Assembly (NCBI RefSeq): GCF_030866805.1
Contig: NZ_CP133019.1
Location: 2,852,001-2,916,000, forward strand
DNA: 64,000 bases
Direction: 5' to 3'
Source of the DNA: Microbacterium terrisoli
GTDB lineage: Bacteria; Actinomycetota; Actinomycetes; Actinomycetales; Microbacteriaceae
The position numbers and the translations under genes are program-made. Positions 1 through 64,000 of the stretch are shown here, in pieces (the stretch's first letter is position 1; every line of letters begins with the position of its first letter). The notes under the pieces were generated by a model that did no database searches, was not told the origin of the DNA, and worked only from the letters and a program-made list of their open reading frames with translations.

Positions 1-1
1 C

Positions 2-283
2 GAGAAGGCCTTCCTGGCCGATGCCCGCCCGCAGATCCGCGACATCGTCAAGCAGATCCGTCTGGATGCCACTGACGCCCAGATCGACGGCGCCTACAGC
101 GACGACATCCTGAAACTGATCGGCTACAGCGTGCTGGAGGCGTATCGCTCGGGCGGCGACGCCGCCGTCGCCGACCAGGTCGACCAGCTGAGGGCGCTGA
201 AGCCCGGGGCGTTCACGAAGCCACAGGCCACGCGCCTGGTCGATGTCGTGCTGAAGGCCGCGGAAGACCACCTCAGGCCCTGA
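2..283 (+). CDS. C-terminal end of an unrecognised protein (partial)
   Basis: The reading frame is open from the first bases and stops with TGA at 281-283, giving the last 93 residues of a protein that begins before the window. The visible part is mostly helical and charged (EKAFLADARPQIRDIV near its start) and ends in KAAEDHLRP. I do not recognise the family and see no catalytic motif or membrane segment. It converges with sbcC, whose stop codon lies about 30 bases downstream. Confidence 0.6.
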   Translation, partial: EKAFLADARPQIRDIVKQIRLDATDAQIDGAYSDDILKLIGYSVLEAYRSGGDAAVADQVDQLRALKPGAFTKPQATRLVDVVLKAAEDHLRP

Positions 284-313
284 CGGAGTGCAGATCGCGC
301 AGATCGCCGGGTG

Positions 314-3300
314 CTACGCCGGGTCGAGGGCCCCTTGACGGATCGTGCTGGGCCCATGCGCTCCGGCTTCGACGATCAATTGGGCGGGCAGCTGCTCCTT
401 CATCGCCTCGACGTGGCTGATCACGCCGACCGTGCGCCCGCCCTGACGCAGTTCGTCCAGGGTGCGCATCGCCAGGTCGAGAGTCTCGGGGTCCAACGAT
501 CCGAAGCCTTCATCGATGAATAGCGTGTCGAGCCGGATGCCGCCCGCCCGATCGGTCACCACCTGGGCCAGTCCGAGCGCGAGGGCGAGTGAGGCCAGGA
601 ACGTCTCGCCGCCGGAGAGCGACTGCGCGGGGCGCGCCTGGCCGGTGAAGGCGTCGACCACCTCGAGTCCGAGCCCGCTGGCGGCGTTGCGCGCAGCCAG
701 CGCATCGGTGTGACGCAGCCGATAGCGGCCCGATGACATGTCTTCCAGCCGCAGGTTCGCCGCCGCGACGATCTGCTCGAGTTCGGCGGCCAGCACGAAC
801 GTCTCGAGGTCCATCTTGCGATCGTTGCGTCCTGCCACCGCGTTGGCGACACCGGCGATGAGGCGGCGACGCTGCTCCAGCTCGGCGATGGCGTCGTGCG
901 CCCGACCTGCGCGGCCGGCGGCTTCGTCCAGCGACGTCACGGCGAGGGCGGCACCGGCGGCGGCGGCGGTCGCCGCGTCGGCGGCCGCGCGCGCCGCGGC
1001 CACGCCGGCCTCGCTTTCGGCCAGGCCGGGCAGTGGCTCAGGTGCGCCGGCCAGTTCGATCTCGAGCTGCATCAGCCGTGCGCGCTGCACTTCGACGGCG
1101 TTGCCGTGCTCGGTGATCGTCTTCTCCAGCTCGTCGCGCACGGCCTCGTCACGCAGCGCCGAGCGCGCCGCGGCTGCGTCAGCGAAAGCGGATGCCGCAA
1201 CGCGTGCGTCGAGGTCTTCACGCGAGGCGCGCGCGGCGGCGCGGGCCGTGGCGGCCGCATCGATGGCCGCGCGCAGGTCGATGGCGGACTGCCGCCGCCG
1301 CTCGCCATCCGCGATGCGGTCGGCGACGCTGTCGAAATCGCCGCGGGCCGCATCGATCGCCGCCTCGGAGGTGCGGACCCGCTCGGCGAGCGTCGTCACC
1401 TGCGCGCTCAACTCACTCCGGCGCGCCCGCAGGTCGGCCACTTCTCGTTCGGCCAGGTCTGCCTCGTCGTCCAGTGCGGCACGCGCTGTTCGCGCAGTGT
1501 CGCGCAACCGCACGGCACGCTCGGCCGCCTCGAACCGCGCCGTCGCGACGTCGGCAGCCGCGCGCGCCGACGCCACGTCGAGACCGGCGGCGCGTCCTGC
1601 GGCGGCGGCCAGGGCTGCCCGCGCCGCCGAGGCCGCCTCGGCCGCCGCGCGGGCCCGGTCCTGCGCCGCTGACTTCTCCGATTCGGCGCGCTCGAGCTCG
1701 TCGTCGGTGACCGGCTGCGGTGCGCGCTCGGCCGGGTGCGGGTGCGCGAGTGACCCGCAGACCGGACACGGCTCGTCGTCGACGAGCCCGGCCGCCAGCT
1801 CTCCGGCGCGCTCGGCCACGCGGCGCCGCAACAGCTCACGGGCCGCCGCATCCGCCTCTGCCGCCGCATCGTCAGCGGCCAGCTGCGTCTTCTCGGCGTC
1901 GTGCATCGCAGCCTGGCACGCCTGGGCGTCTTGGGCAGCCGCCAGGCGTCCGGCGGCATCGTCGACGGCGGCTCGGGCGTCTTCGAGCGTGGCGGCGAGA
2001 TCGCCGTGCGTGCGTACCGCGGCGTCAAGCTCCGCACGCCGCCCGGGCAGGGCGGCACGCTGCTCGTCCAGCGCCCCGATCCGCGCCGCGGCGGCCGCGG
2101 CATCCTTCTCAGCGGCCTCGAGCTGTGCGCGATGCGCCGCGAGCGTCTGCTCGTGGGCCAGCGCCGCCTGCCACACCGCGATCGATCCGGTGAGCTCGTC
2201 GACGAGGGTCTCCAGCGCGGCGGAGTCGGCGACGGCTGCACCGCCGTGGGCCGCCCACAACGTGCGCGCGTCGTCTTCGGCGAGGCTTCGGCGAGCGGCG
2301 GACTGCTCATCGCGCGCGGCGGCTTCGATCACGGACCGCAGCGCATCGGCCCGACGCGCGTCGTCGAGCGTGCGCCGGGCCTGGGCGATCTCGTCGGCGC
2401 GCGCCTCGAGCGCGGCCAGTGCGTCACGCGCCCCGAGCCGGGCGGCGACCCGCTCATGTGTGCGACGCAGCTCTTCGTGTGCGGTGACCGCGCTGTCGCG
2501 CGTGTGCAGGGCCTCGGTGCGTGCAGACTGCAACGCCTCGACCTGGTAGCGCCCGCGGTCGCGGGCACGGTCCAGCTGCGCGATGCGATCGGCGACGGAC
2601 GGCATCGCCGCCTCGGCCGCAGACGCACCCGCCGCGCTGCCGTCGACCGAGGTCGATGCATCGCTTCGGGCCTCGGACCCGCCGAAGCCGTAGGCGGCGA
2701 CGGTGGCCTCGGCCGCATCGAGGATCGCCTCGACGTCACGCCGACGGCCTGACACGGCGTCTTCGGCGTCTTTGCGGCGCTGCTCGAGCGCCCGCTCGTA
2801 GTCCTGATAGCGGCGCGAGCCGAACAGCGTGCGCAGTAGCGCCTGACGATCGTCGTTGCGGGCGAGAAGGAACCGGGCGAACCTGTTCTGCGCGAGCAGG
2901 ATCACCTGCTGGAACTGCTCGCGATTCAGCCCCAGGATCTCATCGAGAAGTTCGGCCGCTTCGCGGGGCTTGGCCGCGCGCGCAACCCAGTCGCCGTCGA
3001 CGAGCTCTTCGACCAGAGCCCGGTGGTCTTCGATGGTCGTGCCCTTGCCGTTCTTCTTCGGACGCTCGTACTCGGGGGCGCGGGTCACGCGCCAGCGCCG
3101 ATCGCCCACCGTGAACTCCAGCACGACCTCGGTGCGGTCCTCGGGCCCGCAGTGGTCGCTGCGCAGACGCTTGGCACCACCGTCGTAACGGGGGACGCCG
3201 CCGTACAGCGCGAAGCCGACGCCATCGAGAATGCTGGACTTGCCGGCACCCGTGCGACCGGCGATGAGGAAGATGCCGTCGTCGTCGAAGGCGTCGAAAT

Positions 3301-3361
3301 CGACCGTCTGGCGCTGCAGGAACGGCCCGAACCCTTCGATCTGAAGGCGATGCAGCTTCAT
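314..3361 (-). CDS. sbcC: Exonuclease subunit SbcC (SMC-like ATPase)
   Basis: SbcC is the ATPase partner of SbcD in the bacterial Mre11-Rad50-type complex, which opens DNA hairpins and trims DNA ends. The 1015-residue length suits the family. The P-loop GRTGAGKSS lies at about residues 36-44. Two long Ala/Arg/Glu-rich coiled-coil arms follow, separated by the zinc-hook motif CPVCG near residue 530. The ABC signature LSGGE is near 914 and the Walker B stretch TLFIDEGFGSLD near 947. The ATG at 3361 overlaps the sbcD stop in an ATGA junction, so the two genes are translationally coupled. Ala-rich coding creates a long open frame on the opposite strand that is not a gene. Confidence 0.97.
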   Translation of the reverse strand: MKLHRLQIEGFGPFLQRQTVDFDAFDDDGIFLIAGRTGAGKSSILDGVGFALYGGVPRYDGGAKRLRSDHCGPEDRTEVVLEFTVGDRRWRVTRAPEYERPKKNGKGTTIEDHRALVEELVDGDWVARAAKPREAAELLDEILGLNREQFQQVILLAQNRFARFLLARNDDRQALLRTLFGSRRYQDYERALEQRRKDAEDAVSGRRRDVEAILDAAEATVAAYGFGGSEARSDASTSVDGSAAGASAAEAAMPSVADRIAQLDRARDRGRYQVEALQSARTEALHTRDSAVTAHEELRRTHERVAARLGARDALAALEARADEIAQARRTLDDARRADALRSVIEAAARDEQSAARRSLAEDDARTLWAAHGGAAVADSAALETLVDELTGSIAVWQAALAHEQTLAAHRAQLEAAEKDAAAAAARIGALDEQRAALPGRRAELDAAVRTHGDLAATLEDARAAVDDAAGRLAAAQDAQACQAAMHDAEKTQLAADDAAAEADAAARELLRRRVAERAGELAAGLVDDEPCPVCGSLAHPHPAERAPQPVTDDELERAESEKSAAQDRARAAAEAASAARAALAAAAGRAAGLDVASARAAADVATARFEAAERAVRLRDTARTARAALDDEADLAEREVADLRARRSELSAQVTTLAERVRTSEAAIDAARGDFDSVADRIADGERRRQSAIDLRAAIDAAATARAAARASREDLDARVAASAFADAAAARSALRDEAVRDELEKTITEHGNAVEVQRARLMQLEIELAGAPEPLPGLAESEAGVAAARAAADAATAAAAGAALAVTSLDEAAGRAGRAHDAIAELEQRRRLIAGVANAVAGRNDRKMDLETFVLAAELEQIVAAANLRLEDMSSGRYRLRHTDALAARNAASGLGLEVVDAFTGQARPAQSLSGGETFLASLALALGLAQVVTDRAGGIRLDTLFIDEGFGSLDPETLDLAMRTLDELRQGGRTVGVISHVEAMKEQLPAQLIVEAGAHGPSTIRQGALDPA

Positions 3362-4506
3362 GCGGTCACCTCGGCGACCGTGTGCTCGTCGAGCACGTCG
3401 CGCACGAGCTCGATCTCATCGTCGGCGAGGCCGTCGCCGTTGCGCACGTGGGCCAGGAACGCGTCGACCAGCTCGGCATCGGACCGGGTCGCTGCCACCC
3501 GCGCGCTGAACGACCTGGTGTCGGCAGCCGCGACCTGTGCCGGACCATGCCGCACCTCGGCGCAGTGCGCGAAGCGCTGCTGCAGCCGGCGCATCGGATC
3601 GACCTGCGCCGCCGAGTCCGTGTAGCGAGCGCTGACCCACGCGTCCTCGGCGTGCGCGAAGCGTGCATCGGTGAGCAGGTCTTCCAGCGGCCCTTCGATC
3701 ACCGCCAGCGCGCGGGGGACGGGAAGCGCCACCCATTCGACGCCGGCCAAGCCCGCGGCATCCATCTCCACGAGCCAGGCCCCGCGGGGCTTGTCGCGCT
3801 CACCGAAGCTGTAGTGCAGCGGCGCCCCGGCGTAGCGGACCCGCTCGCTGAGTGTGCTGCGCCCGTGGATGTGCCCCAGCGCCACGTAGTCGGGCCCGTC
3901 GAACACCGAGAGGGGCACGACGTCGAGCCCGCCCTGCTGGATGTCGCGCTCGAGGTGGGGCGTGGCCTCCACGCCCGCGGCGAAGCAGTGCGCGGCCACG
4001 ACCGAACGCCCGCCGCGCACCGCGGCATCCAGCTGCACGAGCTCCATCGCACGGGCAAGCGCCTGGGCCTGGGAGCGCACGCCCGGCCACTGCCGGCGCA
4101 CCAGCGCGGGTTCGAGATAGGGGATGCCGTAGAAGTGGACCGGCCCGTACGCGTCGTCGATGGTGACCGGGGTCTGAAGCTCGGCGGGATCGGTCAGCAC
4201 GTGGATGCCGTCGCGCAGCAGCCGAGCCTGGAATCCGAGCCGCGCCGCCGAGTCGTGGTTGCCGCTCGTGACGATCACGTGCGCACCGGTCTCGCGCAGG
4301 GCGACGAGCATGTCGGTGAGCAGCGTGTAGCAGTCCCCGGCGGGGGCTGCGGAGTCGAACACATCGCCGGCGACGACGACGACGTCGACGTCGCGATCGC
4401 GCACCTCGGCCACCAGCGCATCGAGCACTACACGCAGCGCGACGAGGGTCGCGTTGCCGTGGAACGTCCGCCCGATGTGCCAGTCAGAGGTGTGCAGGAT
4501 GCGCAT
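3358..4506 (-). CDS. sbcD: Exonuclease subunit SbcD (Mre11-type nuclease)
   Basis: SbcD is the metallophosphoesterase-fold nuclease of the SbcCD complex. The 382-residue protein begins MRILHTSDWHIGR, which carries the first metal-binding Asp/His pair. It continues with VVAGDVFD, the phosphoesterase motif SGNHDSAARL, AAHCF and ALGHIHGRS. All are metal ligands or catalytic residues in Mre11/SbcD proteins. The open frame extends about 100 codons further upstream, but that extension is low-complexity Arg/Pro sequence. The ATG at 4506 starts exactly at the conserved N-terminus. It is the first gene of the sbcD-sbcC pair and overlaps sbcC by 4 bases. Confidence 0.97.
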   Translation of the reverse strand: MRILHTSDWHIGRTFHGNATLVALRVVLDALVAEVRDRDVDVVVVAGDVFDSAAPAGDCYTLLTDMLVALRETGAHVIVTSGNHDSAARLGFQARLLRDGIHVLTDPAELQTPVTIDDAYGPVHFYGIPYLEPALVRRQWPGVRSQAQALARAMELVQLDAAVRGGRSVVAAHCFAAGVEATPHLERDIQQGGLDVVPLSVFDGPDYVALGHIHGRSTLSERVRYAGAPLHYSFGERDKPRGAWLVEMDAAGLAGVEWVALPVPRALAVIEGPLEDLLTDARFAHAEDAWVSARYTDSAAQVDPMRRLQQRFAHCAEVRHGPAQVAAADTRSFSARVAATRSDAELVDAFLAHVRNGDGLADDEIELVRDVLDEHTVAEVTA

Positions 4507-4618
4507 GCCTCCACGGTACGAGCAGCCCGCGACATCGCCGGGCAGCCAGGCCGCGACGCACCGGATGCGGCCCAGCCGACGCGTCGGGCGGATCGGGCGG
4601 ATCGGGCGGGTCGGTCCG

Positions 4619-4924
4619 TCAGACCGCGGTACGCGGGCGAGAGGCCAGGATGCCGGCACGCTCGGGGTGCGCGGCGAACCAATCGGCGACGTACCAGCAC
4701 ACCGGCTGCACCGTGCGATCACCGCTGTGCTCGAGCTCGGCCACGGCGCGGTCGACGACCACGGCCGCGTATCCGTTGCCGCGGAACGGCGGCACGGTGT
4801 ACGCACGCGTCAAGGCGACCGTGCGTCCGTCGTCGCGATAGGTCAGCGCGCTGACCAGGTCGTCGCCCCGATACAGCGCGTAGCGCGAAGCGTCAGGTTC
4901 GTTCGCGAAGCGCATCTCACTCAC
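4619..4924 (-). CDS. Small GNAT-like N-acetyltransferase domain protein
   Basis: A 101-residue single-domain protein of the short GNAT subgroup (YjdJ-like). It has the central acetyl-CoA-binding strand and loop VPPFRGNGYAAVVVDRAV at about residues 43-60 and the subgroup's C-terminal motif PVCWYVADWFAAHPE. The substrate cannot be predicted; some relatives act on small molecules or are uncharacterised. The start is GTG at 4924, placed 6 nt behind a -10 box TAGCCT (4931-4936 on this strand), so the mRNA is probably leaderless. It lies upstream of sbcD in the same direction with a gap of about 110 bases, so cotranscription is possible but not shown. Confidence 0.8.
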   Translation of the reverse strand: MSEMRFANEPDASRYALYRGDDLVSALTYRDDGRTVALTRAYTVPPFRGNGYAAVVVDRAVAELEHSGDRTVQPVCWYVADWFAAHPERAGILASRPRTAV

Positions 4925-5135
4925 GCGCCAAGGCTAACCCAGCTGCGGACCGGCGGGGTCGCAATTGCGCCGGGCAGCGGCATCCCGGAGGCCGCCGCCT
5001 TCCGGCACGCGCGTGCGCCGGCGAGCAGAACGGCGACCGAGACCCCGTCTCACCCGATCAGGAACTGCGTTGCACGACGCAGGATTGAGCAATCTGTCAT
5101 ATTCCGTCACGCGAACAGCGCGGCGTCCGTGCGAT

Positions 5136-5165
5136 TTGACTCATTGGGACGCATTCGGCAATAAT
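5136..5165 (+). promoter_or_regulatory. Sigma-70-like promoter of the Cys-rich leader and winged-helix regulator
   Basis: TTGACT at 5136-5141 and AATAAT at 5160-5165 are separated by 18 bases, close to a consensus vegetative promoter and unusually strong for this GC-rich sequence. Transcription would begin about 7 nt after the -10 box, at or next to the ATG at 5173, so the leader ORF would be translated from a leaderless mRNA. Confidence 0.65.
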
Positions 5166-5172
5166 CAGCCTC

Positions 5173-5274
5173 ATGACTCACGACACGCATTCTCTGTCCG
5201 CCTGGGAGGCGAACGGGATTTCCGGCACCATGATGCCGGCGTGTGTCGTCATGTGTTGTCGAATGTGCCGCTGA
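5173..5274 (+). CDS. Cys-rich leader peptide (33 aa), putative attenuator uORF
   Basis: A 33-codon frame starts at the ATG 7 nt after the -10 box AATAAT and ends with TGA at 5272-5274. Its C-terminus reads MMPACVVMCCRMCR: four Cys and two Arg in the last ten residues, including adjacent Cys codons just before the stop. Actinobacteria are known to use short Cys-rich leader ORFs, often leaderless, to sense cysteine through ribosome stalling upstream of sulfur-related genes. The composition, position and leaderless start fit that class. The predicted target is the winged-helix gene at 5472. The regulatory role is inferred and rests on position, composition and the downstream hairpins. Confidence 0.65.
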   Translation: MTHDTHSLSAWEANGISGTMMPACVVMCCRMCR

Positions 5275-5383
5275 ATCGGTAACCCCCGCCGGGCTCGCAC
5301 ACGTCGCTTCGCCACCTCGAAGCCGATACTGCTGGAAGCCCCCGAGCACCTCGTCGCACCCTGCGCAATGATGCCTCGCCACA

Positions 5384-5463
5384 GCGGCCTGTTCTGGCCG
5401 CGTTCAGAGCACACTCGTACCCGCCACCGGCAGACCCCGGTCCCGGGTCCTTCCGTCAAGGAC
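5384..5463 (+). promoter_or_regulatory. Hairpins ahead of the winged-helix gene, one masking its Shine-Dalgarno site
   Basis: Within the 197-base leader between the uORF stop and the gene start there is a perfect 6-bp hairpin GCGGCC/GGCCGC (5384-5401). A further 6-bp hairpin is formed by GTCCTT (5447-5452) and AAGGAC (5458-5463). The second contains the only good ribosome binding site (AAGGA) of the gene starting at 5472. A competing stem GACCC (5433-5437)/GGGTC (5445-5449) overlaps the masking stem by three bases, so the two cannot form fully together. This is the geometry of translational attenuation, although no folding energy was computed. Confidence 0.5.
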
Positions 5464-5471
5464 TACACATC

Positions 5472-6221
5472 ATGTCGAACACCGCCCTCCTCGAGCGACC
5501 CACCACGACCAGTACCACCTCGACCACGACGCGCCCCACGCTGCGCCTGGTCACCGATCGCCCCGCGCCGGCGTCGCACCCGACCACGCCGCAGCACCAG
5601 CGCAACCTGCCCCCGGGGACCACTCCCCGCGGCTTCGCCCTGTATGTCGGATTCGACGAGATCAAGGCCGCGGCATCCGGCATCTCGCTCGGCACCATCG
5701 TCGACGCGCTGCGGCGCACACTGGCAGAGGTCGCACCCGAGGCCGAGACCTATGCGACCGTCGCCCTGGCACCGCAGGGTGCCGGCGGGCGCGACGTCGA
5801 CGTGGTGCGCCTCGCGCTGCACGAGCCGAGCGCCGTGGCACGCACCAAGCCCGAGCCCGAAGAAGAGGAAGAGACCGCACCCGGTGGCGTGGTGGTCGAC
5901 ATCTCACGCAAGCGCGTCGTCATCGACGGCGAGTCAGCCGCCCTCACGTTCAAGGAGTTCGAGCTGCTGCAGTACCTCGTGCTGCGCGAAGGCCGCACCA
6001 TCGAGCGCGGCGAGCTGGTCTCGTCGCTGTGGCAGCCGGGTGCCGACAAGGACGCGCCGGGCGAGCGCACGATCGACGTGCACGTGCGGCGTCTGCGGGC
6101 CAAGCTCGGTCGCTACGAAGACGTCGTGCGCACGGTGCGCGGGGTCGGCTACCGGTTCGACCGGCACGCCGACGTCGTGATCCGCTACGGCCACGGCACT
6201 CCCTCACCCGACCGCTTCTGA
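5472..6221 (+). CDS. Winged-helix (OmpR/PhoB-type) DNA-binding protein
   Basis: A 249-residue protein with three parts. Residues 1-45 are a Thr/Ser/Pro-rich, probably disordered tail. Residues about 50-125 form an unrecognised alpha/beta region (GFALYVGFDEIKAAASGIS...). After an acidic EPEEEEET linker, residues about 140-240 form a trans_reg_C winged-helix domain with LTFKEFELLQYL, TIDVHVRRLRAKLG and VRTVRGVGYRF. No receiver domain with a phospho-acceptor Asp is present, so it is not a classical response regulator. The start at 5472 is preceded by AAGGA at 5458-5462, which lies inside a hairpin. The Cys-rich leader upstream suggests control by cysteine or sulfur supply, which would make it a candidate sulfur-responsive regulator. 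That role is inference. Confidence 0.85.
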   Translation: MSNTALLERPTTTSTTSTTTRPTLRLVTDRPAPASHPTTPQHQRNLPPGTTPRGFALYVGFDEIKAAASGISLGTIVDALRRTLAEVAPEAETYATVALAPQGAGGRDVDVVRLALHEPSAVARTKPEPEEEEETAPGGVVVDISRKRVVIDGESAALTFKEFELLQYLVLREGRTIERGELVSSLWQPGADKDAPGERTIDVHVRRLRAKLGRYEDVVRTVRGVGYRFDRHADVVIRYGHGTPSPDRF

Positions 6222-6285
6222 GCGCCGTCGCCTTCACCGCGCTCGCCGCGCCGGACCGGCTCTGGCGCAGGCATAGCCTGGAGGA

Positions 6286-7527
6286 ATGCAGCAGCCGGCA
6301 CCCGCGCGTCCGCCACACACGGTGAAGGCGACACTGGTCGCCGGGCTGGATGTCACGCGAGACGCTTGCCTCGCCGTGATCTGCGATGCCGCCTCGGGCG
6401 CCCGGGTGCGCAGCGGACGCGCGCGCATGGTGACACCGGACGACCCGGCCGGGTGGTGGCAGGCGCTGCATGACGCGATCATCGACGTCGGCGGGTTCGG
6501 CGACGTCTCGGCGTTCGCGCTGGCCGCGCACACGGGGCTGGTCGCACTCGACTCCGCCGGCGAGATCGTGCACGCCGACAGCCTGATCCGAGGCGCCTCC
6601 GAATCGGACGGCTCGGCGTCCGGCGCATCCGCCCGCGCGGCCCAGGCGCTGATCGATGAGATCGGCGCGGACGCACTGATCGATCGAACCGGCGCGCTGC
6701 CGGATGCCGCCACGCCGATCGCCGCCGTGCGCGCGCTGCGCGAACAGGCTCCGGATGTCGCGGCTCGGGTCGATGCCGTGCTGACGCCGCACGACTGGCT
6801 CACCTGGCTGCTGCGCGGATTCGGACCGCAGGGGCCGAACGGCCCGCGTCTGGAAGAGCTGGCCACCGACCGATCCGAAGCCAGCGCGACCGGGTGGTGG
6901 AACCCGACCACCGGCAAATACGAGCACACGCTGGTGGCCGCAGCGCTCGGCCATGCGGCGATCAAGCCGCGCGTGATGCGTCCCGACGGCTGGGGCGGTG
7001 AAGCGGCGAAATGGCCGGAGCTGCAGATCCGCACGGCCCGGGTGATCGGAGTGGGTGCCACGCGCCGCGCGGCGGCCGTGCTCGGTGCCGGTGTGCGCGG
7101 TGCGGGCGTGCTCGGTGCGGGCGTGCTCGGTGCCGGTGTGCGCAGCGCGGCACCCGACGACGCGATCGTGCTGCTGGGTGACCGGCCCGTGATGTGCGCA
7201 GTCGCAGACGAGCCGGTCCGCGCCCCGCGGGTCGGCTGCCGAGCCGATGCAACCGGGCGGTACCTGCTCGAGGCACCGCTGCCGCAGGCGCCGACGGCAG
7301 CGGATGCCGTCGCGGCAGTACAGCTGCTGCGCGATGCCGGTGCGCTGGTACAACGGCTGCAGGTCGTCGACGGCGGCGCAGACGCGGCGGCGTCGCTCGG
7401 CCGCGCGTTGCCCACGACAACGGTCGCCGAACCGCAGTTCCTGGTCGCCGACGGCATGGCCGCGCAGGCCGCGTGGGCGCTCACCCGCCACTTGCCCGAA
7501 TGGGCGCCCACCACCGCATCTGCCTGA
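6286..7527 (+). CDS. Divergent FGGY-type sugar kinase-like protein
   Basis: A 413-residue protein resembling xylulokinase-type FGGY kinases in its first half: LVAGLDVTRDACLAVI at the N-terminus and DAVLTPHDWLTWLLRG and ATDRSEASATGWWN around residues 170-210. The C-terminal lobe is short and poor in the glycine-rich ATP motifs of active kinases. It contains a 15-base tandem repeat encoding four GAGV units near residues 266-286. Family members of this kind are usually about 450-500 residues, so this looks like a degenerate paralogue. It may be inactive or bind sugar without phosphorylating it. The start lies 6 nt after TAGCCT (6274-6279), pointing to a leaderless mRNA. Confidence 0.65.
   Translation: MQQPAPARPPHTVKATLVAGLDVTRDACLAVICDAASGARVRSGRARMVTPDDPAGWWQALHDAIIDVGGFGDVSAFALAAHTGLVALDSAGEIVHADSLIRGASESDGSASGASARAAQALIDEIGADALIDRTGALPDAATPIAAVRALREQAPDVAARVDAVLTPHDWLTWLLRGFGPQGPNGPRLEELATDRSEASATGWWNPTTGKYEHTLVAAALGHAAIKPRVMRPDGWGGEAAKWPELQIRTARVIGVGATRRAAAVLGAGVRGAGVLGAGVLGAGVRSAAPDDAIVLLGDRPVMCAVADEPVRAPRVGCRADATGRYLLEAPLPQAPTAADAVAAVQLLRDAGALVQRLQVVDGGADAAASLGRALPTTTVAEPQFLVADGMAAQAAWALTRHLPEWAPTTASA
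7081..7140 (+). repeat. Four tandem 15-bp units inside the kinase-like gene
   Basis: Units at 7081-7095, 7096-7110, 7111-7125 and 7126-7140 follow the pattern C(T/G)CGGTGCSGGYGTG and encode (L/R)GAGV four times. The length is a multiple of three, so gain or loss of units would keep the frame. Confidence 0.8.
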
Positions 7528-7614
7528 GCGGGATCACGGCGCACACGGCCGCAGTCGTCGCGGGCCGAGCGCGCCCCGGCCAGGGTTGTCAGGGACCGCA
7601 CCTATCGTGGAGTC

Positions 7615-8622
7615 ATGCAGATGCCGGTGGCCGACGAGCGCGCACCGCGCACCGCGCGCCCGTCGGCATCGGCAACCACCGCGCATGACCTGCAAACGGG
7701 TCCGGTGCGACCGCGTGAGACGGAGTACCGGCCCGCGCACCCGCTCGACCTGCACGCCACCGTCGCGATCCACCGGCGCGGCGGGGGCGACCCGACGATG
7801 ACGATCGACGGAGCCGTCATCTGGCACGCGGCGCGCACTCCCGACGGCATCGCCACGACGGCGCTGCGCGAGGTCGCGCCGGGCGTCATCCGCGCGGCTG
7901 CCTGGGGCCCCGGTGCCGAATGGGCGCTCGCGCAGGTGCCCGCCCTGTGTGGCGCTCGCGACGACGCGACCGGATTCGACGCGACGAGGCATCCCATCGT
8001 CGCCGGTGCCCACCATCGGCACCCGGGCCTGCGGCTGGGGCGCACCGACCTCGTCTTCGACGCGCTGGCGGGGGCGATCCTCGAGCAGAAGGTCACCGGC
8101 ATCCAGGCCTTCGGCGCCTGGCGGCGCCTGGTCACCCGGTTCGGCCAGCGCGCGCCCGGGCCGACGCCGCGGCCGCTGTTCGCCCCGCCGGCGATCGACG
8201 ACTGGCGCCGCATCCCGTCGTGGGCGTGGCATCGTGCCGGCGTCGAGCCCGCGCAGTCGCGCGCCGTCGTCGAGGCCGCTCGGCGGGGGCGTTCGCTCGT
8301 GCGCGCACTGACCGACGCAGTCGACGGGCCGGCGCGTGATGCCGTGCTGACCAGCGTGCCCGGTGTGGGACGGTGGACCGCCGCCGAGACCCGTGCCCGA
8401 GCCCTCGGCGACCCCGATGCGGTCAGCGTCGGCGACTACCATCTCGCCCACGAGATCGGCTTCGCGCTGGCCGGAACCAGAACCGATGACGACGGGATGC
8501 TGCGGCTTCTGGCCGCGTGGCCCGGCCAGCGGCAGCGGGTCATCCGGCTCGTGCGCATGAGCGGGCCGCGCGAGCCGCGCCGCGGGCCGCGGCTGCACCC
8601 CGAAGATCACCGGGACCGCTGA
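7615..8622 (+). CDS. DNA-3-methyladenine glycosylase family (AlkA-like, HhH-GPD)
   Basis: Base-excision repair glycosylase of the AlkA/HhH-GPD superfamily, expected to remove alkylated purines. The 335-residue protein has an N-terminal substrate-side domain (about 1-130). The glycosylase core follows, with ILEQKVTGIQAFGAWRRLV, the helix-hairpin-helix LTSVPGVGRWTA (about 245-257) and, in VSVGDYHLAHEIG, the conserved catalytic Asp at about 274. The Gly/Pro-rich HhH loop is intact. The ATG is 6 nt behind TATCGT (7603-7608), so translation is probably leaderless. It is followed by two small genes in the same direction. Confidence 0.85.
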   Translation: MQMPVADERAPRTARPSASATTAHDLQTGPVRPRETEYRPAHPLDLHATVAIHRRGGGDPTMTIDGAVIWHAARTPDGIATTALREVAPGVIRAAAWGPGAEWALAQVPALCGARDDATGFDATRHPIVAGAHHRHPGLRLGRTDLVFDALAGAILEQKVTGIQAFGAWRRLVTRFGQRAPGPTPRPLFAPPAIDDWRRIPSWAWHRAGVEPAQSRAVVEAARRGRSLVRALTDAVDGPARDAVLTSVPGVGRWTAAETRARALGDPDAVSVGDYHLAHEIGFALAGTRTDDDGMLRLLAAWPGQRQRVIRLVRMSGPREPRRGPRLHPEDHRDR

Positions 8623-8680
8623 CCGACCGCCCGCAGGCGATGCCGTAGACAATGTCGGAGGGACGCTCCATACTCGCGGG

Positions 8681-9097
8681 ATGAGAACACTCAACGCATA
8701 TCTCTCGTTCAAAGACAGCGCACGCGAGGCGATGAACCTCTACCAGTCGGTCCTGGGCGGTTCGCTCCAGATCACGACGTTCGCCGACTTCCCGCAGATG
8801 CCGCACGACGAGGCCGAGGCCGATCACGTCATGCACGCGGAACTGCGCACCGACGACGGCTTGGTGCTGATGGGGTCCGACACCCCCGACAGTGTGCCGT
8901 TCGCACCCCAGTCCGGTGTATCCGTCTCGCTCGGCGGCGACGACGAGGCGGCGATGCGCGCCGCGTGGGATGCCCTCGCCGAGGGCGGCACGGTCACGAT
9001 GCCGCTCGAACCGCCGGCGTGGGGCGGCCTGTTCGGCATGCTCGTCGACCGATTCGGCACCGCGTGGATGATCACCGTCGACGCGCCGACATCGTGA
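8681..9097 (+). CDS. VOC-family (PhnB-like) protein
   Basis: A 138-residue vicinal-oxygen-chelate fold protein of the PhnB / 3-demethylubiquinone methyltransferase-like subgroup: MRTLNAYLSFKDSAREAMNLYQ, the HAELRTDDGLVLMGSD strand, and the C-terminal GLFGMLVDRFGTAWMI typical of this group. These proteins are widespread and mostly uncharacterised; no substrate can be assigned. The ATG lies 6 nt behind CATACT (8669-8674). The TGA overlaps the GTG start of the next gene in a GTGA junction, so the two are translationally coupled. Confidence 0.85.
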   Translation: MRTLNAYLSFKDSAREAMNLYQSVLGGSLQITTFADFPQMPHDEAEADHVMHAELRTDDGLVLMGSDTPDSVPFAPQSGVSVSLGGDDEAAMRAAWDALAEGGTVTMPLEPPAWGGLFGMLVDRFGTAWMITVDAPTS

Positions 9098-9672
9098 CGG
9101 CACCACCGCCCGACGCACTCACTGCCCGCGACGCCGCCGCCTGGCGGCGATGGCTCGATGAGCACGAGTCCGCCTCGGACGGGGTGTGGCTCGTGCTCGC
9201 GAAGAAGGGCACGACCGAACCCACGTCGCTGACCTACGCCGAAGCGCTCGAAGAGGCGCTGTGCAGCGGATGGATCGACGGGCCCATCCGCGGGCGCGAC
9301 GAGCGGACGTTCCTGCAGCGGTTCACCCCGCGCCGGAACGGATCCATCTGGTCGCAGCGCAACGTGACCCGCATCGCGCAGCTGACAGCCGAGGGCCGCC
9401 TGCGCGAACGCGGGCGGCTCGAAGTCGAGCGTGCGCAGGCCGACGGGCGCTGGGACCGTGCCTATGCGGGATCGGCGACCGCCGAGCCGCCCGAGGCGCT
9501 GGTCGCCGCGCTGGCGGCGGCCCCCGACCTGCAGGCGGCGTTCGACGCACTCAGCCGCAGCGATCGGTATTCGATCCTGCACCCGCTGCTCACGGCCGCG
9601 TCACCGCAGACGTTCGAGTCACGTCTGCAGCGCGCGCTCGCCCGTCTGGCGGACCACGCTGAGCGGTCGTGA
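9094..9672 (+). CDS. YdeI/OmpD-associated family protein
   Basis: A 192-residue protein of the YdeI family: AAWRRWLDEHESASDGVWLVLAKKG, then SLTYAEALEEALCSGWIDG, TFLQRFTPRRNGSIWS and the C-terminal helical region with SRSDRYSIL. E. coli YdeI has been linked to resistance to cationic peptides, but the molecular function of the family is not established. The start is taken as GTG at 9094 because it overlaps the VOC stop (GTGA) and begins at the conserved N-terminus; the frame stays open upstream inside the VOC gene without similarity. Confidence 0.85.
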   Translation: MTAPPPDALTARDAAAWRRWLDEHESASDGVWLVLAKKGTTEPTSLTYAEALEEALCSGWIDGPIRGRDERTFLQRFTPRRNGSIWSQRNVTRIAQLTAEGRLRERGRLEVERAQADGRWDRAYAGSATAEPPEALVAALAAAPDLQAAFDALSRSDRYSILHPLLTAASPQTFESRLQRALARLADHAERS

Positions 9673-9703
9673 GCCGGCTCGACCCGAGCGACGCTGAACC
9701 GGC

Positions 9704-11809
9704 TCAGCCGATCCGGTCGGGGCGCACCCACTCGTGGTCGAGCACGTGCTGGTCGAGGAACGCGAACACCGTCTGATACCAGACGACCGCGTGCTGGGGC
9801 TTGAGGACCCAATGGTTCTCGTCGGGGAAGTACAAGAACTTGTGCGGCAGCGTGCCGTCCTGGGCGGCGAAGTGCTCGTTGAGCTCGGACCATAGGCGCA
9901 GGCCCTCCCCGATCGGCACACGGTAGTCACGGTCGCCGTGCACGACGAGCAACGGGGTGCGGATGTCGCCGACGAACCGATGCGGCGAGTTCTCGATCAT
10001 CGCCTCGGGCGTGAAGATCGACTGCCAGTAGCCGGAGTGGTCGGTGGTGCCGGCGAACTGGTCGAGCGCCCACAGGCTCGCGTGCGTGACGATCGCGCGG
10101 AACCGGTCGGTGTGCCCGGCGACCCAGTTGGCCATGTAGCCGCCGAACGAACCGCCCATGGCCGCCGTGCGGGTCTGGTCGATGTCATCGCGGGCGACGA
10201 CCGCGTCGGTGACTGCCATCAGGTCGGTGTAGGGGGCCGCGCCCCAGCTGTTCCACCCGCGGGCGATGAACTCCAGGCCGTAGCCCGTGGACAGCGCCGG
10301 GTCCGGCAGCAGCACGGCATACCCGCGGGCGACCAGCAGCTGCGGGTTCCACCGCCAGCTCCAGCCGTTCCAGCTGTTCAGCGGACCGCCGTGAATCCAC
10401 AGCAGCAGTGGGGCCGGGGCATCCTTCGAGGCTCCCTCGGGAAGCAGCAGCCACCCGCGCACTCGCGCGCCGTCAGCGACAGTGGTCTCCACCTCGACCA
10501 TCGTGGCGGGCACCTCGGGCAGCGGCGCTGGCAGGGGCAGCGCCCAGGCGGTGCCGGAGCCGGCACGTGTCCCGGCACCGCTCAGGCGCACGGGGTGCAA
10601 TGGGGCCATCCAGTTCGTGCGCAGCGCGACCACGTCGCCGGTCGCACGGTCGACGATCGCGTGCGTGTACGTGAAGTCGTCGTCCACCAGCTGCTCGGGC
10701 GCCGAGCCGTCCAGCGGAACCCGGAACACGGGACCGCGCCCGTTCTGATCGGCGGTGACCACGAGCGCCGTGCCGTCCGCGGCGAAGTCGATGCCGGTCG
10801 GCCAGCGGTCCCAGGTCTCGGCCAGGCGGCGAGCGCCGGTCCCGTCGATCGAGGCCGCCCACAGCTCCTGATCGGTGGGACCTGCCGGCGTGGCCTTGGC
10901 CGCGCGTACCCAGGCGAGCGTCGTGCCGTCGCGGCTGATCGCGGGCGCCTCCTGGTCGACCCGGGGCTCATCGCGCAGCACCGTGTGCGCGCCGGTCGCC
11001 ACGTCGATGGCGACCAGGCGGGCGCGCTGATCGCGGCCCTCCGGATGCGGCACAGCGGCGACCACGGTCGCCCCGTCGGGGGTGATCGCGACACCCGAGG
11101 CGTCGGCGGTGCGACCCGGGTGCGGAGTCAGGTCATGCGGACGGGGCAGGAACTCCGGATACGGGGTGGCCGCGCCATCCTTCTCGTCATCACCGTCGGT
11201 CTCGGTGCGCGCGATGCCCACCTGCTCGGTCAGCTCGCTCACGTGCAGGGCGAACAGGTGCGGCTCGTCGGGGCCGAGGTCGTGGTCCCAGAACCGCACC
11301 GGGTAGCCCTCGTGCAGGATCGCCGACACCTTGTGCTTCTTGCGGTCGGCCCGCAGGCGCGCGTCGTCTTCGACGGTGTCGGCGGCCGGCAGCAGCGGGG
11401 CCGAGATGACGACGACGTCGGATGCTGCAGCCACCGCCTCGATGGACGTGACGCCGCCGGCGAGCCGGGTGATCGGGCGTGCCTCTCCCCCACCCGCGGG
11501 CAGGAGCCACAGCTGGCCCGGCTCGTCGTCGGCGTCCGAGCCGTCGGGTCGCGCCGAGATGAACAGCACGTCACCGTCCGCCGTGTACGCGGGGGCGGAT
11601 TCACCCTTGGCCGACCGGGTGAGCCGGCGCGCGGGGCCGTCGGCACCGTCGGCGGGCACCTCCCACAGCGCACGGTCGAAGCCGGTGCCCTCTTCGTTCA
11701 GCGTCGCGACCGCGAGGACGGCGCGGCGTCCGTCGGGCGAAAGCGCCAGGTCTTCGACGCGGGGGATGGCGAGGTAGTGATCGAGGGAGTCGAACGGCGT
11801 TGTGCGCAT
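9704..11809 (-). CDS. S9-family prolyl oligopeptidase-type serine peptidase
   Basis: A 701-residue alpha/beta-hydrolase peptidase of family S9 (acylaminoacyl-peptidase/dipeptidyl-peptidase type). Residues about 1-430 form a beta-propeller with WD-like repeats (DLALSPDGRRAVLAVATL, FISARPDGSD, ITPDGATVVAAVPHPEGRD). The catalytic domain has the oxyanion-hole motif LLLWIHGGP, the nucleophile motif GGSFGGYMAN with Ser near 554, the Asp in HGDRDYRVP (about 629) and the His in DENHWV (about 666). No signal peptide is visible, so it is probably cytoplasmic. The ATG is 6 nt behind TAGCGT (11816-11821, minus strand), suggesting a leaderless mRNA. Confidence 0.92.
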   Translation of the reverse strand: MRTTPFDSLDHYLAIPRVEDLALSPDGRRAVLAVATLNEEGTGFDRALWEVPADGADGPARRLTRSAKGESAPAYTADGDVLFISARPDGSDADDEPGQLWLLPAGGGEARPITRLAGGVTSIEAVAAASDVVVISAPLLPAADTVEDDARLRADRKKHKVSAILHEGYPVRFWDHDLGPDEPHLFALHVSELTEQVGIARTETDGDDEKDGAATPYPEFLPRPHDLTPHPGRTADASGVAITPDGATVVAAVPHPEGRDQRARLVAIDVATGAHTVLRDEPRVDQEAPAISRDGTTLAWVRAAKATPAGPTDQELWAASIDGTGARRLAETWDRWPTGIDFAADGTALVVTADQNGRGPVFRVPLDGSAPEQLVDDDFTYTHAIVDRATGDVVALRTNWMAPLHPVRLSGAGTRAGSGTAWALPLPAPLPEVPATMVEVETTVADGARVRGWLLLPEGASKDAPAPLLLWIHGGPLNSWNGWSWRWNPQLLVARGYAVLLPDPALSTGYGLEFIARGWNSWGAAPYTDLMAVTDAVVARDDIDQTRTAAMGGSFGGYMANWVAGHTDRFRAIVTHASLWALDQFAGTTDHSGYWQSIFTPEAMIENSPHRFVGDIRTPLLVVHGDRDYRVPIGEGLRLWSELNEHFAAQDGTLPHKFLYFPDENHWVLKPQHAVVWYQTVFAFLDQHVLDHEWVRPDRIG

Positions 11810-11860
11810 CGCCCCACGCTATCGCCGCCGCCTTTCCGGTGCACGTCCGACCCGGCGGCG

Positions 11861-12697
11861 CTACATCTCCTCGTGGGTGTTCGGATCCATGTCGGGGCGC
11901 ACGCGGCCGCGCTCCAGCCCTGACAGGGCCGCCACCTCGGCATCGGTGAGGGCGAAGTCGAACACGTCCGCATTCTCACGCTGACGGCCGGCATGCGCGG
12001 ACTTCGGAATCGGCGTCGACCTCAGCTGGATGTGCCAGCGCAGCACCACCTGCGTCGGCGTCACGTCGTGGGCGGCTGCGACATCCTGCACCGCCTGCTC
12101 GGTCAACAGCTCGCTGCGCCGCGCGAGCGGGCTCCAACTCTCGGTGCGGATGCCGTGCGCGATGTGGAAGTCGCGCAGGGATGCCTGCGGGTAATACGGG
12201 TGCAACTCGACCTGATTGACCGCCGGAGTGACCCCGGTCTCATCGATCAGCCGGGTCAGCATCGGCTCGGTGAAGTTCGAGACGCCGATCGAGCGGACCA
12301 GGCCCTCCTCGCGCAGCCGGATCATCGCCCGCCACGTCTCGAGGTACTTGTCGAGGCTCGGGTTGGGCCAGTGGATGAGGTACAGATCGATGCGATCCAG
12401 TCCCAGCCGCCCGATCGATGCGCGGGCGCTGGCCAGCGTCTGTTCGTATCCGTGGTCCCGGCCGGGCACCTTGGTCGTGACGATGAGGTCGTCGCGGTCC
12501 AGCTCGCTGCGACGCACGGCCTCGCCGACCTCGGACTCGTTCTCGTAGTTGACCGCGGAGTCCAGCAGCCGGTAGCCGACGCTGATCGCCGAAGCGACGG
12601 CATCCACCCCCTCATCTCCGTTGAGCAGGTAGGTGCCGAAGCCCAGTTCGGGCAGCGAGGTGCCGTCGTTGAGGGGCACTGTGGGAATCGTGGTCAT
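11861..12697 (-). CDS. Aldo/keto reductase
   Basis: An NADPH-dependent reductase of the AKR5 / 2,5-diketo-D-gluconate reductase-like group, 278 residues. The catalytic tetrad is visible: Asp46 and Tyr51 in LLDSAVNYENE, Lys76 in VTTKVPG and His109 in LYLIHWPNP. The coenzyme-phosphate motif IPKSAHAGRQREN is near the C-terminus. The physiological substrate is unknown. It is divergent from the acyl-CoA ligase gene, with 60 bases between the start codons. Confidence 0.92.
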   Translation of the reverse strand: MTTIPTVPLNDGTSLPELGFGTYLLNGDEGVDAVASAISVGYRLLDSAVNYENESEVGEAVRRSELDRDDLIVTTKVPGRDHGYEQTLASARASIGRLGLDRIDLYLIHWPNPSLDKYLETWRAMIRLREEGLVRSIGVSNFTEPMLTRLIDETGVTPAVNQVELHPYYPQASLRDFHIAHGIRTESWSPLARRSELLTEQAVQDVAAAHDVTPTQVVLRWHIQLRSTPIPKSAHAGRQRENADVFDFALTDAEVAALSGLERGRVRPDMDPNTHEEM

Positions 12698-12757
12698 GGC
12701 TCCATCCTGCCGCCGCTCGCTCTGGCCACGCGACGCGCCGGACGGTAGCGTCTGGGC

Positions 12758-14452
12758 ATGAGCACGATTTCACCCGAAGAGGTCGCGCGCCGCCGCGACG
12801 CGCTCGAGCAGTCGCTCGGCTCCTGGACGCCACGTACCCTGTCTGCGGCCTTCGACGACGCTGCCGCGCGATTCGGCGACCGACCGTTTGCGATCACGGA
12901 CGCCGAGACCCTGACGTATTCCCAGGTCGCAGACCGATCACGGCGCCTGGCCGCCGGACTCATCGACCTCGGCGTGCGCCCGGGCGACCGGGTCGCGATG
13001 CTCGTCGACAACCGCATCGACTATCCGGTGCTGAAGTTCGCGATCGCGCGGACCGGAGCGATCGCGGTCGCGCTGAACTACTCCTATCGCGGCGATGAGA
13101 TCGTGCAGCGGCTCGCACAGGCCGAAGCGTCGGTGCTGATCAGCATCGACCGGTCGGTGGCCACGGACTTCCTCGCCGTGTTCGATGAGCGGTTCGGCGG
13201 CTGGGAGCGCGAGGTGCACAGCACCGAGGTGCCCTCGCTGCGTCGCATCGTGCTGGTCGAGGATGGATGGCGCAGCGGCGCTGTGACCGCTCCCGCGCTG
13301 AGTGGACGAGGCGGCCTCGCCGCCGTGGATGAGGCATCCGCCCGCATCGCGGCCGACGACGTGGCCGACATCGTATTCACGTCGGGCACGACCGGCCATG
13401 CGCTGGGCGCCGAACTGACGCACGACATGCTGCTGCGCAGCGCGTACGGCTCGGCCTATCACCGGGCCTTCGACGACGGATGGCGCATCGGATTCGCGCT
13501 GCCGCTGTATCACGTCTTCGGGTACATCGAGGGGATGCTCGCGGTGATCTTCGCCGGAGGTGCGATCGTGCCGCAGAAGGTGTTCAACCCCCGCGCCACC
13601 CTCGAGCAGATCGAGCGCCACCGCATCAACGAGGTGCTGTTCGTGCCGACCATGACCGTGGCCGTGGTCGACCAGGCGGCCAAGACGCACGTCGATCTGT
13701 CGAGCCTGCAGTCCGTCTTCTCGGCCGCCGCGCCTGCTCCGGTGTGGCTGTGGGAGCGGGTGATGACCGACCTGAACCCGCAGATGATCTTCACGGGGTA
13801 CGGGCAGACCGAGGTGTCGGCCGCCACTGCGCTCACGCATCCCGGAGATGCCATCGAGACCGTCTCGGCGGTCGTGGGCGCATTCAAGAAGGGGGGCCGC
13901 GCGGCGGTGGACGCGTCGGGTCTGCTCGCCGAGTACCGCACGGTCGACCCGTTCGACGGGCACGCGCTGCCCGACGGCGCCGAGGGTGAGCTCGTGGTGC
14001 GGGGTCCGCAGGTGACCCGCGGCTATGTCGGATCAGGCGCGCCGCAGGCGGTGGACGCCGACGGCTGGCTGCGCACCGGCGATCTCGGGTTCGTCGACGC
14101 CGACGGCTACATCCACCTGCGCGGTCGCAGCAAGGAGCTGTTCAAGGTCGGTGGAGAACTGGTGTCGCCGTCCGAGGTCGAACAGGTGCTCAGCGCGGCG
14201 GACGGCGTGAGCCAGGCGTATGTCGCCGGAGTCCCCGACGAGCGCTACGGCGAGGTCGGCTGGGCGTGGGTGGTGCCGGTCGAGGGCATCGAGCTCGACG
14301 AGCGGGTGCTGCTGACCCACACCCGCAAACATCTGGCGCCGTTCAAGGTTCCCCGCGGAATCACGATCGTCACCGTCGAGGACCTGCCGATGACGACCAC
14401 GGGCAAGATCCAGAAGTACCTGCTGGTCGCCTCACACGCCGACAGGGAATGA
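12758..14452 (+). CDS. AMP-binding long-chain acyl-CoA ligase family protein
   Basis: A 564-residue member of the ANL adenylating superfamily, predicted to activate a carboxylic or fatty acid as the acyl-AMP and transfer it to CoA. Motifs run in order: P-loop VFTSGTTGHALGAELTH (about 208), FTGYGQTEVS (about 347), TGDLGFVDADGYIHLRGRSKELFKVGGE hinge region (about 440-470) and the C-terminal catalytic Lys in TTTGKIQKYL (about 549). The P-loop lacks the usual PKG after TSGTTG. The ATG is 6 nt behind TAGCGT (12746-12751), a leaderless arrangement. Substrate chain length cannot be read from the sequence. Confidence 0.9.
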   Translation: MSTISPEEVARRRDALEQSLGSWTPRTLSAAFDDAAARFGDRPFAITDAETLTYSQVADRSRRLAAGLIDLGVRPGDRVAMLVDNRIDYPVLKFAIARTGAIAVALNYSYRGDEIVQRLAQAEASVLISIDRSVATDFLAVFDERFGGWEREVHSTEVPSLRRIVLVEDGWRSGAVTAPALSGRGGLAAVDEASARIAADDVADIVFTSGTTGHALGAELTHDMLLRSAYGSAYHRAFDDGWRIGFALPLYHVFGYIEGMLAVIFAGGAIVPQKVFNPRATLEQIERHRINEVLFVPTMTVAVVDQAAKTHVDLSSLQSVFSAAAPAPVWLWERVMTDLNPQMIFTGYGQTEVSAATALTHPGDAIETVSAVVGAFKKGGRAAVDASGLLAEYRTVDPFDGHALPDGAEGELVVRGPQVTRGYVGSGAPQAVDADGWLRTGDLGFVDADGYIHLRGRSKELFKVGGELVSPSEVEQVLSAADGVSQAYVAGVPDERYGEVGWAWVVPVEGIELDERVLLTHTRKHLAPFKVPRGITIVTVEDLPMTTTGKIQKYLLVASHADRE

Positions 14453-14479
14453 GTCGCGGCACCTCACGTTGTCCTGAAC

Positions 14480-15115
14480 ATGACCACTGTAGGAATCATC
14501 GGCGCAGGACACATCGGATCGACTCTGGCACGCGGGCTCGTGGACCGCGGCTACGACGTCGTCATCGCGAACTCGCGCGGGCCCGCGACGCTCGCCGACC
14601 TTGTGGGCGAACTCGGCGGCACGGCGCGGGCGGCCACAGCGGTCGAGGCTGCCGAGGCCGCGGACTGGGCGATCGTGACGGTTCCGCTGAAGGCGTTGCC
14701 CGACATCCCTGCAGAGCCCCTGGCGGGCAAGATCGTGCTGGACACCTGCAACTACTACTGGGAGCGCGACGGCCACATCGCGGCCCTCGACGACAAGCAG
14801 ACCACCACCTCTCAGCTGGTGCAGGACCACCTCGCCGGGGCGAAGGTCGTCAAGGCGTTCAACCAGATCGGCTCGGGCCAGATCCTCACCGACGGGTCAC
14901 CGGCGGGCACCTCCAACCGGCGCGCGCTGCCGACGGCCAGCGACCACGACGACGCCGCAGCACTGGTCATGGCGCTGTATGAGGACCTCGGCTACGACGC
15001 GGTCAACCTCGGACCGCTCAGCGAGAGCTGGCGCATCGAGCGCGACCAGCCGGCGTACGTCGTGCGGCAGAACGCCGACGAGCTGCGCGCGAACGCCGCC
15101 CGCGCGGTGCGCTGA
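14480..15115 (+). CDS. NAD(P)/F420-type oxidoreductase, Rossmann fold
   Basis: A 211-residue protein of the 'NADP oxidoreductase, coenzyme F420-dependent' family. The N-terminal dinucleotide fingerprint is GIIGAGHIGSTLARGL (residues 5-20). It is followed by VVIANSRGP, which resembles the NADP-phosphate-binding loop of F420:NADPH reductases. The catalytic-side motif VVKAFNQIGS is near residue 120. Whether the partner is F420 or another acceptor cannot be decided; Microbacteriaceae differ in F420 use. It lies 27 bases downstream of the acyl-CoA ligase and may be cotranscribed with it. Confidence 0.8.
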   Translation: MTTVGIIGAGHIGSTLARGLVDRGYDVVIANSRGPATLADLVGELGGTARAATAVEAAEAADWAIVTVPLKALPDIPAEPLAGKIVLDTCNYYWERDGHIAALDDKQTTTSQLVQDHLAGAKVVKAFNQIGSGQILTDGSPAGTSNRRALPTASDHDDAAALVMALYEDLGYDAVNLGPLSESWRIERDQPAYVVRQNADELRANAARAVR

Positions 15116-15263
15116 GGTTCGGCGGGATGCTCAACCAGCAGAGGCGGGTGCAACGGCTTCGCGCGACGCGCGCAGTTCGTCCTCGAAGAGGCGTGGTCGG
15201 CGCGACTGATACACAGCAGACGTGCACGATCTCACGAGGGGCGAGGCGACTAGCGTGGAAACC

Positions 15264-16943
15264 ATGAGCGCTCCGATCGATCCCACGACCACCTCCGCCT
15301 GGGCCGAACTGCTGCAGCAGAAGGCGCAGCTGAAGCCCGACCTGCGCGGCTGGTTCGCCACCGACCCGGACCGCGCCGATCGGCTGTCGTTCGACGCGGC
15401 CGACCTGCACGTCGACCTATCGAAGAACCTCGTCACCGATCAGGTCGTCGCCTCGCTCGTGCGCCTGGCCGAGCAGACCGGGGTCGGCGAGCGCTTCGCG
15501 CAGATGCTCTCCGGCGTCCACATCAATACGACCGAAGACCGTGCCGTGCTGCACACGGCTCTGCGCCGACCCGCCGGCGCCACAGCCGAACTGGTGGTCG
15601 ACGGACAGGACGTCGATCACGACGTCCACGAGGTGCTCGACCGCATGCGCGCGTTCGCCGACCGGGTGCGCGAGGGCTCGTGGAACGGCGTGACCGGCAA
15701 GAAGGTCACACACGTGGTCAACATCGGCATCGGCGGATCGGATCTCGGCCCGGTCATGGTCTACGAGGCCCTCAAGCCGTATGCCGATGCCGGCATCGAG
15801 GCGCGGTTCATCTCGAACATCGACCCCACAGACCTCGCCCAGACCACGTCAGACCTCGACCCCGAGACGACGCTGTTCATCGTGGCATCCAAGACGTTCA
15901 CGACGCTCGAGACGCTCACGAACGCGCGGCTGGCCCGCGACTGGCTGTGGTCAGGATTGCAGGCTGCGGGCGCGATCGACGGGTCCGACCAGCAGAAGAA
16001 AGATGCCGTGGCCCACCACTTCGTCGCGGTCTCGACGGCGCTCGACAAGGTGGCCGCGTTCGGCATCGACACCGACAACGCGTTCGGGTTCTGGGACTGG
16101 GTCGGCGGCCGGTATTCGGTCGACTCGGCGATCGGACTGTCGCTTGAGCTCGCACTCGGCCCCGACGTGTTCGAGGAGCTGCTGGCGGGGTTCCACGCAA
16201 TCGACGAGCACGTGGCATCCACTCCTCTCGAACGCAACGTGCCGGTGCTGATGGGCCTGCTCAACGTCTGGTACAACAACCTGCTGGGCGCCCAGTCGCA
16301 CGCGGTGCTGCCGTATGCGCAGCTGCTGCACCGGTTCCCGGCCTACCTGCAGCAGTTGACGATGGAATCCAACGGCAAGTCCGTGCGCTGGGACGGGTCG
16401 CCGGTGGTCACCGACACCGGCGAGGTGTTCTGGGGCGAGCCGGGCACGAACGGGCAGCACGCGTTCTATCAGTTGATCCACCAGGGCACGCGGCTGATCC
16501 CGGCCGACTTCATCGGCTTCGCCAACCCCGCCTACCCGCTCAAGGACGGCGACCGTGACGTGCACGGGCTGTTCCTGGCCAACTTCCTCGCGCAGACCAA
16601 GGCGCTCGCGTTCGGCAAGACCGCCGAAGAGGTCGAGGCCGAAGGGACGACCGGGCCCCTGGTGGCTGCGCGCACGTTCAGCGGCAACCGCCCGACGACG
16701 TCGATCTTCGCGCCGGCGCTGACGCCGCGGGTGCTCGGCGAGCTCATCGCGCTGTACGAGCACATCACGTTCACGCAGGGCACGGTGTGGGGCATCAACT
16801 CGTTCGATCAGTGGGGCGTTGAGCTCGGCAAGCAGCTCGCGCTGCAGATCGCTCCGGCGATCGAGGGAGACGAAGACGCGGTGGCCGCGCAGGATGCCTC
16901 GACCCGCGGGCTGCTGGAGTACTACGCGGCGCACCGCTCCTGA
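15264..16943 (+). CDS. pgi: Glucose-6-phosphate isomerase
   Basis: Interconverts glucose 6-phosphate and fructose 6-phosphate in glycolysis/gluconeogenesis. The protein has 559 residues, near the 550 usual for the long bacterial form. Visible motifs are GIGGSDLGP (phosphate binding), the family signature DWVGGRYSV in the FGFWDWVGG region, [22 protein letters not shown] with the catalytic His, and the C-terminal signature [10 protein letters not shown] with the active-site Lys. The open frame extends 14 codons upstream, but the ATG at 15264 lies 7 nt after the -10 box TAGCGT (15251-15256) and starts a normal N-terminus, so it is preferred. Confidence 0.96.
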
Positions 16944-16958
16944 CGACAGGCTTCTCGG

Positions 16959-16979
16959 TCGGCCGCCCCGCGCGGCCGA
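16959..16979. terminator. Hairpin between convergent pgi and the small gene
   Basis: A perfect 8-bp inverted repeat TCGGCCGC (16959-16966) / GCGGCCGA (16972-16979) with a 5-base loop sits 16 bases after the pgi stop and directly before the stop of the convergent small gene. There is no U-run, so factor-independent termination is uncertain, but the position suits a bidirectional terminator. Confidence 0.45.
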
Positions 16980-17267
16980 TCATCCGTGGTAGAGCATCGA
17001 CGTGTAAGCATGCTGCCGGAGGGACTCGTACTGCTCTCGGGCCGTCGCCTCGCGGACTGCGGAGTGCGGTCTGACGATTCCCCGCTCGGCGCGCCGCCGG
17101 ACGCGATGCTCGGCGCGCTGTATCAGCCAGAGGCCCACGCGCAGCGCGAACCGGTCGGCGAGCCGCATCCGCGAATCGAGCGGGCCACCGTCGATGCCGC
17201 TGTCGATGCCGCTGTACGGGCGGGCGGCGACGTGCGTCGGCGAGGGCACCGGTGTTGCAGTGATCAT
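16980..17267 (-). CDS. Small basic protein of unknown function
   Basis: A 95-residue protein with a Pro/Thr-rich N-terminus and a basic amphipathic middle (RMRLADRFALRVGLWLIQRAEHRVRRR), ending in REQYESLRQHAYTSMLYHG. I do not recognise a characterised family. It has no complete membrane span, though GLWLI could sit at a membrane surface. ATG at 17267 is chosen because AGGTGG lies about 7 nt upstream; an in-frame GTG at 17291 lies inside the operator. The 43-bp palindromic operator immediately upstream closely matches that of the tetR gene at 24 kb, which suggests control by that repressor or a related one. Confidence 0.6.
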   Translation of the reverse strand: MITATPVPSPTHVAARPYSGIDSGIDGGPLDSRMRLADRFALRVGLWLIQRAEHRVRRRAERGIVRPHSAVREATAREQYESLRQHAYTSMLYHG

Positions 17268-17280
17268 GATCCGACCACCT

Positions 17281-17323
17281 GATGTGTACACTGTTCACAT
17301 CTCATGTAAACAGCGTACACATC
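17281..17323. promoter_or_regulatory. 43-bp palindromic operator, TetR-like
   Basis: Arms GATGTGTACACTGTTCACAT (17281-17300) and its near-complement at 17304-17323 match at 18 of 20 positions around the 3-base centre CTC. On the minus strand the palindrome contains a plausible promoter (TTTACA, then TACACA 16 bases later) for the small gene at 17267. A closely related site lies upstream of the TetR gene at 23974-24014: 23 of 29 positions are identical over the promoter-bearing half. Autorepressing TetR proteins bind sites of this type. Confidence 0.65.
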
Positions 17324-17381
17324 CTGCGCCACACGTCAAGACCCGATCTCGGCCACGCGGTGCGCCGCGCCACGGCCTCCG

Positions 17382-17512
17382 GTTGAGTCGTCACTTGTCA
17401 CCACGCGGCGCAGCACAAATCGCAAGTGCCGACTGAACGTGAGGCCCCGATATTCGGTCGCCACTTGCTACCACCCACAGGTGGTGCATACCGTCAGAGG
17501 TGACGACTGAAC
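17382..17512. repeat. Four alternating copies of a ~16-bp repeat (REP-like)
   Basis: Related 16-mers alternate in orientation: GTTGAGTCGTCACTTG (17382-17397), CAAGTGCCGACTGAAC (17423-17438), ATTCGGTCGCCACTTG (17452-17467) and GAGGTGACGACTGAAC (17497-17512). They make two inverted pairs in the non-coding stretch downstream of the aldo/keto reductase gene. The rest of 17324-17564 shows no gene. They may act as terminators or be REP/BIME-like elements. Confidence 0.6.
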
Positions 17513-17564
17513 GGCCGAGACGGCCCGCGTAGCCAGGGGTGACGGACTGGGGCGAATGTCCGGG

Positions 17565-18413
17565 TCAGGCGACCGCGTCGAGGGCGGCGACCGCTTCCGC
17601 GTCCAGCGTGAGGTCGGCGGCCTTGAGGTTGTCGGCGAGGTGGTCAGCGCGCGAGGTGCCGGGGATCGGCAGCGTCATCGGCGAGAGCTGCAGCAGCCAC
17701 GCCAGGGTCACCTGCGAGGTGCTGACACCCAGCCGCGCGGCGACGGCATCCACCGCTCCGGTGCTCGAGAAGAGCTTGCCCGAGTCCAGTGGGGCGTAGG
17801 GGATGAACGGGATGCCGTGGGCCGTGCAGTAATCGAGCACCTCTTGCGAGGCGCGGTCGGCGTTGTTGTAGCGATTCTGCACGCTGGCGACCGTGAAGTA
17901 GCGGCCCGCCTCTTCGATCTGCTCGACGGTCACCGCCGACAGGCCGATCGCACGCACCTTTCCTTCGCTCTGGAACTTCGCCAGCTCTCCGAACTGGTCG
18001 GCGCTGTCGACCTTGGGGTCGACACGGTGCAGCTGGAACAGGTCGATCGTGTCGAGTTTGAGCCGCCGCAGGCTCATCTCGAGCTGCTGGCGCAGGTACT
18101 CGGGCCGACCGACCGGCACCCACTTGTGCGGACCGGGCCGAACCTGCCCGGCCTTGGTCGCGATGTGCAGGCCCGCAGGATAGGGGTGCAGCGTCTCGGC
18201 GATGAGCCGCTCGCTGACCTCGGGGCCGTACGAATCGGCCGTGTCGATGAAGTCGACGCCCCACTCGACCGCCTTGCGCAGCACCTCGTGCGCCGCGTCG
18301 GGGTCGGCCGGCTCTCCCCACACTCCGGGGCCGGTGATGCGCATCGCCCCGAAACCGAGCCTCTTGACCGTGCCGACGTCTGTGATCGTGATCGCTTGTG
18401 CCACCGTTGCCAT
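17565..18413 (-). CDS. Aldo/keto reductase (YdjG/YdbC-like)
   Basis: A 282-residue NADP-dependent aldo/keto reductase. Catalytic residues are visible as Asp and Tyr in FIDTADSYGPE, Lys in HIATKAGQ and His in LFQLHRVD. The C-terminal cofactor motif LPIPGTSRADHLADN is intact. It differs from the other reductase at 11.9 kb and belongs to a separate AKR branch, so the two are not a recent duplication. Substrate unknown. It is divergent from the prolyl aminopeptidase gene with an 86-base gap. Confidence 0.9.
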   Translation of the reverse strand: MATVAQAITITDVGTVKRLGFGAMRITGPGVWGEPADPDAAHEVLRKAVEWGVDFIDTADSYGPEVSERLIAETLHPYPAGLHIATKAGQVRPGPHKWVPVGRPEYLRQQLEMSLRRLKLDTIDLFQLHRVDPKVDSADQFGELAKFQSEGKVRAIGLSAVTVEQIEEAGRYFTVASVQNRYNNADRASQEVLDYCTAHGIPFIPYAPLDSGKLFSSTGAVDAVAARLGVSTSQVTLAWLLQLSPMTLPIPGTSRADHLADNLKAADLTLDAEAVAALDAVA

Positions 18414-18499
18414 ACCCAGTGCAATCCGGTCGACGGCGCGGATATTCCGGTCCGGTGTGCGAACCCATACGCTCTCGGCGGGACGCTAGGCTCGCGTTC

Positions 18500-19456
18500 G
18501 TGCATCCGTCGATCGAGCCCCACGCCCACGGGTGGATCCGCCGCCCCGGCGGCGCCGAGATCTATTGGGAGCAATCGGGCGATCCCGAGGGTCGCCCGGC
18601 GCTCTACCTGCACGGCGGTCCGGGCGGAGGTCTCGGCCGCGGGGGCTACCGCCGGCTGTTCGACCCGACGGCGTTCCGCATCGTCGGCATCGAGCAGCGC
18701 GGCTGCGGGCGTAGTCGCCCGCTGGTGATCGATGACCTCGAGCATCTCGACGAGAACACGACGAGCGCGCTGATCGCCGACATCGAGGCGGTGCGCGAGC
18801 ACCTGGGCATCGAGCGCTGGCTGGTCTACGGCGTGTCGTGGGGGTCGACCCTGGCCCTCGCCTACGCGCTGGCCCATCCCGACCGGGTCACCGAGGTGAT
18901 CGTGGCCGCGGTGACCACGACCAGTCGCGAAGAGGTCGACTGGATCACCGAGACCGTCGGGGCCGTCTTCCCCGAGGCGTGGGAGCAGTTTGCGTCTGTG
19001 CGCCGAGCCGGCGAGCGCGTCGTCGAGGCGTACGCGCGACTGCTGCGCGATCCCGACCCGGAGACGCGCGCCCGCGCTGCGGACGGGTGGGATGCCTGGG
19101 AGTCGACGCACGTGTCACTGGACCCTCTGCACTCTGCGACGCCGTCCCCCACGCCGCTGCACGAGGACGCCGCCACCCGCGCGGTGTTCGCCACGCTGGT
19201 CACCCACTACTGGGCGCACGACGGATTCCTCGCGGGCCCCGATCGGATCCTGGACCGCGCGGGCGAGCTCGCGGGCATCCCCGGGGTACTCATCCACGGC
19301 CGGCACGACGTGAGCGGGCCTGCGGTCGCCGCCTGGCGTCTGCACCGGGCGTGGCCCGGCAGCCGATTGCACATCGTCGAGTCCGAGGGCCACGGTGGCC
19401 CCGAGATGATGGCCCTGGTCGCGCAGGCGGCCGATGACTTCGCGGGAGAACGATGA
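18500..19456 (+). CDS. pip: Prolyl aminopeptidase / alpha-beta hydrolase
   Basis: A 318-residue alpha/beta hydrolase of the proline iminopeptidase family, which removes N-terminal proline from peptides. HGGPGGG supplies the oxyanion hole, GIEQRGCGRSRP is a family hallmark and YGVSWGSTLALAYA carries the nucleophilic Ser. The catalytic Asp lies in GRHDVSGP and the His in ESEGHGG. The start is GTG at 18500, 7 nt behind the -10 box TAGGCT (18487-18492); the open frame further upstream lacks conserved sequence. The stop overlaps the ATG of the next gene (ATGA). Confidence 0.88.
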   Translation: MHPSIEPHAHGWIRRPGGAEIYWEQSGDPEGRPALYLHGGPGGGLGRGGYRRLFDPTAFRIVGIEQRGCGRSRPLVIDDLEHLDENTTSALIADIEAVREHLGIERWLVYGVSWGSTLALAYALAHPDRVTEVIVAAVTTTSREEVDWITETVGAVFPEAWEQFASVRRAGERVVEAYARLLRDPDPETRARAADGWDAWESTHVSLDPLHSATPSPTPLHEDAATRAVFATLVTHYWAHDGFLAGPDRILDRAGELAGIPGVLIHGRHDVSGPAVAAWRLHRAWPGSRLHIVESEGHGGPEMMALVAQAADDFAGER

Positions 19457-19977
19457 CCGCGCATCGCCACCCTGGGAAGCGCCTGGCCGCCTGGGTGATC
19501 GATTGGTGCCTCATCCTCGTGTGGGCCGGCATCCTGGCTGCCGTAGCGGTGCCGTTCTCCCTGACCGGCGACCTGCACGCACTGACGACCGTGTGGGGCA
19601 ATCTTCTCTCGGCGATCGTGCTCGTCGTGCCGGTCACGCTCGCTTTCGCCGGACTCGAGTCCAGTCGGCATGCGGCGACGATCGGCAAGCGGGCGCTTCA
19701 CCTGCGGGTGACAGACAGCGCCGGCGCCCGCATCGGATTCGCGCGAGCCCTCGGCCGCAATGCGCTGAAGATCGCGCTGCCGTGGCTGATCGGCCACTCC
19801 GCGGTCTATGAGATCGTCGCCACCTCGGTCCAAGCGCAGCCGCCGGCGTGGGTCTGGGTGCTCACCGCGGCCGCGTACCTGCTGCCGATCGCCTGGATCG
19901 TGTCGCTGTTCGTCGGTGCAGGCCGCACGCCGTACGACCGCGCCACGGGCACCGCGGTGCGCTCGATCAGCCGATGA
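19453..19977 (+). CDS. RDD-family membrane protein
   Basis: A 174-residue integral membrane protein with an RDD-type domain: the first helix has the family's basic/acidic motif GKRLAAWVIDWCLI, a second hydrophobic span follows at about 55-75, and a third at about 132-152. GKRALHLRVTDSAG between spans is also typical of RDD proteins. The function of most RDD proteins is unknown; some have been linked to ion transport. It is coupled to pip by ATGA overlap and its 3' end overlaps the convergent encapsulin gene by 11 bases. Confidence 0.85.
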   Translation: MTAHRHPGKRLAAWVIDWCLILVWAGILAAVAVPFSLTGDLHALTTVWGNLLSAIVLVVPVTLAFAGLESSRHAATIGKRALHLRVTDSAGARIGFARALGRNALKIALPWLIGHSAVYEIVATSVQAQPPAWVWVLTAAAYLLPIAWIVSLFVGAGRTPYDRATGTAVRSISR

Positions 19978-20761
19978 CGACGCTCGCCTCGGACGTGTTG
20001 ACCATGAACGCCAGCGACTCCTGCAGATACAGCGTCACGCTCTCCTCGTCGTGCGAGAGGTACCCGATCGAGACGTCCTGACCGAGCTGCAGCGTGTAGT
20101 CGCCGCCGCGCAGCGTCACCAGCAGCGCCCCGGTCAGGGCAGGTGCGAACACGATGCTCCCGCCGTCGCCGACGATGCGCTCGAGGTGTCCGATCACCGG
20201 GTAGCCGTGATCGACCGACTCGGTCGCGGCTGTGTACAGGTCGCTGGACAGCAGCAGCGCATAGGGGCCGGCGACCCCGGCGATGCGCAGCGCCGTCAGC
20301 GCGTGGGCCACGGCGGCCGGCATATCCTGCACGTCGGCGGGCAGGGCCACGTGCTCGTTCGAGCCGGCCGGCCCCATGCCGGTCATGCCGGCCGCACCCG
20401 CGAACACGATCCGATCCTCCGCGGTCGCCAGCTGCTCCGCGGCATCCTTCACCGGCTGCCAGTCCGAATCCTCCGCTCCCCGCTCCACGTCGTCGACGGC
20501 CGCACGGGTGACCGTGAACGGCACGCGCAGCTCCACCAGCGGCAGCACCTGGCGCCGCTGCGCCCGCACCCCGGCTGCGGGCGCATCGATGGGCAAGACG
20601 TGCCCGGTTCCCACGGCCGACAGCGTCGGACCCGCGGCATCCGGAACATCCACGACCCGACGCCCGGCGATGCGTGCACGGAAGGTGCGGTCCGCCTCTT
20701 CGGCGATCTGGTCCCAAGCCGCCTCCGAGATCGGCGCGAGTGCGCGATGCAGGTTGTCCAT
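19967..20761 (-). CDS. Encapsulin nanocompartment shell protein (family 1)
   Basis: A 264-residue protein of the encapsulin / linocin-M18 / CFP29 family, which self-assembles into an icosahedral HK97-fold shell around cargo enzymes. The N-terminus NLHRALAPISEAAWDQIAEEA, the RRVVDVPDAAGP strand, the VPFTVTRAAVDDVERGAEDSD E-loop region and the C-terminal DYTLQLGQDVSIGYLSHDEESVTLYLQESLAF are hallmarks. The length equals the usual family 1 size. Its ATG has AAGGG six bases upstream. It lies 16 bases after the Dyp-peroxidase gene, the commonest native cargo, so the two form a cargo-shell operon. Confidence 0.96.
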   Translation of the reverse strand: MDNLHRALAPISEAAWDQIAEEADRTFRARIAGRRVVDVPDAAGPTLSAVGTGHVLPIDAPAAGVRAQRRQVLPLVELRVPFTVTRAAVDDVERGAEDSDWQPVKDAAEQLATAEDRIVFAGAAGMTGMGPAGSNEHVALPADVQDMPAAVAHALTALRIAGVAGPYALLLSSDLYTAATESVDHGYPVIGHLERIVGDGGSIVFAPALTGALLVTLRGGDYTLQLGQDVSIGYLSHDEESVTLYLQESLAFMVNTSEASVVIG

Positions 20762-20777
20762 GTCGTGCCCTTCTGAA

Positions 20778-21809
20778 TCAGTGTGCTTTCAGCCCGCCGA
20801 TGTGCAGGCTGCCCTCTGGGGCGATGGATGCTTCGTCCTGAACGTTGCCGGACTCCTGGCTGCCGGATGCCCGGCTGTCCGCAGCGGCTCCCCAAGCCGG
20901 GTCGTCGAGCAAGTCGATCGTCGGCACGAAGTAGAGCGACCCGGTCAGCGCGGTGGAGAAATCGAGGATGCGGTCGTATGCCGCGGCGTCGGTGCCGAGG
21001 AACATGTTGCGCAGCATCTGCTCGGTCACCCGCACGTCGGCGGCGTAGCCGATGAAGTAGGTGCCGAACTCCCCCGCCGCGATGCTGCCGAACGGCATGT
21101 TGTCGCGCAGGATCTGCCGCTCGGTGCCGTCGGGGCCTTCGATCACGGTCAACGCGATGTGGGAGTTGTCGGGCTTGATGTCATCGGACATCTCGACGTC
21201 GTCGAGCTTGGTGCGACCGAACGCGCGCTCCTGCTCCTCGGCCGACAGCGCCGCCCAACCGGCCAGGTCGTGCACGTATTTCTGCACGATGACGTAGCTG
21301 CCACCCGCATAGGCGGGATCTTCGTCGCCGATGAGCACTGCCGCGGTGGCAGCATCCCCCTCGGGATTCTCGGTGCCGTCGACGAAGCCGAGCAGATCGC
21401 GCTCGTCGAAGTAGCGGAAGCCGTGCACCTCGTCGACCACCCTCACCGCCGAGCCCAGCCGGTCGGTGATCAGTCGCGCCAACTCGAAGCACACGTCCAG
21501 CTGCGCCGCCCGCAGGTGCACGAGCAGGTCGCCGGGCGTGGCCGGGGCCGCATGCCGCGGGCCGCGCAGCGGAACGAACGGGTGCAGGAGGGCGGGCCGG
21601 GGCCGGTCGAACAGCCGGTCCCACGCGTCGGCGCCGATCCCGACGACGCAGTTCAGCCCGTCTTCGCCGCGGCGGAACGACACCGATCGTGACAGCCCCG
21701 AGATCTCGGTGAGCGCGTCGCGCACCCGCGCATGGCCACCCGGAGCGATGGTGAGCACGAGGAATATCGCGGCCCGGGCGGGCGGGGCCACGATCTGCTG
21801 GGTCACCAT
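20778..21809 (-). CDS. Dyp-type peroxidase with encapsulin-targeting tail
   Basis: A 343-residue heme peroxidase of the dye-decolorising family. The GxxDG motif is present as GFVDGTENP with the distal Asp; the proximal His is in DNSHIALTVIEG; RQILRDNMPFGS and GTYFIGYAADVRVTEQMLRNMF complete the heme pocket. After the catalytic core (ending near 300) comes a flexible Gly/Ser/Glu linker and the terminal peptide GSLHIGGLKAH. This closely matches the cargo-loading peptides (SLGIGSLK-type) that dock Dyp peroxidases inside encapsulins. The shell gene follows directly. The pair probably serves oxidative-stress defence, although the native substrate is unknown. Confidence 0.95.
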   Translation of the reverse strand: MVTQQIVAPPARAAIFLVLTIAPGGHARVRDALTEISGLSRSVSFRRGEDGLNCVVGIGADAWDRLFDRPRPALLHPFVPLRGPRHAAPATPGDLLVHLRAAQLDVCFELARLITDRLGSAVRVVDEVHGFRYFDERDLLGFVDGTENPEGDAATAAVLIGDEDPAYAGGSYVIVQKYVHDLAGWAALSAEEQERAFGRTKLDDVEMSDDIKPDNSHIALTVIEGPDGTERQILRDNMPFGSIAAGEFGTYFIGYAADVRVTEQMLRNMFLGTDAAAYDRILDFSTALTGSLYFVPTIDLLDDPAWGAAADSRASGSQESGNVQDEASIAPEGSLHIGGLKAH

Positions 21810-21871
21810 GATTCGATCTCACCACTCCGTGCGAGGCTCGGCAAATGCGCACCCGTGCACGACGGGGGGCG

Positions 21872-22183
21872 CTAGTGGATGATCGTCAGCATCATCTTCG
21901 ACGGTTCGAGCGCCCGCACCGAATGGGGAATGCGCGCATCCAGGTGCAGCAGACCGCCGGGCACCAGCTCTTTCGTGACGTCCTCGGCCGTGAACTCCAG
22001 GCGCCCTTCGAGTGCCTGGACCAGAATCGGGCCGGGTGCGCTGTGCTCGGTCAGCTCAGCGCCGGTGTCGAAGGCGAAGACGACGACCCGTGCCCCGTCT
22101 GCCGACAGCGCCAGCTGCGCCGTACGCTGGCCCGGCTCGACGGCCACGAGTGCATCCACATTCTCAAGAGCGGTCATTCCCAT
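21872..22183 (-). CDS. Cupin-domain protein
   Basis: A 103-residue single cupin domain. RVVVFAFDTGAELTEHSAPGPILVQALEGRLEF matches cupin motif 1, with partial loss of the usual His-x-His metal pair (EHSAPG). VPGGLLHLDARIPHSVRALEPS matches motif 2. Such proteins are widespread in actinobacteria without a fixed function. The frame is open further upstream, but ATG at 22183 has a clear GGAGG 8 bases away and starts the domain. It lies upstream of the Dyp-encapsulin pair in the same direction, 62 bases away, so a shared transcript is possible. Confidence 0.8.
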   Translation of the reverse strand: MGMTALENVDALVAVEPGQRTAQLALSADGARVVVFAFDTGAELTEHSAPGPILVQALEGRLEFTAEDVTKELVPGGLLHLDARIPHSVRALEPSKMMLTIIH

Positions 22184-22269
22184 GTGTCCATCCTCCCGTC
22201 GATTCGACGCGTCGGGCGCGGATCGGTGGCCCAGATCGCCGGGCGCGGATCGCGCGTGTGCTCTGCCGA

Positions 22270-23172
22270 TCACGGCGCCGGCACGCGCATGAGCCGCGCA
22301 CCGTTGCGCCACAGCACCGCCCGCATCCAGTCGTCGCCGAACCCGAGGTCGGCCAGCACCCTGATCTGGTGCGCGTACGGGTAGGGGATGTTCGGAAAAT
22401 CCGTGCCCAGCACGATCTTGTCAGGCAGGCGCTGCCAGCGCGCGAGCACCGCATCCGGAACCGGCGCGAGGGCACGCGCATAATCGGTGCAGACCATGGT
22501 CGTATCCAGGCACACCCCGGCGTACTGCTCGACGAGGTCGGTGAACGCCGCGTACTCGGGCATGCCACCGTGCGCGATGATCAGGCTCAGGTCGGGATGC
22601 CGCCGCAAGAGCGCCGCGATCGGCTCCGGGCCGGTGTGCCTGCCGCGGTGCGGACCGGAGCCGCAGTGGACGACCGCCGGCACCCGCGCGCGTTCGAGCG
22701 CCGACCACGCGCCGTCGAGGATCGGATCGTCCGGGGCGAACTCCCCCACCTGCACGTGGATCTTGAAGATCCGCGCACCGTACGCCAGGGCGGCCTCGGT
22801 ATCGGCGGTGGCGGACGGCTCGGCGTAGAACGTGCCCGACGGCACGGCCTGCGGGTGGGCGTCGGCGAAGTCGTGCGAGTAGGCGTTCAGCCACGCGGCC
22901 ATGCCCGGGCGGTGGGCGTAGTTCAGGGTCGGATAGGCGATCACGCCCAGCCGCTCGAGGGTCGCGACGCGCTCGGGTTCTGCGGTGCGGTAGGCGATGC
23001 CCCACGACGCACGGCCGTCATCGTCGCCGATCCGATCGAAGAACGCCCAGACCTTGTCGAGCACGTTCTGCGGCATGAAATGCACGTGCACGTCGGCGAT
23101 GCCCGGCACATCGAGGGCGCGAAGGTACGCGGGGATCGCGGCGTCATCGAGCGGCCCCGGGGTGGTCTGCAT
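22270..23172 (-). CDS. Amidohydrolase family (COG2159-type) metal-dependent hydrolase
   Basis: A 300-residue TIM-barrel hydrolase of the amidohydrolase-2 family. Metal and catalytic residues are visible as the His pair in ADVHVHFMP, the His in PAVVHCGSG, the His in LIIAHGGMPEY and the Asp in VLGTDFPN. Relatives include decarboxylases and lactonases acting on aromatic or cyclic acids; the substrate here is unknown. The ATG at 23172 lies 6 nt behind TAATGT (23179-23184, minus strand), a leaderless arrangement. Confidence 0.88.
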   Translation of the reverse strand: MQTTPGPLDDAAIPAYLRALDVPGIADVHVHFMPQNVLDKVWAFFDRIGDDDGRASWGIAYRTAEPERVATLERLGVIAYPTLNYAHRPGMAAWLNAYSHDFADAHPQAVPSGTFYAEPSATADTEAALAYGARIFKIHVQVGEFAPDDPILDGAWSALERARVPAVVHCGSGPHRGRHTGPEPIAALLRRHPDLSLIIAHGGMPEYAAFTDLVEQYAGVCLDTTMVCTDYARALAPVPDAVLARWQRLPDKIVLGTDFPNIPYPYAHQIRVLADLGFGDDWMRAVLWRNGARLMRVPAP

Positions 23173-23255
23173 GTCTCCACATTAGGCAGATCCTCCCCGG
23201 GGCGCGTTCGGCGGGCCCGCCGCGGCGACAGTCGGCCGGCCAGCAGGTCGGCCGG

Positions 23256-23957
23256 TCAGTCCTGATGCCCCGAGCCGGGACCGTAGGCGAGGGCGACATC
23301 CTGCGCCGTGCCCCAGCCGGCGCCGGCGGGACCGTCCTGCGGCCAGCCGTCGGGAACGTCCTGCCACTCCTCGCGGCGTCCGTACGGCAGGATGTCGATC
23401 ATCGGGAACGTGTGGGTGAGGATCTCGGTGCCGCGCCCGTTCGTGTGCCACGTGCGGTAGACGTCGTCGCCGTCGCGCAGGAACACGTTCACGGCGAAGC
23501 CGCCGCCGTCGGCGGGAGCATCCATGTCGGCGCCGAACGTGCTGCCGTACGTCGAATACCACTGCATGCGATTGCCGGTCTTGTCGCGGTACGCCAGCGC
23601 CTCGCCGATCTCGCCCTGCGTGACCACGACGAACCGCGCGTCGTAGTTGTCCAAGAACTCGAGCCGCGTGTACTGAGCAGTGAACCCCGTGCACCCGCCG
23701 CACTGCCATTCGGCACCGGCCTCCCACATGTGGTGGTAGGTGATCAGCTGCGACCTGCCCTCGAAGATGTCGGCCAGGCGCACCGGACCGTCCTCCCCCT
23801 CGAGCACATAGTCGGGAAGCTTGACCATCGGCAGCCGCCGGCGCTGGGCGGCGATCGCGTCGAGCTCGCGCGTGGCGGCCTTCTCGCGCACGCGCAGGGC
23901 GGCAAGCTGGGCACGCCAGGTCTCGGTGTCGACGACGGGAGGCAATGCAGTGGCCAT
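23256..23957 (-). CDS. DUF899 family thioredoxin-like protein
   Basis: A 233-residue protein of the DUF899 family, distantly related to thioredoxin-like folds: TWRAQLAALRVREKAATRELD N-terminal helix, LPMVKLPDYVLEGEDG, QLITYHHMWEAGAEWQCGGCTGF with a CGGC-type cysteine pair, and the conserved tail WHTNGRGTEILTHTFPMIDILPYGRREEWQD. The biochemical role is not established. ATG at 23957 is chosen over upstream alternatives because GGAGG lies 6-7 bases before it. It is divergent from the tetR gene and shares with it a 41-bp palindromic operator, so it is probably a target of that repressor. Confidence 0.88.
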   Translation of the reverse strand: MATALPPVVDTETWRAQLAALRVREKAATRELDAIAAQRRRLPMVKLPDYVLEGEDGPVRLADIFEGRSQLITYHHMWEAGAEWQCGGCTGFTAQYTRLEFLDNYDARFVVVTQGEIGEALAYRDKTGNRMQWYSTYGSTFGADMDAPADGGGFAVNVFLRDGDDVYRTWHTNGRGTEILTHTFPMIDILPYGRREEWQDVPDGWPQDGPAGAGWGTAQDVALAYGPGSGHQD

Positions 23958-23973
23958 GAGGTCCTCCAAAATC

Positions 23974-24014
23974 ATGTTGACGACGTTCACATGGTATGTT
24001 GACAGCGTACACAT
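23974..24014. promoter_or_regulatory. Palindromic operator between DUF899 and tetR
   Basis: Two 19-bp arms, ATGTTGACGACGTTCACAT (23974-23992) and ATGTTGACAGCGTACACAT (23996-24014), match as an inverted repeat at 13 of 19 positions around the 3-base centre GGT. The plus strand contains TTCACA and TACACA 16 bases apart, a likely promoter of the tetR gene, overlapped by the palindrome. The same spacing and core recur at 17281-17323. Confidence 0.65.
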
Positions 24015-24047
24015 TTCGCGGCGCGGGTCAAGAGTCAAGGGGGATGG

Positions 24048-24692
24048 ATGCCGGAGCCAGTGAGTGATCACTATCACCACGGAAATCTGCGTGAGGCACT
24101 CATCGATGCCGCGCTCGAGCTGGCCCGCACGGGCGGCGAGAACGCGCTGACGCTGAGGGATGCCACACGGCAGGTGGGTGTCTCAGCGAGCGCCGCCTAC
24201 CGGCACTTCTCCGACCGCGACGCGCTGGCCACCGCGGTCAGCGAACGGATCCGCGACGCGATGGCCGAGCGCATGAGCGCGTTCGAGCCGGATGCTGCGA
24301 CCGGCCGCGACCGGCTGCGCGCGGTGGGTCTCGGCTACATCGCCTTCGCCCGGGAAGAGCCCGGCTGGTTCGAGACCGCGTTCGCGACGATCACGGCCCT
24401 CCCCGCAGCATCCACTGCCGCAGCGTCTGCGCCTCCCACCCCCTTGCCCTCACCACTGATCGCCCTCACCGCTGCGCTGGACGCCCTGGTCGTCGATGGC
24501 GATCTCTCGGCCGAAGACCGCATCGGTGCCGAGTGGCCGTGCTGGTCGGCCGTGCACGGATTCGCGCGCCTGTGGTTGCGCGGGCCTCTGCGGCAGCTGC
24601 CCGAGGCAACCGTGCAGTCGGCCGCCGAACGCACCGTCGACACAGCGATCGCGGGGCTGCTCGCACTTGCCGGTCCGGTCCCCGTCCGCTGA
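24048..24692 (+). CDS. TetR-family transcriptional repressor
   Basis: A 214-residue TetR regulator. The N-terminal HTH domain has REALIDAALELARTGGENALTLRDATRQVGVSASAAYRHFSDRDAL (about 15-60), with recognition helix VSASAAYRHF. The C-terminal ligand domain is of the WHG type (WPCWSAVHGFARLWLRGPL near 162-181). The ATG has a purine-rich GGGGGATGG upstream. It probably represses its own promoter and the divergent DUF899 gene through the palindrome at 23974-24014, and by operator similarity the small gene at 17 kb. The inducer is unknown. Confidence 0.9.
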   Translation: MPEPVSDHYHHGNLREALIDAALELARTGGENALTLRDATRQVGVSASAAYRHFSDRDALATAVSERIRDAMAERMSAFEPDAATGRDRLRAVGLGYIAFAREEPGWFETAFATITALPAASTAAASAPPTPLPSPLIALTAALDALVVDGDLSAEDRIGAEWPCWSAVHGFARLWLRGPLRQLPEATVQSAAERTVDTAIAGLLALAGPVPVR

Positions 24693-24715
24693 GCGCACCC
24701 CGGCACGGAGCGACC

Positions 24716-25486
24716 ATGACATCGAACACCGCGCGAGAGATCGCGCCCGGCATCACCGTCTTCACGAGCCGTCGGATGCTGACCAACTCGACGGTGCTCG
24801 CAGACCGGACCCACGCGCTGCTGGTCGATCCGGGCTGGCAGCCTGACGAGCTCGAGCACATCGCCGACGAGCTGGACGCCCGCGACCTGACCGTCATCGG
24901 CGGTTTCAGCACCCACGCGCATCACGATCACCTGCTGTGGCACCCGCGCTGGGCCGCAGCCCCACGGTGGGCCTCGCCGCGCACGGCAGAACTCGCGCGC
25001 ACGGAACGAGACGGGTTGGTCGACGCGCTCGGCGCAGGCTTTCCGCCCGACCTCGTCGAGCTGATGGGGCGGATAGGTGCAGTGACCGACGTGCTGCCCG
25101 ACGACTCCATCCCTGCGGGGTTCGAGATCGAGCTGATCGTGCACGACGGCCACGCGCCCGGGCACACCGCCCTGTGGCTGCCCCGTCAGCGGGTGCTGAT
25201 CGCCGGCGACATGCTCAGCGACATCGAGCTGCCGCTGCCGTTCTTTCCCGACGACCTCGCGTCTTACCTCGCGGCGCTCGATGTGCTCGCCCCGTTCGCG
25301 GCGCAGGCTGAGCTCGTCATCCCCGGTCACGGCACCGTCGGCACCGATGCCCGCCGGCGACTGAACGCCGATCGTCGCTACCTCGACGATGTGGTCCGCA
25401 CGGGAGATTCGACCGATCCCCGCATCCGCAACGACGGCATGGCCGACATGCACGAGCACCTGCAGCAGCTCGTCGGAGCGCGCTGA
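24716..25486 (+). CDS. Metallo-beta-lactamase-fold hydrolase
   Basis: A 256-residue MBL-fold protein. The metal-binding motif appears as STHAHHDHLLWH (HxHxDH), followed by DGHAPGHTALWL, GDMLSDIELP and the C-terminal VIPGHGTVG, which together supply the expected Zn ligands. Function within this broad superfamily cannot be assigned; lactonase, thioesterase and glyoxalase II-like roles are all possible. The frame extends upstream through the end of tetR, but ATG at 24716 with GGAG 6 bases before it starts at the domain. It follows tetR by 23 bases, so cotranscription is likely. Its stop lies in the first copy of a 25-bp tandem duplication. Confidence 0.85.
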   Translation: MTSNTAREIAPGITVFTSRRMLTNSTVLADRTHALLVDPGWQPDELEHIADELDARDLTVIGGFSTHAHHDHLLWHPRWAAAPRWASPRTAELARTERDGLVDALGAGFPPDLVELMGRIGAVTDVLPDDSIPAGFEIELIVHDGHAPGHTALWLPRQRVLIAGDMLSDIELPLPFFPDDLASYLAALDVLAPFAAQAELVIPGHGTVGTDARRRLNADRRYLDDVVRTGDSTDPRIRNDGMADMHEHLQQLVGAR

Positions 25487-25531
25487 GCTCACTCCGGCGG
25501 GCGGGTGCTGAGCTCACTCCGGCGGGCGGGT
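25482..25531. repeat. Perfect 25-bp tandem duplication at convergent gene ends
   Basis: Two identical 25-bp copies (25482-25506, 25507-25531; GCTGAGCTCACTCCGGCGGG plus five bases). The first carries the TGA of the MBL gene and the second carries, on the other strand, the stop of the FUSC gene. Each copy contains a stop for either direction. Confidence 0.85.
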
Positions 25532-27532
25532 GAGATGCCGCAGCACCGCCTGGCCCGCACGCAGTTCGGCGGTCAGCGGCTCGAGCCGCACGTCGCGCGG
25601 CAGCGGCGGGGCGGCGGCGACCCCACGGTCGCGGGCGGCCTCACCGATCGCTTCGGCGGCACGGGCCAGCTGCTCCACGGCGACGGGGTCGATCGCAGGC
25701 GGATCGCCGGCGGCAGCGCCCTCCCCCTCGTCGGCGCCCTGCTGCACGATGATCGCGGTGGTCGCATCGACGGCGCGTTCGAGCGTCACGATCACGGGCC
25801 ACCACCCGGCCGCCGTGCTGCTGACCGGCGGCGGCTCGCTCAGCGCCTGCTGCAGCGCCGTGCGCAGATCTGAGAGCTGCCGGTAGGCTTCGCGGCGCAC
25901 TGCCTGGCGCGTGCCGGGGGCCGCTCCCAACCCGATGCGGATGTAGGCGGCCAGCGCCGAGGCCGCCCGGGCGATGCGCGGGCCGAACCGCAGCCGCGAG
26001 CGCCAGGTGTCGGGCCACGGCAGATAACCCACGATCAGCACGATCGCGCACCCGATCGCCGTGTCGGCGACCCGGCTGATCACCAGTTCGAAACCGCCGC
26101 CGGCGCCCAGGTCCAGCAGCAGCACGATCACGGGGGTCAGAAACGTCGTGAACAGGCCGTAGTTGCGCCGCTGCGCGAACGGCACGAGCGCGGCGAACAC
26201 CGCGATCCCCACCAGCGGCACGACAGCACCGGGAGACAGCGCGAGCAGGGCGCTGCCGATCAGCACCCCGACGACCGTTCCCACGCCGCGCTGCACCGCG
26301 CGGGCGAAGACGCTGCCGTAGTCGGGCTTGAGCGTCACCGCGATCGTCATGACGATCCAATACGGACGCTCGGCAGAGCTCAGGCCCACGACCAGCTCGC
26401 CGGTGGCCAGGCACAGCACGAGCCGAAGGATCGGCATCCATGTCTCGGGACCGCCCGCGACGGTGTCCCACACAGCGCCGATGCGGCTGCGGACCGTCAC
26501 GCGCGGCACCACTGCGCCCGGCAGCCGCATCGCGCGGGTGACCGGCGAGGGACCTGTGACTGCGGGCACTGCCGAGTGCGCGGTGTGCCGTGCCAGTTCA
26601 TCGACGGCTTCCAGCCCCTCGGCGAGATCACGCCAGTCGGCCCCGGCCAGCAGCGGGACCGGCAGGTCGTCATCGGTGCGCGGCGGTTCGGTGCGCCGGA
26701 TGCGGTCGGCGAGCGCGGCCACCCACGCGACCACCGACGAGGGAACCGGCTGATCATGCACGGCGCGCGCCGTCGTGGCCTCGATCACCGGCGTGGCGGC
26801 GTTGAGGAACGCGGCCTGACGACGGATATGCCGGTCGCTGCCGCCCACGTGCGCCCGCGAGGTCTGGACGGTGTCGTACGCCTTGTTCATCGCGACAGTC
26901 AGTCGGCTGCGCGCGTCGACGGCACTGGAGGCTGCGGGCCCTCCGGCGGTGCCGGGCCCGCCGCACGCCGCCATGTAATCCGACAGCTTCGCGTACACGT
27001 CGGCGACGGTGTCCCGCCCGGGGTCCCGCGACGATCCAGCGCTCTCGATCAGGGCCAGCATCAGCGCCCACGCCGACCCGGCCACGTATCCCACCGACGG
27101 CAGCCAGGGCGGAACCGGTCCGAAGTCGGCGCCGGAGGCCACGATCAGGTACAGCAGGAACTGGAGGGCGGCGACCGAGGCGACCGCCCCCTGCACGCTC
27201 ACGACGCCGGCGACGAGCCCGCCGATGACGACGGATGCCGCGGTCCACGCCGGGTGCCCGAAGACCAGACCGCCGACGACGAACCCGATGAAGCCACCCG
27301 TGGTCGCCCCCGCGACCCGCACGATCCGAAAGCGGACGGTGCCTTCGGCATCGGCGAGACTGCCGCCCAGCGCACCGATCGAACACAGCAGCCCGAGCCC
27401 GAGCTGGCCGATGACCGCGCCGATCGACACCGGCACCGCCACGGCCACCGCGACCCGCAGCATCCTCGCCCACGGCACGGGCAGGCGCTGCTGGCGCGTG
27501 AGTTCGCGCACCCACTTCGACGAGGCAGACAC
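25514..27532 (-). CDS. FUSC-family membrane protein (aromatic acid exporter-like)
   Basis: A 672-residue integral membrane protein with the two-lobed architecture of FUSC/YccS/AaeB-like proteins. There are two clusters of about six closely spaced hydrophobic spans (about 20-150 and 350-500), each followed by a soluble helical region. The motif KPDYGSVFARAVQRGVGTVVGVLIGSAL near 390 is characteristic of the FUSC domain. Related proteins export aromatic acids or fusaric acid, but the substrate here is inferred only from the family. The start is GTG at 27532 because it lies 6 nt behind TAGGCT (27539-27544, minus strand); an in-frame GTG at 27538 abuts that box and would be untranscribed. Confidence 0.82.
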   Translation of the reverse strand: MSASSKWVRELTRQQRLPVPWARMLRVAVAVAVPVSIGAVIGQLGLGLLCSIGALGGSLADAEGTVRFRIVRVAGATTGGFIGFVVGGLVFGHPAWTAASVVIGGLVAGVVSVQGAVASVAALQFLLYLIVASGADFGPVPPWLPSVGYVAGSAWALMLALIESAGSSRDPGRDTVADVYAKLSDYMAACGGPGTAGGPAASSAVDARSRLTVAMNKAYDTVQTSRAHVGGSDRHIRRQAAFLNAATPVIEATTARAVHDQPVPSSVVAWVAALADRIRRTEPPRTDDDLPVPLLAGADWRDLAEGLEAVDELARHTAHSAVPAVTGPSPVTRAMRLPGAVVPRVTVRSRIGAVWDTVAGGPETWMPILRLVLCLATGELVVGLSSAERPYWIVMTIAVTLKPDYGSVFARAVQRGVGTVVGVLIGSALLALSPGAVVPLVGIAVFAALVPFAQRRNYGLFTTFLTPVIVLLLDLGAGGGFELVISRVADTAIGCAIVLIVGYLPWPDTWRSRLRFGPRIARAASALAAYIRIGLGAAPGTRQAVRREAYRQLSDLRTALQQALSEPPPVSSTAAGWWPVIVTLERAVDATTAIIVQQGADEGEGAAAGDPPAIDPVAVEQLARAAEAIGEAARDRGVAAAPPLPRDVRLEPLTAELRAGQAVLRHLTRPPE

Positions 27533-27668
27533 GCGCACAGCCTACGTCGGGAGCGATCGGCGACGAGGGACGCGGGGCCTTGCGCCGCGCCCGCGACAGA
27601 GCGCCCGGCGTGCGCCTTCACCAGACGCAGACGCATGTCAGATCGGGCCATGAAAAAGAAATCACAAA

Positions 27669-27714
27669 AAGATAACGACAAACGCTAGCTTCCGTTATCT
27701 TCTCGTTATATAGT
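27669..27714 (+). promoter_or_regulatory. AT-rich promoter with 9-bp inverted repeat
   Basis: In a visibly AT-rich spot (27650-27760), 9-bp arms AAGATAACG (27669-27677) and CGTTATCTT (27693-27701) flank a 15-base centre. A further half-site CGTTATA (27704-27710) leads into a -10-like TATAGT (27709-27714). No good -35 box is visible, which fits an activator- or repressor-controlled promoter. Transcription would start near 27721. A 12-codon Lys-rich ORF (27650-27688) overlaps the left arm and is probably chance. Confidence 0.4.
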
Positions 27715-27719
27715 GATCG

Positions 27720-27820
27720 CACGGTAGTTGTTTTGCTGTGGCAGCTGCCGACATGTGATTGCAGGACACTCTTGGTGCAAGGGAAAGAGCCGGTCGGGAG
27801 CCTCTCCGACCGGCTCTTAC
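27720..27820 (+). ncRNA. Candidate structured RNA upstream of the DUF222/HNH gene
   Basis: Downstream of the AT-rich promoter the sequence can fold into a stem CGGTAGTTG/CAGCTGCCG that uses two G-U pairs, a short TTGCA/TGCAA stem, and a perfect 13-bp hairpin AAGAGCCGGTCGG (27785-27797) / CCGACCGGCTCTT (27806-27818) with an 8-base loop. The G-U pairs suggest RNA rather than a DNA operator. There is no recognisable Rfam family and no U-run. The remaining stretch to 27952 shows no other gene. This could be a 5' leader of the next gene or a separate small RNA. Confidence 0.35.
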
Positions 27821-27952
27821 CGTGTCTGGGGACGATCTCACCGGCGGAGCCTCCTCCACAGGTCGGGTAGCAGTGGAGTTATCCACAGAAATACACTGTG
27901 ACCTGGGAAACGTGCGGGACTCGATGTCGGAGGTCCACACCATGATGGAGGT

Positions 27953-29260
27953 ATGCACACAGCACCGGCAGACCTGATCACGACGCTCACGCGCCTTGAT
28001 CAGACGCTGGCCGCGTGCGCGCGAGAAGCCATCGACGGCGATGTGTCGCGAGGGATGACGGATGCCGAGCTTGTCACTCTCACGCGCGTGACCGAGTCGC
28101 TGGGGCGGCGGGTCGACGCCATGCGCATCACTTCCGCCGGCGAGATCGCTGAACGGTCGCGCCCCGAACGGGGCGAACAACGGCTGTCGGCACGTCAGGG
28201 CTGTATGAACGCCTCCGACCTGCTCACCCGGCTGACCTGCATCGCTTCGGCGAGCGCCCGCGGACGGATTCGACACGCACACGCCGTGGCCACGCGTACG
28301 ACACTGACCGGAACGCCGCTGCCGGCGCAGTTCCCCGCGATCCGCACCGCGCTTGCCGCCGGCACGATCGGCGCCGACACTGTGGCCGCGATCGTCAGCA
28401 CGCTGTCTCCGGTCGCCGACCGCTGCGATCCTGCACTGCTGGCTGCGGCAGAACGGGAGCTGGTCGCCGCCGCCACCGACACCTCACCCGACGGAGCACC
28501 GCCGTGCAGCGCGGATGACACCCGGCTGCAGGCGAAGGTGTGGCTGCTGGTGCTCGACCCCGACGGCCCTGTTCCCGACGACGAGCGCGCTGCACGTCGC
28601 CGATTCCTGCGGCTGGGACGCAAGCACGATGATCTCGTTCCGATCAGCGGGGCGCTGCTGCCGGAGGTTGCAGCTCAGCTCGAGCGACTGTTCGACGCAT
28701 ATGAGAATCCGCGGGTGGAAGACCGCACGCAGGATGCCGGTGTCGCGTTCCGCGACCGTGCAGGTGAGCACGGCGACGCCCAGCAGGCAGACCCACGCAC
28801 GCGCGCGCAGCGCCGCCACGACATCCTCGCCACGATCCTCGGTGTCGCTGCGCGGTCCGCGGACTCCCCCACTCTGGGCGGCCTGCCGCCGACACTGCTG
28901 GTCACGATCGGCGCCGACGAAGTCGACCGCGACGGGGAGTGCATCATTCCCGGATGCCACATCCCGGCTTCGTGGTGCGAAATCCATCATGTCGTCCCGT
29001 ACGCGGAGGGCGGCCGCACGCACGTCGACAACGGGGTTCCCCTGTGCTGGTGGCACCACCGCACGATCGAGACGAGCGGATGGCAGATCCGTATGGTCGG
29101 TGGGGTGCCGGAAGTACGCGCGCCGTCCACGATCGACCCGAACCGCCGCTGGCGACGGCATCCAGGATCACTGCACCGCGCACGCGACGGAATCCGACGC
29201 GCCTTCGACGGCGGCGCGGGAAGAGCGCGCAGCCGGGCGCGACGAACGACGCCGGGATGA
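27953..29260 (+). CDS. DUF222 / 13E12-repeat protein with HNH endonuclease domain
   Basis: A 435-residue member of the actinobacterial 13E12-repeat family: an N-terminal DUF222 helical region (about 1-260) and a C-terminal HNH nuclease-like domain. The latter reads CIIPGCHIPASWCEIHHVVPYAEGG followed by TDVDNG-like HVDNGVPLCWWHHRTIE, giving the two Cys-x-x-Cys-like zinc positions and the HH...N...H core. These genes are multicopy in many actinobacterial genomes and are often discussed as selfish or mobile-intron-like elements, but their role is unproven. The ATG has GGAGG only two bases upstream, too close for standard initiation, so start choice or translation mode is uncertain. Confidence 0.85.
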   Translation: MHTAPADLITTLTRLDQTLAACAREAIDGDVSRGMTDAELVTLTRVTESLGRRVDAMRITSAGEIAERSRPERGEQRLSARQGCMNASDLLTRLTCIASASARGRIRHAHAVATRTTLTGTPLPAQFPAIRTALAAGTIGADTVAAIVSTLSPVADRCDPALLAAAERELVAAATDTSPDGAPPCSADDTRLQAKVWLLVLDPDGPVPDDERAARRRFLRLGRKHDDLVPISGALLPEVAAQLERLFDAYENPRVEDRTQDAGVAFRDRAGEHGDAQQADPRTRAQRRHDILATILGVAARSADSPTLGGLPPTLLVTIGADEVDRDGECIIPGCHIPASWCEIHHVVPYAEGGRTHVDNGVPLCWWHHRTIETSGWQIRMVGGVPEVRAPSTIDPNRRWRRHPGSLHRARDGIRRAFDGGAGRARSRARRTTPG

Positions 29261-29282
29261 GGCCAGTCGCCTGGGCATGCTG

Positions 29283-31169
29283 TCAGACCCCGCCGCCTCC
29301 GCCACCGCCGCCACCACCGCCGGCGGAGCCGCCGCCGCTCGAGCCGCCCGAAGTCGATGACGAGGACGCAGCGGCAGACGAGAGCGAACCGACGCCGGCG
29401 GCGAACGTCGCGGCGTTGAAACCCGCTGTGCCGGCATACCAATACGGTGTCTGGCCTGCGGGGTACATCGCGGCCAGCCGCTCGGACCATTCCTTCTCTT
29501 GTCCGAACACGACCGCATACGGCAGCAGCTTCTCGTACAGGCGGATCATCTGGCGCGAGTCGTTCACGTCCACCCGCACACGCTCAGCGCCCGACGGCGA
29601 CTGCAGCATGCGGATGCGGTCCGCTTCGGCCCATTCGATGAACAGCTTCAGCCCTTCCAGGTGGTCGCGCACCTCGGCGCCGGCAGCCGTCAGCGGCTTG
29701 CGCGAGATCAGCATGACGGCTGTGACGAACACCGCAGTGGCCAGCATCATGACGATCACCGGGATCACCGCACTGACATATGAGGCCAACGCCACGACAC
29801 CGGCGATCAATGCCACCGCGAAGAAGACCGACGCCAGCAGAATGGGCACCGCCCGTGTTCTCGCCGGCACCGTGCGCCGCAGCCCGCGCTGCGACAGCTG
29901 CGCGGCACCCCAGCGCAGCATCTTCTGTCCCGCTTTGGCGAAACGCGAGTTCGAACCTCCGAACGCGAACACCGCGCCGGGTGCGGCATCCTCACCGAAC
30001 AATCCACGCAGCAGCATGCGGCCGTCTTCATCGATCGCCTTGCTGCGGTCCACGAGCTCGGCCTGCATCTTGTGCGCACCGAACAGGCGCTTCTCGCCCT
30101 CGATGATCCGGATGCTGCCGCCCACTGCCTGCTCGAGCACCTCGGCCGGCACCGCCTTCGACGTCGCGCGACGCATCACCGCGGCGATCAGTGCGTCGAT
30201 TGACTCGGGCGGAGTGTATTCGGCGATGATCGTGGGGCGGCCCGCGGCATCCTTCAGCCTTCGTGACCGGGTGAACACCGCCGTCACCAGCGCGGCGATC
30301 GCGCCGAGGCCGGCGACCCCCTGCACCCACCCCCACGGCGAGGCGAGGAACGACGGGTCGAACGGCGTGAACGTGCCCTGTCGAAATGCGACGGCCATCG
30401 TCATCGTCTGCCGAGGGCCGACGCTCTGCGCCGACGCGGTCACGACCTGCCCGCCGTCCGCGGCCGTACCCGCGGTGATGCGGCACGCCTGGCTCGTGCC
30501 CTGGGCACCCTGATAGCAGCTCTGCGCGCCGGTCATCTCGGCTGCGAGATCGGCCGGAACGTGCAGCGTGGCAGTCACCGAGCCGAACGGCTGCCGCCAG
30601 TCGACGCCGTTGACGTCCCAGTAGAACTCGTCGGCGTCGGTGTCGGCAAATGCCCACGTGACGTGCCGCAGGGTGTAGGTGAACACGTAGGTCTGAGCGC
30701 CGTGCACGAAGCCGGGCGCACGAGAGGTGACGGTGAACGTGCCGTCGTCGTGATCGACCTCTGCCGGGCGCGGCGCGCCGTTCCCGTCGGTGACCGAGAC
30801 CAGGTGCGGCTCCAGCGGCTGACCGTTGTAGGTGTCGGGGATGCTGCGGCGCATGCCGTGGTTCTGATCGGTGTCGGGAAACAGCGCGACGAACGTCTCG
30901 ACGACCCGCAGCGTGCTCGCCCCGTCCTTGTCGCGCCCGAGCGTGTAGTCGGCGTGCATGCTCTGGAACGAGAAATCGTCGACGCCGGCGCGGGCGCGGT
31001 CGCCGGCGGGCAGGGGCTCGGCGCCCGCGACGTCGGCGGATGACACGGAGGCGCGCAGCACGTGCGTGGCCGGTGCGGCCGCAGCGGCGTCGGCGGCCAG
31101 CAGCATCGGGATGACGGATGCCGCGACGGCCACGACCAGTGCGAGCAGAGTCCTACGGAGAGTGCGCAT
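29283..31169 (-). CDS. DUF2207 domain membrane protein with Gly-rich tail
   Basis: A 628-residue exported membrane protein. A signal peptide (RRTLLALVVAVAASVIPMLLA) is followed by the extracytoplasmic DUF2207 domain (about 50-290), a transmembrane span near 305-325, a cytoplasmic part with EYTPPESIDALIAAVMRR, and two spans at about 465-510. The C-terminus ends in a Ser/Gly stretch closing with eleven consecutive Gly before Val. DUF2207 proteins are common in actinobacteria and Firmicutes and have no established function. The start is ATG at 31169, 8 nt behind TAGGCT (31178-31183, minus strand), and is divergent from the marR gene with only 35 bases between starts. Confidence 0.85.
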   Translation of the reverse strand: MRTLRRTLLALVVAVAASVIPMLLAADAAAAAPATHVLRASVSSADVAGAEPLPAGDRARAGVDDFSFQSMHADYTLGRDKDGASTLRVVETFVALFPDTDQNHGMRRSIPDTYNGQPLEPHLVSVTDGNGAPRPAEVDHDDGTFTVTSRAPGFVHGAQTYVFTYTLRHVTWAFADTDADEFYWDVNGVDWRQPFGSVTATLHVPADLAAEMTGAQSCYQGAQGTSQACRITAGTAADGGQVVTASAQSVGPRQTMTMAVAFRQGTFTPFDPSFLASPWGWVQGVAGLGAIAALVTAVFTRSRRLKDAAGRPTIIAEYTPPESIDALIAAVMRRATSKAVPAEVLEQAVGGSIRIIEGEKRLFGAHKMQAELVDRSKAIDEDGRMLLRGLFGEDAAPGAVFAFGGSNSRFAKAGQKMLRWGAAQLSQRGLRRTVPARTRAVPILLASVFFAVALIAGVVALASYVSAVIPVIVMMLATAVFVTAVMLISRKPLTAAGAEVRDHLEGLKLFIEWAEADRIRMLQSPSGAERVRVDVNDSRQMIRLYEKLLPYAVVFGQEKEWSERLAAMYPAGQTPYWYAGTAGFNAATFAAGVGSLSSAAASSSSTSGGSSGGGSAGGGGGGGGGGGV

Positions 31170-31204
31170 CGTTGACCAGCCTATTGTCCGGCTACGCTGG
31201 TGCG

Positions 31205-31660
31205 ATGACCGATCGTCGCCTCGCCGTGGCTGCGTGGGAGAGTCTGTTCCGCGCACAGCACGACGTCTTCGACCGGATCAGCGGCGACTTCTCCGAAGCC
31301 CGACTCACTCAGGCGGAGTATGACGTCCTGCTCACCGTGGCCCGCGCACCCGAGATGACCGCGCGATTGCGCGACGTCACCGCCAACATGCTGATCAGCC
31401 AGCCCAGCGTCTCGCGGCTGGTCGATCGGATGGTCTCCCAAGAGCTGCTGTCCAAGTGCGCCGACCCCGATGACGGTCGCGGGTCGCTCGTGCGTGCGAC
31501 CGACCGGGGTGCCGCGGCATTCCGGGCCCTGGCGGCCCAGCACGCCCGCACGATCGCCGAGCACATGTCCGCGCTGGACGATGCCGAGTTGGCGACCCTG
31601 AAGGCGCTGACCGACAAGCTGCGCGGCTCGCTCGACGACGGCAGCGCGCCGGCCGGCTGA
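31205..31660 (+). CDS. MarR-family transcriptional regulator
   Basis: A 151-residue winged-helix regulator: LTQAEYDVLLTVARAPEMTARLRDVTANMLISQPSVSRLVDRMVSQELL carries the MarR HTH (about 37-85), followed by the wing KCADPDDGRGSLVRATDRG and the C-terminal dimerisation helix. The ATG at 31205 lies 6 nt behind TACGCT (31193-31198). The promoters of this gene and of the DUF2207 gene lie back to back in 35 bases, so binding of this regulator there would affect both; that is inferred from geometry only. Confidence 0.9.
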   Translation: MTDRRLAVAAWESLFRAQHDVFDRISGDFSEARLTQAEYDVLLTVARAPEMTARLRDVTANMLISQPSVSRLVDRMVSQELLSKCADPDDGRGSLVRATDRGAAAFRALAAQHARTIAEHMSALDDAELATLKALTDKLRGSLDDGSAPAG

Positions 31661-31678
31661 GCGGGCGGACGCCCGACG

Positions 31679-32722
31679 TCACCAGCGGTTGTGCACGTCT
31701 TCGGCCCACCCGTCGATGCCGTCGAAGGCGACGACATCACCGTTCGGCACGGTCAGCGAACCGGCCCAGCTACCGAAGAGCTGGTGCGTACGGCTGGAGA
31801 GGACGACGAGATCGGTTCCGGAGGTCTTGTCGTAGAGCGGGGTGAAGGATGCCTCCAGCCCGCCGCCGCTGATGCGCCACGGCCGCAGGAAGTCGGCCGG
31901 GTCGTAGTCCCAGTCCAGCTCCGTGTGGATCTTGTGCAGCACGCCGTCGATCACGAGCCCGTTCTCGGTCTGCCCGGTGCCTCGGGTCCACTGCCCGCCC
32001 ACCTGCAGGCCGATCGTGCGCCCACGCGAGATGCCCGAGCCCGCGCCCCAGTTCCAGCGCACGTCGTACGGCCAGCGGCCGCGCCCGTGGTCGAGCACCG
32101 CCCATGATTCTCCGGCCGGCACCTCATGCACGACTCCGTCGATCGTGACGGTTCCGGCCGCGGGGAGCGCGACATCCTTCACGGTGTACTGAAAGCGCTT
32201 CTCGCTCCACGGCACCACCGCCGCCAGACACTCATGGCCGGCGGGGCGGGTGATCGTGACGTCGAACCGTGCCCGAGGGATGCGGGCGCGCAGACGCACG
32301 CGTCCGGCTGCGCCTTCGACGAGTGGGCCGAGCGGGTCGATGTCGATCTCGAGGTCCTTCGCCCGGGCGCGGGCAGGGCCGGCATCCAGCCGCGGCGGCA
32401 GCTCGACGCCCCGGGCCGGGATCACCGTCGCCGCCTTCGCGATCTCGAACCGCGTCGGACGCTCGAGCACCCACACCTCGTGCACGGCGGCGTAGTCGAT
32501 CGATGACACCGTGGCCGCGAGCACATGGGTGGGGGTGATGATGTTCCAGTACTCCCAGCGCTTGTTGCGCCCCCAGCTCACCACCCGACCGGTGTCGTTG
32601 ACCCGACGTCCGATCCCGCCGGTTTCGACGAGGGGATGCCGCGCCCAGCCCACCGCGTCCGGATTGAGCGTGCCGTCGGGCCCGGTGAGCGGGACGGGCG
32701 CGGTCAGCTCTCGCGCATCCAT
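31679..32722 (-). CDS. DUF2804 domain-containing protein
   Basis: A 347-residue protein of the DUF2804 family: ELTAPVPLTGPDGTLNPDAVGWARHPL at the N-terminus, GRNKRWEYWNIITPTHVLAATVSSIDYA, the mid-protein DHGRGRWPYDVRWNWGAGSG and the C-terminal YDKTSGTDLVVLSSRTHQLFGSWAG. No signal peptide or membrane span is seen. The fold and function of DUF2804 are not established. Here it overlaps the 3' end of a GH2 glycosidase gene by 19 bases and is the last gene of an MFS-GH2-DUF2804 operon, which suggests a role linked to glycoside uptake and breakdown. Confidence 0.85.
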   Translation of the reverse strand: MDARELTAPVPLTGPDGTLNPDAVGWARHPLVETGGIGRRVNDTGRVVSWGRNKRWEYWNIITPTHVLAATVSSIDYAAVHEVWVLERPTRFEIAKAATVIPARGVELPPRLDAGPARARAKDLEIDIDPLGPLVEGAAGRVRLRARIPRARFDVTITRPAGHECLAAVVPWSEKRFQYTVKDVALPAAGTVTIDGVVHEVPAGESWAVLDHGRGRWPYDVRWNWGAGSGISRGRTIGLQVGGQWTRGTGQTENGLVIDGVLHKIHTELDWDYDPADFLRPWRISGGGLEASFTPLYDKTSGTDLVVLSSRTHQLFGSWAGSLTVPNGDVVAFDGIDGWAEDVHNRW

Positions 32723-34677
32723 GCCGGATCATCCTCTCGGGCAGCGTCGTCTCGGGCAGCGTCCTCTCGGGCAGCGTCGTCTCGGGCAGCGGCGCGCAGA
32801 CGGTCGTTCATCCGCCGCACCGCGGCTTCGTCGACCTTCACGAAGCGCCGGTCGTAGGTCACGAGCCCATTGTCTTCGTCTTCGACATCCGTCAGCTGTG
32901 TGTAGACGAGGGCGGCCAGTCCCGCCTGCACCGCCGGAATGATCTCGCGCTCATGCAGCCGCTCGAACGCTGCCTGCAGCCGCTCGCGGGTGCGGTAGCG
33001 GCGGTAGCCGAACCGATGCGAACCCCACGTGCGTCCCGGGACCGCCAGGCTGTAGCCTCCGTACTCGGTCAGCGCCAGCACCCGATCGTCGCGACGGCGC
33101 GGCACCCGCACCGCCCGGAAGTAGACGTGCCTGCTCTGCAGATCGCCGGCCCCCTGGTCGTGCCATCCGCTCGCATGGTCGACGGGGCGGGTGGCATCCC
33201 ACCGGCGGACCAGTTCGGCGATCCGTGCGGCGTCGAATTGGCCCCAGCCTTCGTTGAACGGCACCCACAGCACGATGCTGGTGACACCGCGCAGGTGATC
33301 GATCAGCTCCTTCAGCTCGGCCTCGAAGCGTTCGCGTCCGCGTGCCGACGCGCGCCCGAACGCCGCATATCGGTCGTCACGCGTCGACGGGGCCCCCAGG
33401 GCGGGCGCCATGATCACGCGCGGCCGGTAGGTCGTGCCGCCGTTGACGGCGTCCTGCCAGACGAGCATGCCGATGCGGTCGCAGTGGTGATACCAGCGCA
33501 GGGGTTCGACCTTGATGTGCTTGCGCAGCATCGTGTAGCCCAGGCGCTTGGCCAGCAGGATGTCGGACTGCAGCGCCTGATCCGACGGTGCGGTGTATCC
33601 GCCGTCGGGCCAGTAACCCTGATCGAGCAGCCCCACCGGCAGGTACGGTCGTCCGTTCAGCAGCAGGCGCGGATTGCCGCGCTCGTCGTGCCCCACTCCG
33701 AGCGAGCGCATGCCGACGTACGAGCGCACCCGGTCCTCGCCGAGGGCGATATCGACGTCGTACAGGAACGGGTCTTCGGGCGACCACGGTCGCACCGGGC
33801 CGAGGTCGACGCGGGTGGGCACCCCCACCGGCACGTCAGCGATGGCCACGGTCTCGCCGTCCGCGCGGATGGTGAGGGATGCCGTGGCCGCGGTGTCTGC
33901 GCCGGTGCTGTCGATCTCGACCACGACGGCGGAGTCACCCACGCCGCTGTCGGCACCGGCGCCGGCGCCGACAGCACCATCGACAGCGCCGACGACAGCC
34001 GAGCCGAGCTGCGGCGTGAGGCACACCGCGTCGACGGCGATGCGCGGCACGGTCTCGGTCCACACCGTCTGCCAGATGCCGGACTGCGGCGTGTACCAGA
34101 TGCCGCCCCGGCCGCGGGACTGCTTGCCGCGGGCGAGCCACGACGTGTCGGTGACGTCACGGACGGCGACGACGATCTCGTGCTGTTCGCCCGGCGCGAG
34201 CGCGTCGGTGACATCGACCGTGATGGGCAGGTAACCGCCGGTGTGGCCAACGTGGGCAGCCGGTGCGCCGCCAGCACCGGCGGCTCCCACCTCCACGCCG
34301 TCCACCGCTATCCGGCAGGACTGGTCGACCGCTCCCAGGTGCAGCAGCACGCGCTCATCTCCGACGGGCTGATGCGTCAGGCGCCACGAGCGTCGGTACC
34401 AGAGCGTCTGGCCGGGCACCAGCATCCTCTGCACCGTCGAGAGCACCGTCTCGGGCGAGAACGGGACGATGATCGAGCCGTCCCATGCGGCAGGCGGATC
34501 TGCCGGGTCGGCGACGGCGAGCGGGTCGGCTGCCGCATCGGCCGCCAGCGGTGTGATCGCATACTGCCACGGCCCGTTGAGGTTCTGCCAGCGGTCGCGT
34601 TCGAGCTGTGGACGGGGGTATTCCGGCAGGGGCGCCGAGGGATCGAGCGCCTCGCCCCACGAGGTCATCATCGTCAC
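32704..34677 (-). CDS. Glycoside hydrolase family 2 enzyme (beta-galactosidase/beta-glucuronidase-like)
   Basis: A 657-residue GH2 enzyme: a jelly-roll sugar-binding domain (YPRPQLERDRWQNLNGPW; VPFSPETVLSTV), an immunoglobulin-like domain, and a TIM barrel. The acid/base Glu is in VPFNEGWGQF (about 476) and the nucleophile Glu in LTEYGGYSL (about 538). There is no signal peptide, so it acts inside the cell on imported glycoside. The start is given as GTG at 34677, which overlaps the transporter stop (GTGA) with GGAGG about 10 bases upstream; ATG at 34671 is an alternative. The upstream extension of the frame lies within the transporter gene and is not protein-like. The C-terminus has acidic/basic RDDAA/REDAA repeats. 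Confidence 0.88.
   Translation of the reverse strand: MTMMTSWGEALDPSAPLPEYPRPQLERDRWQNLNGPWQYAITPLAADAAADPLAVADPADPPAAWDGSIIVPFSPETVLSTVQRMLVPGQTLWYRRSWRLTHQPVGDERVLLHLGAVDQSCRIAVDGVEVGAAGAGGAPAAHVGHTGGYLPITVDVTDALAPGEQHEIVVAVRDVTDTSWLARGKQSRGRGGIWYTPQSGIWQTVWTETVPRIAVDAVCLTPQLGSAVVGAVDGAVGAGAGADSGVGDSAVVVEIDSTGADTAATASLTIRADGETVAIADVPVGVPTRVDLGPVRPWSPEDPFLYDVDIALGEDRVRSYVGMRSLGVGHDERGNPRLLLNGRPYLPVGLLDQGYWPDGGYTAPSDQALQSDILLAKRLGYTMLRKHIKVEPLRWYHHCDRIGMLVWQDAVNGGTTYRPRVIMAPALGAPSTRDDRYAAFGRASARGRERFEAELKELIDHLRGVTSIVLWVPFNEGWGQFDAARIAELVRRWDATRPVDHASGWHDQGAGDLQSRHVYFRAVRVPRRRDDRVLALTEYGGYSLAVPGRTWGSHRFGYRRYRTRERLQAAFERLHEREIIPAVQAGLAALVYTQLTDVEDEDNGLVTYDRRFVKVDEAAVRRMNDRLRAAARDDAAREDAARDDAAREDDPAWMRES
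32733..32792. repeat. Two 30-bp (four 15-bp) tandem units at the GH2 3' end
   Basis: Copies at 32733-32762 and 32763-32792 differ at one base; each is itself two diverged 15-bp halves. On the minus strand they encode alternating RDDAA and REDAA. The frame is preserved by the multiple-of-three length. The array ends just before the start codon of DUF2804. Confidence 0.85.
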
Positions 34678-36053
34678 GCTGTGGCATCCTCCGCGTCGGA
34701 CTCTCGCGCAGGAGCAGGCTCGCCGGGCTCGGGCAGCGGCGCCCGGCGCAGCAGCAGCACCGGGATCACGACGAGCACGGCCACCACGGCCGCGGCGACG
34801 AAGATCCATGGCGTCGGCACCTGCTTGACCACGCCGAGGTCGGTGTAGGTCTGGTTCGCCCCGACGATGACCCACGCGCCGATGAAGGGCCCGGCGACCA
34901 TCGGGATCAGCACCATCGCGATCATCCGCAGACCCTGCACCATGCCGACCCGGTCGACCGGGGTGACATCGCGCACGCTGGCCGACAGCGCCGCGACCGA
35001 CAGCATGAAGCCGCCCATCATGATCGTGCCGAACACGATCACCGGCAGCATGTCGCGCACGAAGAACATGCCCACAAGACCTACGACCATGATCGCGGTG
35101 GCCGGGATGATCGCCCGGGTCTTGCCCACGCGGTCGATCACCCGGCCGCCGAGGACGCTCATCACCGCGGCCAGGATCAACACGCTCGCCAGCACGATCG
35201 CGTAGCCCTCGATGCGCAGATAGCGCTGGATGTAGATGATCAGGTACGGGATGAACACCTGGGTGCTGGTGCCGAGCACCGCCCATGCCGCCAGCAGGAT
35301 GTACAGCCGGGGGTTTGCGCGCACGGTGGCCGGCGTGAGTCCGTGGACCACGGCGGCGAAGTACCCGTCCGGCGGAGTGCGCTGCTCATCGGGCTCGCGC
35401 ACGAGGAACCACGCGATCACCCCCACCACGGCGGTGGCTGCACCCACGATTGCGAAGAACAGCATCCACTGCCCGTCGCGGGAGAGTCCGTCCAATGCCC
35501 CGAAGACGATCAGCATGCCCATCAGCGGCATGATCGCGAGCACGCCGTCGACCCGCCCGCGGTTGGCCGGCACCGTCGACTCGGTCACCCACGCGTTGAA
35601 CGCGGCGTCGTTCGCACCCGAGCCGAAGAACGACATGATGCAGTCCAGGAGCACGATCGCCACGATCGCCAGTCCCACGCCCTGTGCGGCATCCACTCCT
35701 CCGGGAGTCTGCACGAAGCCGAACAGCGCCGTCGTGACGCCCCACAGCACGTAGCCGACCGCGATGAACGGCCGGCGCCGCCGCACGCGGTCGGAGGCGG
35801 CTCCGATGAGCATCGTGGCGAGGGTGGCCGCGACGGCCGAGGATGCCACGAGCACGGCGATGACGTTCGGATCGGTCGAGATCGTGTCGTACACGAACAC
35901 GTTGAGGTACATGTTCTCGACCGTCCACGCGAGCTGGCCGACCAGCCCCAAGACGATGACGACGGTCCATGTGCGTGCGGTCAACGGCGCGCGGAGGCGG
36001 CGGGGAGCGGTCTCAGCGCGCGCAACGACGGGGGGATCGGCGGGCATCGGCAT
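34674..36053 (-). CDS. MFS sugar/glycoside transporter
   Basis: A 459-residue major facilitator protein with about twelve hydrophobic spans. The loop 2-3 motif is LIGAASDRVRRRRPFIAVGYVLWG, close to the SLC45/sucrose-type and GPH-like transporters, and a second-half counterpart is GGRVIDRVGKTRAI. FGSGANDAAFNAWVTESTVP is also typical of such sugar porters. It is followed in a GTGA overlap by an intracellular GH2 glycosidase, so the substrate is probably a disaccharide or small beta-glycoside. AAGG directly precedes ATG 36053; ATG at 36047 is the better spaced alternative. A -10-like TAGGAT lies at 36089-36094 (minus strand). Confidence 0.88.
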   Translation of the reverse strand: MPMPADPPVVARAETAPRRLRAPLTARTWTVVIVLGLVGQLAWTVENMYLNVFVYDTISTDPNVIAVLVASSAVAATLATMLIGAASDRVRRRRPFIAVGYVLWGVTTALFGFVQTPGGVDAAQGVGLAIVAIVLLDCIMSFFGSGANDAAFNAWVTESTVPANRGRVDGVLAIMPLMGMLIVFGALDGLSRDGQWMLFFAIVGAATAVVGVIAWFLVREPDEQRTPPDGYFAAVVHGLTPATVRANPRLYILLAAWAVLGTSTQVFIPYLIIYIQRYLRIEGYAIVLASVLILAAVMSVLGGRVIDRVGKTRAIIPATAIMVVGLVGMFFVRDMLPVIVFGTIMMGGFMLSVAALSASVRDVTPVDRVGMVQGLRMIAMVLIPMVAGPFIGAWVIVGANQTYTDLGVVKQVPTPWIFVAAAVVAVLVVIPVLLLRRAPLPEPGEPAPARESDAEDATA

Positions 36054-36137
36054 CCTTGCTGAAACGAGCGGCGGTTCGGGTTCTGTCGATCCTACGCCGG
36101 GCGCTCGGCCCCGACCGCGCCGGGAGGGCGCAGCGGT

Positions 36138-37628
36138 TCAGCACTCGATGACGTTGACGGCGAGCCCGCCTTCGCTGGTCTCTTTGTACTTCGTCGACAT
36201 GTCGATGCCGGTCTGGCGCATGGTCTCCACGACCGTGTCCAACGGCACATAGTGCGAGCCGTCGCCGCGCAAGGCGAGGCGGGCGGCGGTCACGGCGGTG
36301 GAGGCGGCGATCGCGTTGCGCTCGATGCACGGGATCTGCACGAGCCCGGCGACCGGGTCGCACGTCAGGCCCAGGTGGTGCTCCATCGCGATCTCGGCGG
36401 CGTTCTCGATCTGGCGGTTCGTGCCGCCCATCACCGCGGTCAGCCCGCCGGCGGCCATCGCGCAGGCCGACCCGACCTCGGCCTGGCAACCGCCTTCGGC
36501 GCCCGAGATCGACGCGTTCGCCTTGAACAGCGATCCGAGGGCCGTCGCCGTCAGCAGATAGCGACGGATGCCGCGGCGCCGGTTGGCTTCGGCGACGGCG
36601 TCATCGGCCGCGGCGGTCTCGGCGTCCTGCGCCCTGCCGTCGACGTCGAGCAGCGCGCTGCCGACCAGTTCGCCGTGCGGGGTGACGGCGTTGCCGACGC
36701 TCAGGCCGGAATCGGCCAAGAACCGCCACCAGTACATCGCGACGGCGGGCACGATGCCTGCCGCGCCGTTGGTCGGTGCGGTCACCACCCGGCCGCCCGA
36801 CGCGTTCTCTTCGTTCACGGCGAGCGCGAAGGCGCCCAGCCACTCCCCCGGCAGCTCACGGCCGCGGTCGGCCTCGCTCTCTTCGAGCTGCGCGCGGATC
36901 GTGCTCGCGCGGCGCTTGACCTTGAGCACTCCCGGCAGAACCCCCTCGGCCGACAGTCCCCCCTCGACGCACGAGGCCATCGCGTCCCAGATCGCGTCGA
37001 GGGCGGCGGCGACCTCCTGCTCGCCGCGCAGGCTCTCTTCGTTGCGCCGTGCGGCCTCGGCGATCGTCAGGCCCTGCTCGTCGCACAGCGCCAGCAGCTC
37101 GGCCGCGGTGTCGAACGCCAGCGGATACGGATGCTTCGACACGGCGGTGGGTTCGCCCTCGCGGCGGATGAAGCCGCCTCCGATCGAGTAGTACGTCTCC
37201 TCGGCGACGGTCGCGGCATCCTCGTCATACGCGGTCAGAGTCATCGCGTTCGGGTGCGCGGGCAGACGCGTGCGCGCGGCGAAAGCGATGTCGGCCTTAG
37301 CGAAAGGCACCGGATGCGATCCGTCGACCGTCAGCATCGCGCCGTCGCTCCAATCGACCCACGCCGCGCGCACCGACGCCGGATCGACCGTCTCGGGCGC
37401 CTCGCCCCGCAACCCTGCGACCACGGCGTCGGGCGTGCCGTGCCCGAGGCCGGTGGCGCCCAGCGACCCGAACAGCGTGCAGGCCACTCGCGCGACGCGC
37501 GGCAGGGCTCCCGCCTCGCGCAGGCGGGCAGCGAAGTCACGGGCGGCGCGCATCGGGCCCACCGTATGAGAACTCGACGGTCCGACGCCGATCGAGAACA
37601 GTTCGAAGGCCGAGACGTATGCACTCAC
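36138..37628 (-). CDS. sdaA: L-serine ammonia-lyase (iron-sulfur type)
   Basis: Converts L-serine to pyruvate and ammonia using a [4Fe-4S] cluster. The 496-residue single-chain form joins the beta part (SAFELFSIGVGPSSSHTVGPMRAARDF at the N-terminus) and the alpha part, whose cluster ligands lie in GAEGGCQAEVGSACAMAAGG and LTCDPVAGLVQIPCIERNA. The start is GTG at 37628, 6 nt behind TAGCCT (37635-37640, minus strand), suggesting a leaderless message. It lies downstream of a tRNA-Arg gene, separated by a strong hairpin, so it is transcribed independently. Confidence 0.95.
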   Translation of the reverse strand: MSAYVSAFELFSIGVGPSSSHTVGPMRAARDFAARLREAGALPRVARVACTLFGSLGATGLGHGTPDAVVAGLRGEAPETVDPASVRAAWVDWSDGAMLTVDGSHPVPFAKADIAFAARTRLPAHPNAMTLTAYDEDAATVAEETYYSIGGGFIRREGEPTAVSKHPYPLAFDTAAELLALCDEQGLTIAEAARRNEESLRGEQEVAAALDAIWDAMASCVEGGLSAEGVLPGVLKVKRRASTIRAQLEESEADRGRELPGEWLGAFALAVNEENASGGRVVTAPTNGAAGIVPAVAMYWWRFLADSGLSVGNAVTPHGELVGSALLDVDGRAQDAETAAADDAVAEANRRRGIRRYLLTATALGSLFKANASISGAEGGCQAEVGSACAMAAGGLTAVMGGTNRQIENAAEIAMEHHLGLTCDPVAGLVQIPCIERNAIAASTAVTAARLALRGDGSHYVPLDTVVETMRQTGIDMSTKYKETSEGGLAVNVIEC

Positions 37629-37657
37629 CCGTTCAGGCTAAGCCCCGCAGACGTCGA

Positions 37658-37681
37658 AAGCCCCCTCTCGCGAGGGGGCTT
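37658..37681 (-). terminator. Hairpin terminator downstream of tRNA-Arg
   Basis: Perfect 10-bp inverted repeat AAGCCCCCTC (37658-37667) / GAGGGGGCTT (37672-37681) with a TCGC loop, 22 bases beyond the tRNA 3' end and ending in a short T tract on the minus strand. It separates the tRNA from sdaA. Confidence 0.75.
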
Positions 37682-37703
37682 CGACCACTGTCTCAACACA
37701 GTG

Positions 37704-37776
37704 TGCGCTCGAAGGGACTCGAACCCCCAACCTTCTGATCCGTAGTCAGATGCTCTATCCATTGAGCTACGAGCGC
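37704..37776 (-). tRNA. tRNA-Arg (anticodon ACG)
   Basis: A complete 73-nt cloverleaf on the minus strand: acceptor GCGCTCG/CGAGCGC with discriminator A, D-stem GCTC/GAGC, anticodon stem TCTGA/TCAGA around the loop CTACGGA, and T-arm GGGGG TTCGAGT CCCTT with two G-T pairs at its base. The anticodon ACG (wobble A normally deaminated to inosine by TadA) reads CGU, CGC and CGA. CCA is not encoded. No integrase or attachment repeat is seen beside it. Confidence 0.95.
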
Positions 37777-37842
37777 TCGCGCACGTTGCCGCGCACAGTC
37801 ATTCATCCTAACCGACGAACAGGCCCACCGCGAATCGAGCAA

Positions 37843-38514
37843 TCACTCCAATTCGGACAGGTCCACACCGCCGACGACGACCGGCGCGTCGTCCACGACG
37901 GGTCCGTTGAGCCCGCCCGCCGCGCCCTGCGCATTGCGGCGGCGATGGGCGGCCAGGCGGGGCAGATCCACGAGCCGCAGCGACTGCATGCGCGCCTCGC
38001 GCAGCTTCGCATAGTCGGGTTCGAGGTCGGGGCGGGCCGCCTCGATGCGCAACGTGCTGTCGAGGTTGCGTTCGACCTCGGCCCAGGCCGCCTCGCGGGC
38101 GTCCTCGACGAGGGTGCGCAGCTCGTCGGGGTCGTCGGCTCGCTCGCGCAGCTCCTGCGCGACACGCTCGGACTGGCGCTGACGCGTGCGCAGATTGCGC
38201 ACGTCGCGGCTGCGGTAGTCGTGCGTGCCATACGAGTCGGTGTAGCGGCCACGCGCCCGGCGCCGGTCGGCTTCGATGCGCTGAGCGTCCTGTTCGGCTT
38301 CGGCAGCCAGGTCCAGCAGTGTGGCGCGCGCTTCGGGCACGAACCGCTGCACGTCGAAGTCTTTGCCGCCGGCGAGGGTCTCGACGAGGATCCGGTTCTT
38401 CAGGGACAGCCGGGTCGCCGCCGAAGCGACGTAGAGGCCCTCGGCGACCATGTCGGCCACTTTCATGCGCTTCGGACGTCGCCATGACCGCACAGTCCGG
38501 TTGGTGTCCGACAC
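37843..38514 (-). CDS. Conserved hypothetical, charged helical protein
   Basis: A 223-residue, strongly charged and mostly helical protein: RPKRMKVADMVAEGLYVASAATRLSLKNRILVE, ARGRYTDSYGTHDYRSRDVRNLRTRQRQ, and a C-terminus rich in Val/Gly. I recognise no characterised domain. It resembles conserved hypothetical proteins of Microbacteriaceae. No membrane span or signal peptide is present. GTG at 38514 is preferred because GGGAGG lies about 5 bases upstream; an in-frame ATG at 38565 adds 17 low-complexity residues. Confidence 0.7.
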   Translation of the reverse strand: MSDTNRTVRSWRRPKRMKVADMVAEGLYVASAATRLSLKNRILVETLAGGKDFDVQRFVPEARATLLDLAAEAEQDAQRIEADRRRARGRYTDSYGTHDYRSRDVRNLRTRQRQSERVAQELRERADDPDELRTLVEDAREAAWAEVERNLDSTLRIEAARPDLEPDYAKLREARMQSLRLVDLPRLAAHRRRNAQGAAGGLNGPVVDDAPVVVGGVDLSELE

Positions 38515-38619
38515 CGCACCTCCCGCGCCCGCTCGATGATCCTCCTCAAGCGTAGTGCGCGGCATCAGCGTCCAACGCAGGGAATCTCCCTCGCGGGGCG
38601 GCACCCGCACGGCATGCGC

Positions 38620-39570
38620 TCAGGCGATCGCGGCGATGCGCCACTGCGCCGTCACCGACTCGCCCGGCTCGATCACGATGAGGCCGGTCTTGTACGGATA
38701 CGTCGCGGCATTGAACGCGTCGGGCGCACAGGTCATCGGTTCGACGGCGACCCCGGCACGGTGCGCCGGATCGGCGGCACCACCGGGCTGATCGGACGTG
38801 TAGACCTGCACCCACGGGCACGCAGCATCCCACGACATCTCCACACCCGCACCGGAGCGGTCCGTCAGCCGCGCGGCGAAGGCACCGTCAGGGTCGGAGG
38901 TCAGATCGGTGAACGCGTGGTCCAACTGCACGCCACCGATCGAGCGCGCCGTGCGGAAGTCGAAGCGCTCGGCGTCGACCTCGACCGAGGTCAGCCCGTC
39001 GGGCAGCATGCGCTCGCCCGCCGCGTGCAGCACCTGCGCGGCCGGCAGCTCGAGCGTCCAGTCGTCGACATGACCGTCGCCGGCGACCAGATACGGGTGG
39101 GCGGACGTGCCCCACGGGGCGGGCCGCTCGGACTCGTTGGTCGCCGTCACCGCCTGCGTGAGGCCGTCGGCGTCCAGCGTGTAGGTCGTGCGCACGACCA
39201 CTCGCCACGGGTAGCCCTTCTGCGCCTCGACGACGGACTCGAGGGTGACGTGGCTTGCTCCCTTGCGCACCGGCAGGTACTCGACCCAGGAGTTCAGACC
39301 GTGCAGTGCGTGCCCACGGGCAGGCTCGGTCAGCGACAGCTGGTAGTCGACGCCGTCGAACGTGTAGCGGCCGTCGACGATGCGGTTGGGCCAGGGAACC
39401 AGCGTCGCACCGCGATGCCCCGGGCGCACTTCGTCGGCGCCGAACGGCACCGTCAGATGCCGACCGGCGAAGGTGAGAAGGCGCACAGAGGCTCCGACGC
39501 CGGCCACGACCGCCTCGTAATCTCCCGCACGAAGCGCGTGTTGCGTACCGGACAAGGGTGTGCGTGCCAT
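38620..39570 (-). CDS. Aldose 1-epimerase family protein
   Basis: A 316-residue galactose mutarotase-like beta-sandwich protein that interconverts alpha and beta anomers of an aldose. Family features are GATLVPWPNRIVDGRYTFDG, the His in GHALHGLN, the second catalytic-region His in WGTSAHPYLVAGDG and VEPMTCAPDAFN near the C-terminus, which carries the conserved Glu. It is a stand-alone gene; AGGAAG precedes the ATG by about 10 bases. It may serve the sugar pathways in this window (arabinose, galactosides) but is not in their operons. Confidence 0.9.
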   Translation of the reverse strand: MARTPLSGTQHALRAGDYEAVVAGVGASVRLLTFAGRHLTVPFGADEVRPGHRGATLVPWPNRIVDGRYTFDGVDYQLSLTEPARGHALHGLNSWVEYLPVRKGASHVTLESVVEAQKGYPWRVVVRTTYTLDADGLTQAVTATNESERPAPWGTSAHPYLVAGDGHVDDWTLELPAAQVLHAAGERMLPDGLTSVEVDAERFDFRTARSIGGVQLDHAFTDLTSDPDGAFAARLTDRSGAGVEMSWDAACPWVQVYTSDQPGGAADPAHRAGVAVEPMTCAPDAFNAATYPYKTGLIVIEPGESVTAQWRIAAIA

Positions 39571-39752
39571 GGTGCGAAGTCTTCCTGGGTATCGGGGGGA
39601 TGCCGCGGCCGGACGCCAGCGGGCGACCGTGCATGAGCTTCGAGTCTACTCGGAGGGCTCCGCCACCCTGTGGGCGGTGCTCCGTCGGGCTGTACCAGGC
39701 CTTCGCGGGGGCCCGGCGCGTGTCGTAGGCTCGCAGGAACGGGAGGTGCCAG

Positions 39753-40343
39753 ATGCCCGACGACCCACGCGAAGCCGCTGCCCGCTACCGTCTCGAGCAG
39801 GAGCGGCGCGAGCATCCCGAACGTTTCACCGACCACGACGAGCCCCGGGCGACGCCGCGGGCCATGACCGAGACCGAACGGTGGGCGTACGTCGAGACGT
39901 CGCTGCAGCAGGCGATCCGCCGCGGCGAGTTCGACGATCTTCCCGGAGCCGGCAAGCCCCTGGAGGGGCTCGGCGACCACCACGATCCGGACTGGTGGAT
40001 CCGCCGCAAGATCCAGACCGAGCAGCTGACCGGTCTGGGGCCGGCCGCGCTGACGCTGCGTGTCGAAAGCGCCGAGCTCGAGCAGACCCTCGATGCGCTG
40101 CGCCGCGAAGACGAAGTGCGCGAAGCGCTGGAGGACTTCAACCGCCGCGTGATCGAGGCGCGGCGCCAGCTGCTGGGCGGCCCGCCGGTGGTCACGCCCA
40201 CCCGCGATGTGGACGCCGAGCTCGCCGCCTGGCGACGGCGGCGCGCCGATCGTGAGCGTGCGGTCGCCGCCGATGCCGCCGCGCGTGCGGCCTCGGACCA
40301 GTCGTCTGCGCGCCCGCGCCGCCGGCTGTTCGGCCGCCGCTGA
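39753..40343 (+). CDS. DUF1992 / DnaJ-homologue subfamily C28-like protein
   Basis: A 196-residue protein with the DUF1992 (DnaJ homologue subfamily C member 28, conserved domain) core: WAYVETSLQQAIRRGEFDDLPGAGKPLEGLGDHHDPDWWIRRKI at about 44-88, followed by a long charged helix and a basic C-terminus (RPRRRLFGRR). No J-domain HPD motif is present, so it is not a co-chaperone in the usual sense. Function unknown. GGGAGG lies 7 bases before the ATG. It is convergent with the nitronate monooxygenase gene across an inverted-repeat element. Confidence 0.85.
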   Translation: MPDDPREAAARYRLEQERREHPERFTDHDEPRATPRAMTETERWAYVETSLQQAIRRGEFDDLPGAGKPLEGLGDHHDPDWWIRRKIQTEQLTGLGPAALTLRVESAELEQTLDALRREDEVREALEDFNRRVIEARRQLLGGPPVVTPTRDVDAELAAWRRRRADRERAVAADAAARAASDQSSARPRRRLFGRR

Positions 40344-40354
40344 GTCCGCTCTCG

Positions 40355-40446
40355 CCCGCGTCGAAATCATGTGGTTTCGACGAGAGCACACGCAATTGAC
40401 GTCGAATCGATGTGTGCTGGACGAACACACGTGATTTCGACGCGGG
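40355..40446. repeat. 92-bp inverted-repeat element between convergent genes
   Basis: Outer 19-bp arms beginning CCCGCGTCGAAATCATGTG (40355-40373) and ending at 40446 match at 18 of 19 positions. Inside lies a second 7-bp pair AGCACAC (40385-40391) / GTGTGCT (40412-40418). The element can be read as four alternating copies of a TCGAAATCAYGTG-like motif, the same layout as, but a different sequence from, the repeat at 17382-17512. It lies between stop codons of convergent genes and may be a bidirectional terminator or a REP-like element. Confidence 0.65.
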
Positions 40447-40451
40447 ACGGG

Positions 40452-41492
40452 TCAGGCGGGCAGGCCCGCGCGCAGCTCGGCGAACACGTCGGCGGCGTCG
40501 GTGCGGGTGGCAAGGGCGGCGCCCTGCCCGGCCCACAGGGACTGATACTCCCCCAGCCCACGTCGGCCCGCCTCAGCGCGGAACTGGCCGGTCAGCCAGT
40601 TCTGCGCGGGGAACGGCGCGATGCGATCGGCCGCCTCGATCTCGCGCACGGCATGGTTCGGGATGCCGCGGCCCGGCCGGCCGCTCATGGCCCGGGTGAG
40701 CCGGGTGGTCGTGTCCACGGCCGCAGCGATCGCTTCGCGATGGGCGGCCGAGGCGGCCGATTGCTGCGTGCGCAGGAACGCGGTTCCCACCTGCACTCCG
40801 GACGCACCCAGCGCGAAGGCCGCGGCCACCCCTCGCCGATCCGCGATGCCGCCAGCGGCGATCACGGGGGCGGTCACGGCATCCACCACCTGGGGAACCA
40901 GCGCGACCAACCCGATCAGCGAGTCCTCCGGCGGGGCGAGGAACGAGACCCGGTGGCCTGCGGCCTCGGCACCGCTGGCGACGATCGCGTCGACTCCGGC
41001 CGCATCGATCGCCCGAGCCTCGGCAACGGTCGTCGCCCCGGCGATCACGCGGATGCCCCGATCGTGCGCGGCGGCGACAAGCTCGGCCGAGGGCACGCCG
41101 AATACGAGCGAGAGCACGGCGGGGGCGGCATCCAGCACCGCATCCAACTGCTCCTGCACGTCGGGCAGGAACCGCGCCGGCGGCACGGGCACCGGTACAC
41201 CCAACTCGTCGAACAGCCCTGCGACGGCGTCTGAGGCAGGGCCGAGGTCCACGTCGGCCGGGGTGACCTCGTCGCCGGTGGGCAGCCACAGGTTCACCGA
41301 GAACGGCCGGTCTGTGGCAGAGCGCAGCTGCGCGATCGTGTCGCGGATGCGGTCGGCCGAATACCCGTACAGGCCGTACGAGCCGAGGCCGCCGGCGTCG
41401 CTGACAGCGGCGACCAGCGCCACGGAGGACAGTCCGCCGAACGGGCCCAGGACGATCGGATGCTCGATGCCGAGCGCGGCTGACACGGTCAT
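40452..41492 (-). CDS. Nitronate monooxygenase family flavoprotein
   Basis: A 346-residue FMN-dependent TIM-barrel enzyme of the nitronate monooxygenase / 2-nitropropane dioxygenase family, which oxidises alkyl nitronates such as propionate 3-nitronate. Family motifs are LGPFGGLSSVALVAAVSDAGGLGSYGL at the N-terminus, SVNLWLP, GVDAIVASGAEAAGHRV with the active-site His, and the flavin-phosphate-binding APVIAAGGIADRRGVAAAFALGASGVQVGTAFL. The ATG lies 6 nt behind TAGCGT (41499-41504, minus strand), so translation is probably leaderless. Confidence 0.9.
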   Translation of the reverse strand: MTVSAALGIEHPIVLGPFGGLSSVALVAAVSDAGGLGSYGLYGYSADRIRDTIAQLRSATDRPFSVNLWLPTGDEVTPADVDLGPASDAVAGLFDELGVPVPVPPARFLPDVQEQLDAVLDAAPAVLSLVFGVPSAELVAAAHDRGIRVIAGATTVAEARAIDAAGVDAIVASGAEAAGHRVSFLAPPEDSLIGLVALVPQVVDAVTAPVIAAGGIADRRGVAAAFALGASGVQVGTAFLRTQQSAASAAHREAIAAAVDTTTRLTRAMSGRPGRGIPNHAVREIEAADRIAPFPAQNWLTGQFRAEAGRRGLGEYQSLWAGQGAALATRTDAADVFAELRAGLPA

Positions 41493-41540
41493 GCCTCGAC
41501 GCTACTCCGCCACGGCGAGGCAGCGGCGCAGGAGCGTCGC

Positions 41541-43043
41541 CTACAGCCCCTGCGCGAGACGGTAGTACGCCTGGTTCCAACGCACTTCGCGTTGGAAGCC
41601 GGCCACCGTGGTGCCCTCGTCGATGACCAGCAGCTCGGTCTGGGCCATCTCGGCGAAGTCGCGCCACACGTCGATGCCCACGGCGGTGGTCATCACTGTG
41701 TGGTGGGCGGCGCCGGCGGTCAGCCAGCAGGTCGCCGAGGTCGTGAAGTCGGGCTGCGGCTTCCACACCGCACGGCCCACCGGCAGCTGGGGCAGGTCGG
41801 GGGCGGCAACGTTGTCCACGACGTTGGCCACGAGCCGGAACCGGTCGCGCATGTCGCTCATGGCCACCACGACTGCCGGCCCCGCATCGGCGGTGAACAC
41901 CAGGCGCACCGGGTCGTCCTTGCCGCCGATGCCCAGCGGGTGCACCTCGAGCCGCGGGCGCGCGGTGGTCAGCGACGGCGAGACCTCGAGCATGTGCGCG
42001 CCGAGGATCTTCTCATCGCCGGGGATCAGATCGTATGTGTAGTCCTCCATGAGCGACGCACCCCCGGGCAGGCCGGCCCCCATGACATTGGCCACGCGCA
42101 CGAGGATCGCCGTCTTCCAGTCGCCCTCGGCACCGAACCCATAGCCTTCGGCCATCAGCCGCTGCACGCCCAGACCCGGCAGCTGCTTCAGCGATCCGAG
42201 GTCTTCGAACGACGTCGTGAACGCGGCGAAACCGCCCTCGTCCAGGAACGCGCGCAGCCCGAGCTCGATCGCCGCGCCGTCACGCAGCGACTGGTGCCGC
42301 TCGCCTCCGCGACGCAGCTCGGCCGCCACGTCGTAGAGCTGTTCGTACTCGGCGACCAGGGCGTCGACGTCGGCCGAGGACGCCGCATCCACCGCCGCGG
42401 CAAGCTCGTTCACGCCCCAGGTGTTCACCTGCACGCCCAGGCGCAGCTGCGCCTCGGTCTTGTCGCCCTCGGTCACTGCGACGTGGCGCATGTTGTCGCC
42501 GAAGCGGGCGAGCTTGAGGGTGCGGGATGCCGCCAGCCCCGCCGCCGCGCGCTGCCAGTGCTCGATCTGCTGCAGCACGACCGGGTTGGACACGTGCCCC
42601 ACGACGGTCTTGCGCGGCACGCCCAGGCGGGTCTGGATGTACCCGAACTCGCGGTCGCCGTGCGCGGCCTGGTTGAGGTTCATGAAATCGAAGTCGATCT
42701 CATCCCACGGCAGGTCGACATTGGCCTGCGTGTGCAGGTGCAGCAGCGGCTTGCGCAGGGCGTCCAGGCCGGCGATCCACATCTTGGCGGGGCTGAAGGT
42801 GTGCATCCAGGCGATGACACCGATCACCTCGTCGCGTGCGTTCGCATCCAGCGCCAGGCGACGGATGCCGTCCGGCTCGATCAGCACCGGCTTGAACACG
42901 ACCTTCACCGGCAGACCGGCAAGCCCTGCCACGACCTGCTGCGCCTGGGCCGCGACCTGGCGCAGCGTCTCGTCGCCGTACAGGGTCTGGCTGCCGGTGG
43001 CGAACCAGACTTCGTAGCCGTCCAAGGAGGTGGAGAGGGTCAT
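41541..43043 (-). CDS. araA: L-arabinose isomerase
   Basis: Isomerises L-arabinose to L-ribulose, the first step of the pathway. The 500-residue length equals that of the E. coli enzyme. Conserved stretches include [21 protein letters not shown] at the N-terminus, [51 protein letters not shown], and [22 protein letters not shown] with active-site Glu, plus the metal-ligand His residues ([19 protein letters not shown]). The open frame runs on upstream only because of the 14-bp repeat array; ATG 43043 is preceded by AAGGA. It is the last gene of araD-araB-araA. Confidence 0.96.
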
Positions 43044-43076
43044 GGAGTCGTCCTTCTTATGCGGGGAGTGCTGTAC

Positions 43077-43160
43077 GGGGGTGCTGATGCGGGGGTGCTG
43101 ATGCGGGGGTGCTGATGCAGGGGTGCTGATGCGGGGGTGCTGATGCGGGGGTGCTGATGC
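43077..43160. repeat. Six tandem 14-bp units between araB and araA
   Basis: Six consecutive copies of GGGGGTGCTGATGC occupy 43077-43160; the fourth begins with A instead of G and the others are identical. They fill most of the 130-base gap between the araB stop and the araA start. Such a perfect short-unit array is prone to slippage and should vary between strains. Confidence 0.9.
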
Positions 43161-43173
43161 AGCGGAGGAGCTG

Positions 43174-44751
43174 TCAGAGGTGGGCGACGGCGGCGCGTTC
43201 GACGGCGAGGCCGGCGTGGTAGCGGTCGAGGTACGCGGCGAAGCCGGCGGCGTCGGCTGGGTCGGGAGCAGCGATCTCGGTCTTCGCGTCCGTGAAGACA
43301 CGCTCGTCCAGGTAGGCGGCCAGGCCGAGGCCCGATGAGGCGGCGGCGAATGTCGCCAGCACCGCGATTCCCCACGCTCCGCCCTCAGATGCCGTCTCAC
43401 CGACGGCCACCGGAGCGTTCAGCGCAGCGGCGAGGAACCGCTGCGCGACACCCGCGGTGCGGAACATTCCGCCGTGGGCATACATCCGATCCAGGGCGAC
43501 GCTCTCGCCGTCGAGGATGCGCATGCCGAGCGCGAGGGTGCCGAACACTCCGTACAGCTGCGCGCGCATGAGGTTGGCCAGATTCAGTTCGCTCTCCGGC
43601 GTGCGCACGAACAGCGGGCGGCCGGCATCGGTGCCGGCGATCGGCTCACCGGCCAGATGGTTGTAGGCGAGCAGCCCACCGGCGTCGGCAGCGCCGGCCA
43701 GAGCCTCGCGGAAGAGCACGTCGAACGCGCCGTCGGCGGTGACCGGGCGCCCCGAGGCGGCGGCGAACCGCTCGAACAGTCCCACCCAGGCGGCCAGTTC
43801 GCTGGCCCCGTTGTTGCAGTGCACCATCGCCACCGGCGAGCCCGCAGGGGTGGTGACCAGGTCGATCTCGTGGTGCACGGCCGACAGCGGGCGTTCGAGC
43901 ACCACCATGGCGAAGATGCTCGTGCCCGCGCTGATGTTGCCGGTGCGCGGTGCCACCGCGTTCGTGGCGACCATGCCGGTGCCGGCATCCCCTTCGGGCG
44001 GGCAGACGATCGCTCCCGGCTGCAGCGTGCCCGACGCGTCCAGCAGCGCCGCTCCGGCCGCAGTCAGCTCGCCGGCGGGCAGGCCGGCGGACAGGACCCG
44101 CGGAAGCAGTTCGCGCAGCGCCGGCACCCGGCCGGCGACACGCTCGTCGTAGCGGGCGACCAGAGCCTGGTCGTAGTCGCCTGTGGCGGCATCGATCGGG
44201 AACATGCCGGAGGCGTCGCCCACTCCCAGCACCTTCTGCCCGGTCAGCTGCCAGTGCACGTAGCCGGCCAGCGTCGTGAGGAAGCGGGCCTCGGAGATGT
44301 GCGGCTCGTCATCGAGCACCGCCTGGTGCAGGTGCGCGATCGACCAGCGCAGCGGGATGTTCTGCCCGAACAGTTCGGTGAGCTCCGCTGCGGCAGGCCC
44401 GGTGGAGGTGTTGCGCCACGTGCGGAACGGCACGAGCAGCTGGTCATCGGCACCGAACACCAGGTAGCCGTGCATCATCGCCGACACGCCGATCGCGCGC
44501 AGGCGATCCAGCGGCACGCCGTACGCGGCCTGCACCTGGGCCGCGAGATCGGCGAAGGCCGCCTGCAGCCCGGCGTGCACCTCGGACAGGTCGTACGTCC
44601 AGCGTCCGTCGACGAACGCGTTCTCCCATTCATGCGAACCGGTGGCCAGGATCTCGTTCGGATCCTCGCCGACCAGACAGGCCTTGATGCGGGTGGACCC
44701 CAGTTCGATGCCGAGCGTCGCGCGCCCGGCGGCGATGTCTTCGGCGCTCAT
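43174..44751 (-). CDS. araB: FGGY-family carbohydrate kinase, probable L-ribulokinase
   Basis: Predicted to phosphorylate L-ribulose to L-ribulose 5-phosphate. The 525-residue FGGY kinase has [17 protein letters not shown] (phosphate-binding hairpin), [55 protein letters not shown] (second ATP-binding loop) and [23 protein letters not shown]. The sequence is nearer to the xylulokinase-like ribulokinases of actinobacteria than to E. coli AraB, so the substrate is assigned mainly from its place between araD and araA. The ATG overlaps the araD stop (ATGA). The long C-terminal part continues to [14 protein letters not shown]. Confidence 0.88.
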
Positions 44752-45479
44752 GACCTGCTCCGCCTGTCGTCGGCAGTCTGTCCGTACACGTTCTGGTAGC
44801 GGTCGTAGAGGCTGTCGATCGCCTGCTGCGGGATCGGCAGCAGGTCACCGCCCTGACGGGCGATGTGCACGGTGCGGGCCACGTCTTCGAGCATGACCGC
44901 CGCCTTCACAGCATCCTTCGCACTCGCCCCGATCGTGAACGGACCGTGGTTCTGCATCAGCACGGCACGGCTGCGATGGCCCTGCAGCGTCTGCACGATG
45001 CCGCGGCCGATCGAGTCGTCACCGATGATCGCGAAAGGCCCGACGGGGATCGGGCCGCCGAACTCATCGGCCATGGCGGTGATCACGCACGGGATCTCCT
45101 CACCGCGCGCAGCCCATGCCACCGCGTACGTGGAGTGCGTGTGCACCACGCCGCCGACCTCGGGCATGTTCCGGTACACATACGCGTGTGCGGCGGTGTC
45201 GCTGGAGGGGCTGCGGTCGCTGCCGGTAGAGCCGGGCACCACGGTGCCGTCGAGGCGGCACAGGATCATGTTCTCGGGAGCCAGATCGTCGTAGAGCACA
45301 CCCGACGGCTTGATCACGAACAGGTCGTCCGCAGGATCGCCGCCCAGCCGCACCCGCCCCGACACATTGCCGCCGGTCCACACCACGAGCCCGTACCGCA
45401 CGAGCTCGCCGTGCAGCCGCGCGACATCCGCGCGCGTCTGGTCGATCAGCGCCGCAGCGGCCTCATCGATGTCTGTCAC
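44748..45479 (-). CDS. araD: L-ribulose-5-phosphate 4-epimerase
   Basis: Converts L-ribulose 5-phosphate to D-xylulose 5-phosphate, linking arabinose to the pentose phosphate pathway. The class II aldolase/epimerase fold is clear: VVWTGGNVSGRV, FVIKPSGVLYDDL, SDTAAHAYVYRNMPEVGGVVHTHSTYAVAWAARG with the zinc-binding His pair, and QNHGPFTIG with the third His. The start is set at GTG 45479 (VTDIDEAAAAL), five bases after ATGGAGG; the ATG at 45491 lies within that ribosome binding site. First gene of araDBA, with a LacI-type palindrome 30-50 bases upstream. 243 residues. Confidence 0.93.
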   Translation of the reverse strand: MTDIDEAAAALIDQTRADVARLHGELVRYGLVVWTGGNVSGRVRLGGDPADDLFVIKPSGVLYDDLAPENMILCRLDGTVVPGSTGSDRSPSSDTAAHAYVYRNMPEVGGVVHTHSTYAVAWAARGEEIPCVITAMADEFGGPIPVGPFAIIGDDSIGRGIVQTLQGHRSRAVLMQNHGPFTIGASAKDAVKAAVMLEDVARTVHIARQGGDLLPIPQQAIDSLYDRYQNVYGQTADDRRSRS

Positions 45480-45510
45480 CTTTGCCTCCATCGGTCTTGC
45501 CTGGTCGTCA

Positions 45511-45526
45511 ATGTTACCGGTCACAT
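45511..45526. promoter_or_regulatory. LacI-type operator between araDBA and the GH127 gene
   Basis: ATGTTACCGGTCACAT is a 16-bp palindrome with 7 of 8 half-site positions matching and a central CCGG, the pattern bound by LacI/GalR-type sugar repressors. It lies 31 bases before the araD start and 67 bases before the GH127 start, so one repressor could control both directions. Confidence 0.65.
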
Positions 45527-45593
45527 GCGCTTTGCGCCACTACTCGCTATCTTGAATCCGCGGCCACATGTCGGGCGCGTTCAAAGGATGATG

Positions 45594-47513
45594 ATGACTC
45601 GACCCGTTCCCTCCGCCCCCGTGGTGCCCACGCACGGGCGGCTGCGCCCGCTCGGATTGAACGACGTGCAGATCACCGGCGGCTTCTGGGCGCAGCGCCA
45701 GAGAGTGAACGCCGCAGCGACGCTCACGCACATCGGCGACCGCCTCGAATCCGAGGGCTGGCTGCCGAACTTCGATCTGGCCGCCGCCGGGCGTCTGCCC
45801 GAAGGCCGCCGCGGACGGGAATTCGCGGACTCCGAGGTGTACAAGTACCTCGAGGCTCTCGCGTGGGAGGTGGGGCGCAGCGGCGATCGCGCCCTCGACG
45901 CGCGTCTGCGCGCGGTGGTCGCCCGTGTCGCGGCGGCCCAAGAATCCGACGGGTACGTGAACACGGCGTTCGGCCGCCCAGGTCAGGAGCCGCGCTGGGC
46001 ACACCTCACGTGGGGCCATGAGCTGTACTGCCTCGGCCACCTCTTCCAGGCGGCGGTCGCCCGGCACCGCACGGTGCCCGACGCCGACGACGGTCTCGTC
46101 ACCCTCGCGCGCCGGGCCGCCGATCTGGTGTGCGAGACGTTCGGTGCCGGCGGCAACCCGGGAGTGTGCGGCCACCCCGAGATCGAGACGGGGCTGGCGG
46201 AGCTGGGCCGCGCACTCGACGAGCCGGCGTACCTCGCGCAGTCCGCACTGTTCGTCGACCGACGCGGACACGGCGTGCTCGGCGACACCCCGTGGGGGCG
46301 CGAGTACTTCCAAGACGACACGCCGGTGCGTCAGGCCCACGTGCTGCGCGGCCACGCCGTGCGGGCCAACTATCTGGCCGCCGGCGCGGCCGATGTCGCC
46401 ACCGAGAACGACGACACTGCGCTGCACGATGCTCTGCGCACGCAATGGGAGCGCACCGTCGCACGCCGCACCTACCTCACCGGCGGCCAGGGCTCGCGGC
46501 ACGAGGACGAGGCGTTCGGCGAGGACTGGGAGCTGCCCGGCGACCGCGCGTATTCGGAGACGTGCGCAGGTGTCGGCTCGATCATGTTCAGCTGGCGGAT
46601 GCTGCTGGCCGACGGCGACGCGCGATACGCCGACCTGATCGAACGCACGCTGTACAACGTCGTGGCCACCTCGCCCGCCGAGGACGGCACGGCGTTCTTC
46701 TACGCGAACCCGCTGCATCAGCGCACCCCCGGAACCGTGCCCGATCCCACCGAGACCTCACCGCGCGCGTCCTCATCACTGCGTGCGCCGTGGTTCGAGG
46801 TGTCGTGCTGCCCGCCGAACGTGGCCCGGACGCTGGCCAGTCTCGACGCCTACATCGCGACGGCCTCGGAAGACGGCATCCAGGTGCAGCAGTATGCCTC
46901 CGCGCGCGTGCGGACCACTGTCCCCTCGGGCGCCGAGGTCGCGCTCGACATCGACACGCGCTACCCCGCCGACGGGGAGGTGCGCATCGCGGTGGCCGCC
47001 GACGCATCGTTCACGCTGTCGCTGCGGGTGCCCGCCTGGGCCGAGGGGGCGACGCTTCACGTGCTGACTGCCGACGGGACGGCCGTCGAGCCCGCACGGC
47101 GCGTCGCCGCCGGTGTGTACGCGCGGATCGAGCGCGAGTTCCACCGTGGAGACGTCGTCACGCTGATGCTGCCGGTCGCCCCGCGGGTGACCCGCCCCGA
47201 TCCACACATCGACGCCGTGCGCGGGTGCATCGCGATCGAGCGCGGGCCCGAAGTGCTCGCCCTGGAGTCCGTCGACCTGGTCGGCGTCGACCATGTCGAC
47301 GATGTCGTGGCCGTCGCCGGGGCGGTGCCGGTCGAACATGACGGGCGCATCTGGCTGCCGGTCGCGCGACGGAGCGGGCACGAGGATCTGTGGCCGTACG
47401 CGAGCGTCGAGCCGTCGGCATCCGTCGACCCCGGCGAGGTGGCGCTGATCCCCTATCACTCTTGGGGCAACCGCGGGTCGTCCACCATGCGGGTGTGGAT
47501 CCCCACCGTCTGA
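45594..47513 (+). CDS. GH127 beta-L-arabinofuranosidase
   Basis: A 639-residue (alpha/alpha)6-barrel glycosidase of family GH127, expected to release beta-linked L-arabinofuranose. Residues equivalent to those of the characterised Bifidobacterium HypBA1 are all present: acid/base Glu in HEDEAFGEDW (about 306), zinc ligands Glu and Cys in SETCAGVGS (about 322 and 324), and the Cys pair in VSCCPPNVAR (about 405-406), the first of which is the nucleophile. No signal peptide is seen, so it acts inside the cell. Of three tandem ATG codons, 45594 is best spaced from AAAGG. The upstream extension of the frame is antisense to araD. Confidence 0.92.
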   Translation: MTRPVPSAPVVPTHGRLRPLGLNDVQITGGFWAQRQRVNAAATLTHIGDRLESEGWLPNFDLAAAGRLPEGRRGREFADSEVYKYLEALAWEVGRSGDRALDARLRAVVARVAAAQESDGYVNTAFGRPGQEPRWAHLTWGHELYCLGHLFQAAVARHRTVPDADDGLVTLARRAADLVCETFGAGGNPGVCGHPEIETGLAELGRALDEPAYLAQSALFVDRRGHGVLGDTPWGREYFQDDTPVRQAHVLRGHAVRANYLAAGAADVATENDDTALHDALRTQWERTVARRTYLTGGQGSRHEDEAFGEDWELPGDRAYSETCAGVGSIMFSWRMLLADGDARYADLIERTLYNVVATSPAEDGTAFFYANPLHQRTPGTVPDPTETSPRASSSLRAPWFEVSCCPPNVARTLASLDAYIATASEDGIQVQQYASARVRTTVPSGAEVALDIDTRYPADGEVRIAVAADASFTLSLRVPAWAEGATLHVLTADGTAVEPARRVAAGVYARIEREFHRGDVVTLMLPVAPRVTRPDPHIDAVRGCIAIERGPEVLALESVDLVGVDHVDDVVAVAGAVPVEHDGRIWLPVARRSGHEDLWPYASVEPSASVDPGEVALIPYHSWGNRGSSTMRVWIPTV

Positions 47514-47548
47514 GCAGCGCGAGCAGTGAGAGGTGAGAGGCTGAGCAC

Positions 47549-48463
47549 ATGCGTATCGCCGTCACCGGGTCGTCCGGCAAGCTGGGTTCGGTCGTCGCGC
47601 GCGAGCTGCGCGCGGCGGGGCACGAGGTCATCGGGCTGGATGCCACGGGCCCGCGCGGTCCGGGATTCGTGCAGGTCGACCTGACCGACTACGGCCAGAC
47701 TGTGGATGCTCTGACCGCCGTGAACGATCAGCACGACGGGTTCGACGCGCTCGTGCATCTGGCGGCGATTCCCGCGCCGGGGATCCGCAGCGACGTGGCC
47801 ACCTTCCACAACAACATGGTCGCGACCTTCAACGTCTTCTGGGCGGCGACCAGGCTCGGCATCCGGCGCATCGTGTACGCGTCGAGCGAGACGGTGCTGG
47901 GACTTCCGTTCGACGTGCCGCCGCCGTACGTGCCCGTCGACGAGGAGTACCTGCCGCGGCCCGAGTCGGTGTACTCACTGGTCAAGGTGCTCGAAGAGCG
48001 GATGGCGAGCGAGCTCGTGCGGTGGTCCCACGCGCCCGCAGGCTCCGCGCAGCGCGCCGGCGGTACGTGGAGTGGGCGCGGGGAGCATCCGGAACTCTCT
48101 ATCACGGCACTGCGGTTCTCGAACGTCATGTGGCCCGAGGACTATGCGGCATTCGCCGCCGTGCAGGATGACGCGTGGGCCCGCAAGTGGAACCTGTGGG
48201 GCTACATCGATGCCCGCGACGGCGCACAGGCGGTGCAGCGCGCGCTCGAGAATGCTCGACCCGGTTTCGACCAGTTCATCATCGCCGCCGCCGACACCGT
48301 CATGGAGCGGTCGAACGAGCAACTGCTGGCCGAGGTGTTCCCCGACGTGCCGCGACGCCGGCCGGTCGGCGAGCACGACACGCTGCTGTCGATCGAAAAG
48401 GCACGGCGGCTGCTCGGCTACGAGCCGCGGCATTCCTGGCGCGACGAGGTGCGGCAGGGATGA
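47549..48463 (+). CDS. NAD(P)-dependent epimerase/dehydratase family oxidoreductase
   Basis: A 304-residue extended short-chain dehydrogenase. The dinucleotide fingerprint is AVTGSSGKLGSVVARELRAAGH (residues 4-25), LVHLAAIPAP follows, and the catalytic YSLVK motif is intact with an upstream ASSETV Ser. The C-terminal domain has LRFSNVMWPEDYAAF and WGYIDARDGAQAVQRAL. Near residue 155-178 is a Gly/Ser/Arg-rich insertion not usual in the family. It follows the GH127 gene by 35 bases in the same direction, so it may act on a sugar or sugar acid of the arabinan pathway. The substrate is unknown. Confidence 0.85.
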   Translation: MRIAVTGSSGKLGSVVARELRAAGHEVIGLDATGPRGPGFVQVDLTDYGQTVDALTAVNDQHDGFDALVHLAAIPAPGIRSDVATFHNNMVATFNVFWAATRLGIRRIVYASSETVLGLPFDVPPPYVPVDEEYLPRPESVYSLVKVLEERMASELVRWSHAPAGSAQRAGGTWSGRGEHPELSITALRFSNVMWPEDYAAFAAVQDDAWARKWNLWGYIDARDGAQAVQRALENARPGFDQFIIAAADTVMERSNEQLLAEVFPDVPRRRPVGEHDTLLSIEKARRLLGYEPRHSWRDEVRQG

Positions 48464-48484
48464 CGCGCCACCCGCGTGGCGGGC

Positions 48485-49456
48485 TCAGCGGCCCGTGCCC
48501 ACGGTTCCGGTGAGCCACCGCGCCACGTCGGCACGGACGGTGTCGGCGTCGTATGAGGACTCGTCGGCATTGTCGGCGCGCAGCACATAGACGGGGATGC
48601 CGGCCCGCTCGAGCGCTGCGGTGATGGCCCGTCCGCCGCGCGGGTCGTCGGAGACGAGATGGACGACGCCGTCGACGCGGTGCTGCCGCGCCTGGGCGAC
48701 GTACCACTCCGGGGCCTCGGGCGCGACGTACAGGCGCTCGTGGAATCCGATGAAACGCGAGGCGAGCGCACGCAGCGGGTCTCCACCCCGCCGCGCGTAG
48801 CCGTCGGCGGCGATCGACAAGTACATCGACCACACGAACACGGCGCCGAAATGCTCTTCGAAGTGCCGGTAGAAGCCCATGTCGAACCAGAGGCCCCGTC
48901 CGATCCACATCAGGCGCGCCCGTTCGTCGGGGACGACGGCGTAGCCCGCGTCGACCCGCTCGGCGATCTCGTCGTGCAGCTCTCGTGCGGCATCGCGCGC
49001 CCAGGTCGTCCCGCGGTGCCACTGCGGCAGCATCACCGCCGGGATCGTGTCGTTCACGCGCACGGGGAGCCGCGACGCTGAGGCGATGAGATCGCGGGTG
49101 CGACGGTTCCACTCCGCCTGCTCGTTGCCGAGGTCGAGGATCTCCCGCATCGCGCCCTCGTCGTATCGACCGCCGGTGAGATCGGCCAGCACGTCTGCCA
49201 GCGCGTGCAGCTCGTCGACCATGAGGTCGATGCGACCCGATCCCACCACGCGCTCCCAGTCGTCGGCGATCGTGCGCCACCACTGCGCCACCGGGGCCGT
49301 CTGCACCGTGCTCTCGAAGGCGAACAGCGACACTCCGACGACGTCGCGCCAGGCTTCGAAGAGCTTTCGGGTGACATCACCCGTGTAGTCGGTGGCCACC
49401 AGCGCGGGGCGAGGCAGCGCGCCCCACCCGTCGACGGCATCGGCGGGGCCGTTCAT
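48485..49456 (-). pseudogene. 5'-truncated 2-hydroxyacyl-CoA dehydratase D-component-like gene
   Basis: About 324 residues resembling the HgdB/BcrC-type subunit of 2-hydroxyacyl-CoA dehydratases: NGPADAVDGWGALPRPALVATDYTGDVTRKLFEAWRD, VPDERARLMWIGRGLWFD and the C-terminal VDGVVHLVSDDPRGGRAITAALERAGIPVYVLRAD. Family proteins have a further 80-100 N-terminal residues, which include early Cys ligands. Here similarity stops at about 49456, where the opposite strand begins to encode a CapA fragment. No frameshift is seen, so the remnant could still be translated, but its promoter and N-terminus are gone. The family assignment is from motifs I recognise and is less certain than the truncation. Confidence 0.55.
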
Positions 49457-50069
49457 GACCGACATCCACACCTTCTGCGAGCCGGGTTCGCTCCAGCGCT
49501 TCCACGCCGACGTGAGCGCGGCGGCACAGTCCCACGACATCGTCATCGTCGCCTTGCACAAGCGACTCGTGCACACCCCGGCACTGCTGGCCGACTACGA
49601 ACGAGAGGTCGCCCATGCCGCGGTGGATGCCGGGGCGGCAGCCGTCATCGCGCACCACGCGCACATCCTGCGCGGCGTCGAGGTCTACCGCGGACGGCCG
49701 ATCTTCCACGGGCTGGGCAATTTCGTGACCGTGACCGATGCGCTCACCCCGGTGCACGCGACCACTGCCGAGGCCGAGGCCTGGGCTGCGCGGCGGCTGG
49801 CGCTGTTCGGATTCACCCCCGATCCCGCCATGCCGTCGTACCCGTTCCATCCGCACAGCCGCAACACGATGATCGCCCAGCTCGAGATCGACGCAGACCA
49901 GGTCCGCGCGGGGTTCGTGCCGTGCTGGATCGACGACGATGCCCGTCCCGTGCCCAAGGGCGCGGATGCCGGCGGCCAGGCGGTGCTGGACTACGTGCGT
50001 GCGATCACCGACGCAGCGGGCCTTGCGACGCAGTACGAATGGGACGGCGATCTGGTGCGGGTGCGCTAG
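49455..50069 (+). pseudogene. 5'-truncated CapA-like (PGA_cap) gene
   Basis: About 204 residues matching the C-terminal half of CapA / poly-gamma-glutamate-synthesis-type metallophosphoesterases: AAAQSHDIVIVALHKRLVH, then AAVDAGAAAVIAHHAHILRGVEVYRGRPIFHGLGNFVT with the HHAH metal-ligand motif. The N-terminal half, with the NLEGP and ANNH-type motifs of the family, is missing. The first possible ATG (49455) lies exactly at the junction with the oppositely oriented dehydratase remnant, in a shared CATG. The two lost 5' ends facing each other fit one deletion between divergent genes. The stop overlaps the convergent alditol oxidase gene by 4 bases. Confidence 0.65.
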
Positions 50070-51307
50070 CCGATCGCGCGTCGCACGAACGCGTTGCGGA
50101 AGCGCCCTTCCGGGTCGTACCGGTCGGCGAGGGCGCGGAAGTCGGCCAGCCGCGGATACATCGCCGCCGCGTCCAGTCCCGCGAAGACCTTGCCCCAGTG
50201 CGGCCGGGCCCCCAGCGGATACAGGACGTCTTCGATCGCGGGCAGCGCTGCGGCGACGGCCTCGGTGTCGCGCACCCAGGTGAAGTGCAGTCCGACCACG
50301 TCGGTGCCGTACGCCGTCGACAGCCACAGATCGTCGGCGGCGACCGAACGCAGCTCGGTGATCTGCAGCAGGTCGCGCAGCCGCGGGCCGAGTGCGCGCA
50401 CGGCGGCGATCGCCTCGACGGCATGTACGCGCGGCACGAGATACTCGGACTGGATCTCGGCCCCGGCCGAGGGTGTGAACTCAGAGCGGAAGTGCGCGAG
50501 CCGCTCGCTCCAGGGGCCCGCCACGCCCAGCTGCTCGGTGACGTTTCGCACGTCCATGCCCGCGATCATGTGCCGCGGTGCGACTTCGGCCACGGCACCG
50601 AAGAAGTCCTCGCCCACCCGCGAGGGAGCATCCACGCGTTCCTTGATCCATGCCAGCGAGACCGTCGGCTCGTCCCAGAGCGTGAACAGCGACACGCTGT
50701 AGGCAGAGGCGAAGATCTCGTCGAACCGGTCGGCCACGACATCCCACCCCAGTCCGCCGAACAGGCGCTGGCGCACCGCGAATGCGGGCTCGATGTCGAG
50801 GGTCACCTCCACGACGACGCCCAGCGCGCCGATCGCCACCACAGCGCCCTCGAACCCGGGGTCTCCGCGGTGCAGCTCGACGCTCTCACCGGCGCCGGTG
50901 AGAAGTCGGATGCCGCGCACCGCCGTGGCGAGGTTCCCGTTGCGATCGCCCGACCCGTGCGTGGCGGTGGCGACCGCCCCGGCGACGGAGATGTGCGGGA
51001 GTGAGGCGAGGTTGTGCAGCGCCCAGCCGGCCTGCTGAAGCACGACGGCGAGGTCGCCGTAGCGCACTCCCCCGCCGACGGTCACCGACCGTGCCTCGGT
51101 GTCGATCTCGATCGAGGTGGCCAGACCTGCCGTGCTGATGAGGAGGTCATCGGTGTCGGCGATGTCGTTGAACGAGTGCCGACTGCCGATGACGCGCACC
51201 GCAGACGAACCGGTGATCAGCGCGGCGAGCTCGTCGATGCCCCCCGGTTCGGCGAAGCGCGCCGCGTCGTAGTGGTGGTTTCCGGCCCAGTTCGTCTGCT
51301 CGTGCAC
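50066..51307 (-). CDS. Alditol/aldonolactone oxidase-type FAD-binding oxidoreductase
   Basis: A 413-residue VAO-fold flavoenzyme. The FAD domain has VRVIGSRHSFNDIADT, in which the His corresponds to the residue covalently attached to FAD in alditol oxidase, then GGGVRYGDLAVVLQQAGWALHNLASLPHISVAGAVATATHGSGDRNGNLA. The C-terminal ALO domain includes ELRSVAADDLWLS and the tail motif YDPEGRFRNAFVRRAI. Alditol oxidases convert xylitol, sorbitol or arabinitol to aldoses with release of peroxide; lactone oxidases are close relatives. Its place in the arabinose locus favours an arabinitol- or arabinonolactone-type substrate, but this is inference. GTG start. Confidence 0.85.
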   Translation of the reverse strand: MHEQTNWAGNHHYDAARFAEPGGIDELAALITGSSAVRVIGSRHSFNDIADTDDLLISTAGLATSIEIDTEARSVTVGGGVRYGDLAVVLQQAGWALHNLASLPHISVAGAVATATHGSGDRNGNLATAVRGIRLLTGAGESVELHRGDPGFEGAVVAIGALGVVVEVTLDIEPAFAVRQRLFGGLGWDVVADRFDEIFASAYSVSLFTLWDEPTVSLAWIKERVDAPSRVGEDFFGAVAEVAPRHMIAGMDVRNVTEQLGVAGPWSERLAHFRSEFTPSAGAEIQSEYLVPRVHAVEAIAAVRALGPRLRDLLQITELRSVAADDLWLSTAYGTDVVGLHFTWVRDTEAVAAALPAIEDVLYPLGARPHWGKVFAGLDAAAMYPRLADFRALADRYDPEGRFRNAFVRRAIG

Positions 51308-51337
51308 GCCCTCATCTTTCCATCTCGGCGGCGATGC

Positions 51338-52879
51338 TTAGTGCGCCGATGCCTCGACGAGCACCCATCCCCACGACAGCGGCGGCAGGGTGAAGGTCAG
51401 CGCGTCGCCATCGATCGCCGCGCCCTCCAGTGCCACCAGTCCGATGCGTTCGGGAGCGTCTTCGGTGTTGCTCGCGAACCGGTCCCCGCCCTCGGGGATG
51501 GTCAGCACCTCGGCGCGCGCGATGCCGGTCGGAGTGAATCCGTGCAGGCCCACCGTGACCTCGGCGGCCTCGTCCAGCCCGCGATTGGCGGCGAACACGG
51601 CGATACGACCGGTCTCGGCATCCCATGTCGCGCTGGTGTCCACGACATCCACCTCGCCGAAGCGGGCCGTGTCGTACCGGTCGGAGCTCGTGCGCACCGA
51701 GAGGATCTCACCGCGCGCGAAAGCGGACATCCGCGCGAACGGCCAGAAGATCGACTGCCGCCAGGCCGGGCCACCTGCTTCGCTGCGGATCGGAGCGATC
51801 ACGTTCACCAGCTGCGCCTGGTTGGCGATCGCGACGCGGTCGCCGTGGCGCAGCAGCGAGTTGAGCAGAGTGCCCACCACGACCGCGTCGGTGACGTTGT
51901 ATTCGTCTTCGATGATGCGCAGGTGCTCCTGCCAGGTGCCGCGCGCCTCGATGGTGGCGGGCATGTCGTCGCCGGTGCGGGCCGTCTGGTACCAGACGTT
52001 CCACTCGTCGAAGGACAGGTTGATGCGCTTGGTGGCCTTGCGCTCGGCACGCACGGCATCGGCGGTCGCGACGACCGATTCGATGAAGTGGTCCATGTCG
52101 ACCGCCGAGGCGAGGAAGCTCGCGGCATCTCCGTCCTTCTCCTCGTAATAGGCGTGCAGCGAGATGTAGTCGGCGATGTCGTAGGTGTGCTCGAGCACCG
52201 TGCGTTCCCATGCGCCGAAGGTGGGCATGCCGCTGCCCGAGCTGCCGCACACGACGAGCTCGATCGAGGGGTCGACCAGGCGCATGGCTTTGCCGGCCTC
52301 CAGCGCCAGGCGACCGTATTCGTCGGCGGTCTTGTGGCCGATCTGCCAGGGACCGTCCATCTCGTTGCCCAGGCACCACAGCGTGATGCCGAACGGCTCT
52401 TCGGCGCCATTGCGCCGGCGCAGATCGCTGAGCTCGGTGCCGCCTGGGTGGTTCGCGTACTCGACCAGGCGGCGCGCGGCATCCACCCCACGGGTGCCGA
52501 GGTTCACGGCCTCCATGAGCTCGACATCGGCCTTGCGCGCCCACCCCGCGAACTCGTGCAGCCCGAAGGCGTTCGTCTCCACGGTGTGCCACGCGCCGTC
52601 CAGTCGGCGGGGGCGGGAATCGGCCGGTCCGACCCCGTCTTCCCAGTTGTAGCCCGAGACGAAGTTGCCGCCGGGATACCGCACGACGCTCACCCCCATC
52701 TCGGCGGTGAGGTCGAGCACGTCCTGCCGGTAGCCGTTCTCGTCGGCAGTGGGGTGTCCGGGCTCGTAGATGCCCGTGTAGACGCACCGGCCCATGTGCT
52801 CGACGAACGAGCCGAACAGGCGGCGCGGCACGGGGCCGACGGTGAAGTCACGATCGAGGGTGACTGTTGCGCGAGTCAT
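51338..52879 (-). CDS. GH51 alpha-L-arabinofuranosidase
   Basis: A 513-residue intracellular arabinofuranosidase releasing terminal alpha-L-arabinofuranose from arabino-oligosaccharides. The TIM barrel has RYPGGNFVSGYNWEDGVGP, the acid/base Glu in CLGNEMDGPWQIG (about 173), HAYYEEK and the nucleophile Glu in LSFDEWNVWY (about 292). These positions agree with characterised GH51 enzymes. The C-terminal beta-domain follows. There is no signal peptide. The start is ATG 52879, 7 nt behind AATAAT (52887-52892, minus strand), hence a leaderless message; an ATG at 52888 lies inside the promoter. Divergent from the ABC importer, with LacI-type sites between. Confidence 0.95.
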   Translation of the reverse strand: MTRATVTLDRDFTVGPVPRRLFGSFVEHMGRCVYTGIYEPGHPTADENGYRQDVLDLTAEMGVSVVRYPGGNFVSGYNWEDGVGPADSRPRRLDGAWHTVETNAFGLHEFAGWARKADVELMEAVNLGTRGVDAARRLVEYANHPGGTELSDLRRRNGAEEPFGITLWCLGNEMDGPWQIGHKTADEYGRLALEAGKAMRLVDPSIELVVCGSSGSGMPTFGAWERTVLEHTYDIADYISLHAYYEEKDGDAASFLASAVDMDHFIESVVATADAVRAERKATKRINLSFDEWNVWYQTARTGDDMPATIEARGTWQEHLRIIEDEYNVTDAVVVGTLLNSLLRHGDRVAIANQAQLVNVIAPIRSEAGGPAWRQSIFWPFARMSAFARGEILSVRTSSDRYDTARFGEVDVVDTSATWDAETGRIAVFAANRGLDEAAEVTVGLHGFTPTGIARAEVLTIPEGGDRFASNTEDAPERIGLVALEGAAIDGDALTFTLPPLSWGWVLVEASAH

Positions 52880-52886
52880 GGCAGAC

Positions 52887-52995
52887 ATTATTACATCGTT
52901 GAATTGACCGCGCACAACCGGCGGGCGCAAACACCGGATCTGATGTCAACGTTTACATCCGGCGGCACGCGGTGCTAGCTTTACCACGTTGAAAT
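52887..52995. promoter_or_regulatory. Divergent promoter region with LacI-type operators
   Basis: Between the GH51 gene and the importer operon, ATGTCAACGTTTACAT (52943-52958) is a 16-bp palindrome with 7 of 8 matching half-site positions and the central AACGTT typical of LacI/GalR operators. Weaker related sites are centred at 52897/52898 (TTACATCGTTGAA, overlapping the GH51 -10 box AATAAT) and at 52987/52988 (TTTACCACGTTGAAAT, beside the importer start region). The LacI gene at 56.3-57.3 kb is the likely regulator. Confidence 0.65.
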
Positions 52996-53034
52996 GCACC
53001 CCGCTCATCGTCGACGAGGAGGTCTTCGATCGCC

Positions 53035-54375
53035 ATGGACCAAAGAACCGGAACGCTCTCCCGCCGCGGCTTCCTGACCGCAGCGATGGGAGCCGCGGCC
53101 ATCCCCCTGCTCGCCGGCTGTTCGTCGCCGGTCAGTGCAGGGCTGTTCGGCGCCCAACTCTCGCCCGAGACGCTCGTCTACTGGAACCTCTTCGGCGGTG
53201 GCGACGGCACCCGCATGGAGGCGATGGAAGCCGGCTACCGCAAGATCTACGGGGCGAACTCGCTGCAGGCGACGACGTTCGCGTGGGGCAACCCCTATTA
53301 CACGAAGGTGACGCTGGCGACGGTGGGCAACCGGCCGCCCGACGTCGCCGTCGCGCACCTCACGCGCGCCAAGCCGCTGTGGGACGGCGGACTGCTCGAG
53401 CAGATCACCGAGGCCGATCTCGCCTCCGTGGGACTGAGCTCAGCGGACTTCAACCAGCGACCGTGGCAGGCACAGGCCACCGACGGCAAGAACATCGCGG
53501 TCCCGCTGGACACACACCCGCTCGTCATGTTCTTCAACTCCGACGTGTGCAAGAAGGCGGGCCTGCTCGACAGCGCAGGTCACCTCGTGCCGCTCGATGA
53601 CATGGACACCTTCGAGGCGGCATTGGCCGCCATCAGCAAGGTGACCGGCGGGGCGGCGATGACCATCGCCAACGTCGGAGGCGAGACGGCGACGCCGTGG
53701 CGCGTGTTCTGGACCTTCTACAACCAGCACAAGGATGCGACGCCGTTCCTGTCCGACAACGGCGCCCGGCTGACGGTCGACGAGGACATCTTCCTCGAAG
53801 TCAACGACCGACTGCAGAAGTGGGTCAAGCAGGGCTGGGTCAACAAGGCGCTCGACTATGCGACGGCCGAGTCGTACCTGTTCACCGGCAAGGCGGGCCT
53901 GTACCTGGAAGGCGAGTGGGAGATCACCACGGCGCAATCGGTGAAGGGCTTCGAGTTCGGCATGGTGCCGCTGCCGACGCTGTACGACACCCCGGCGTCG
54001 CAGGCCGACTCGCATACGTTCATCCTGCCGCGCAAGAACCGGTCCGACGAGCAGCGTCTGCAGGCGATGAAGTTCATCAAGGCCATGCTCGATCAGTCGA
54101 TGATCTGGGCCAAGGGCGGTCACGTCCCCGCGTATCTTCCGGTCGCCGACAGCGCTGAGTACAAGGCGCTGCAGCCGCAGTCGCAGTACGCGTCGGCAGC
54201 CGAGCACGCCGTCTATGACGACGCCGCCTGGTACGGAGGCTCCGGGTCGACGTTCGAGGGCATCGTCGGCGCGCAGCTCGGCCTGATCCAGCAGTTGGCC
54301 AGCACCCCGAAGCAGGCCATGGCCGCCATCAAAACCCAGCTGCGGGTGTACCTGAACACCCCGAGCCCGCTCTGA
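53035..54375 (+). CDS. Sugar ABC transporter substrate-binding lipoprotein
   Basis: A 446-residue extracellular solute-binding protein of family 1, exported and lipid-anchored. The N-terminus has a twin-arginine motif (SRRGFL, residues 9-14) and a lipobox LLAGC with the acylated Cys at 29. The mature part has LVYWNLFGGGDGTRMEAMEAGY, PPDVAVAHLTRA, VPLDTHPLVMFFNSDVCKKAGL and FTGKAGLYLEGEWEI, features of oligosaccharide-binding proteins. It heads a three-gene importer without its own ATPase, as is usual in actinobacteria where a shared MsiK-type ATPase serves. The context indicates arabinose or arabino-oligosaccharides. GAGGAGG lies upstream of the ATG. Confidence 0.93.
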   Translation: MDQRTGTLSRRGFLTAAMGAAAIPLLAGCSSPVSAGLFGAQLSPETLVYWNLFGGGDGTRMEAMEAGYRKIYGANSLQATTFAWGNPYYTKVTLATVGNRPPDVAVAHLTRAKPLWDGGLLEQITEADLASVGLSSADFNQRPWQAQATDGKNIAVPLDTHPLVMFFNSDVCKKAGLLDSAGHLVPLDDMDTFEAALAAISKVTGGAAMTIANVGGETATPWRVFWTFYNQHKDATPFLSDNGARLTVDEDIFLEVNDRLQKWVKQGWVNKALDYATAESYLFTGKAGLYLEGEWEITTAQSVKGFEFGMVPLPTLYDTPASQADSHTFILPRKNRSDEQRLQAMKFIKAMLDQSMIWAKGGHVPAYLPVADSAEYKALQPQSQYASAAEHAVYDDAAWYGGSGSTFEGIVGAQLGLIQQLASTPKQAMAAIKTQLRVYLNTPSPL

Positions 54376-54399
54376 CATCGATTCTGGAGGGACAACGAC

Positions 54400-55341
54400 G
54401 TGACCACCACAACTCTCATCGTTCCGCCCCGAGGGCGCAGTCGCTACGCGGCGCATCCCCGCGCGAGACGCGACACGCGCTCGGCGTGGCTGTTCATCGC
54501 CCCGTTCGGGGTCTTCTACCTGGCGTTCCTGCTCGGGCCGACGATCTACATGTTCGTCATGAGCTTCTTCAACACGTCGACGGTGCGCACAGGGCTCGGC
54601 TCGTTCGCGGGGTTCGCGAACTACGCCGAGATGCTCACGCGCTCGGACTTCTGGAGTTCGCTGTGGCACACCCTGCAGTTCACGATCTATACGACGCCCC
54701 CGCTGGTGATCATCGCGTTCGTGTTCGCCGTGCTCACCAACCGCATGCGGCACGCGCAGTGGTTCTACCGGCTCGCGTTCTTCCTGCCGTTCATCCTGCC
54801 GTCGGCCACGATCTCGCTGATCTGGGTCTTCATCTTCACCCCGTCCACTGGGCTGTGGGCGCTCGCGCAGGAGGCGCTCGGGATGACGCCCGGCTCGGGC
54901 GTGCTCTCCAGCCCCAACACCGCGATGATCGGCATCGCCATCGCCACGCTGTGGTGGACCCTCGGGTTCAACTACGTGCTCTACCTGGCGGGCCTGCAGG
55001 AGATACCGCGCGACCTGTATGAGGCGGCCGCCGTGGACGGCGCCACCCCCTGGCAGCAGATCTGGAGCATCACGGTTCCGATGCTCAGCCGCACCACGAC
55101 GCTCGTGCTGCTGCTGCAGATCATCGCCAGCCTGAAGATCTTCGACCAGGTGTACCTGATGACCGGCGGCGGTCCGGGCATCTCGACGCAGGTCTCGCTG
55201 CAGCTGATCACCGGCACCGCGTTCACCGACAACCGCGTCGGGGCCGCCAGCGCCGCCAGCGTTCTCCTGTTCATCGTCATCATCGTGATCGCGGTCGTCC
55301 GGCAGATAGCCGATCGCGCCGCAGCCCGGAAGGAGTTCTGA
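54400..55341 (+). CDS. Sugar ABC transporter permease (MalF type)
   Basis: A 313-residue permease with six hydrophobic spans. It starts near residue 27 (RSAWLFIAPFGVFYLAFLLGP) and has the EAA cytoplasmic loop YEAAAVDGATPWQQIWSITVPML, which docks on the ATPase. The GTG at 54400 has GGAGG about 9 bases upstream and lies 24 bases after the binding-protein stop. It pairs with the next gene as a heterodimeric pore for the arabinan-derived sugar. Confidence 0.93.
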   Translation: MTTTTLIVPPRGRSRYAAHPRARRDTRSAWLFIAPFGVFYLAFLLGPTIYMFVMSFFNTSTVRTGLGSFAGFANYAEMLTRSDFWSSLWHTLQFTIYTTPPLVIIAFVFAVLTNRMRHAQWFYRLAFFLPFILPSATISLIWVFIFTPSTGLWALAQEALGMTPGSGVLSSPNTAMIGIAIATLWWTLGFNYVLYLAGLQEIPRDLYEAAAVDGATPWQQIWSITVPMLSRTTTLVLLLQIIASLKIFDQVYLMTGGGPGISTQVSLQLITGTAFTDNRVGAASAASVLLFIVIIVIAVVRQIADRAAARKEF

Positions 55342-55342
55342 G

Positions 55343-56245
55343 ATGACCACGGTCACCGAACGTCGCCGCACGTCGTCCCCCATCTCCTCGGCCGCGCCTC
55401 CCCGGCGCCCCCACCGCCCGGTCGATTCGCGAACCTTCAACATCGTCGCGCTCATCGTGCTGATCGTCTTCGCGGTCATCTGGCTCATCCCGAGCCTGTT
55501 CGCGCTGAAGACCTCGCTGACCGACAACGGTGTGGCCGCCACCGGCGCGACCGCGATCCTGAAGAACTGGAACCTGACTCTCTACTCGTACTCGACGCTG
55601 CTCGGGCAGAGCGACATCTGGAACTGGTACACGGCCAGCGCCATCACCTCGGTGATCACCGCGGTGCTGACGGTGCTGTTCGCCTCGATGGCGGCCTTCG
55701 CCCTGTCGCGACTGCGCTTCCGCGGCTCGAACCTCGTCCTGCTGCTGATCATCCTGGGCATCATGATCCCCACCCAGGTGCTGATCGTGCCGATCTTCCA
55801 GCTGCTGAACTGGATGAACCTGCTGAACACGTACTGGTCGGTGATCTTCCCGCAGGTTCCGGCCGTGATCGCGGTGTTCATCTTCAAGCAGTTCTTCGAC
55901 GGCATCCCCCGCGAACTCGAAGAGGCCGCGCGCATCGACGGGGCGAGCCAGTGGCGCATCTACTGGTCGGTCATCATGCCGCTGTCACGGCCGGTGATCG
56001 CGGCGGTGACGATCCTGACGTTCGTGGGCGTGTGGAACAACCTGCTGCTGCCGCTGTTCGTGCTGTCGAACCCCGATCTGATGACGATTCCGGTGGGCCT
56101 GGCGACCGTCCAGGGCAGCTTCGGCCAGCGATACGCCGACATCCAGGCCGGGGCGATCCTGGCAGCGCTGCCCTTGGTGATCCTGTACCTGATCTTCCAG
56201 CGGCAGATCGTCGAGGGCGTCACCGGCAGCGGCCTCAAAGGCTGA
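55343..56245 (+). CDS. Sugar ABC transporter permease (MalG type)
   Basis: A 300-residue permease beginning one base after the stop of the previous gene (TGAgATG). About six hydrophobic spans are visible, with FNIVALIVLIVFAVIWLIPSLFALKTSL first. The EAA loop reads ELEEAARIDGASQWRIYWSVIMPLSRP. LVILYLIFQRQIVEGVTGSGLKG closes the protein and is typical of MalG-like partners. It is the last gene of the importer and is followed by a strong convergent terminator. Confidence 0.94.
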   Translation: MTTVTERRRTSSPISSAAPPRRPHRPVDSRTFNIVALIVLIVFAVIWLIPSLFALKTSLTDNGVAATGATAILKNWNLTLYSYSTLLGQSDIWNWYTASAITSVITAVLTVLFASMAAFALSRLRFRGSNLVLLLIILGIMIPTQVLIVPIFQLLNWMNLLNTYWSVIFPQVPAVIAVFIFKQFFDGIPRELEEAARIDGASQWRIYWSVIMPLSRPVIAAVTILTFVGVWNNLLLPLFVLSNPDLMTIPVGLATVQGSFGQRYADIQAGAILAALPLVILYLIFQRQIVEGVTGSGLKG

Positions 56246-56270
56246 CACCGAAGGGCCGACACAGCACACA

Positions 56271-56317
56271 CGACAGCACGCGGCCGCCTGATCCGTCAGC
56301 GCGGCCGCGTGCTGTCG
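56271..56317. terminator. Bidirectional terminator between importer and LacI genes
   Basis: Perfect 17-bp inverted repeat CGACAGCACGCGGCCGC (56271-56287) / its complement (56301-56317) with a 13-base loop. The LacI stop codon (56296-56298) lies in the loop, so one arm is the last six codons of that gene. It follows the permease stop by 26 bases. Confidence 0.8.
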
Positions 56318-57303
56318 CGTTGCACGATCTGGTACGGGACCGTCACCGATCGCGCCGGGGCCGCGCGATCGGCGATCCGCTCCCCCAGCAGCGTGAGCGC
56401 CTCGGCGGCGAACACGCGCTTGTCGAACGAGACGGTGGTCAGCGGCGGCGCCGCGAACTCCCCGTGGGCGACATCGTCGAAACCGGCGACCGACACATCG
56501 TCGGGAACACGGATGCCGCGACGCCACAGCTCGCTGAGCACGCCGATGGCAAGCGTGTCGGTGAAGCAGAAGAACGCATCCACCGGCGGCTGGCGGTCGA
56601 GGAAGGCCGCCACGGCGAGAGCGCCTCCGCGCGCCGTCCAGTCGTCGCAGGCGATCTCCAGTTCGCCGTCGTGTTCGATCCCGGCATCGACCAGCGCCCG
56701 GCGATACCCCCGGGTGCGCAGGATCGAGGTGAAGGTGTTCGTCACCAGGGCCGCACCGACCACGGCGATGCGCCGGTGTCCCGTCCGCACGAGCAGCATG
56801 GTCATGTCGTACGCGGCGGCATCGGAGTCCACGGTGACCTGATCGAGTTGGTTCTGTGGCACCTCGCCCAGGAGCACGGCCGCGGGTCGCAGTTGCGGGT
56901 CCTCGGGCAGTTCGAACTCGTCGGCGACCGTCGGATTGAGCACGACCCCGTCGACCATCCGTGCACGGGCGCGCGAGAGGAGTGTGGCCTCACGATGCGG
57001 CCGACCTCCGGTCTCTTCGATCTGCACGGCCCAGCCGTGCTCGTGCGCAGCCTCGACGAAGGCGTGCGCGGTCTCGGCGGAGTATGCCGTCGCAAGGTCC
57101 GGCAGGGCGAGTGCGATGACCCCGGAACGGCCGTTGCGCAGGCCGCGCGCGCTGAGATTGGGCACATAGTCGAGTTCGACGAGTGCCGCTTCGACTCGGG
57201 CCCGTGTGTCCGGACTCACCACGGCGCTGCCGTTGATCACGTTCGAGACGGTCTTCGGCGACACGTTCGCCTGCGCCGCGACATCCTTGAGCGTTGCACG
57301 CAT
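56296..57303 (-). CDS. LacI-family regulator, probable arabinose/arabinan repressor
   Basis: A 335-residue LacI/GalR protein. The HTH and hinge are MRATLKDVAAQANVSPKTVSNVINGSAVVSPDTRARVEAALVELDYVPN, followed by a periplasmic-binding-protein-like core (VIALALPDLATAYSAETAHAFVEAA; FFCFTDTLAIGVLSELWRRGIRVPDDVSVAGFDD). It lies convergent to the importer and probably binds the AACGTT-centred palindromes between GH51 and the binding-protein gene, perhaps also the site near araD. A -10-like TAGGCT lies 18 bases before the ATG with a short G-rich leader. The effector, likely arabinose or an oligosaccharide, is inferred. Confidence 0.9.
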   Translation of the reverse strand: MRATLKDVAAQANVSPKTVSNVINGSAVVSPDTRARVEAALVELDYVPNLSARGLRNGRSGVIALALPDLATAYSAETAHAFVEAAHEHGWAVQIEETGGRPHREATLLSRARARMVDGVVLNPTVADEFELPEDPQLRPAAVLLGEVPQNQLDQVTVDSDAAAYDMTMLLVRTGHRRIAVVGAALVTNTFTSILRTRGYRRALVDAGIEHDGELEIACDDWTARGGALAVAAFLDRQPPVDAFFCFTDTLAIGVLSELWRRGIRVPDDVSVAGFDDVAHGEFAAPPLTTVSFDKRVFAAEALTLLGERIADRAAPARSVTVPYQIVQRDSTRPR

Positions 57304-57415
57304 CGCACCCCCTGCGGTGTCAGCCTACTCATCCGGATGCACTCTCCACCGCCGACGCGGCTGATATCGTACCGACACTGCACCGGCACCGACGGTGACG
57401 ACGAGGAGTGATGCC

Positions 57416-59005
57416 ATGTCGCGGACCACGACGACCCCCGCATCGACCGATGCACCCCGCGAGGAGTGGGCCGGGCAGCTCGGGTTCATCCTCTCTGCCA
57501 TCGGGTCCGCGGTGGGCCTGGGCAACATCTGGAGGTTCCCCGGCGTCGCCTACGAGAACGGCGGCGGCGCGTTCCTCATCCCGTACCTGGTGGCGTTGGT
57601 GACCGCCGGCATCCCGATCCTGTTCCTCGACTACGCGCTCGGGCACCGCTTCCGCGGGTCCGCGCCCACCGTGTTCCGCCGTGTGGGTCGACGGTTCGGC
57701 CGCTGGACCGAATCGCTGGGATGGTTCCAGGTGGCCATTCCGTTCGTCATCGGTCTGTACTACACGGTCGTCATCGCCTGGGCCGTCAGCTATTTCGTGT
57801 TCTCGTTCGACCTGCGGTGGGGAGATGACCCGACGGGGTTCCTCGTCAACGACTACCTGCAGTCCGGCGATCCCGGCTTCAGCCTGCAGTTCGTGCCCGC
57901 CGTGCTGATCCCGCTCGTGCTCATCTGGATCGCCGCCATCGTGGTGCTGGTGCTGGGCGTGGCCAAGGGCCTGCAGACGGTGAACTACGTGTTCCTGCCG
58001 CTTCTGGCGGTCGGATTCACGATCCTCGTCGTGCGCGCCCTGTTCCTGCCCGGCGCGGCCGACGGCCTCAACGCCCTGTTCACCCCGAAGTGGGACGCCC
58101 TGGGCAATCCGGACGTGTGGATCGCCGCCTACAGCCAGATCTTCTTCTCGCTGTCGATCGCCTTCGGCATCATGATCACCTACGCGTCGTACCGCAAGCG
58201 CCGCGCGAACCTGACCACGCCGGGGCTCGTGGTGGCCTTCGCGAACTCGTCGTTCGAGATCCTGGCGGGCATCGGAGTGTTCGCGACGCTGGGGTTCTTC
58301 GCAGCGCAGCAGGGAGTGAGCATCGACCAGCTGCAGAATCTCACCGGCGTGGGGCTGTCGTTCATGACATTCCCGGCGATCGTGTCGCAGATGCCCGGTG
58401 GGCCGCTGTTCGGCTGTTTGTTCTTCGGCTCCCTCGCCGTGGCCGGATTCACCTCGCTCATCTCCGTGCTGCAGGTGGTGTGCGCGGCCATGCAGGAGAA
58501 GTTCGGGATGTCGCGGGCCCGCGCGGCCGTCACCGTCGGCGTCGTGTCCACCGTGCTGTCGGTGCTGCTGTTCGCCACGACGACGGGACTGACGGCGCTG
58601 GATGTCGTCGACCAGTTCGTCAACAACATCGGCGTCGTCTCGTCGGCGATCCTGATGACGGTCCTGGTCGTCTGGGTGCTGCGCCGCGGCGGCGAGCTGC
58701 GCTACCACCTCAGCGCGATCTCTACCTTGAAGGTCGGCGGCGTCTGGATCGCCCTGGTGGGCTTGGTCGGCCCGGTGGTCCTGGCCTACATGCTCATCCA
58801 GCGCATCATCGCCCTCATCACCGAGGGGTACGGCGGCGTGCCCACGCCGTACCTCGTCATCGTCGGCTGGGGTTCGGTACTGTTCCTGGTCGTCGTCGCG
58901 ATCGTCATGCCGCTGCTGCGGTGGAAGCGCTCGCCCGATGAGTTCACGCCCTGGCCGACGTATCCGCCGGTCGCGGCATCCCGAACAAAGGAGGCGGTGC
59001 GATGA
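57416..59005 (+). CDS. Sodium-dependent neurotransmitter:sodium symporter-family transporter
   Basis: A 529-residue, roughly twelve-span NSS (LeuT/MhsT/MetP-like) transporter that couples amino-acid uptake to sodium. Span 1 has FILSAIGSAVGLGNIWRFPGVAYENGGGAFLIPYL, the family hallmark with the unwound substrate/Na-binding segment. IFFSLSIAFGIMITYASY is span 6, and FANSSFEILAGIGVFATLG is also typical. The substrate is unknown; its small partner gene resembles MetS, so methionine/alanine-type transport is plausible. ATG 57416 is preferred over GTG 57395 because GAGGAG lies about 8 bases upstream. Confidence 0.92.
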   Translation: MSRTTTTPASTDAPREEWAGQLGFILSAIGSAVGLGNIWRFPGVAYENGGGAFLIPYLVALVTAGIPILFLDYALGHRFRGSAPTVFRRVGRRFGRWTESLGWFQVAIPFVIGLYYTVVIAWAVSYFVFSFDLRWGDDPTGFLVNDYLQSGDPGFSLQFVPAVLIPLVLIWIAAIVVLVLGVAKGLQTVNYVFLPLLAVGFTILVVRALFLPGAADGLNALFTPKWDALGNPDVWIAAYSQIFFSLSIAFGIMITYASYRKRRANLTTPGLVVAFANSSFEILAGIGVFATLGFFAAQQGVSIDQLQNLTGVGLSFMTFPAIVSQMPGGPLFGCLFFGSLAVAGFTSLISVLQVVCAAMQEKFGMSRARAAVTVGVVSTVLSVLLFATTTGLTALDVVDQFVNNIGVVSSAILMTVLVVWVLRRGGELRYHLSAISTLKVGGVWIALVGLVGPVVLAYMLIQRIIALITEGYGGVPTPYLVIVGWGSVLFLVVVAIVMPLLRWKRSPDEFTPWPTYPPVAASRTKEAVR

Positions 59006-59169
59006 CCCCCGTGGCGATCACCTTCCTCGTCCTGTCGCTGCTGCTGGTGTGGGGCGGGCTGATCGCCAGCGCCATCGCGCTGTCGATCAGACCCGAGCTG
59101 CGGGTCTATCCGCCCGGCGGGGGCGACGACGAGCGCGTCGGCCACGGCCCCATTGAGCACGACACCTGA
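59002..59169 (+). CDS. MetS-like small subunit of NSS transporter
   Basis: A 55-residue protein whose ATG overlaps the transporter stop (ATGA). One membrane span, TFLVLSLLLVWGGLIASAIAL, is followed by a short polar tail (RPELRVYPPGGG...). This matches the MetS family of tiny subunits paired with the NSS transporter MetP in Corynebacterium glutamicum methionine/alanine uptake. GGAGG lies about 8 bases upstream. Size, coupling and the single span all support the call. Confidence 0.85.
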   Translation: MTPVAITFLVLSLLLVWGGLIASAIALSIRPELRVYPPGGGDDERVGHGPIEHDT

Positions 59170-59197
59170 TTGGCCGCCTGCGCTCCCGCCCGGCCGA

Positions 59198-60217
59198 TCA
59201 GTCCGTGCGCGGCCGGGTCGACTGGCGGATGATGAGCTTGGTCGCGATCGGGTCGGCGGGCGGCAGCGGCGTCGGACTCTCCAGTGTCGTCAGCACGCGC
59301 TCCATCGTCTGCTGGCCCAGTCGGGTGAAGTCCTGACGCAGCGTCGTCAGCGGAGGCGCCATGAACGCCGCCTCGGGGATGTCGTCGAAGCCCACCACGC
59401 TGACGTCGTCGGGCACGCGGAACCCGCGGCTCGACAGCGCCGCGATCAGGCCGAGCGCCGTCTGGTCGTTCGCCGCGAACACCGCGGTGGCCCCGGGCAC
59501 CACCGCCAGGCGCATGCCCGCCGCATGGCCGCTGCCCGGCGACCAGTCGCCGTCCAGCCGCAGGCCGGGCGGAGCATCCGCCTGACGCAGTTCGGCCATC
59601 CAGCCGCGCACCCGCTCAGCGGCGTCAGGATTGCGCGCCGGACCCGCGATGTGCACGACGGTCTCGAACCCCAGTCCGAGCAGATGGCGGGTCGCCAGCC
59701 GTGCGCCGGCATACTGGTCGATCGACAGCGTGAGCGAATGCGGCCGGCCGCCGGCGGCGACCACGACCACGGGTGTGGCCGCATCGGTGCCGCGCGCGAA
59801 CTCGGCCACGGCGATGTCGTCGGCGATCACGACGATCGCCTCGACGTTCTGCCGCAGCATCGCCTCGATCGCCGTGCGCACCGAGGCCGCCTGCACGTCG
59901 GGAAGATTGACCCCGACCACCGCATAGCGGGCGTCGCGCGCGGCGGCGTTGACGCCGATGGCCAGGGTCGTGGGTCCGAAGTCGGCGGTGGCCGGCATGA
60001 TCAGCCCGATCGTGCGCGAACGTTTGGTGACCAGCGAGCGCGCCGCCTGCGACGGGCGGTAGCGCAGCTGCCGGATCGCCTCTTGCACGCGCGCGCGGGT
60101 GGCCGGCTTCACGCTCGGATGGTTGTTGATGACGCGCGAGACCGTCTGGTGCGATACCCCGGCCAGCCGTGCGACGTCGAAGATGTTCGCGTTGCGCGGC
60201 GCACGCGTGTCAGTCAT
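59198..60217 (-). CDS. LacI-family transcriptional regulator of the sugar ABC operon
   Basis: A 339-residue LacI/GalR regulator: NANIFDVARLAGVSHQTVSRVINNHPSVKPATRARVQEAIRQLRYRPSQAARSL forms the HTH and hinge; the effector domain has IGLIMPATADFGP, VPGATAVFAANDQTALGLIAALSSRGFRVPDDVSVVGFDDIPEA. The ATG at 60217 overlaps the ATPase gene by 8 bases, making it the last gene of the ABC operon it probably controls. The frame extends upstream without similarity. It differs clearly from the other LacI protein at 56.3 kb. Confidence 0.9.
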   Translation of the reverse strand: MTDTRAPRNANIFDVARLAGVSHQTVSRVINNHPSVKPATRARVQEAIRQLRYRPSQAARSLVTKRSRTIGLIMPATADFGPTTLAIGVNAAARDARYAVVGVNLPDVQAASVRTAIEAMLRQNVEAIVVIADDIAVAEFARGTDAATPVVVVAAGGRPHSLTLSIDQYAGARLATRHLLGLGFETVVHIAGPARNPDAAERVRGWMAELRQADAPPGLRLDGDWSPGSGHAAGMRLAVVPGATAVFAANDQTALGLIAALSSRGFRVPDDVSVVGFDDIPEAAFMAPPLTTLRQDFTRLGQQTMERVLTTLESPTPLPPADPIATKLIIRQSTRPRTD

Positions 60218-61739
60218 CGGCCTGGGGTCCCTGAGCGATGAGTGCCAGCAGCTGCTCATCACTCATATCAGCATTCTCCAGTACTGCGACGATTTCCCGG
60301 TCGCGCAGCACCACGATCCGGTCGGACAGTCGCAGGACCTCGTCCAGCTCGCCGGAGATGAACACCACCGACATCCCGTTCTCGGCGAAGGAGACCACGA
60401 GCCGCTGCACATCGACCTTCGCCCCGACGTCGATGCCACGGGTGGGTTCGTCGAGGATGAGCAGACGCGGCGCGAGCGCGAGCCAGCGCGCCAGCAGCAC
60501 CTTCTGCTGGTTTCCGCCGGAGAGAGTGCCGGCCTTCGCTTCCGGGTCGGGGGGCACGATCCGCAAGGCGTCGATGTAGCTCTCGGCCAGTTCGCTCTGC
60601 CGCACGCGGGACAGCCGCCGGAACCAGCCGTTGTCGGCCTGCACGCTGAGCAGGATGTTCTCGCGCACCGTCAGGTCGCCGATGATGCCCTCGGACTTGC
60701 GGTCCTCGGACGAATACACGATGCCGCGGCGGATCGCACGCCGCGGCGTCGTCAAAGCGGTGCGGCGCCCCGCGACGTCGATGCTGCCGGTGTCGGCGCG
60801 GTCGATGCCCGACAGGATGCGGGCGGCTTCGGTGCGGCCCGAGCCGAGCAGCCCCGCGAACCCGATGACCTCGCCTTCGCCGATGCGCAGATCGAACGGC
60901 GCGATCCCCCGCGCCCGTCCCACGCCGCGCGCATCCAGCACCGGCACGGCGTCGGCGGCGGGCCCGACCTCTTTCGCCCGCTCGGCGATCTGGTCCAGTG
61001 ACGAGAAGGTGCGTCCGAGCATCTTCTCGACCAGTTCGATGCGCAGCAGATCGGTGGTGAGGTATTCGCCCACGAGTCGTCCGTTGCGCAGCACCGTGAT
61101 CCGATCGGCGATCTCGTAGACCTGCTCGAGGAAGTGCGAGATGAACACGATGGCGACGCCTGCCTTGCGCAGCGTGCGCACGACCCGGAACAGCTCGGCC
61201 ACCTCGTCCTGGTCGAGGCTGGAGGTGGGTTCGTCGAGCACGAGCACGATCGGCTCGGCACGCACGGCCCGCGCGATGGCGACGAGCTGCTGCACGGCCG
61301 GCGGGTGCCGCCGCAGCGGGGATGCGACATCCAGCCGCAGCCCGAGCCGCGCCAGCGCGTCCGCCGCCTGCACGCGCGTCTTCTTCCAGTCGATGCCGCC
61401 GAGTCGTCGCGGCTCGGCGCCCAGCATGATGTTCTCGGCCACCGTGAGGTTGGGCAGCAGCTCTATCTCCTGGTAGACCGCGGTCACCCCGTGGCGTGCG
61501 GCATCGCCGGGGCCGGCGAAGCTGACCGGGCGGCCGTGCAGCAGGATCTCACCGCTGTCGGGCTCGACCACTCCGGTCAGGGCCTTGATCAGCGTCGACT
61601 TGCCGGCGCCGTTCTCTCCCATGATCGAGTGCACCTCGCCGGGGAAGAGCCGCACGCCGACCTCATCGAGGGCGACCTGCCCCGCGTAGTGCACGCGGAT
61701 TCCGCGCGCCTCGAGCACGGGGGCGTCATCGCCTGCCAT
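60210..61739 (-). CDS. Sugar ABC transporter ATPase with two ABC domains (RbsA/MglA type)
   Basis: A 509-residue fusion of two ATPase domains. In domain 1 the Walker A is GENGAGKST (41-49) and the Walker B is VLVLDEPTSSLD, with a diverged signature (HPPAVQQLVAIARA instead of LSxxQ). Domain 2 has the degenerate Walker A GLLGSGRTE usual in this family, the canonical signature LSGGNQQKVLLARWL and LLILDEPTRGIDVGAK. Such proteins energise CUT2 monosaccharide importers (ribose, galactose, galactofuranose). It lies downstream of two permeases, and a second ATPase of the same kind lies upstream of them. Confidence 0.92.
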   Translation of the reverse strand: MAGDDAPVLEARGIRVHYAGQVALDEVGVRLFPGEVHSIMGENGAGKSTLIKALTGVVEPDSGEILLHGRPVSFAGPGDAARHGVTAVYQEIELLPNLTVAENIMLGAEPRRLGGIDWKKTRVQAADALARLGLRLDVASPLRRHPPAVQQLVAIARAVRAEPIVLVLDEPTSSLDQDEVAELFRVVRTLRKAGVAIVFISHFLEQVYEIADRITVLRNGRLVGEYLTTDLLRIELVEKMLGRTFSSLDQIAERAKEVGPAADAVPVLDARGVGRARGIAPFDLRIGEGEVIGFAGLLGSGRTEAARILSGIDRADTGSIDVAGRRTALTTPRRAIRRGIVYSSEDRKSEGIIGDLTVRENILLSVQADNGWFRRLSRVRQSELAESYIDALRIVPPDPEAKAGTLSGGNQQKVLLARWLALAPRLLILDEPTRGIDVGAKVDVQRLVVSFAENGMSVVFISGELDEVLRLSDRIVVLRDREIVAVLENADMSDEQLLALIAQGPQADD

Positions 61740-61773
61740 CGCGGGCCGTCCTCACCTCGATCTGGCTCTGCCC

Positions 61774-62787
61774 TCACCCGCCTCGGCGGGCGGACAGGGC
61801 GCGCTGGAACACCACAAACACAAGAAGCATGATCCCGATCACGATGTAGGTCCACCACGAGTCCACGCTCATGTACGTGATCGCGATCTGGATCAGACCA
61901 TACACGAGCACACCGACCAGCGAGCCGATCATGTAGCCGCTGCCGCCGGTGAGGATCGTGCCGCCGATCACGACGGCTGCGATCGCCTGCAGCTCCATGC
62001 CCAGACCCGCCAGCGGGTTGCCGGATTGCGTGTACGAGGCGAACAGCACGCCGCCGATGCCGGCGCAGGTTCCGCTGATGACGTAGACGAGGAACTTGGT
62101 GCGATCAACCGCGAGCCCCATGAGCCGCGCCGACTGCTCACCGCCGCCGACGGCATACACTGTGCGTCCGAACCGAGTGTAGTGCAGCATCCATGTCGCC
62201 ACACCCACCAGCACAAGCGCCAGGACGACGCCGGGCGTCACGTACCAGCCGCCCCCGCCCCAGCTCTCACCGAGCAGCCAGTTCAGCGTGTCGTCCTTGA
62301 TCGGCAGCGACTTCAAGCTCGTCACGTAGGCCAGACCGCGCGCGAGGAACATGCCCGCCAGCGATGCGATGAACGGCTGGATGTCGAACACGGCGACCAT
62401 GATGCCGATGATGACGCCGATCACGGTCCCCGACAGCACCATCAGCGGCAGCACGACCACCGCCGGCAGGCCCGCGGCGAACAGCTGCGCGCCCAGCAGG
62501 CCGCTGAAGGCGATCACCGAGCCCACCGACAGATCGATGCCGCCGGTGATGATGACGAAGGTCATGCCGATCGCCAGCACGATGAGGTAAGGATTGTTGT
62601 CGAACAGCGCTGAGATCAGGCGCGGCGAGATGAAGTCGCCGAAGTAGAGCTGTCCGGCCACGAGCATCAGGATGAGGATGCCGAGGGCTGCCAGCACCGG
62701 CAGCCATGCGCCGGCAGCCGACTTCACACGGGTGAGGACGCTGCGCTCTTCGAACGGCAGCACAGCGGCGGCGGTGTCGACGGTCAT
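61774..62787 (-). CDS. CUT2 sugar ABC permease (YjfF/RbsC-like)
   Basis: A 337-residue permease with about 8-10 hydrophobic spans of the RbsC/AraH family. VLAIGMTFVIITGGIDLSVGSVIAFSGLLGAQLF is the family-typical block and DRTKFLVYVISGTCAGIGGVLFASYTQSG and ELQAIAAVVIGGTILTGGSGYMIGSLVGV follow. The final GxxxGxL and IAITYMSV segments resemble YjfF. The ATG overlaps the stop of the upstream permease (ATGA). Together they form the heteromeric channel of a monosaccharide importer. Confidence 0.92.
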   Translation of the reverse strand: MTVDTAAAVLPFEERSVLTRVKSAAGAWLPVLAALGILILMLVAGQLYFGDFISPRLISALFDNNPYLIVLAIGMTFVIITGGIDLSVGSVIAFSGLLGAQLFAAGLPAVVVLPLMVLSGTVIGVIIGIMVAVFDIQPFIASLAGMFLARGLAYVTSLKSLPIKDDTLNWLLGESWGGGGWYVTPGVVLALVLVGVATWMLHYTRFGRTVYAVGGGEQSARLMGLAVDRTKFLVYVISGTCAGIGGVLFASYTQSGNPLAGLGMELQAIAAVVIGGTILTGGSGYMIGSLVGVLVYGLIQIAITYMSVDSWWTYIVIGIMLLVFVVFQRALSARRGG

Positions 62788-63848
62788 CGTGCCACCGCCT
62801 CGGTCTCGGCCTCTGCCACAGCCACCGCGGGAGCTGCGGTGCGACGGCGACGTCGGGAGAAGAGCATGTCACGCGCTTTCTGGGATTGGACGAGGCAGAT
62901 CGCGATCACCACGAGCGCCTTGAACAGTGGGGTGACCGCCGGAGGAACGCCGAGGAAGGTGATCGAGGTGGTGAGGGTCTGGATGACCAGCACACCCACG
63001 ACGGTCCCCGAGATCGAGAACTTGCCGCCCATCAGCGAGGTTCCGCCGATGACGACCGCGAGGATCGCGTCCAGCTCGATGTTCAGCCCGGCGTTGTTGG
63101 CGTCGGCGGCCATGATGTTGGAGCTGTAGAGGATGCCGGCAAGTCCTGCCAGCACGCCCGAGAGTGCGTAGACCATCCAGATGATGCCGCGCGACTGGAC
63201 GCCGGCGAGCCGACTGGCCTCGGGGTTGATGCCGACCGCTTCCAGCAGCATCCCCAGCGCCGTGCGCCGCACCACGATCGAGACCAGGACGACCACGACC
63301 ACCGCGATCAGGAACGCCACGGGAAGCCCGAACAGGTGGCCGGAGGCCAGATAGCGGTAGGGCGGGCTGTTGATGGTGGTGATCTGCCCCTTCGTGATGA
63401 GCATCGCGATGCCGCGCCCGGCGAACATGAGCAGCAGCGTCGCGATGATCGGCTGGATCTTCACGACCGAGACGAGGAACCCGTTCCAGATGCCGAGCAC
63501 CAGGGTCACCAGGAGCCCGGTGAGGATGGCCACGGTCACCGTGCCCAGATCACCGGGGCTGTCCGACGAGCCGATGATGGTGAGCGAGACCGCTCCCGAC
63601 ACCGCCAGCACGGCGCCCACGGACAGATCGATGCCGCGGGTCGCGATGACCAGGGTCATGCCCAGCGAGACCAGCATGAGCTGCGAGCTGTTGCGCATGA
63701 TGTCGATGAGCGAGCCGTACAGTCCGCCGTCCTTGACGGTGATGCTGAGGAAGCTCGGTCGCGAGAGCGTGTTCACGACGATGAGCACCACGAGGGCCAG
63801 CACGGGCCAGAAGATGGGATGCCGCATCATACGTCTGAGCATGGTCAT
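62784..63848 (-). CDS. CUT2 sugar ABC permease (YtfT/RbsC-like)
   Basis: A 354-residue permease of the same family: LVSLGMTLVIATRGIDLSVGAVLAVSGAVSLTIIG, GIIWMVYALSGVLAGLAGILYSSNIMAADANNAGLNIELDAILAVVIGGTSLMGGKFSISGTVVGVLVIQTL. The paired permeases and the family resemblance point to a YtfRT-YjfF (galactofuranose)-like importer, but ribose, arabinose or other pentoses are equally possible. The C-terminus is a charged Arg/Ala/Glu tail. The ATG overlaps the stop of an ATPase gene that runs off the window. Confidence 0.92.
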   Translation of the reverse strand: MTMLRRMMRHPIFWPVLALVVLIVVNTLSRPSFLSITVKDGGLYGSLIDIMRNSSQLMLVSLGMTLVIATRGIDLSVGAVLAVSGAVSLTIIGSSDSPGDLGTVTVAILTGLLVTLVLGIWNGFLVSVVKIQPIIATLLLMFAGRGIAMLITKGQITTINSPPYRYLASGHLFGLPVAFLIAVVVVVLVSIVVRRTALGMLLEAVGINPEASRLAGVQSRGIIWMVYALSGVLAGLAGILYSSNIMAADANNAGLNIELDAILAVVIGGTSLMGGKFSISGTVVGVLVIQTLTTSITFLGVPPAVTPLFKALVVIAICLVQSQKARDMLFSRRRRRTAAPAVAVAEAETEAVAR

Positions 63849-64000
63849 GCGGCCTTCTCCCCCGTCTTGTCGTCCGCGATGAGGGCGACGATGCGATCGA
63901 CATCGATGTCGGCGCCTTCGGCGATCTCGCCGATGATACGCCGGTCGCGCAGGACGTAGATACGGTGCGACAGGCGCACCACCTCTTCGAGCTCCGACGA
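63845..64000 (-). CDS. Second sugar ABC ATPase, C-terminal end (partial)
   Basis: The last 51 residues of a protein that begins beyond the window: SSELEEVVRLSHRIYVLRDRRIIGEI..., ending TGEKAA. The order of residues matches the C-terminus of the RbsA-type ATPase at 60.2-61.7 kb (SGELDEVLRLSDRIVVLRDREIVAVL), so it is the end of a second double-ABC ATPase. Its stop overlaps the YtfT-like permease start (ATGA). Confidence 0.8.
   Translation of the reverse strand, partial: SSELEEVVRLSHRIYVLRDRRIIGEIAEGADIDVDRIVALIADDKTGEKAA

Follow-up and report, generated by a model that had tools for sequence, protein, structure and literature searches.

The question raised by this locus is why a small Cys-rich reading frame should stand ahead of the gene for a regulator and not ahead of a biosynthetic gene. 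The locus lies in a window of 64,000 nucleotides from Microbacterium terrisoli (contig NZ_CP133019.1, positions 2,852,001 to 2,916,000), and all coordinates below are window positions on the plus strand. The host genome is complete and 3.63 Mb in size. A uORF of 33 codons (5173..5274) is followed by a C-rich leader of 197 nt (5275..5471) and then by the gene of a winged-helix regulator of 249 aa (5472..6221). An earlier note on this DNA had proposed that the uORF is part of a cysteine-responsive attenuator that controls the regulator. The whole is best explained, in our judgement probably correctly, by a cysteine- or sulfur-responsive leader with a sulfur-purged regulator that would be made upon shortage.

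The promoter (5136..5165) consists of the -35 box TTGACT (5136-5141) and the -10 box AATAAT (5160-5165), separated by an 18-nt spacer. It was the one sigma-70-like promoter found in 4500-6500, where 0.1 was expected. Direct reading agrees with the earlier description of this region: the boxes are near consensus, the uORF ATG at 5173 lies seven nt past the -10 box, and the 33-codon frame, MTHDTHSLSAWEANGISGTMMPACVVMCCRMCR, runs to its stop at 5272-5274. The distance from the -35 box to the uORF start codon is 36-38 nt in 106 of 110 loci, compared with a shuffled mean of 1.9, and an SD-like word was found upstream of the uORF in just 3 of the 110. The few SD-like words and the fixed -35 spacing indicate that the transcript very probably begins at or next to the uORF start codon, as judged from promoter position. 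Leaderless cysteine leader peptides, too, have their start codon where transcription begins or close to it.

Cys or Met makes up 9 of the 33 residues of the window uORF peptide and 26% of the residues in 70 uORFs. The Met cluster at codons 19-21 (5227..5235) reads ACC ATG ATG here and ATG ATG ATG in most loci, with Met at codons 19, 20 and 21 in 51, 67 and 63 of 70 loci, respectively. The sensor tail (5251..5274) reads ATG TGT TGT CGA ATG TGC CGC TGA, which encodes M C C R M C R and the stop. Across 70 distinct loci, L8, C28, C29, R30, M31 and C32 were unchanged and E12 was altered once; the invariance of C29, R30 and C32 is partly by construction because the collecting pattern required [CS]CR.C near the stop, and codon choice, Met31 and L8 were not fixed by that pattern. 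Loci L046-L088 were the best profile matches, which is a selection effect.

The Cys content of the tail was counted with one leader per genus for 68 of 85 sampled genera; in the other 17, the leader was not recovered or the genus was not looked at. The last 14 residues hold a mean of 2.96 Cys, compared with 0.066 expected from the window Cys rate of 0.47%. The earlier note had staked its reading on conservation of the Cys codons, and they are indeed conserved, with at least 2 Cys near the stop in 66 of the 68 genera and 1 in genera g17 and g50. Clustered, conserved Cys codons near the stop are again found in leaderless cysteine leader peptides. The tail is CCRMC in most genera, and the Cys count stays constant as positions shift. 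Tails in divergent genomes read CACRMCCCC (MCACRMCCCC), ACCRMCCC, SCACRRMCCSN, MCCAGGACRMC and MMCCAGGACRMCR, and the tail in a second family (f6) is CCCRMQA, with later Cys replaced by His or Gln. A Cys number that is kept despite a shifting arrangement is what would be expected of selection for Cys codons near the stop.

Comparison of 87 uORFs indicates that the uORF frame is under coding selection, with a pN/pS of 0.57 in frame compared with 0.84 and 1.01 in the shifted frames. Selection at the peptide level would also be left by a functional small protein without cis control of the regulator. This explanation is hardly credible, since in the 68 loci with both starts readable the same regulator begins 148-286 nt past the uORF end, and since the codon-level conservation of CGA described below is not a protein trait. 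NCBIfam at E 10 gave no match for the uORF peptide and three other leader peptides, and Rfam gave a single chance match on the locus, far under its cut-off.

The uORF with the CCRMC end was found in 30 of 30 same-genus loci (L001, L009-L037), which, like 80 named loci, had been fetched by regulator similarity. All 198 same-genus genomes gave a regulator match, which in 9 was at paralogue level alone (E above 1e-20); 6 of the 9 genomes are less than 90% complete. The 80 named loci are those with the closest regulators, the window's own record being possibly absent from them; 73 are Microbacterium, and the closest full-length regulator is 86% identical. The leader stands ahead of the regulator in 76 of the 80 by pattern and in 3 more by eye. 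The leaderless Cys-rich uORF ahead of a winged-helix regulator, as first observed in the window, is therefore real, as shown by the 30 same-genus loci, the promoter spacing and the coding selection on the frame.

Within the family, the uORF was recovered in 68 of 85 sampled genera. A peptide profile used at a loose threshold (E up to 1) gave a match in 204 of 249 family genomes, the matches listed reaching about 1e-5; among the best 30 loci of this search, the regulator follows the leader in 29, and the remaining one ends at a contig end. When the profile was run against 248 order-level genomes, the strong matches were confined to 18 members of the same family, and outside the family nothing was found under E 0.011. 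The profile overlooked diverged leaders. In a set of 26 family genomes that the profile matched weakly or not at all, the regulator orthologue is clear in 25 (E at most 1e-47). Of the 20 loci fetched from those divergent genomes, 16 carry a diverged tail in which CGA-ATG is soon followed by a stop. One of these 16 (L113) is doubtful, its upstream frame having stops and no ATG, and no leader was seen in 4 of the 20 (L105, L114, L117 and L120). In the second family, the tail CCRM[HQ]A was found in 4 of 10 orthologue loci; the exact pattern of this tail matched in 19 of 100 genomes, and all 19 matches precede a regulator orthologue, 43-53% identical. No leader was seen in the 5 f7 and 5 f12 orthologue loci examined. 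Leifsonia xyli is a member of the Microbacteriaceae. It is among the genomes of Seliverstov et al. 2005 (PMC1262725), and no leader is reported for it in the available part of that paper.

The codon for Arg30 (5260-5262) is invariant within the sensor tail. Arg30 is CGA in 70 of 70 loci; in 38 of 38 loci of a separate set, from which two of 40 loci (L154 and L169, both reading RCRMC) were left out of the count; in 76 of 76 pattern-matched named loci; and in 19 of 19 second-family matches, where any CGN was permitted by the pattern. As background, CGA accounts for 46 of the 1767 Arg codons in the regulators. As far as these alignments reach, CGA-ATG, rather than the Cys codons, is the most invariant portion of the uORF. 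The invariance of CGA is required neither by the amino acid nor by cysteine sensing; CGA may be translated slowly and so set the place of the stall, or it may act as a signal at the RNA level.

The main rival explanation starts from this codon. In an arrest-peptide or slow-codon leader, CGA-ATG and the preceding residues would pause ribosomes under translation stress or through another effector, in a whiB7-like manner, and the Cys codons would be secondary. The contrast between the CGA counts and the background, the peptide conservation outside the Cys codons and the single Cys of g17 and g50 all favor this explanation. It is nevertheless unlikely, because the Cys number is kept while the residues are rearranged (small genomes have extra Cys, and the second family has CCC), and because the sulfur-free regulator described below is left unexplained. 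Two observations are recorded here in their own right: the single Cys in the last 14 residues of g17 and g50 counts against cysteine sensing, and the peptide is conserved beyond the Cys codons too (L8, E12 and the Met cluster), none of which codon sensing alone needs.

The regulator, a protein of OmpR/GlnR type, carries a C-terminal Trans_reg_C winged-helix domain (PF00486, E 1.5e-20) at residues 153-229 and an N-terminal region without an assigned fold. Pfam searched to a limit of E 10, with HMMER filters that discard most matches above 0.1, gave no match outside PF00486, and within this search the earlier description of a regulator that lacks a receiver domain, such as OmpR/PhoB response regulators carry at the N-terminus, is supported. 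The nearest solved DNA-binding domain by sequence is that of GlnR (8hml, E 2.9e-18, 47% identity). The three top structure-chain matches, which we take to be GlnR as the fold search names 8hml and 8hih, span query residues 134-232 alone, without the GlnR-type receiver domain. The AlphaFold2 model of the regulator was poor (pLDDT 51) and too poor for the N-terminal domain; a fold search with this model placed GlnR third.

The composition of the regulator was compared with that of other gene products. The window regulator has 0 Cys and 0 internal Met, which holds for none of the other window gene calls of 150 aa or more (42 in all, mean Cys plus Met content 1.95%). This mean was used as background instead of a flank-ORF Cys rate of 1.65%, which was rejected because it included wrong frames. 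The 68 regulators counted (37 same-genus, 16,571 residues) hold 0 Cys and 68 Met, one initiator each; 40 more genera, with 5,684 residues in the aligned parts, show 0 Cys and 6 Met, of which five resemble start codons and one is internal (L181); and the 80 named loci (18,535 residues), which overlap the 68-protein set, hold 1 Cys and 1 Met adjoining the start, all of these counts being non-independent through shared descent. Exceptions were found in divergent family loci, with one Met each in L108 and L109 and one Cys in L116. Orthologues of the second family hold 0-1 Cys each; their Met count is mostly 0-2, with 4 and 6 in two of them. Six aligned paralogue DNA-binding regions of the window genome hold 1-4 Met each and no Cys, and this control is therefore non-discriminating for Cys alone. 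The near-total absence of internal Met and Cys over many genera would be hard to explain otherwise than by selection, and we read it as independent evidence for a regulator suited to work when sulfur amino acids are scarce. Sulfur sparing has been described for sulfur-metabolism and other proteins, and under sulfate starvation it is discussed for Rhodococcus proteins in the available text of PMC8557817.

The lack of internal Met also fits methionine (or SAM-linked) sensing, in which the regulatory codons would be those of the Met cluster and of the Met residues adjoining the Cys codons. In 47 of 68 genera, Met accounts for 5 or 6 of the last 16 uORF residues, and Met20 and Met31 are found in 67 and 70 of the 70 loci. 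However, the large Cys enrichment (2.96 compared with a background of 0.066) and the several divergent leaders that gain Cys runs, not Met runs, make this sensing improbable. The Cys/Met-rich leader and the Cys/Met-free regulator would fit alike an oxidant or thiol-stress circuit, in which thiol stress or metal would act on the Cys-rich leader or its nascent peptide and the regulator would keep its activity in oxidising conditions. We give such a circuit very little weight and, to our knowledge, there is no precedent for a thiol-stress-responsive leader of this kind. The Cys codons adjoining the stop, moreover, are the arrangement of cysteine leader peptides, as given in the available text of PMC1262725.

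The leader RNA between the uORF and the regulator is C-rich. C exceeds G in 68 of 68 leaders, with 42% C and 25% G on average, and the regulator genes also have more C than G. The Shine-Dalgarno sequence of the regulator, AAGGA (5458..5462), lies nine nt before the regulator ATG at 5472. The earlier note had it hidden by a hairpin of GTCCTT (5447-5452) and AAGGAC (5458-5463). By direct reading this hairpin (5447..5463) is present, and the window site is predicted to be hidden (P unpaired 0.23), but the stem is not clearly conserved in relatives: the site is less accessible than the shuffle means in 23 of 37 and 17 of 30 loci, so that relatives are not clearly below shuffles. The 5' arm overlaps the 3' arm of a pre-SD hairpin (5417..5450) formed by GTACCCG (5417-5423) and CGGGTCC (5444-5450) with one mismatch. 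Relatives show this hairpin as GAACCCG/CGGGTTC or as base-changed variants such as GAGCCC/GGGCTC, GAATCCC/GGGATTC and GAATCGGG/CCCGGTTC. The competing stem proposed earlier, GACCC (5433-5437) with GGGTC (5445-5449), does exist in the window, but most same-genus relatives carry GAACCCG/CGGGTTC or a close variant in its place.

Against mononucleotide shuffles, the best pre-SD stem scored higher in 32 of the 37 loci from the genus and in 20 of the 31 remaining ones, but not in the window, whose best perfect stem scored 14 where shuffling gave 15.3. In many same-genus loci, the CGGGTTC 3' arm could alternatively pair with the SD region, as read by eye. RNAalifold on 30 same-genus leaders gave 21 pairs, of which just one changed on both sides. 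It did not recover the pre-SD hairpin, which we think is due to gaps shifting its arms. By eye, the uORF Met codons pair strikingly with CATCATCAT where the regulator begins, and this pairing beats shuffles in 51 of 68 loci. True pairs exceeded mismatched pairs in just 38 of 68, and the pairing was rejected and not used as evidence.

No intrinsic-terminator-like site was found in 4500-6500, and the trp-type arrangement of an intrinsic terminator with a U-run overlapping an antiterminator was accordingly not seen there. Rho-dependent termination was proposed for mycobacterial cys leaders in the available text of PMC1262725. Of the attenuator first proposed for this locus, the conserved leaderless Cys-rich leader ahead of a winged-helix regulator is supported, and the sulfur-free composition of the regulator adds independent support; the GTCCTT/AAGGAC stem is not supported as a conserved element. 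Cys as the signal, in preference to Met or another cause of stalling, and the sulfur regulon suggested in the note are putative.

For the cysteine- or sulfur-responsive leader, the following mechanism is proposed. The leaderless mRNA would begin at or beside the ATG at 5173, and ribosomes would translate the 33-codon leader peptide, with its Cys codons clustered just ahead of the stop. When cysteinyl-tRNA, and perhaps Met-tRNA too, runs short, ribosomes would stall at the Cys codons. The stall would alter the fate of the 197-nt C-rich leader in such a way that the downstream regulator is made, giving induction by shortage. Two coupling routes are conceivable: the stall may free the Shine-Dalgarno site, or it may prevent Rho-dependent termination in the C-rich leader. 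A regulator purged of Cys and internal Met could then be made while sulfur amino acids are scarce, and it would probably act on its own promoter too. The comparison across genomes shows the conservation of the leader, the promoter spacing, the Cys number, the gene association and the sulfur-free regulator, on which this mechanism draws.

A direct repeat, GACTCA-N4-GACGCA (5138..5153), lies across the -35 box and the spacer and is a candidate autoregulatory site. Autoregulation at this promoter is plausible because OmpR-type proteins bind direct repeats. Within the window genome, GACKCANNNNGACGCA matches at 5138-5153 and nowhere else. In 12 same-genus genomes, which were picked after the genus promoters had been viewed, the repeat gave 14 matches, 9 of them the same uORF promoter; the remaining 5 fall within reading frames or at their starts, with no common gene by eye. 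In 5 genomes of genus g80, picked for the feature, the uORF promoter is immediately preceded by three GTCAY repeats spaced 10-11 bp apart, which are missing from a sixth promoter of this genus (L055).

The triple GTCAY repeat occurs at four places elsewhere in the five g80 genomes. Genome G338 has two such repeats in all, one at the promoter of the regulator and one, in inverted orientation, at the 5' end of a sulfhydrylase gene. The gene product matches TIGR01326 above cut-off and Pfam Cys_Met_Meta_PP at E 7.6e-125, which makes it a homocysteine/cysteine synthase of the bifunctional O-acetylhomoserine/O-acetylserine sulfhydrylase type. This repeat, one of the four non-self places, is a lead and a single case, and the weight given to each explanation is unchanged by it. 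The other three places adjoin genes without a known sulfur link, as read from frames that resemble menC, transketolase/heme O synthase and cyclo-ligase/galU.

PF01507 presumably covers the small ATP-sulfurylase subunit besides PAPS reductase. A PF01507 protein is absent from the window genome and from 16 more of the 29 same-genus genomes searched, and it was found in 14 of 14 control genomes. Sulfate reduction by such enzymes therefore cannot be the target in those 17 genomes. Of 25 loci fetched around PF01507 genes, the 11 examined show no Cys-rich leader and no GTCAY pairs upstream of the gene.

Leaders of a similar kind have been described in other bacteria. The mycobacterial polycysteine leaderless uORFs of Canestrari et al. 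(2020), known here through PMC9031893, PMC9094748 and PMC13236596, are likewise leaderless short ORFs with contiguous Cys codons that regulate a downstream gene. According to the available text of these citing papers, their targets are cysteine biosynthetic or operonic genes, whereas a single regulator is the target here; overlap with those uORFs is possible. The leaders of Seliverstov et al. 2005 (PMC1262725), in acnes and of cbs in B. longum, share Cys runs near the stop, a polyY leader, the lack of a conserved hairpin or terminator and the suggested Rho-dependent termination, but in the available part of that paper their targets are biosynthetic. The uORFC-8-2 motif ahead of cysS in Rhodobacterales (PMC8632094, available text) also has two tandem Cys codons in a uORF; it differs in ending in an intrinsic terminator and in its target, a cysteinyl-tRNA synthetase. 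The metL leader ahead of metNIQ in Streptomyces lividans, as given in the available text of PMC8079986, is also leaderless with a tail, CMCRRMCAF, rich in Cys and Met, but its target is a transporter. A wider class reached through this S. lividans tail was rejected, as the pattern matched 0 of 296 class genomes.

The targets described for cysteine leaders in the available portions of these sources are cys operons, cbs, cysA2, cysS and metNIQ, with no regulator among them. Cysteine leader peptides precede genes of cysteine or sulfur metabolism, and the gene that follows here encodes a winged-helix regulator. A literature search recognised no report of such a leader in Microbacterium or of an orphan OmpR sulfur regulator. 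Our verdict on sequence grounds is that a known kind of leader, one that would respond to cysteine or sulfur, here serves a target of a new type, namely a sulfur-purged regulator.

Two systems are closer to the regulator side. In the whiB7/wblC leader (PMC13236596, available text), a uORF likewise controls a transcription regulator, so that one sensor commands a regulon; it differs in serving antibiotic resistance and translation stress, with another peptide and another regulator family. GlnR, as described in the available text of PMC10704036, is the orphan OmpR-family nitrogen regulator of actinomycetes, autoregulated in mycobacteria. The likeness is that its DNA-binding domain is the nearest solved one by sequence, and that GlnR is a nutrient regulator without a partner kinase (PMC10704036). 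GlnR has a receiver-type N-terminal domain, in contrast to the shorter region without a Pfam match and the added leader peptide found here. With somewhat less than even confidence, we suggest a sulfur counterpart of GlnR in two Actinomycetota families. This sulfur-cleared master regulator, with a leader tail and slow CGA that read the Cys/Met supply, would persist without the usual sulfate-reducing enzymes and would command Cys/Met synthesis from organic sulfur or scavenging.

The invariant CGA poses a separate question, that of the role of a rare codon at a programmed stall. A regulator almost free of Cys and internal Met over dozens of genera, combined with a leader loaded with both, makes a sharp and testable case. 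If the cysteine- or sulfur-responsive reading is true, the regulator would be a candidate for the master regulator by which a large bacterial family answers sulfur-amino-acid limitation, and the locus would show how the shortage that threatens a regulator's synthesis can itself induce the gene of that regulator.

Three GTCAY direct repeats, spaced 10-11 bp apart, were found directly 5' of the -35 box upstream of the uORF at five loci of one genus, g80 (L061, L082, L083, L085, and L087). This triple repeat is a likely operator. The GTCAY triple repeat was also found, inverted, at 1500-1525 in L197, a locus of the related-genus genome G338. The gene whose 5' end it occupies there starts at about 1505 and encodes an O-acetylhomoserine/O-acetylserine sulfhydrylase; this gene is a possible first target of the regulator.

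The whole-genome search of the complete M. terrisoli genome showed no protein of the sulfate-assimilation enzyme family PF01507, and the family was also missing in 16 more genomes when 29 genomes of the same genus were searched. Many of these bacteria seem to be without the usual sulfate-assimilation route.

A regulator 76% identical to that of the window is encoded in L207 (JASDDH010000010.1), whose record bears the title Planococcus sp. APC 4015; this is probably a mislabelled or contaminated assembly.

CATGATG within the uORF (window 5229-5235) and CATCATG at the start of the regulator gene (5468-5474) are complementary to each other. This complementarity is striking to the eye among the relatives; true pairs were no better than mismatched pairs, and the pairing was rejected.

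In the tail of the leader, Arg is encoded by CGA (window 5260-5262, + strand), without exception among all loci counted, including the related leaders. In the regulator genes, CGA is rare (background count, 46 of 1767 Arg codons). The metL leader of S. lividans precedes metNIQ, is labelled methionine-dependent, and has the C-terminal end CMCRRMCAF with 3 Cys (PMC8079986). The metL leader and the leader in the window may represent one kind of sulfur leader.
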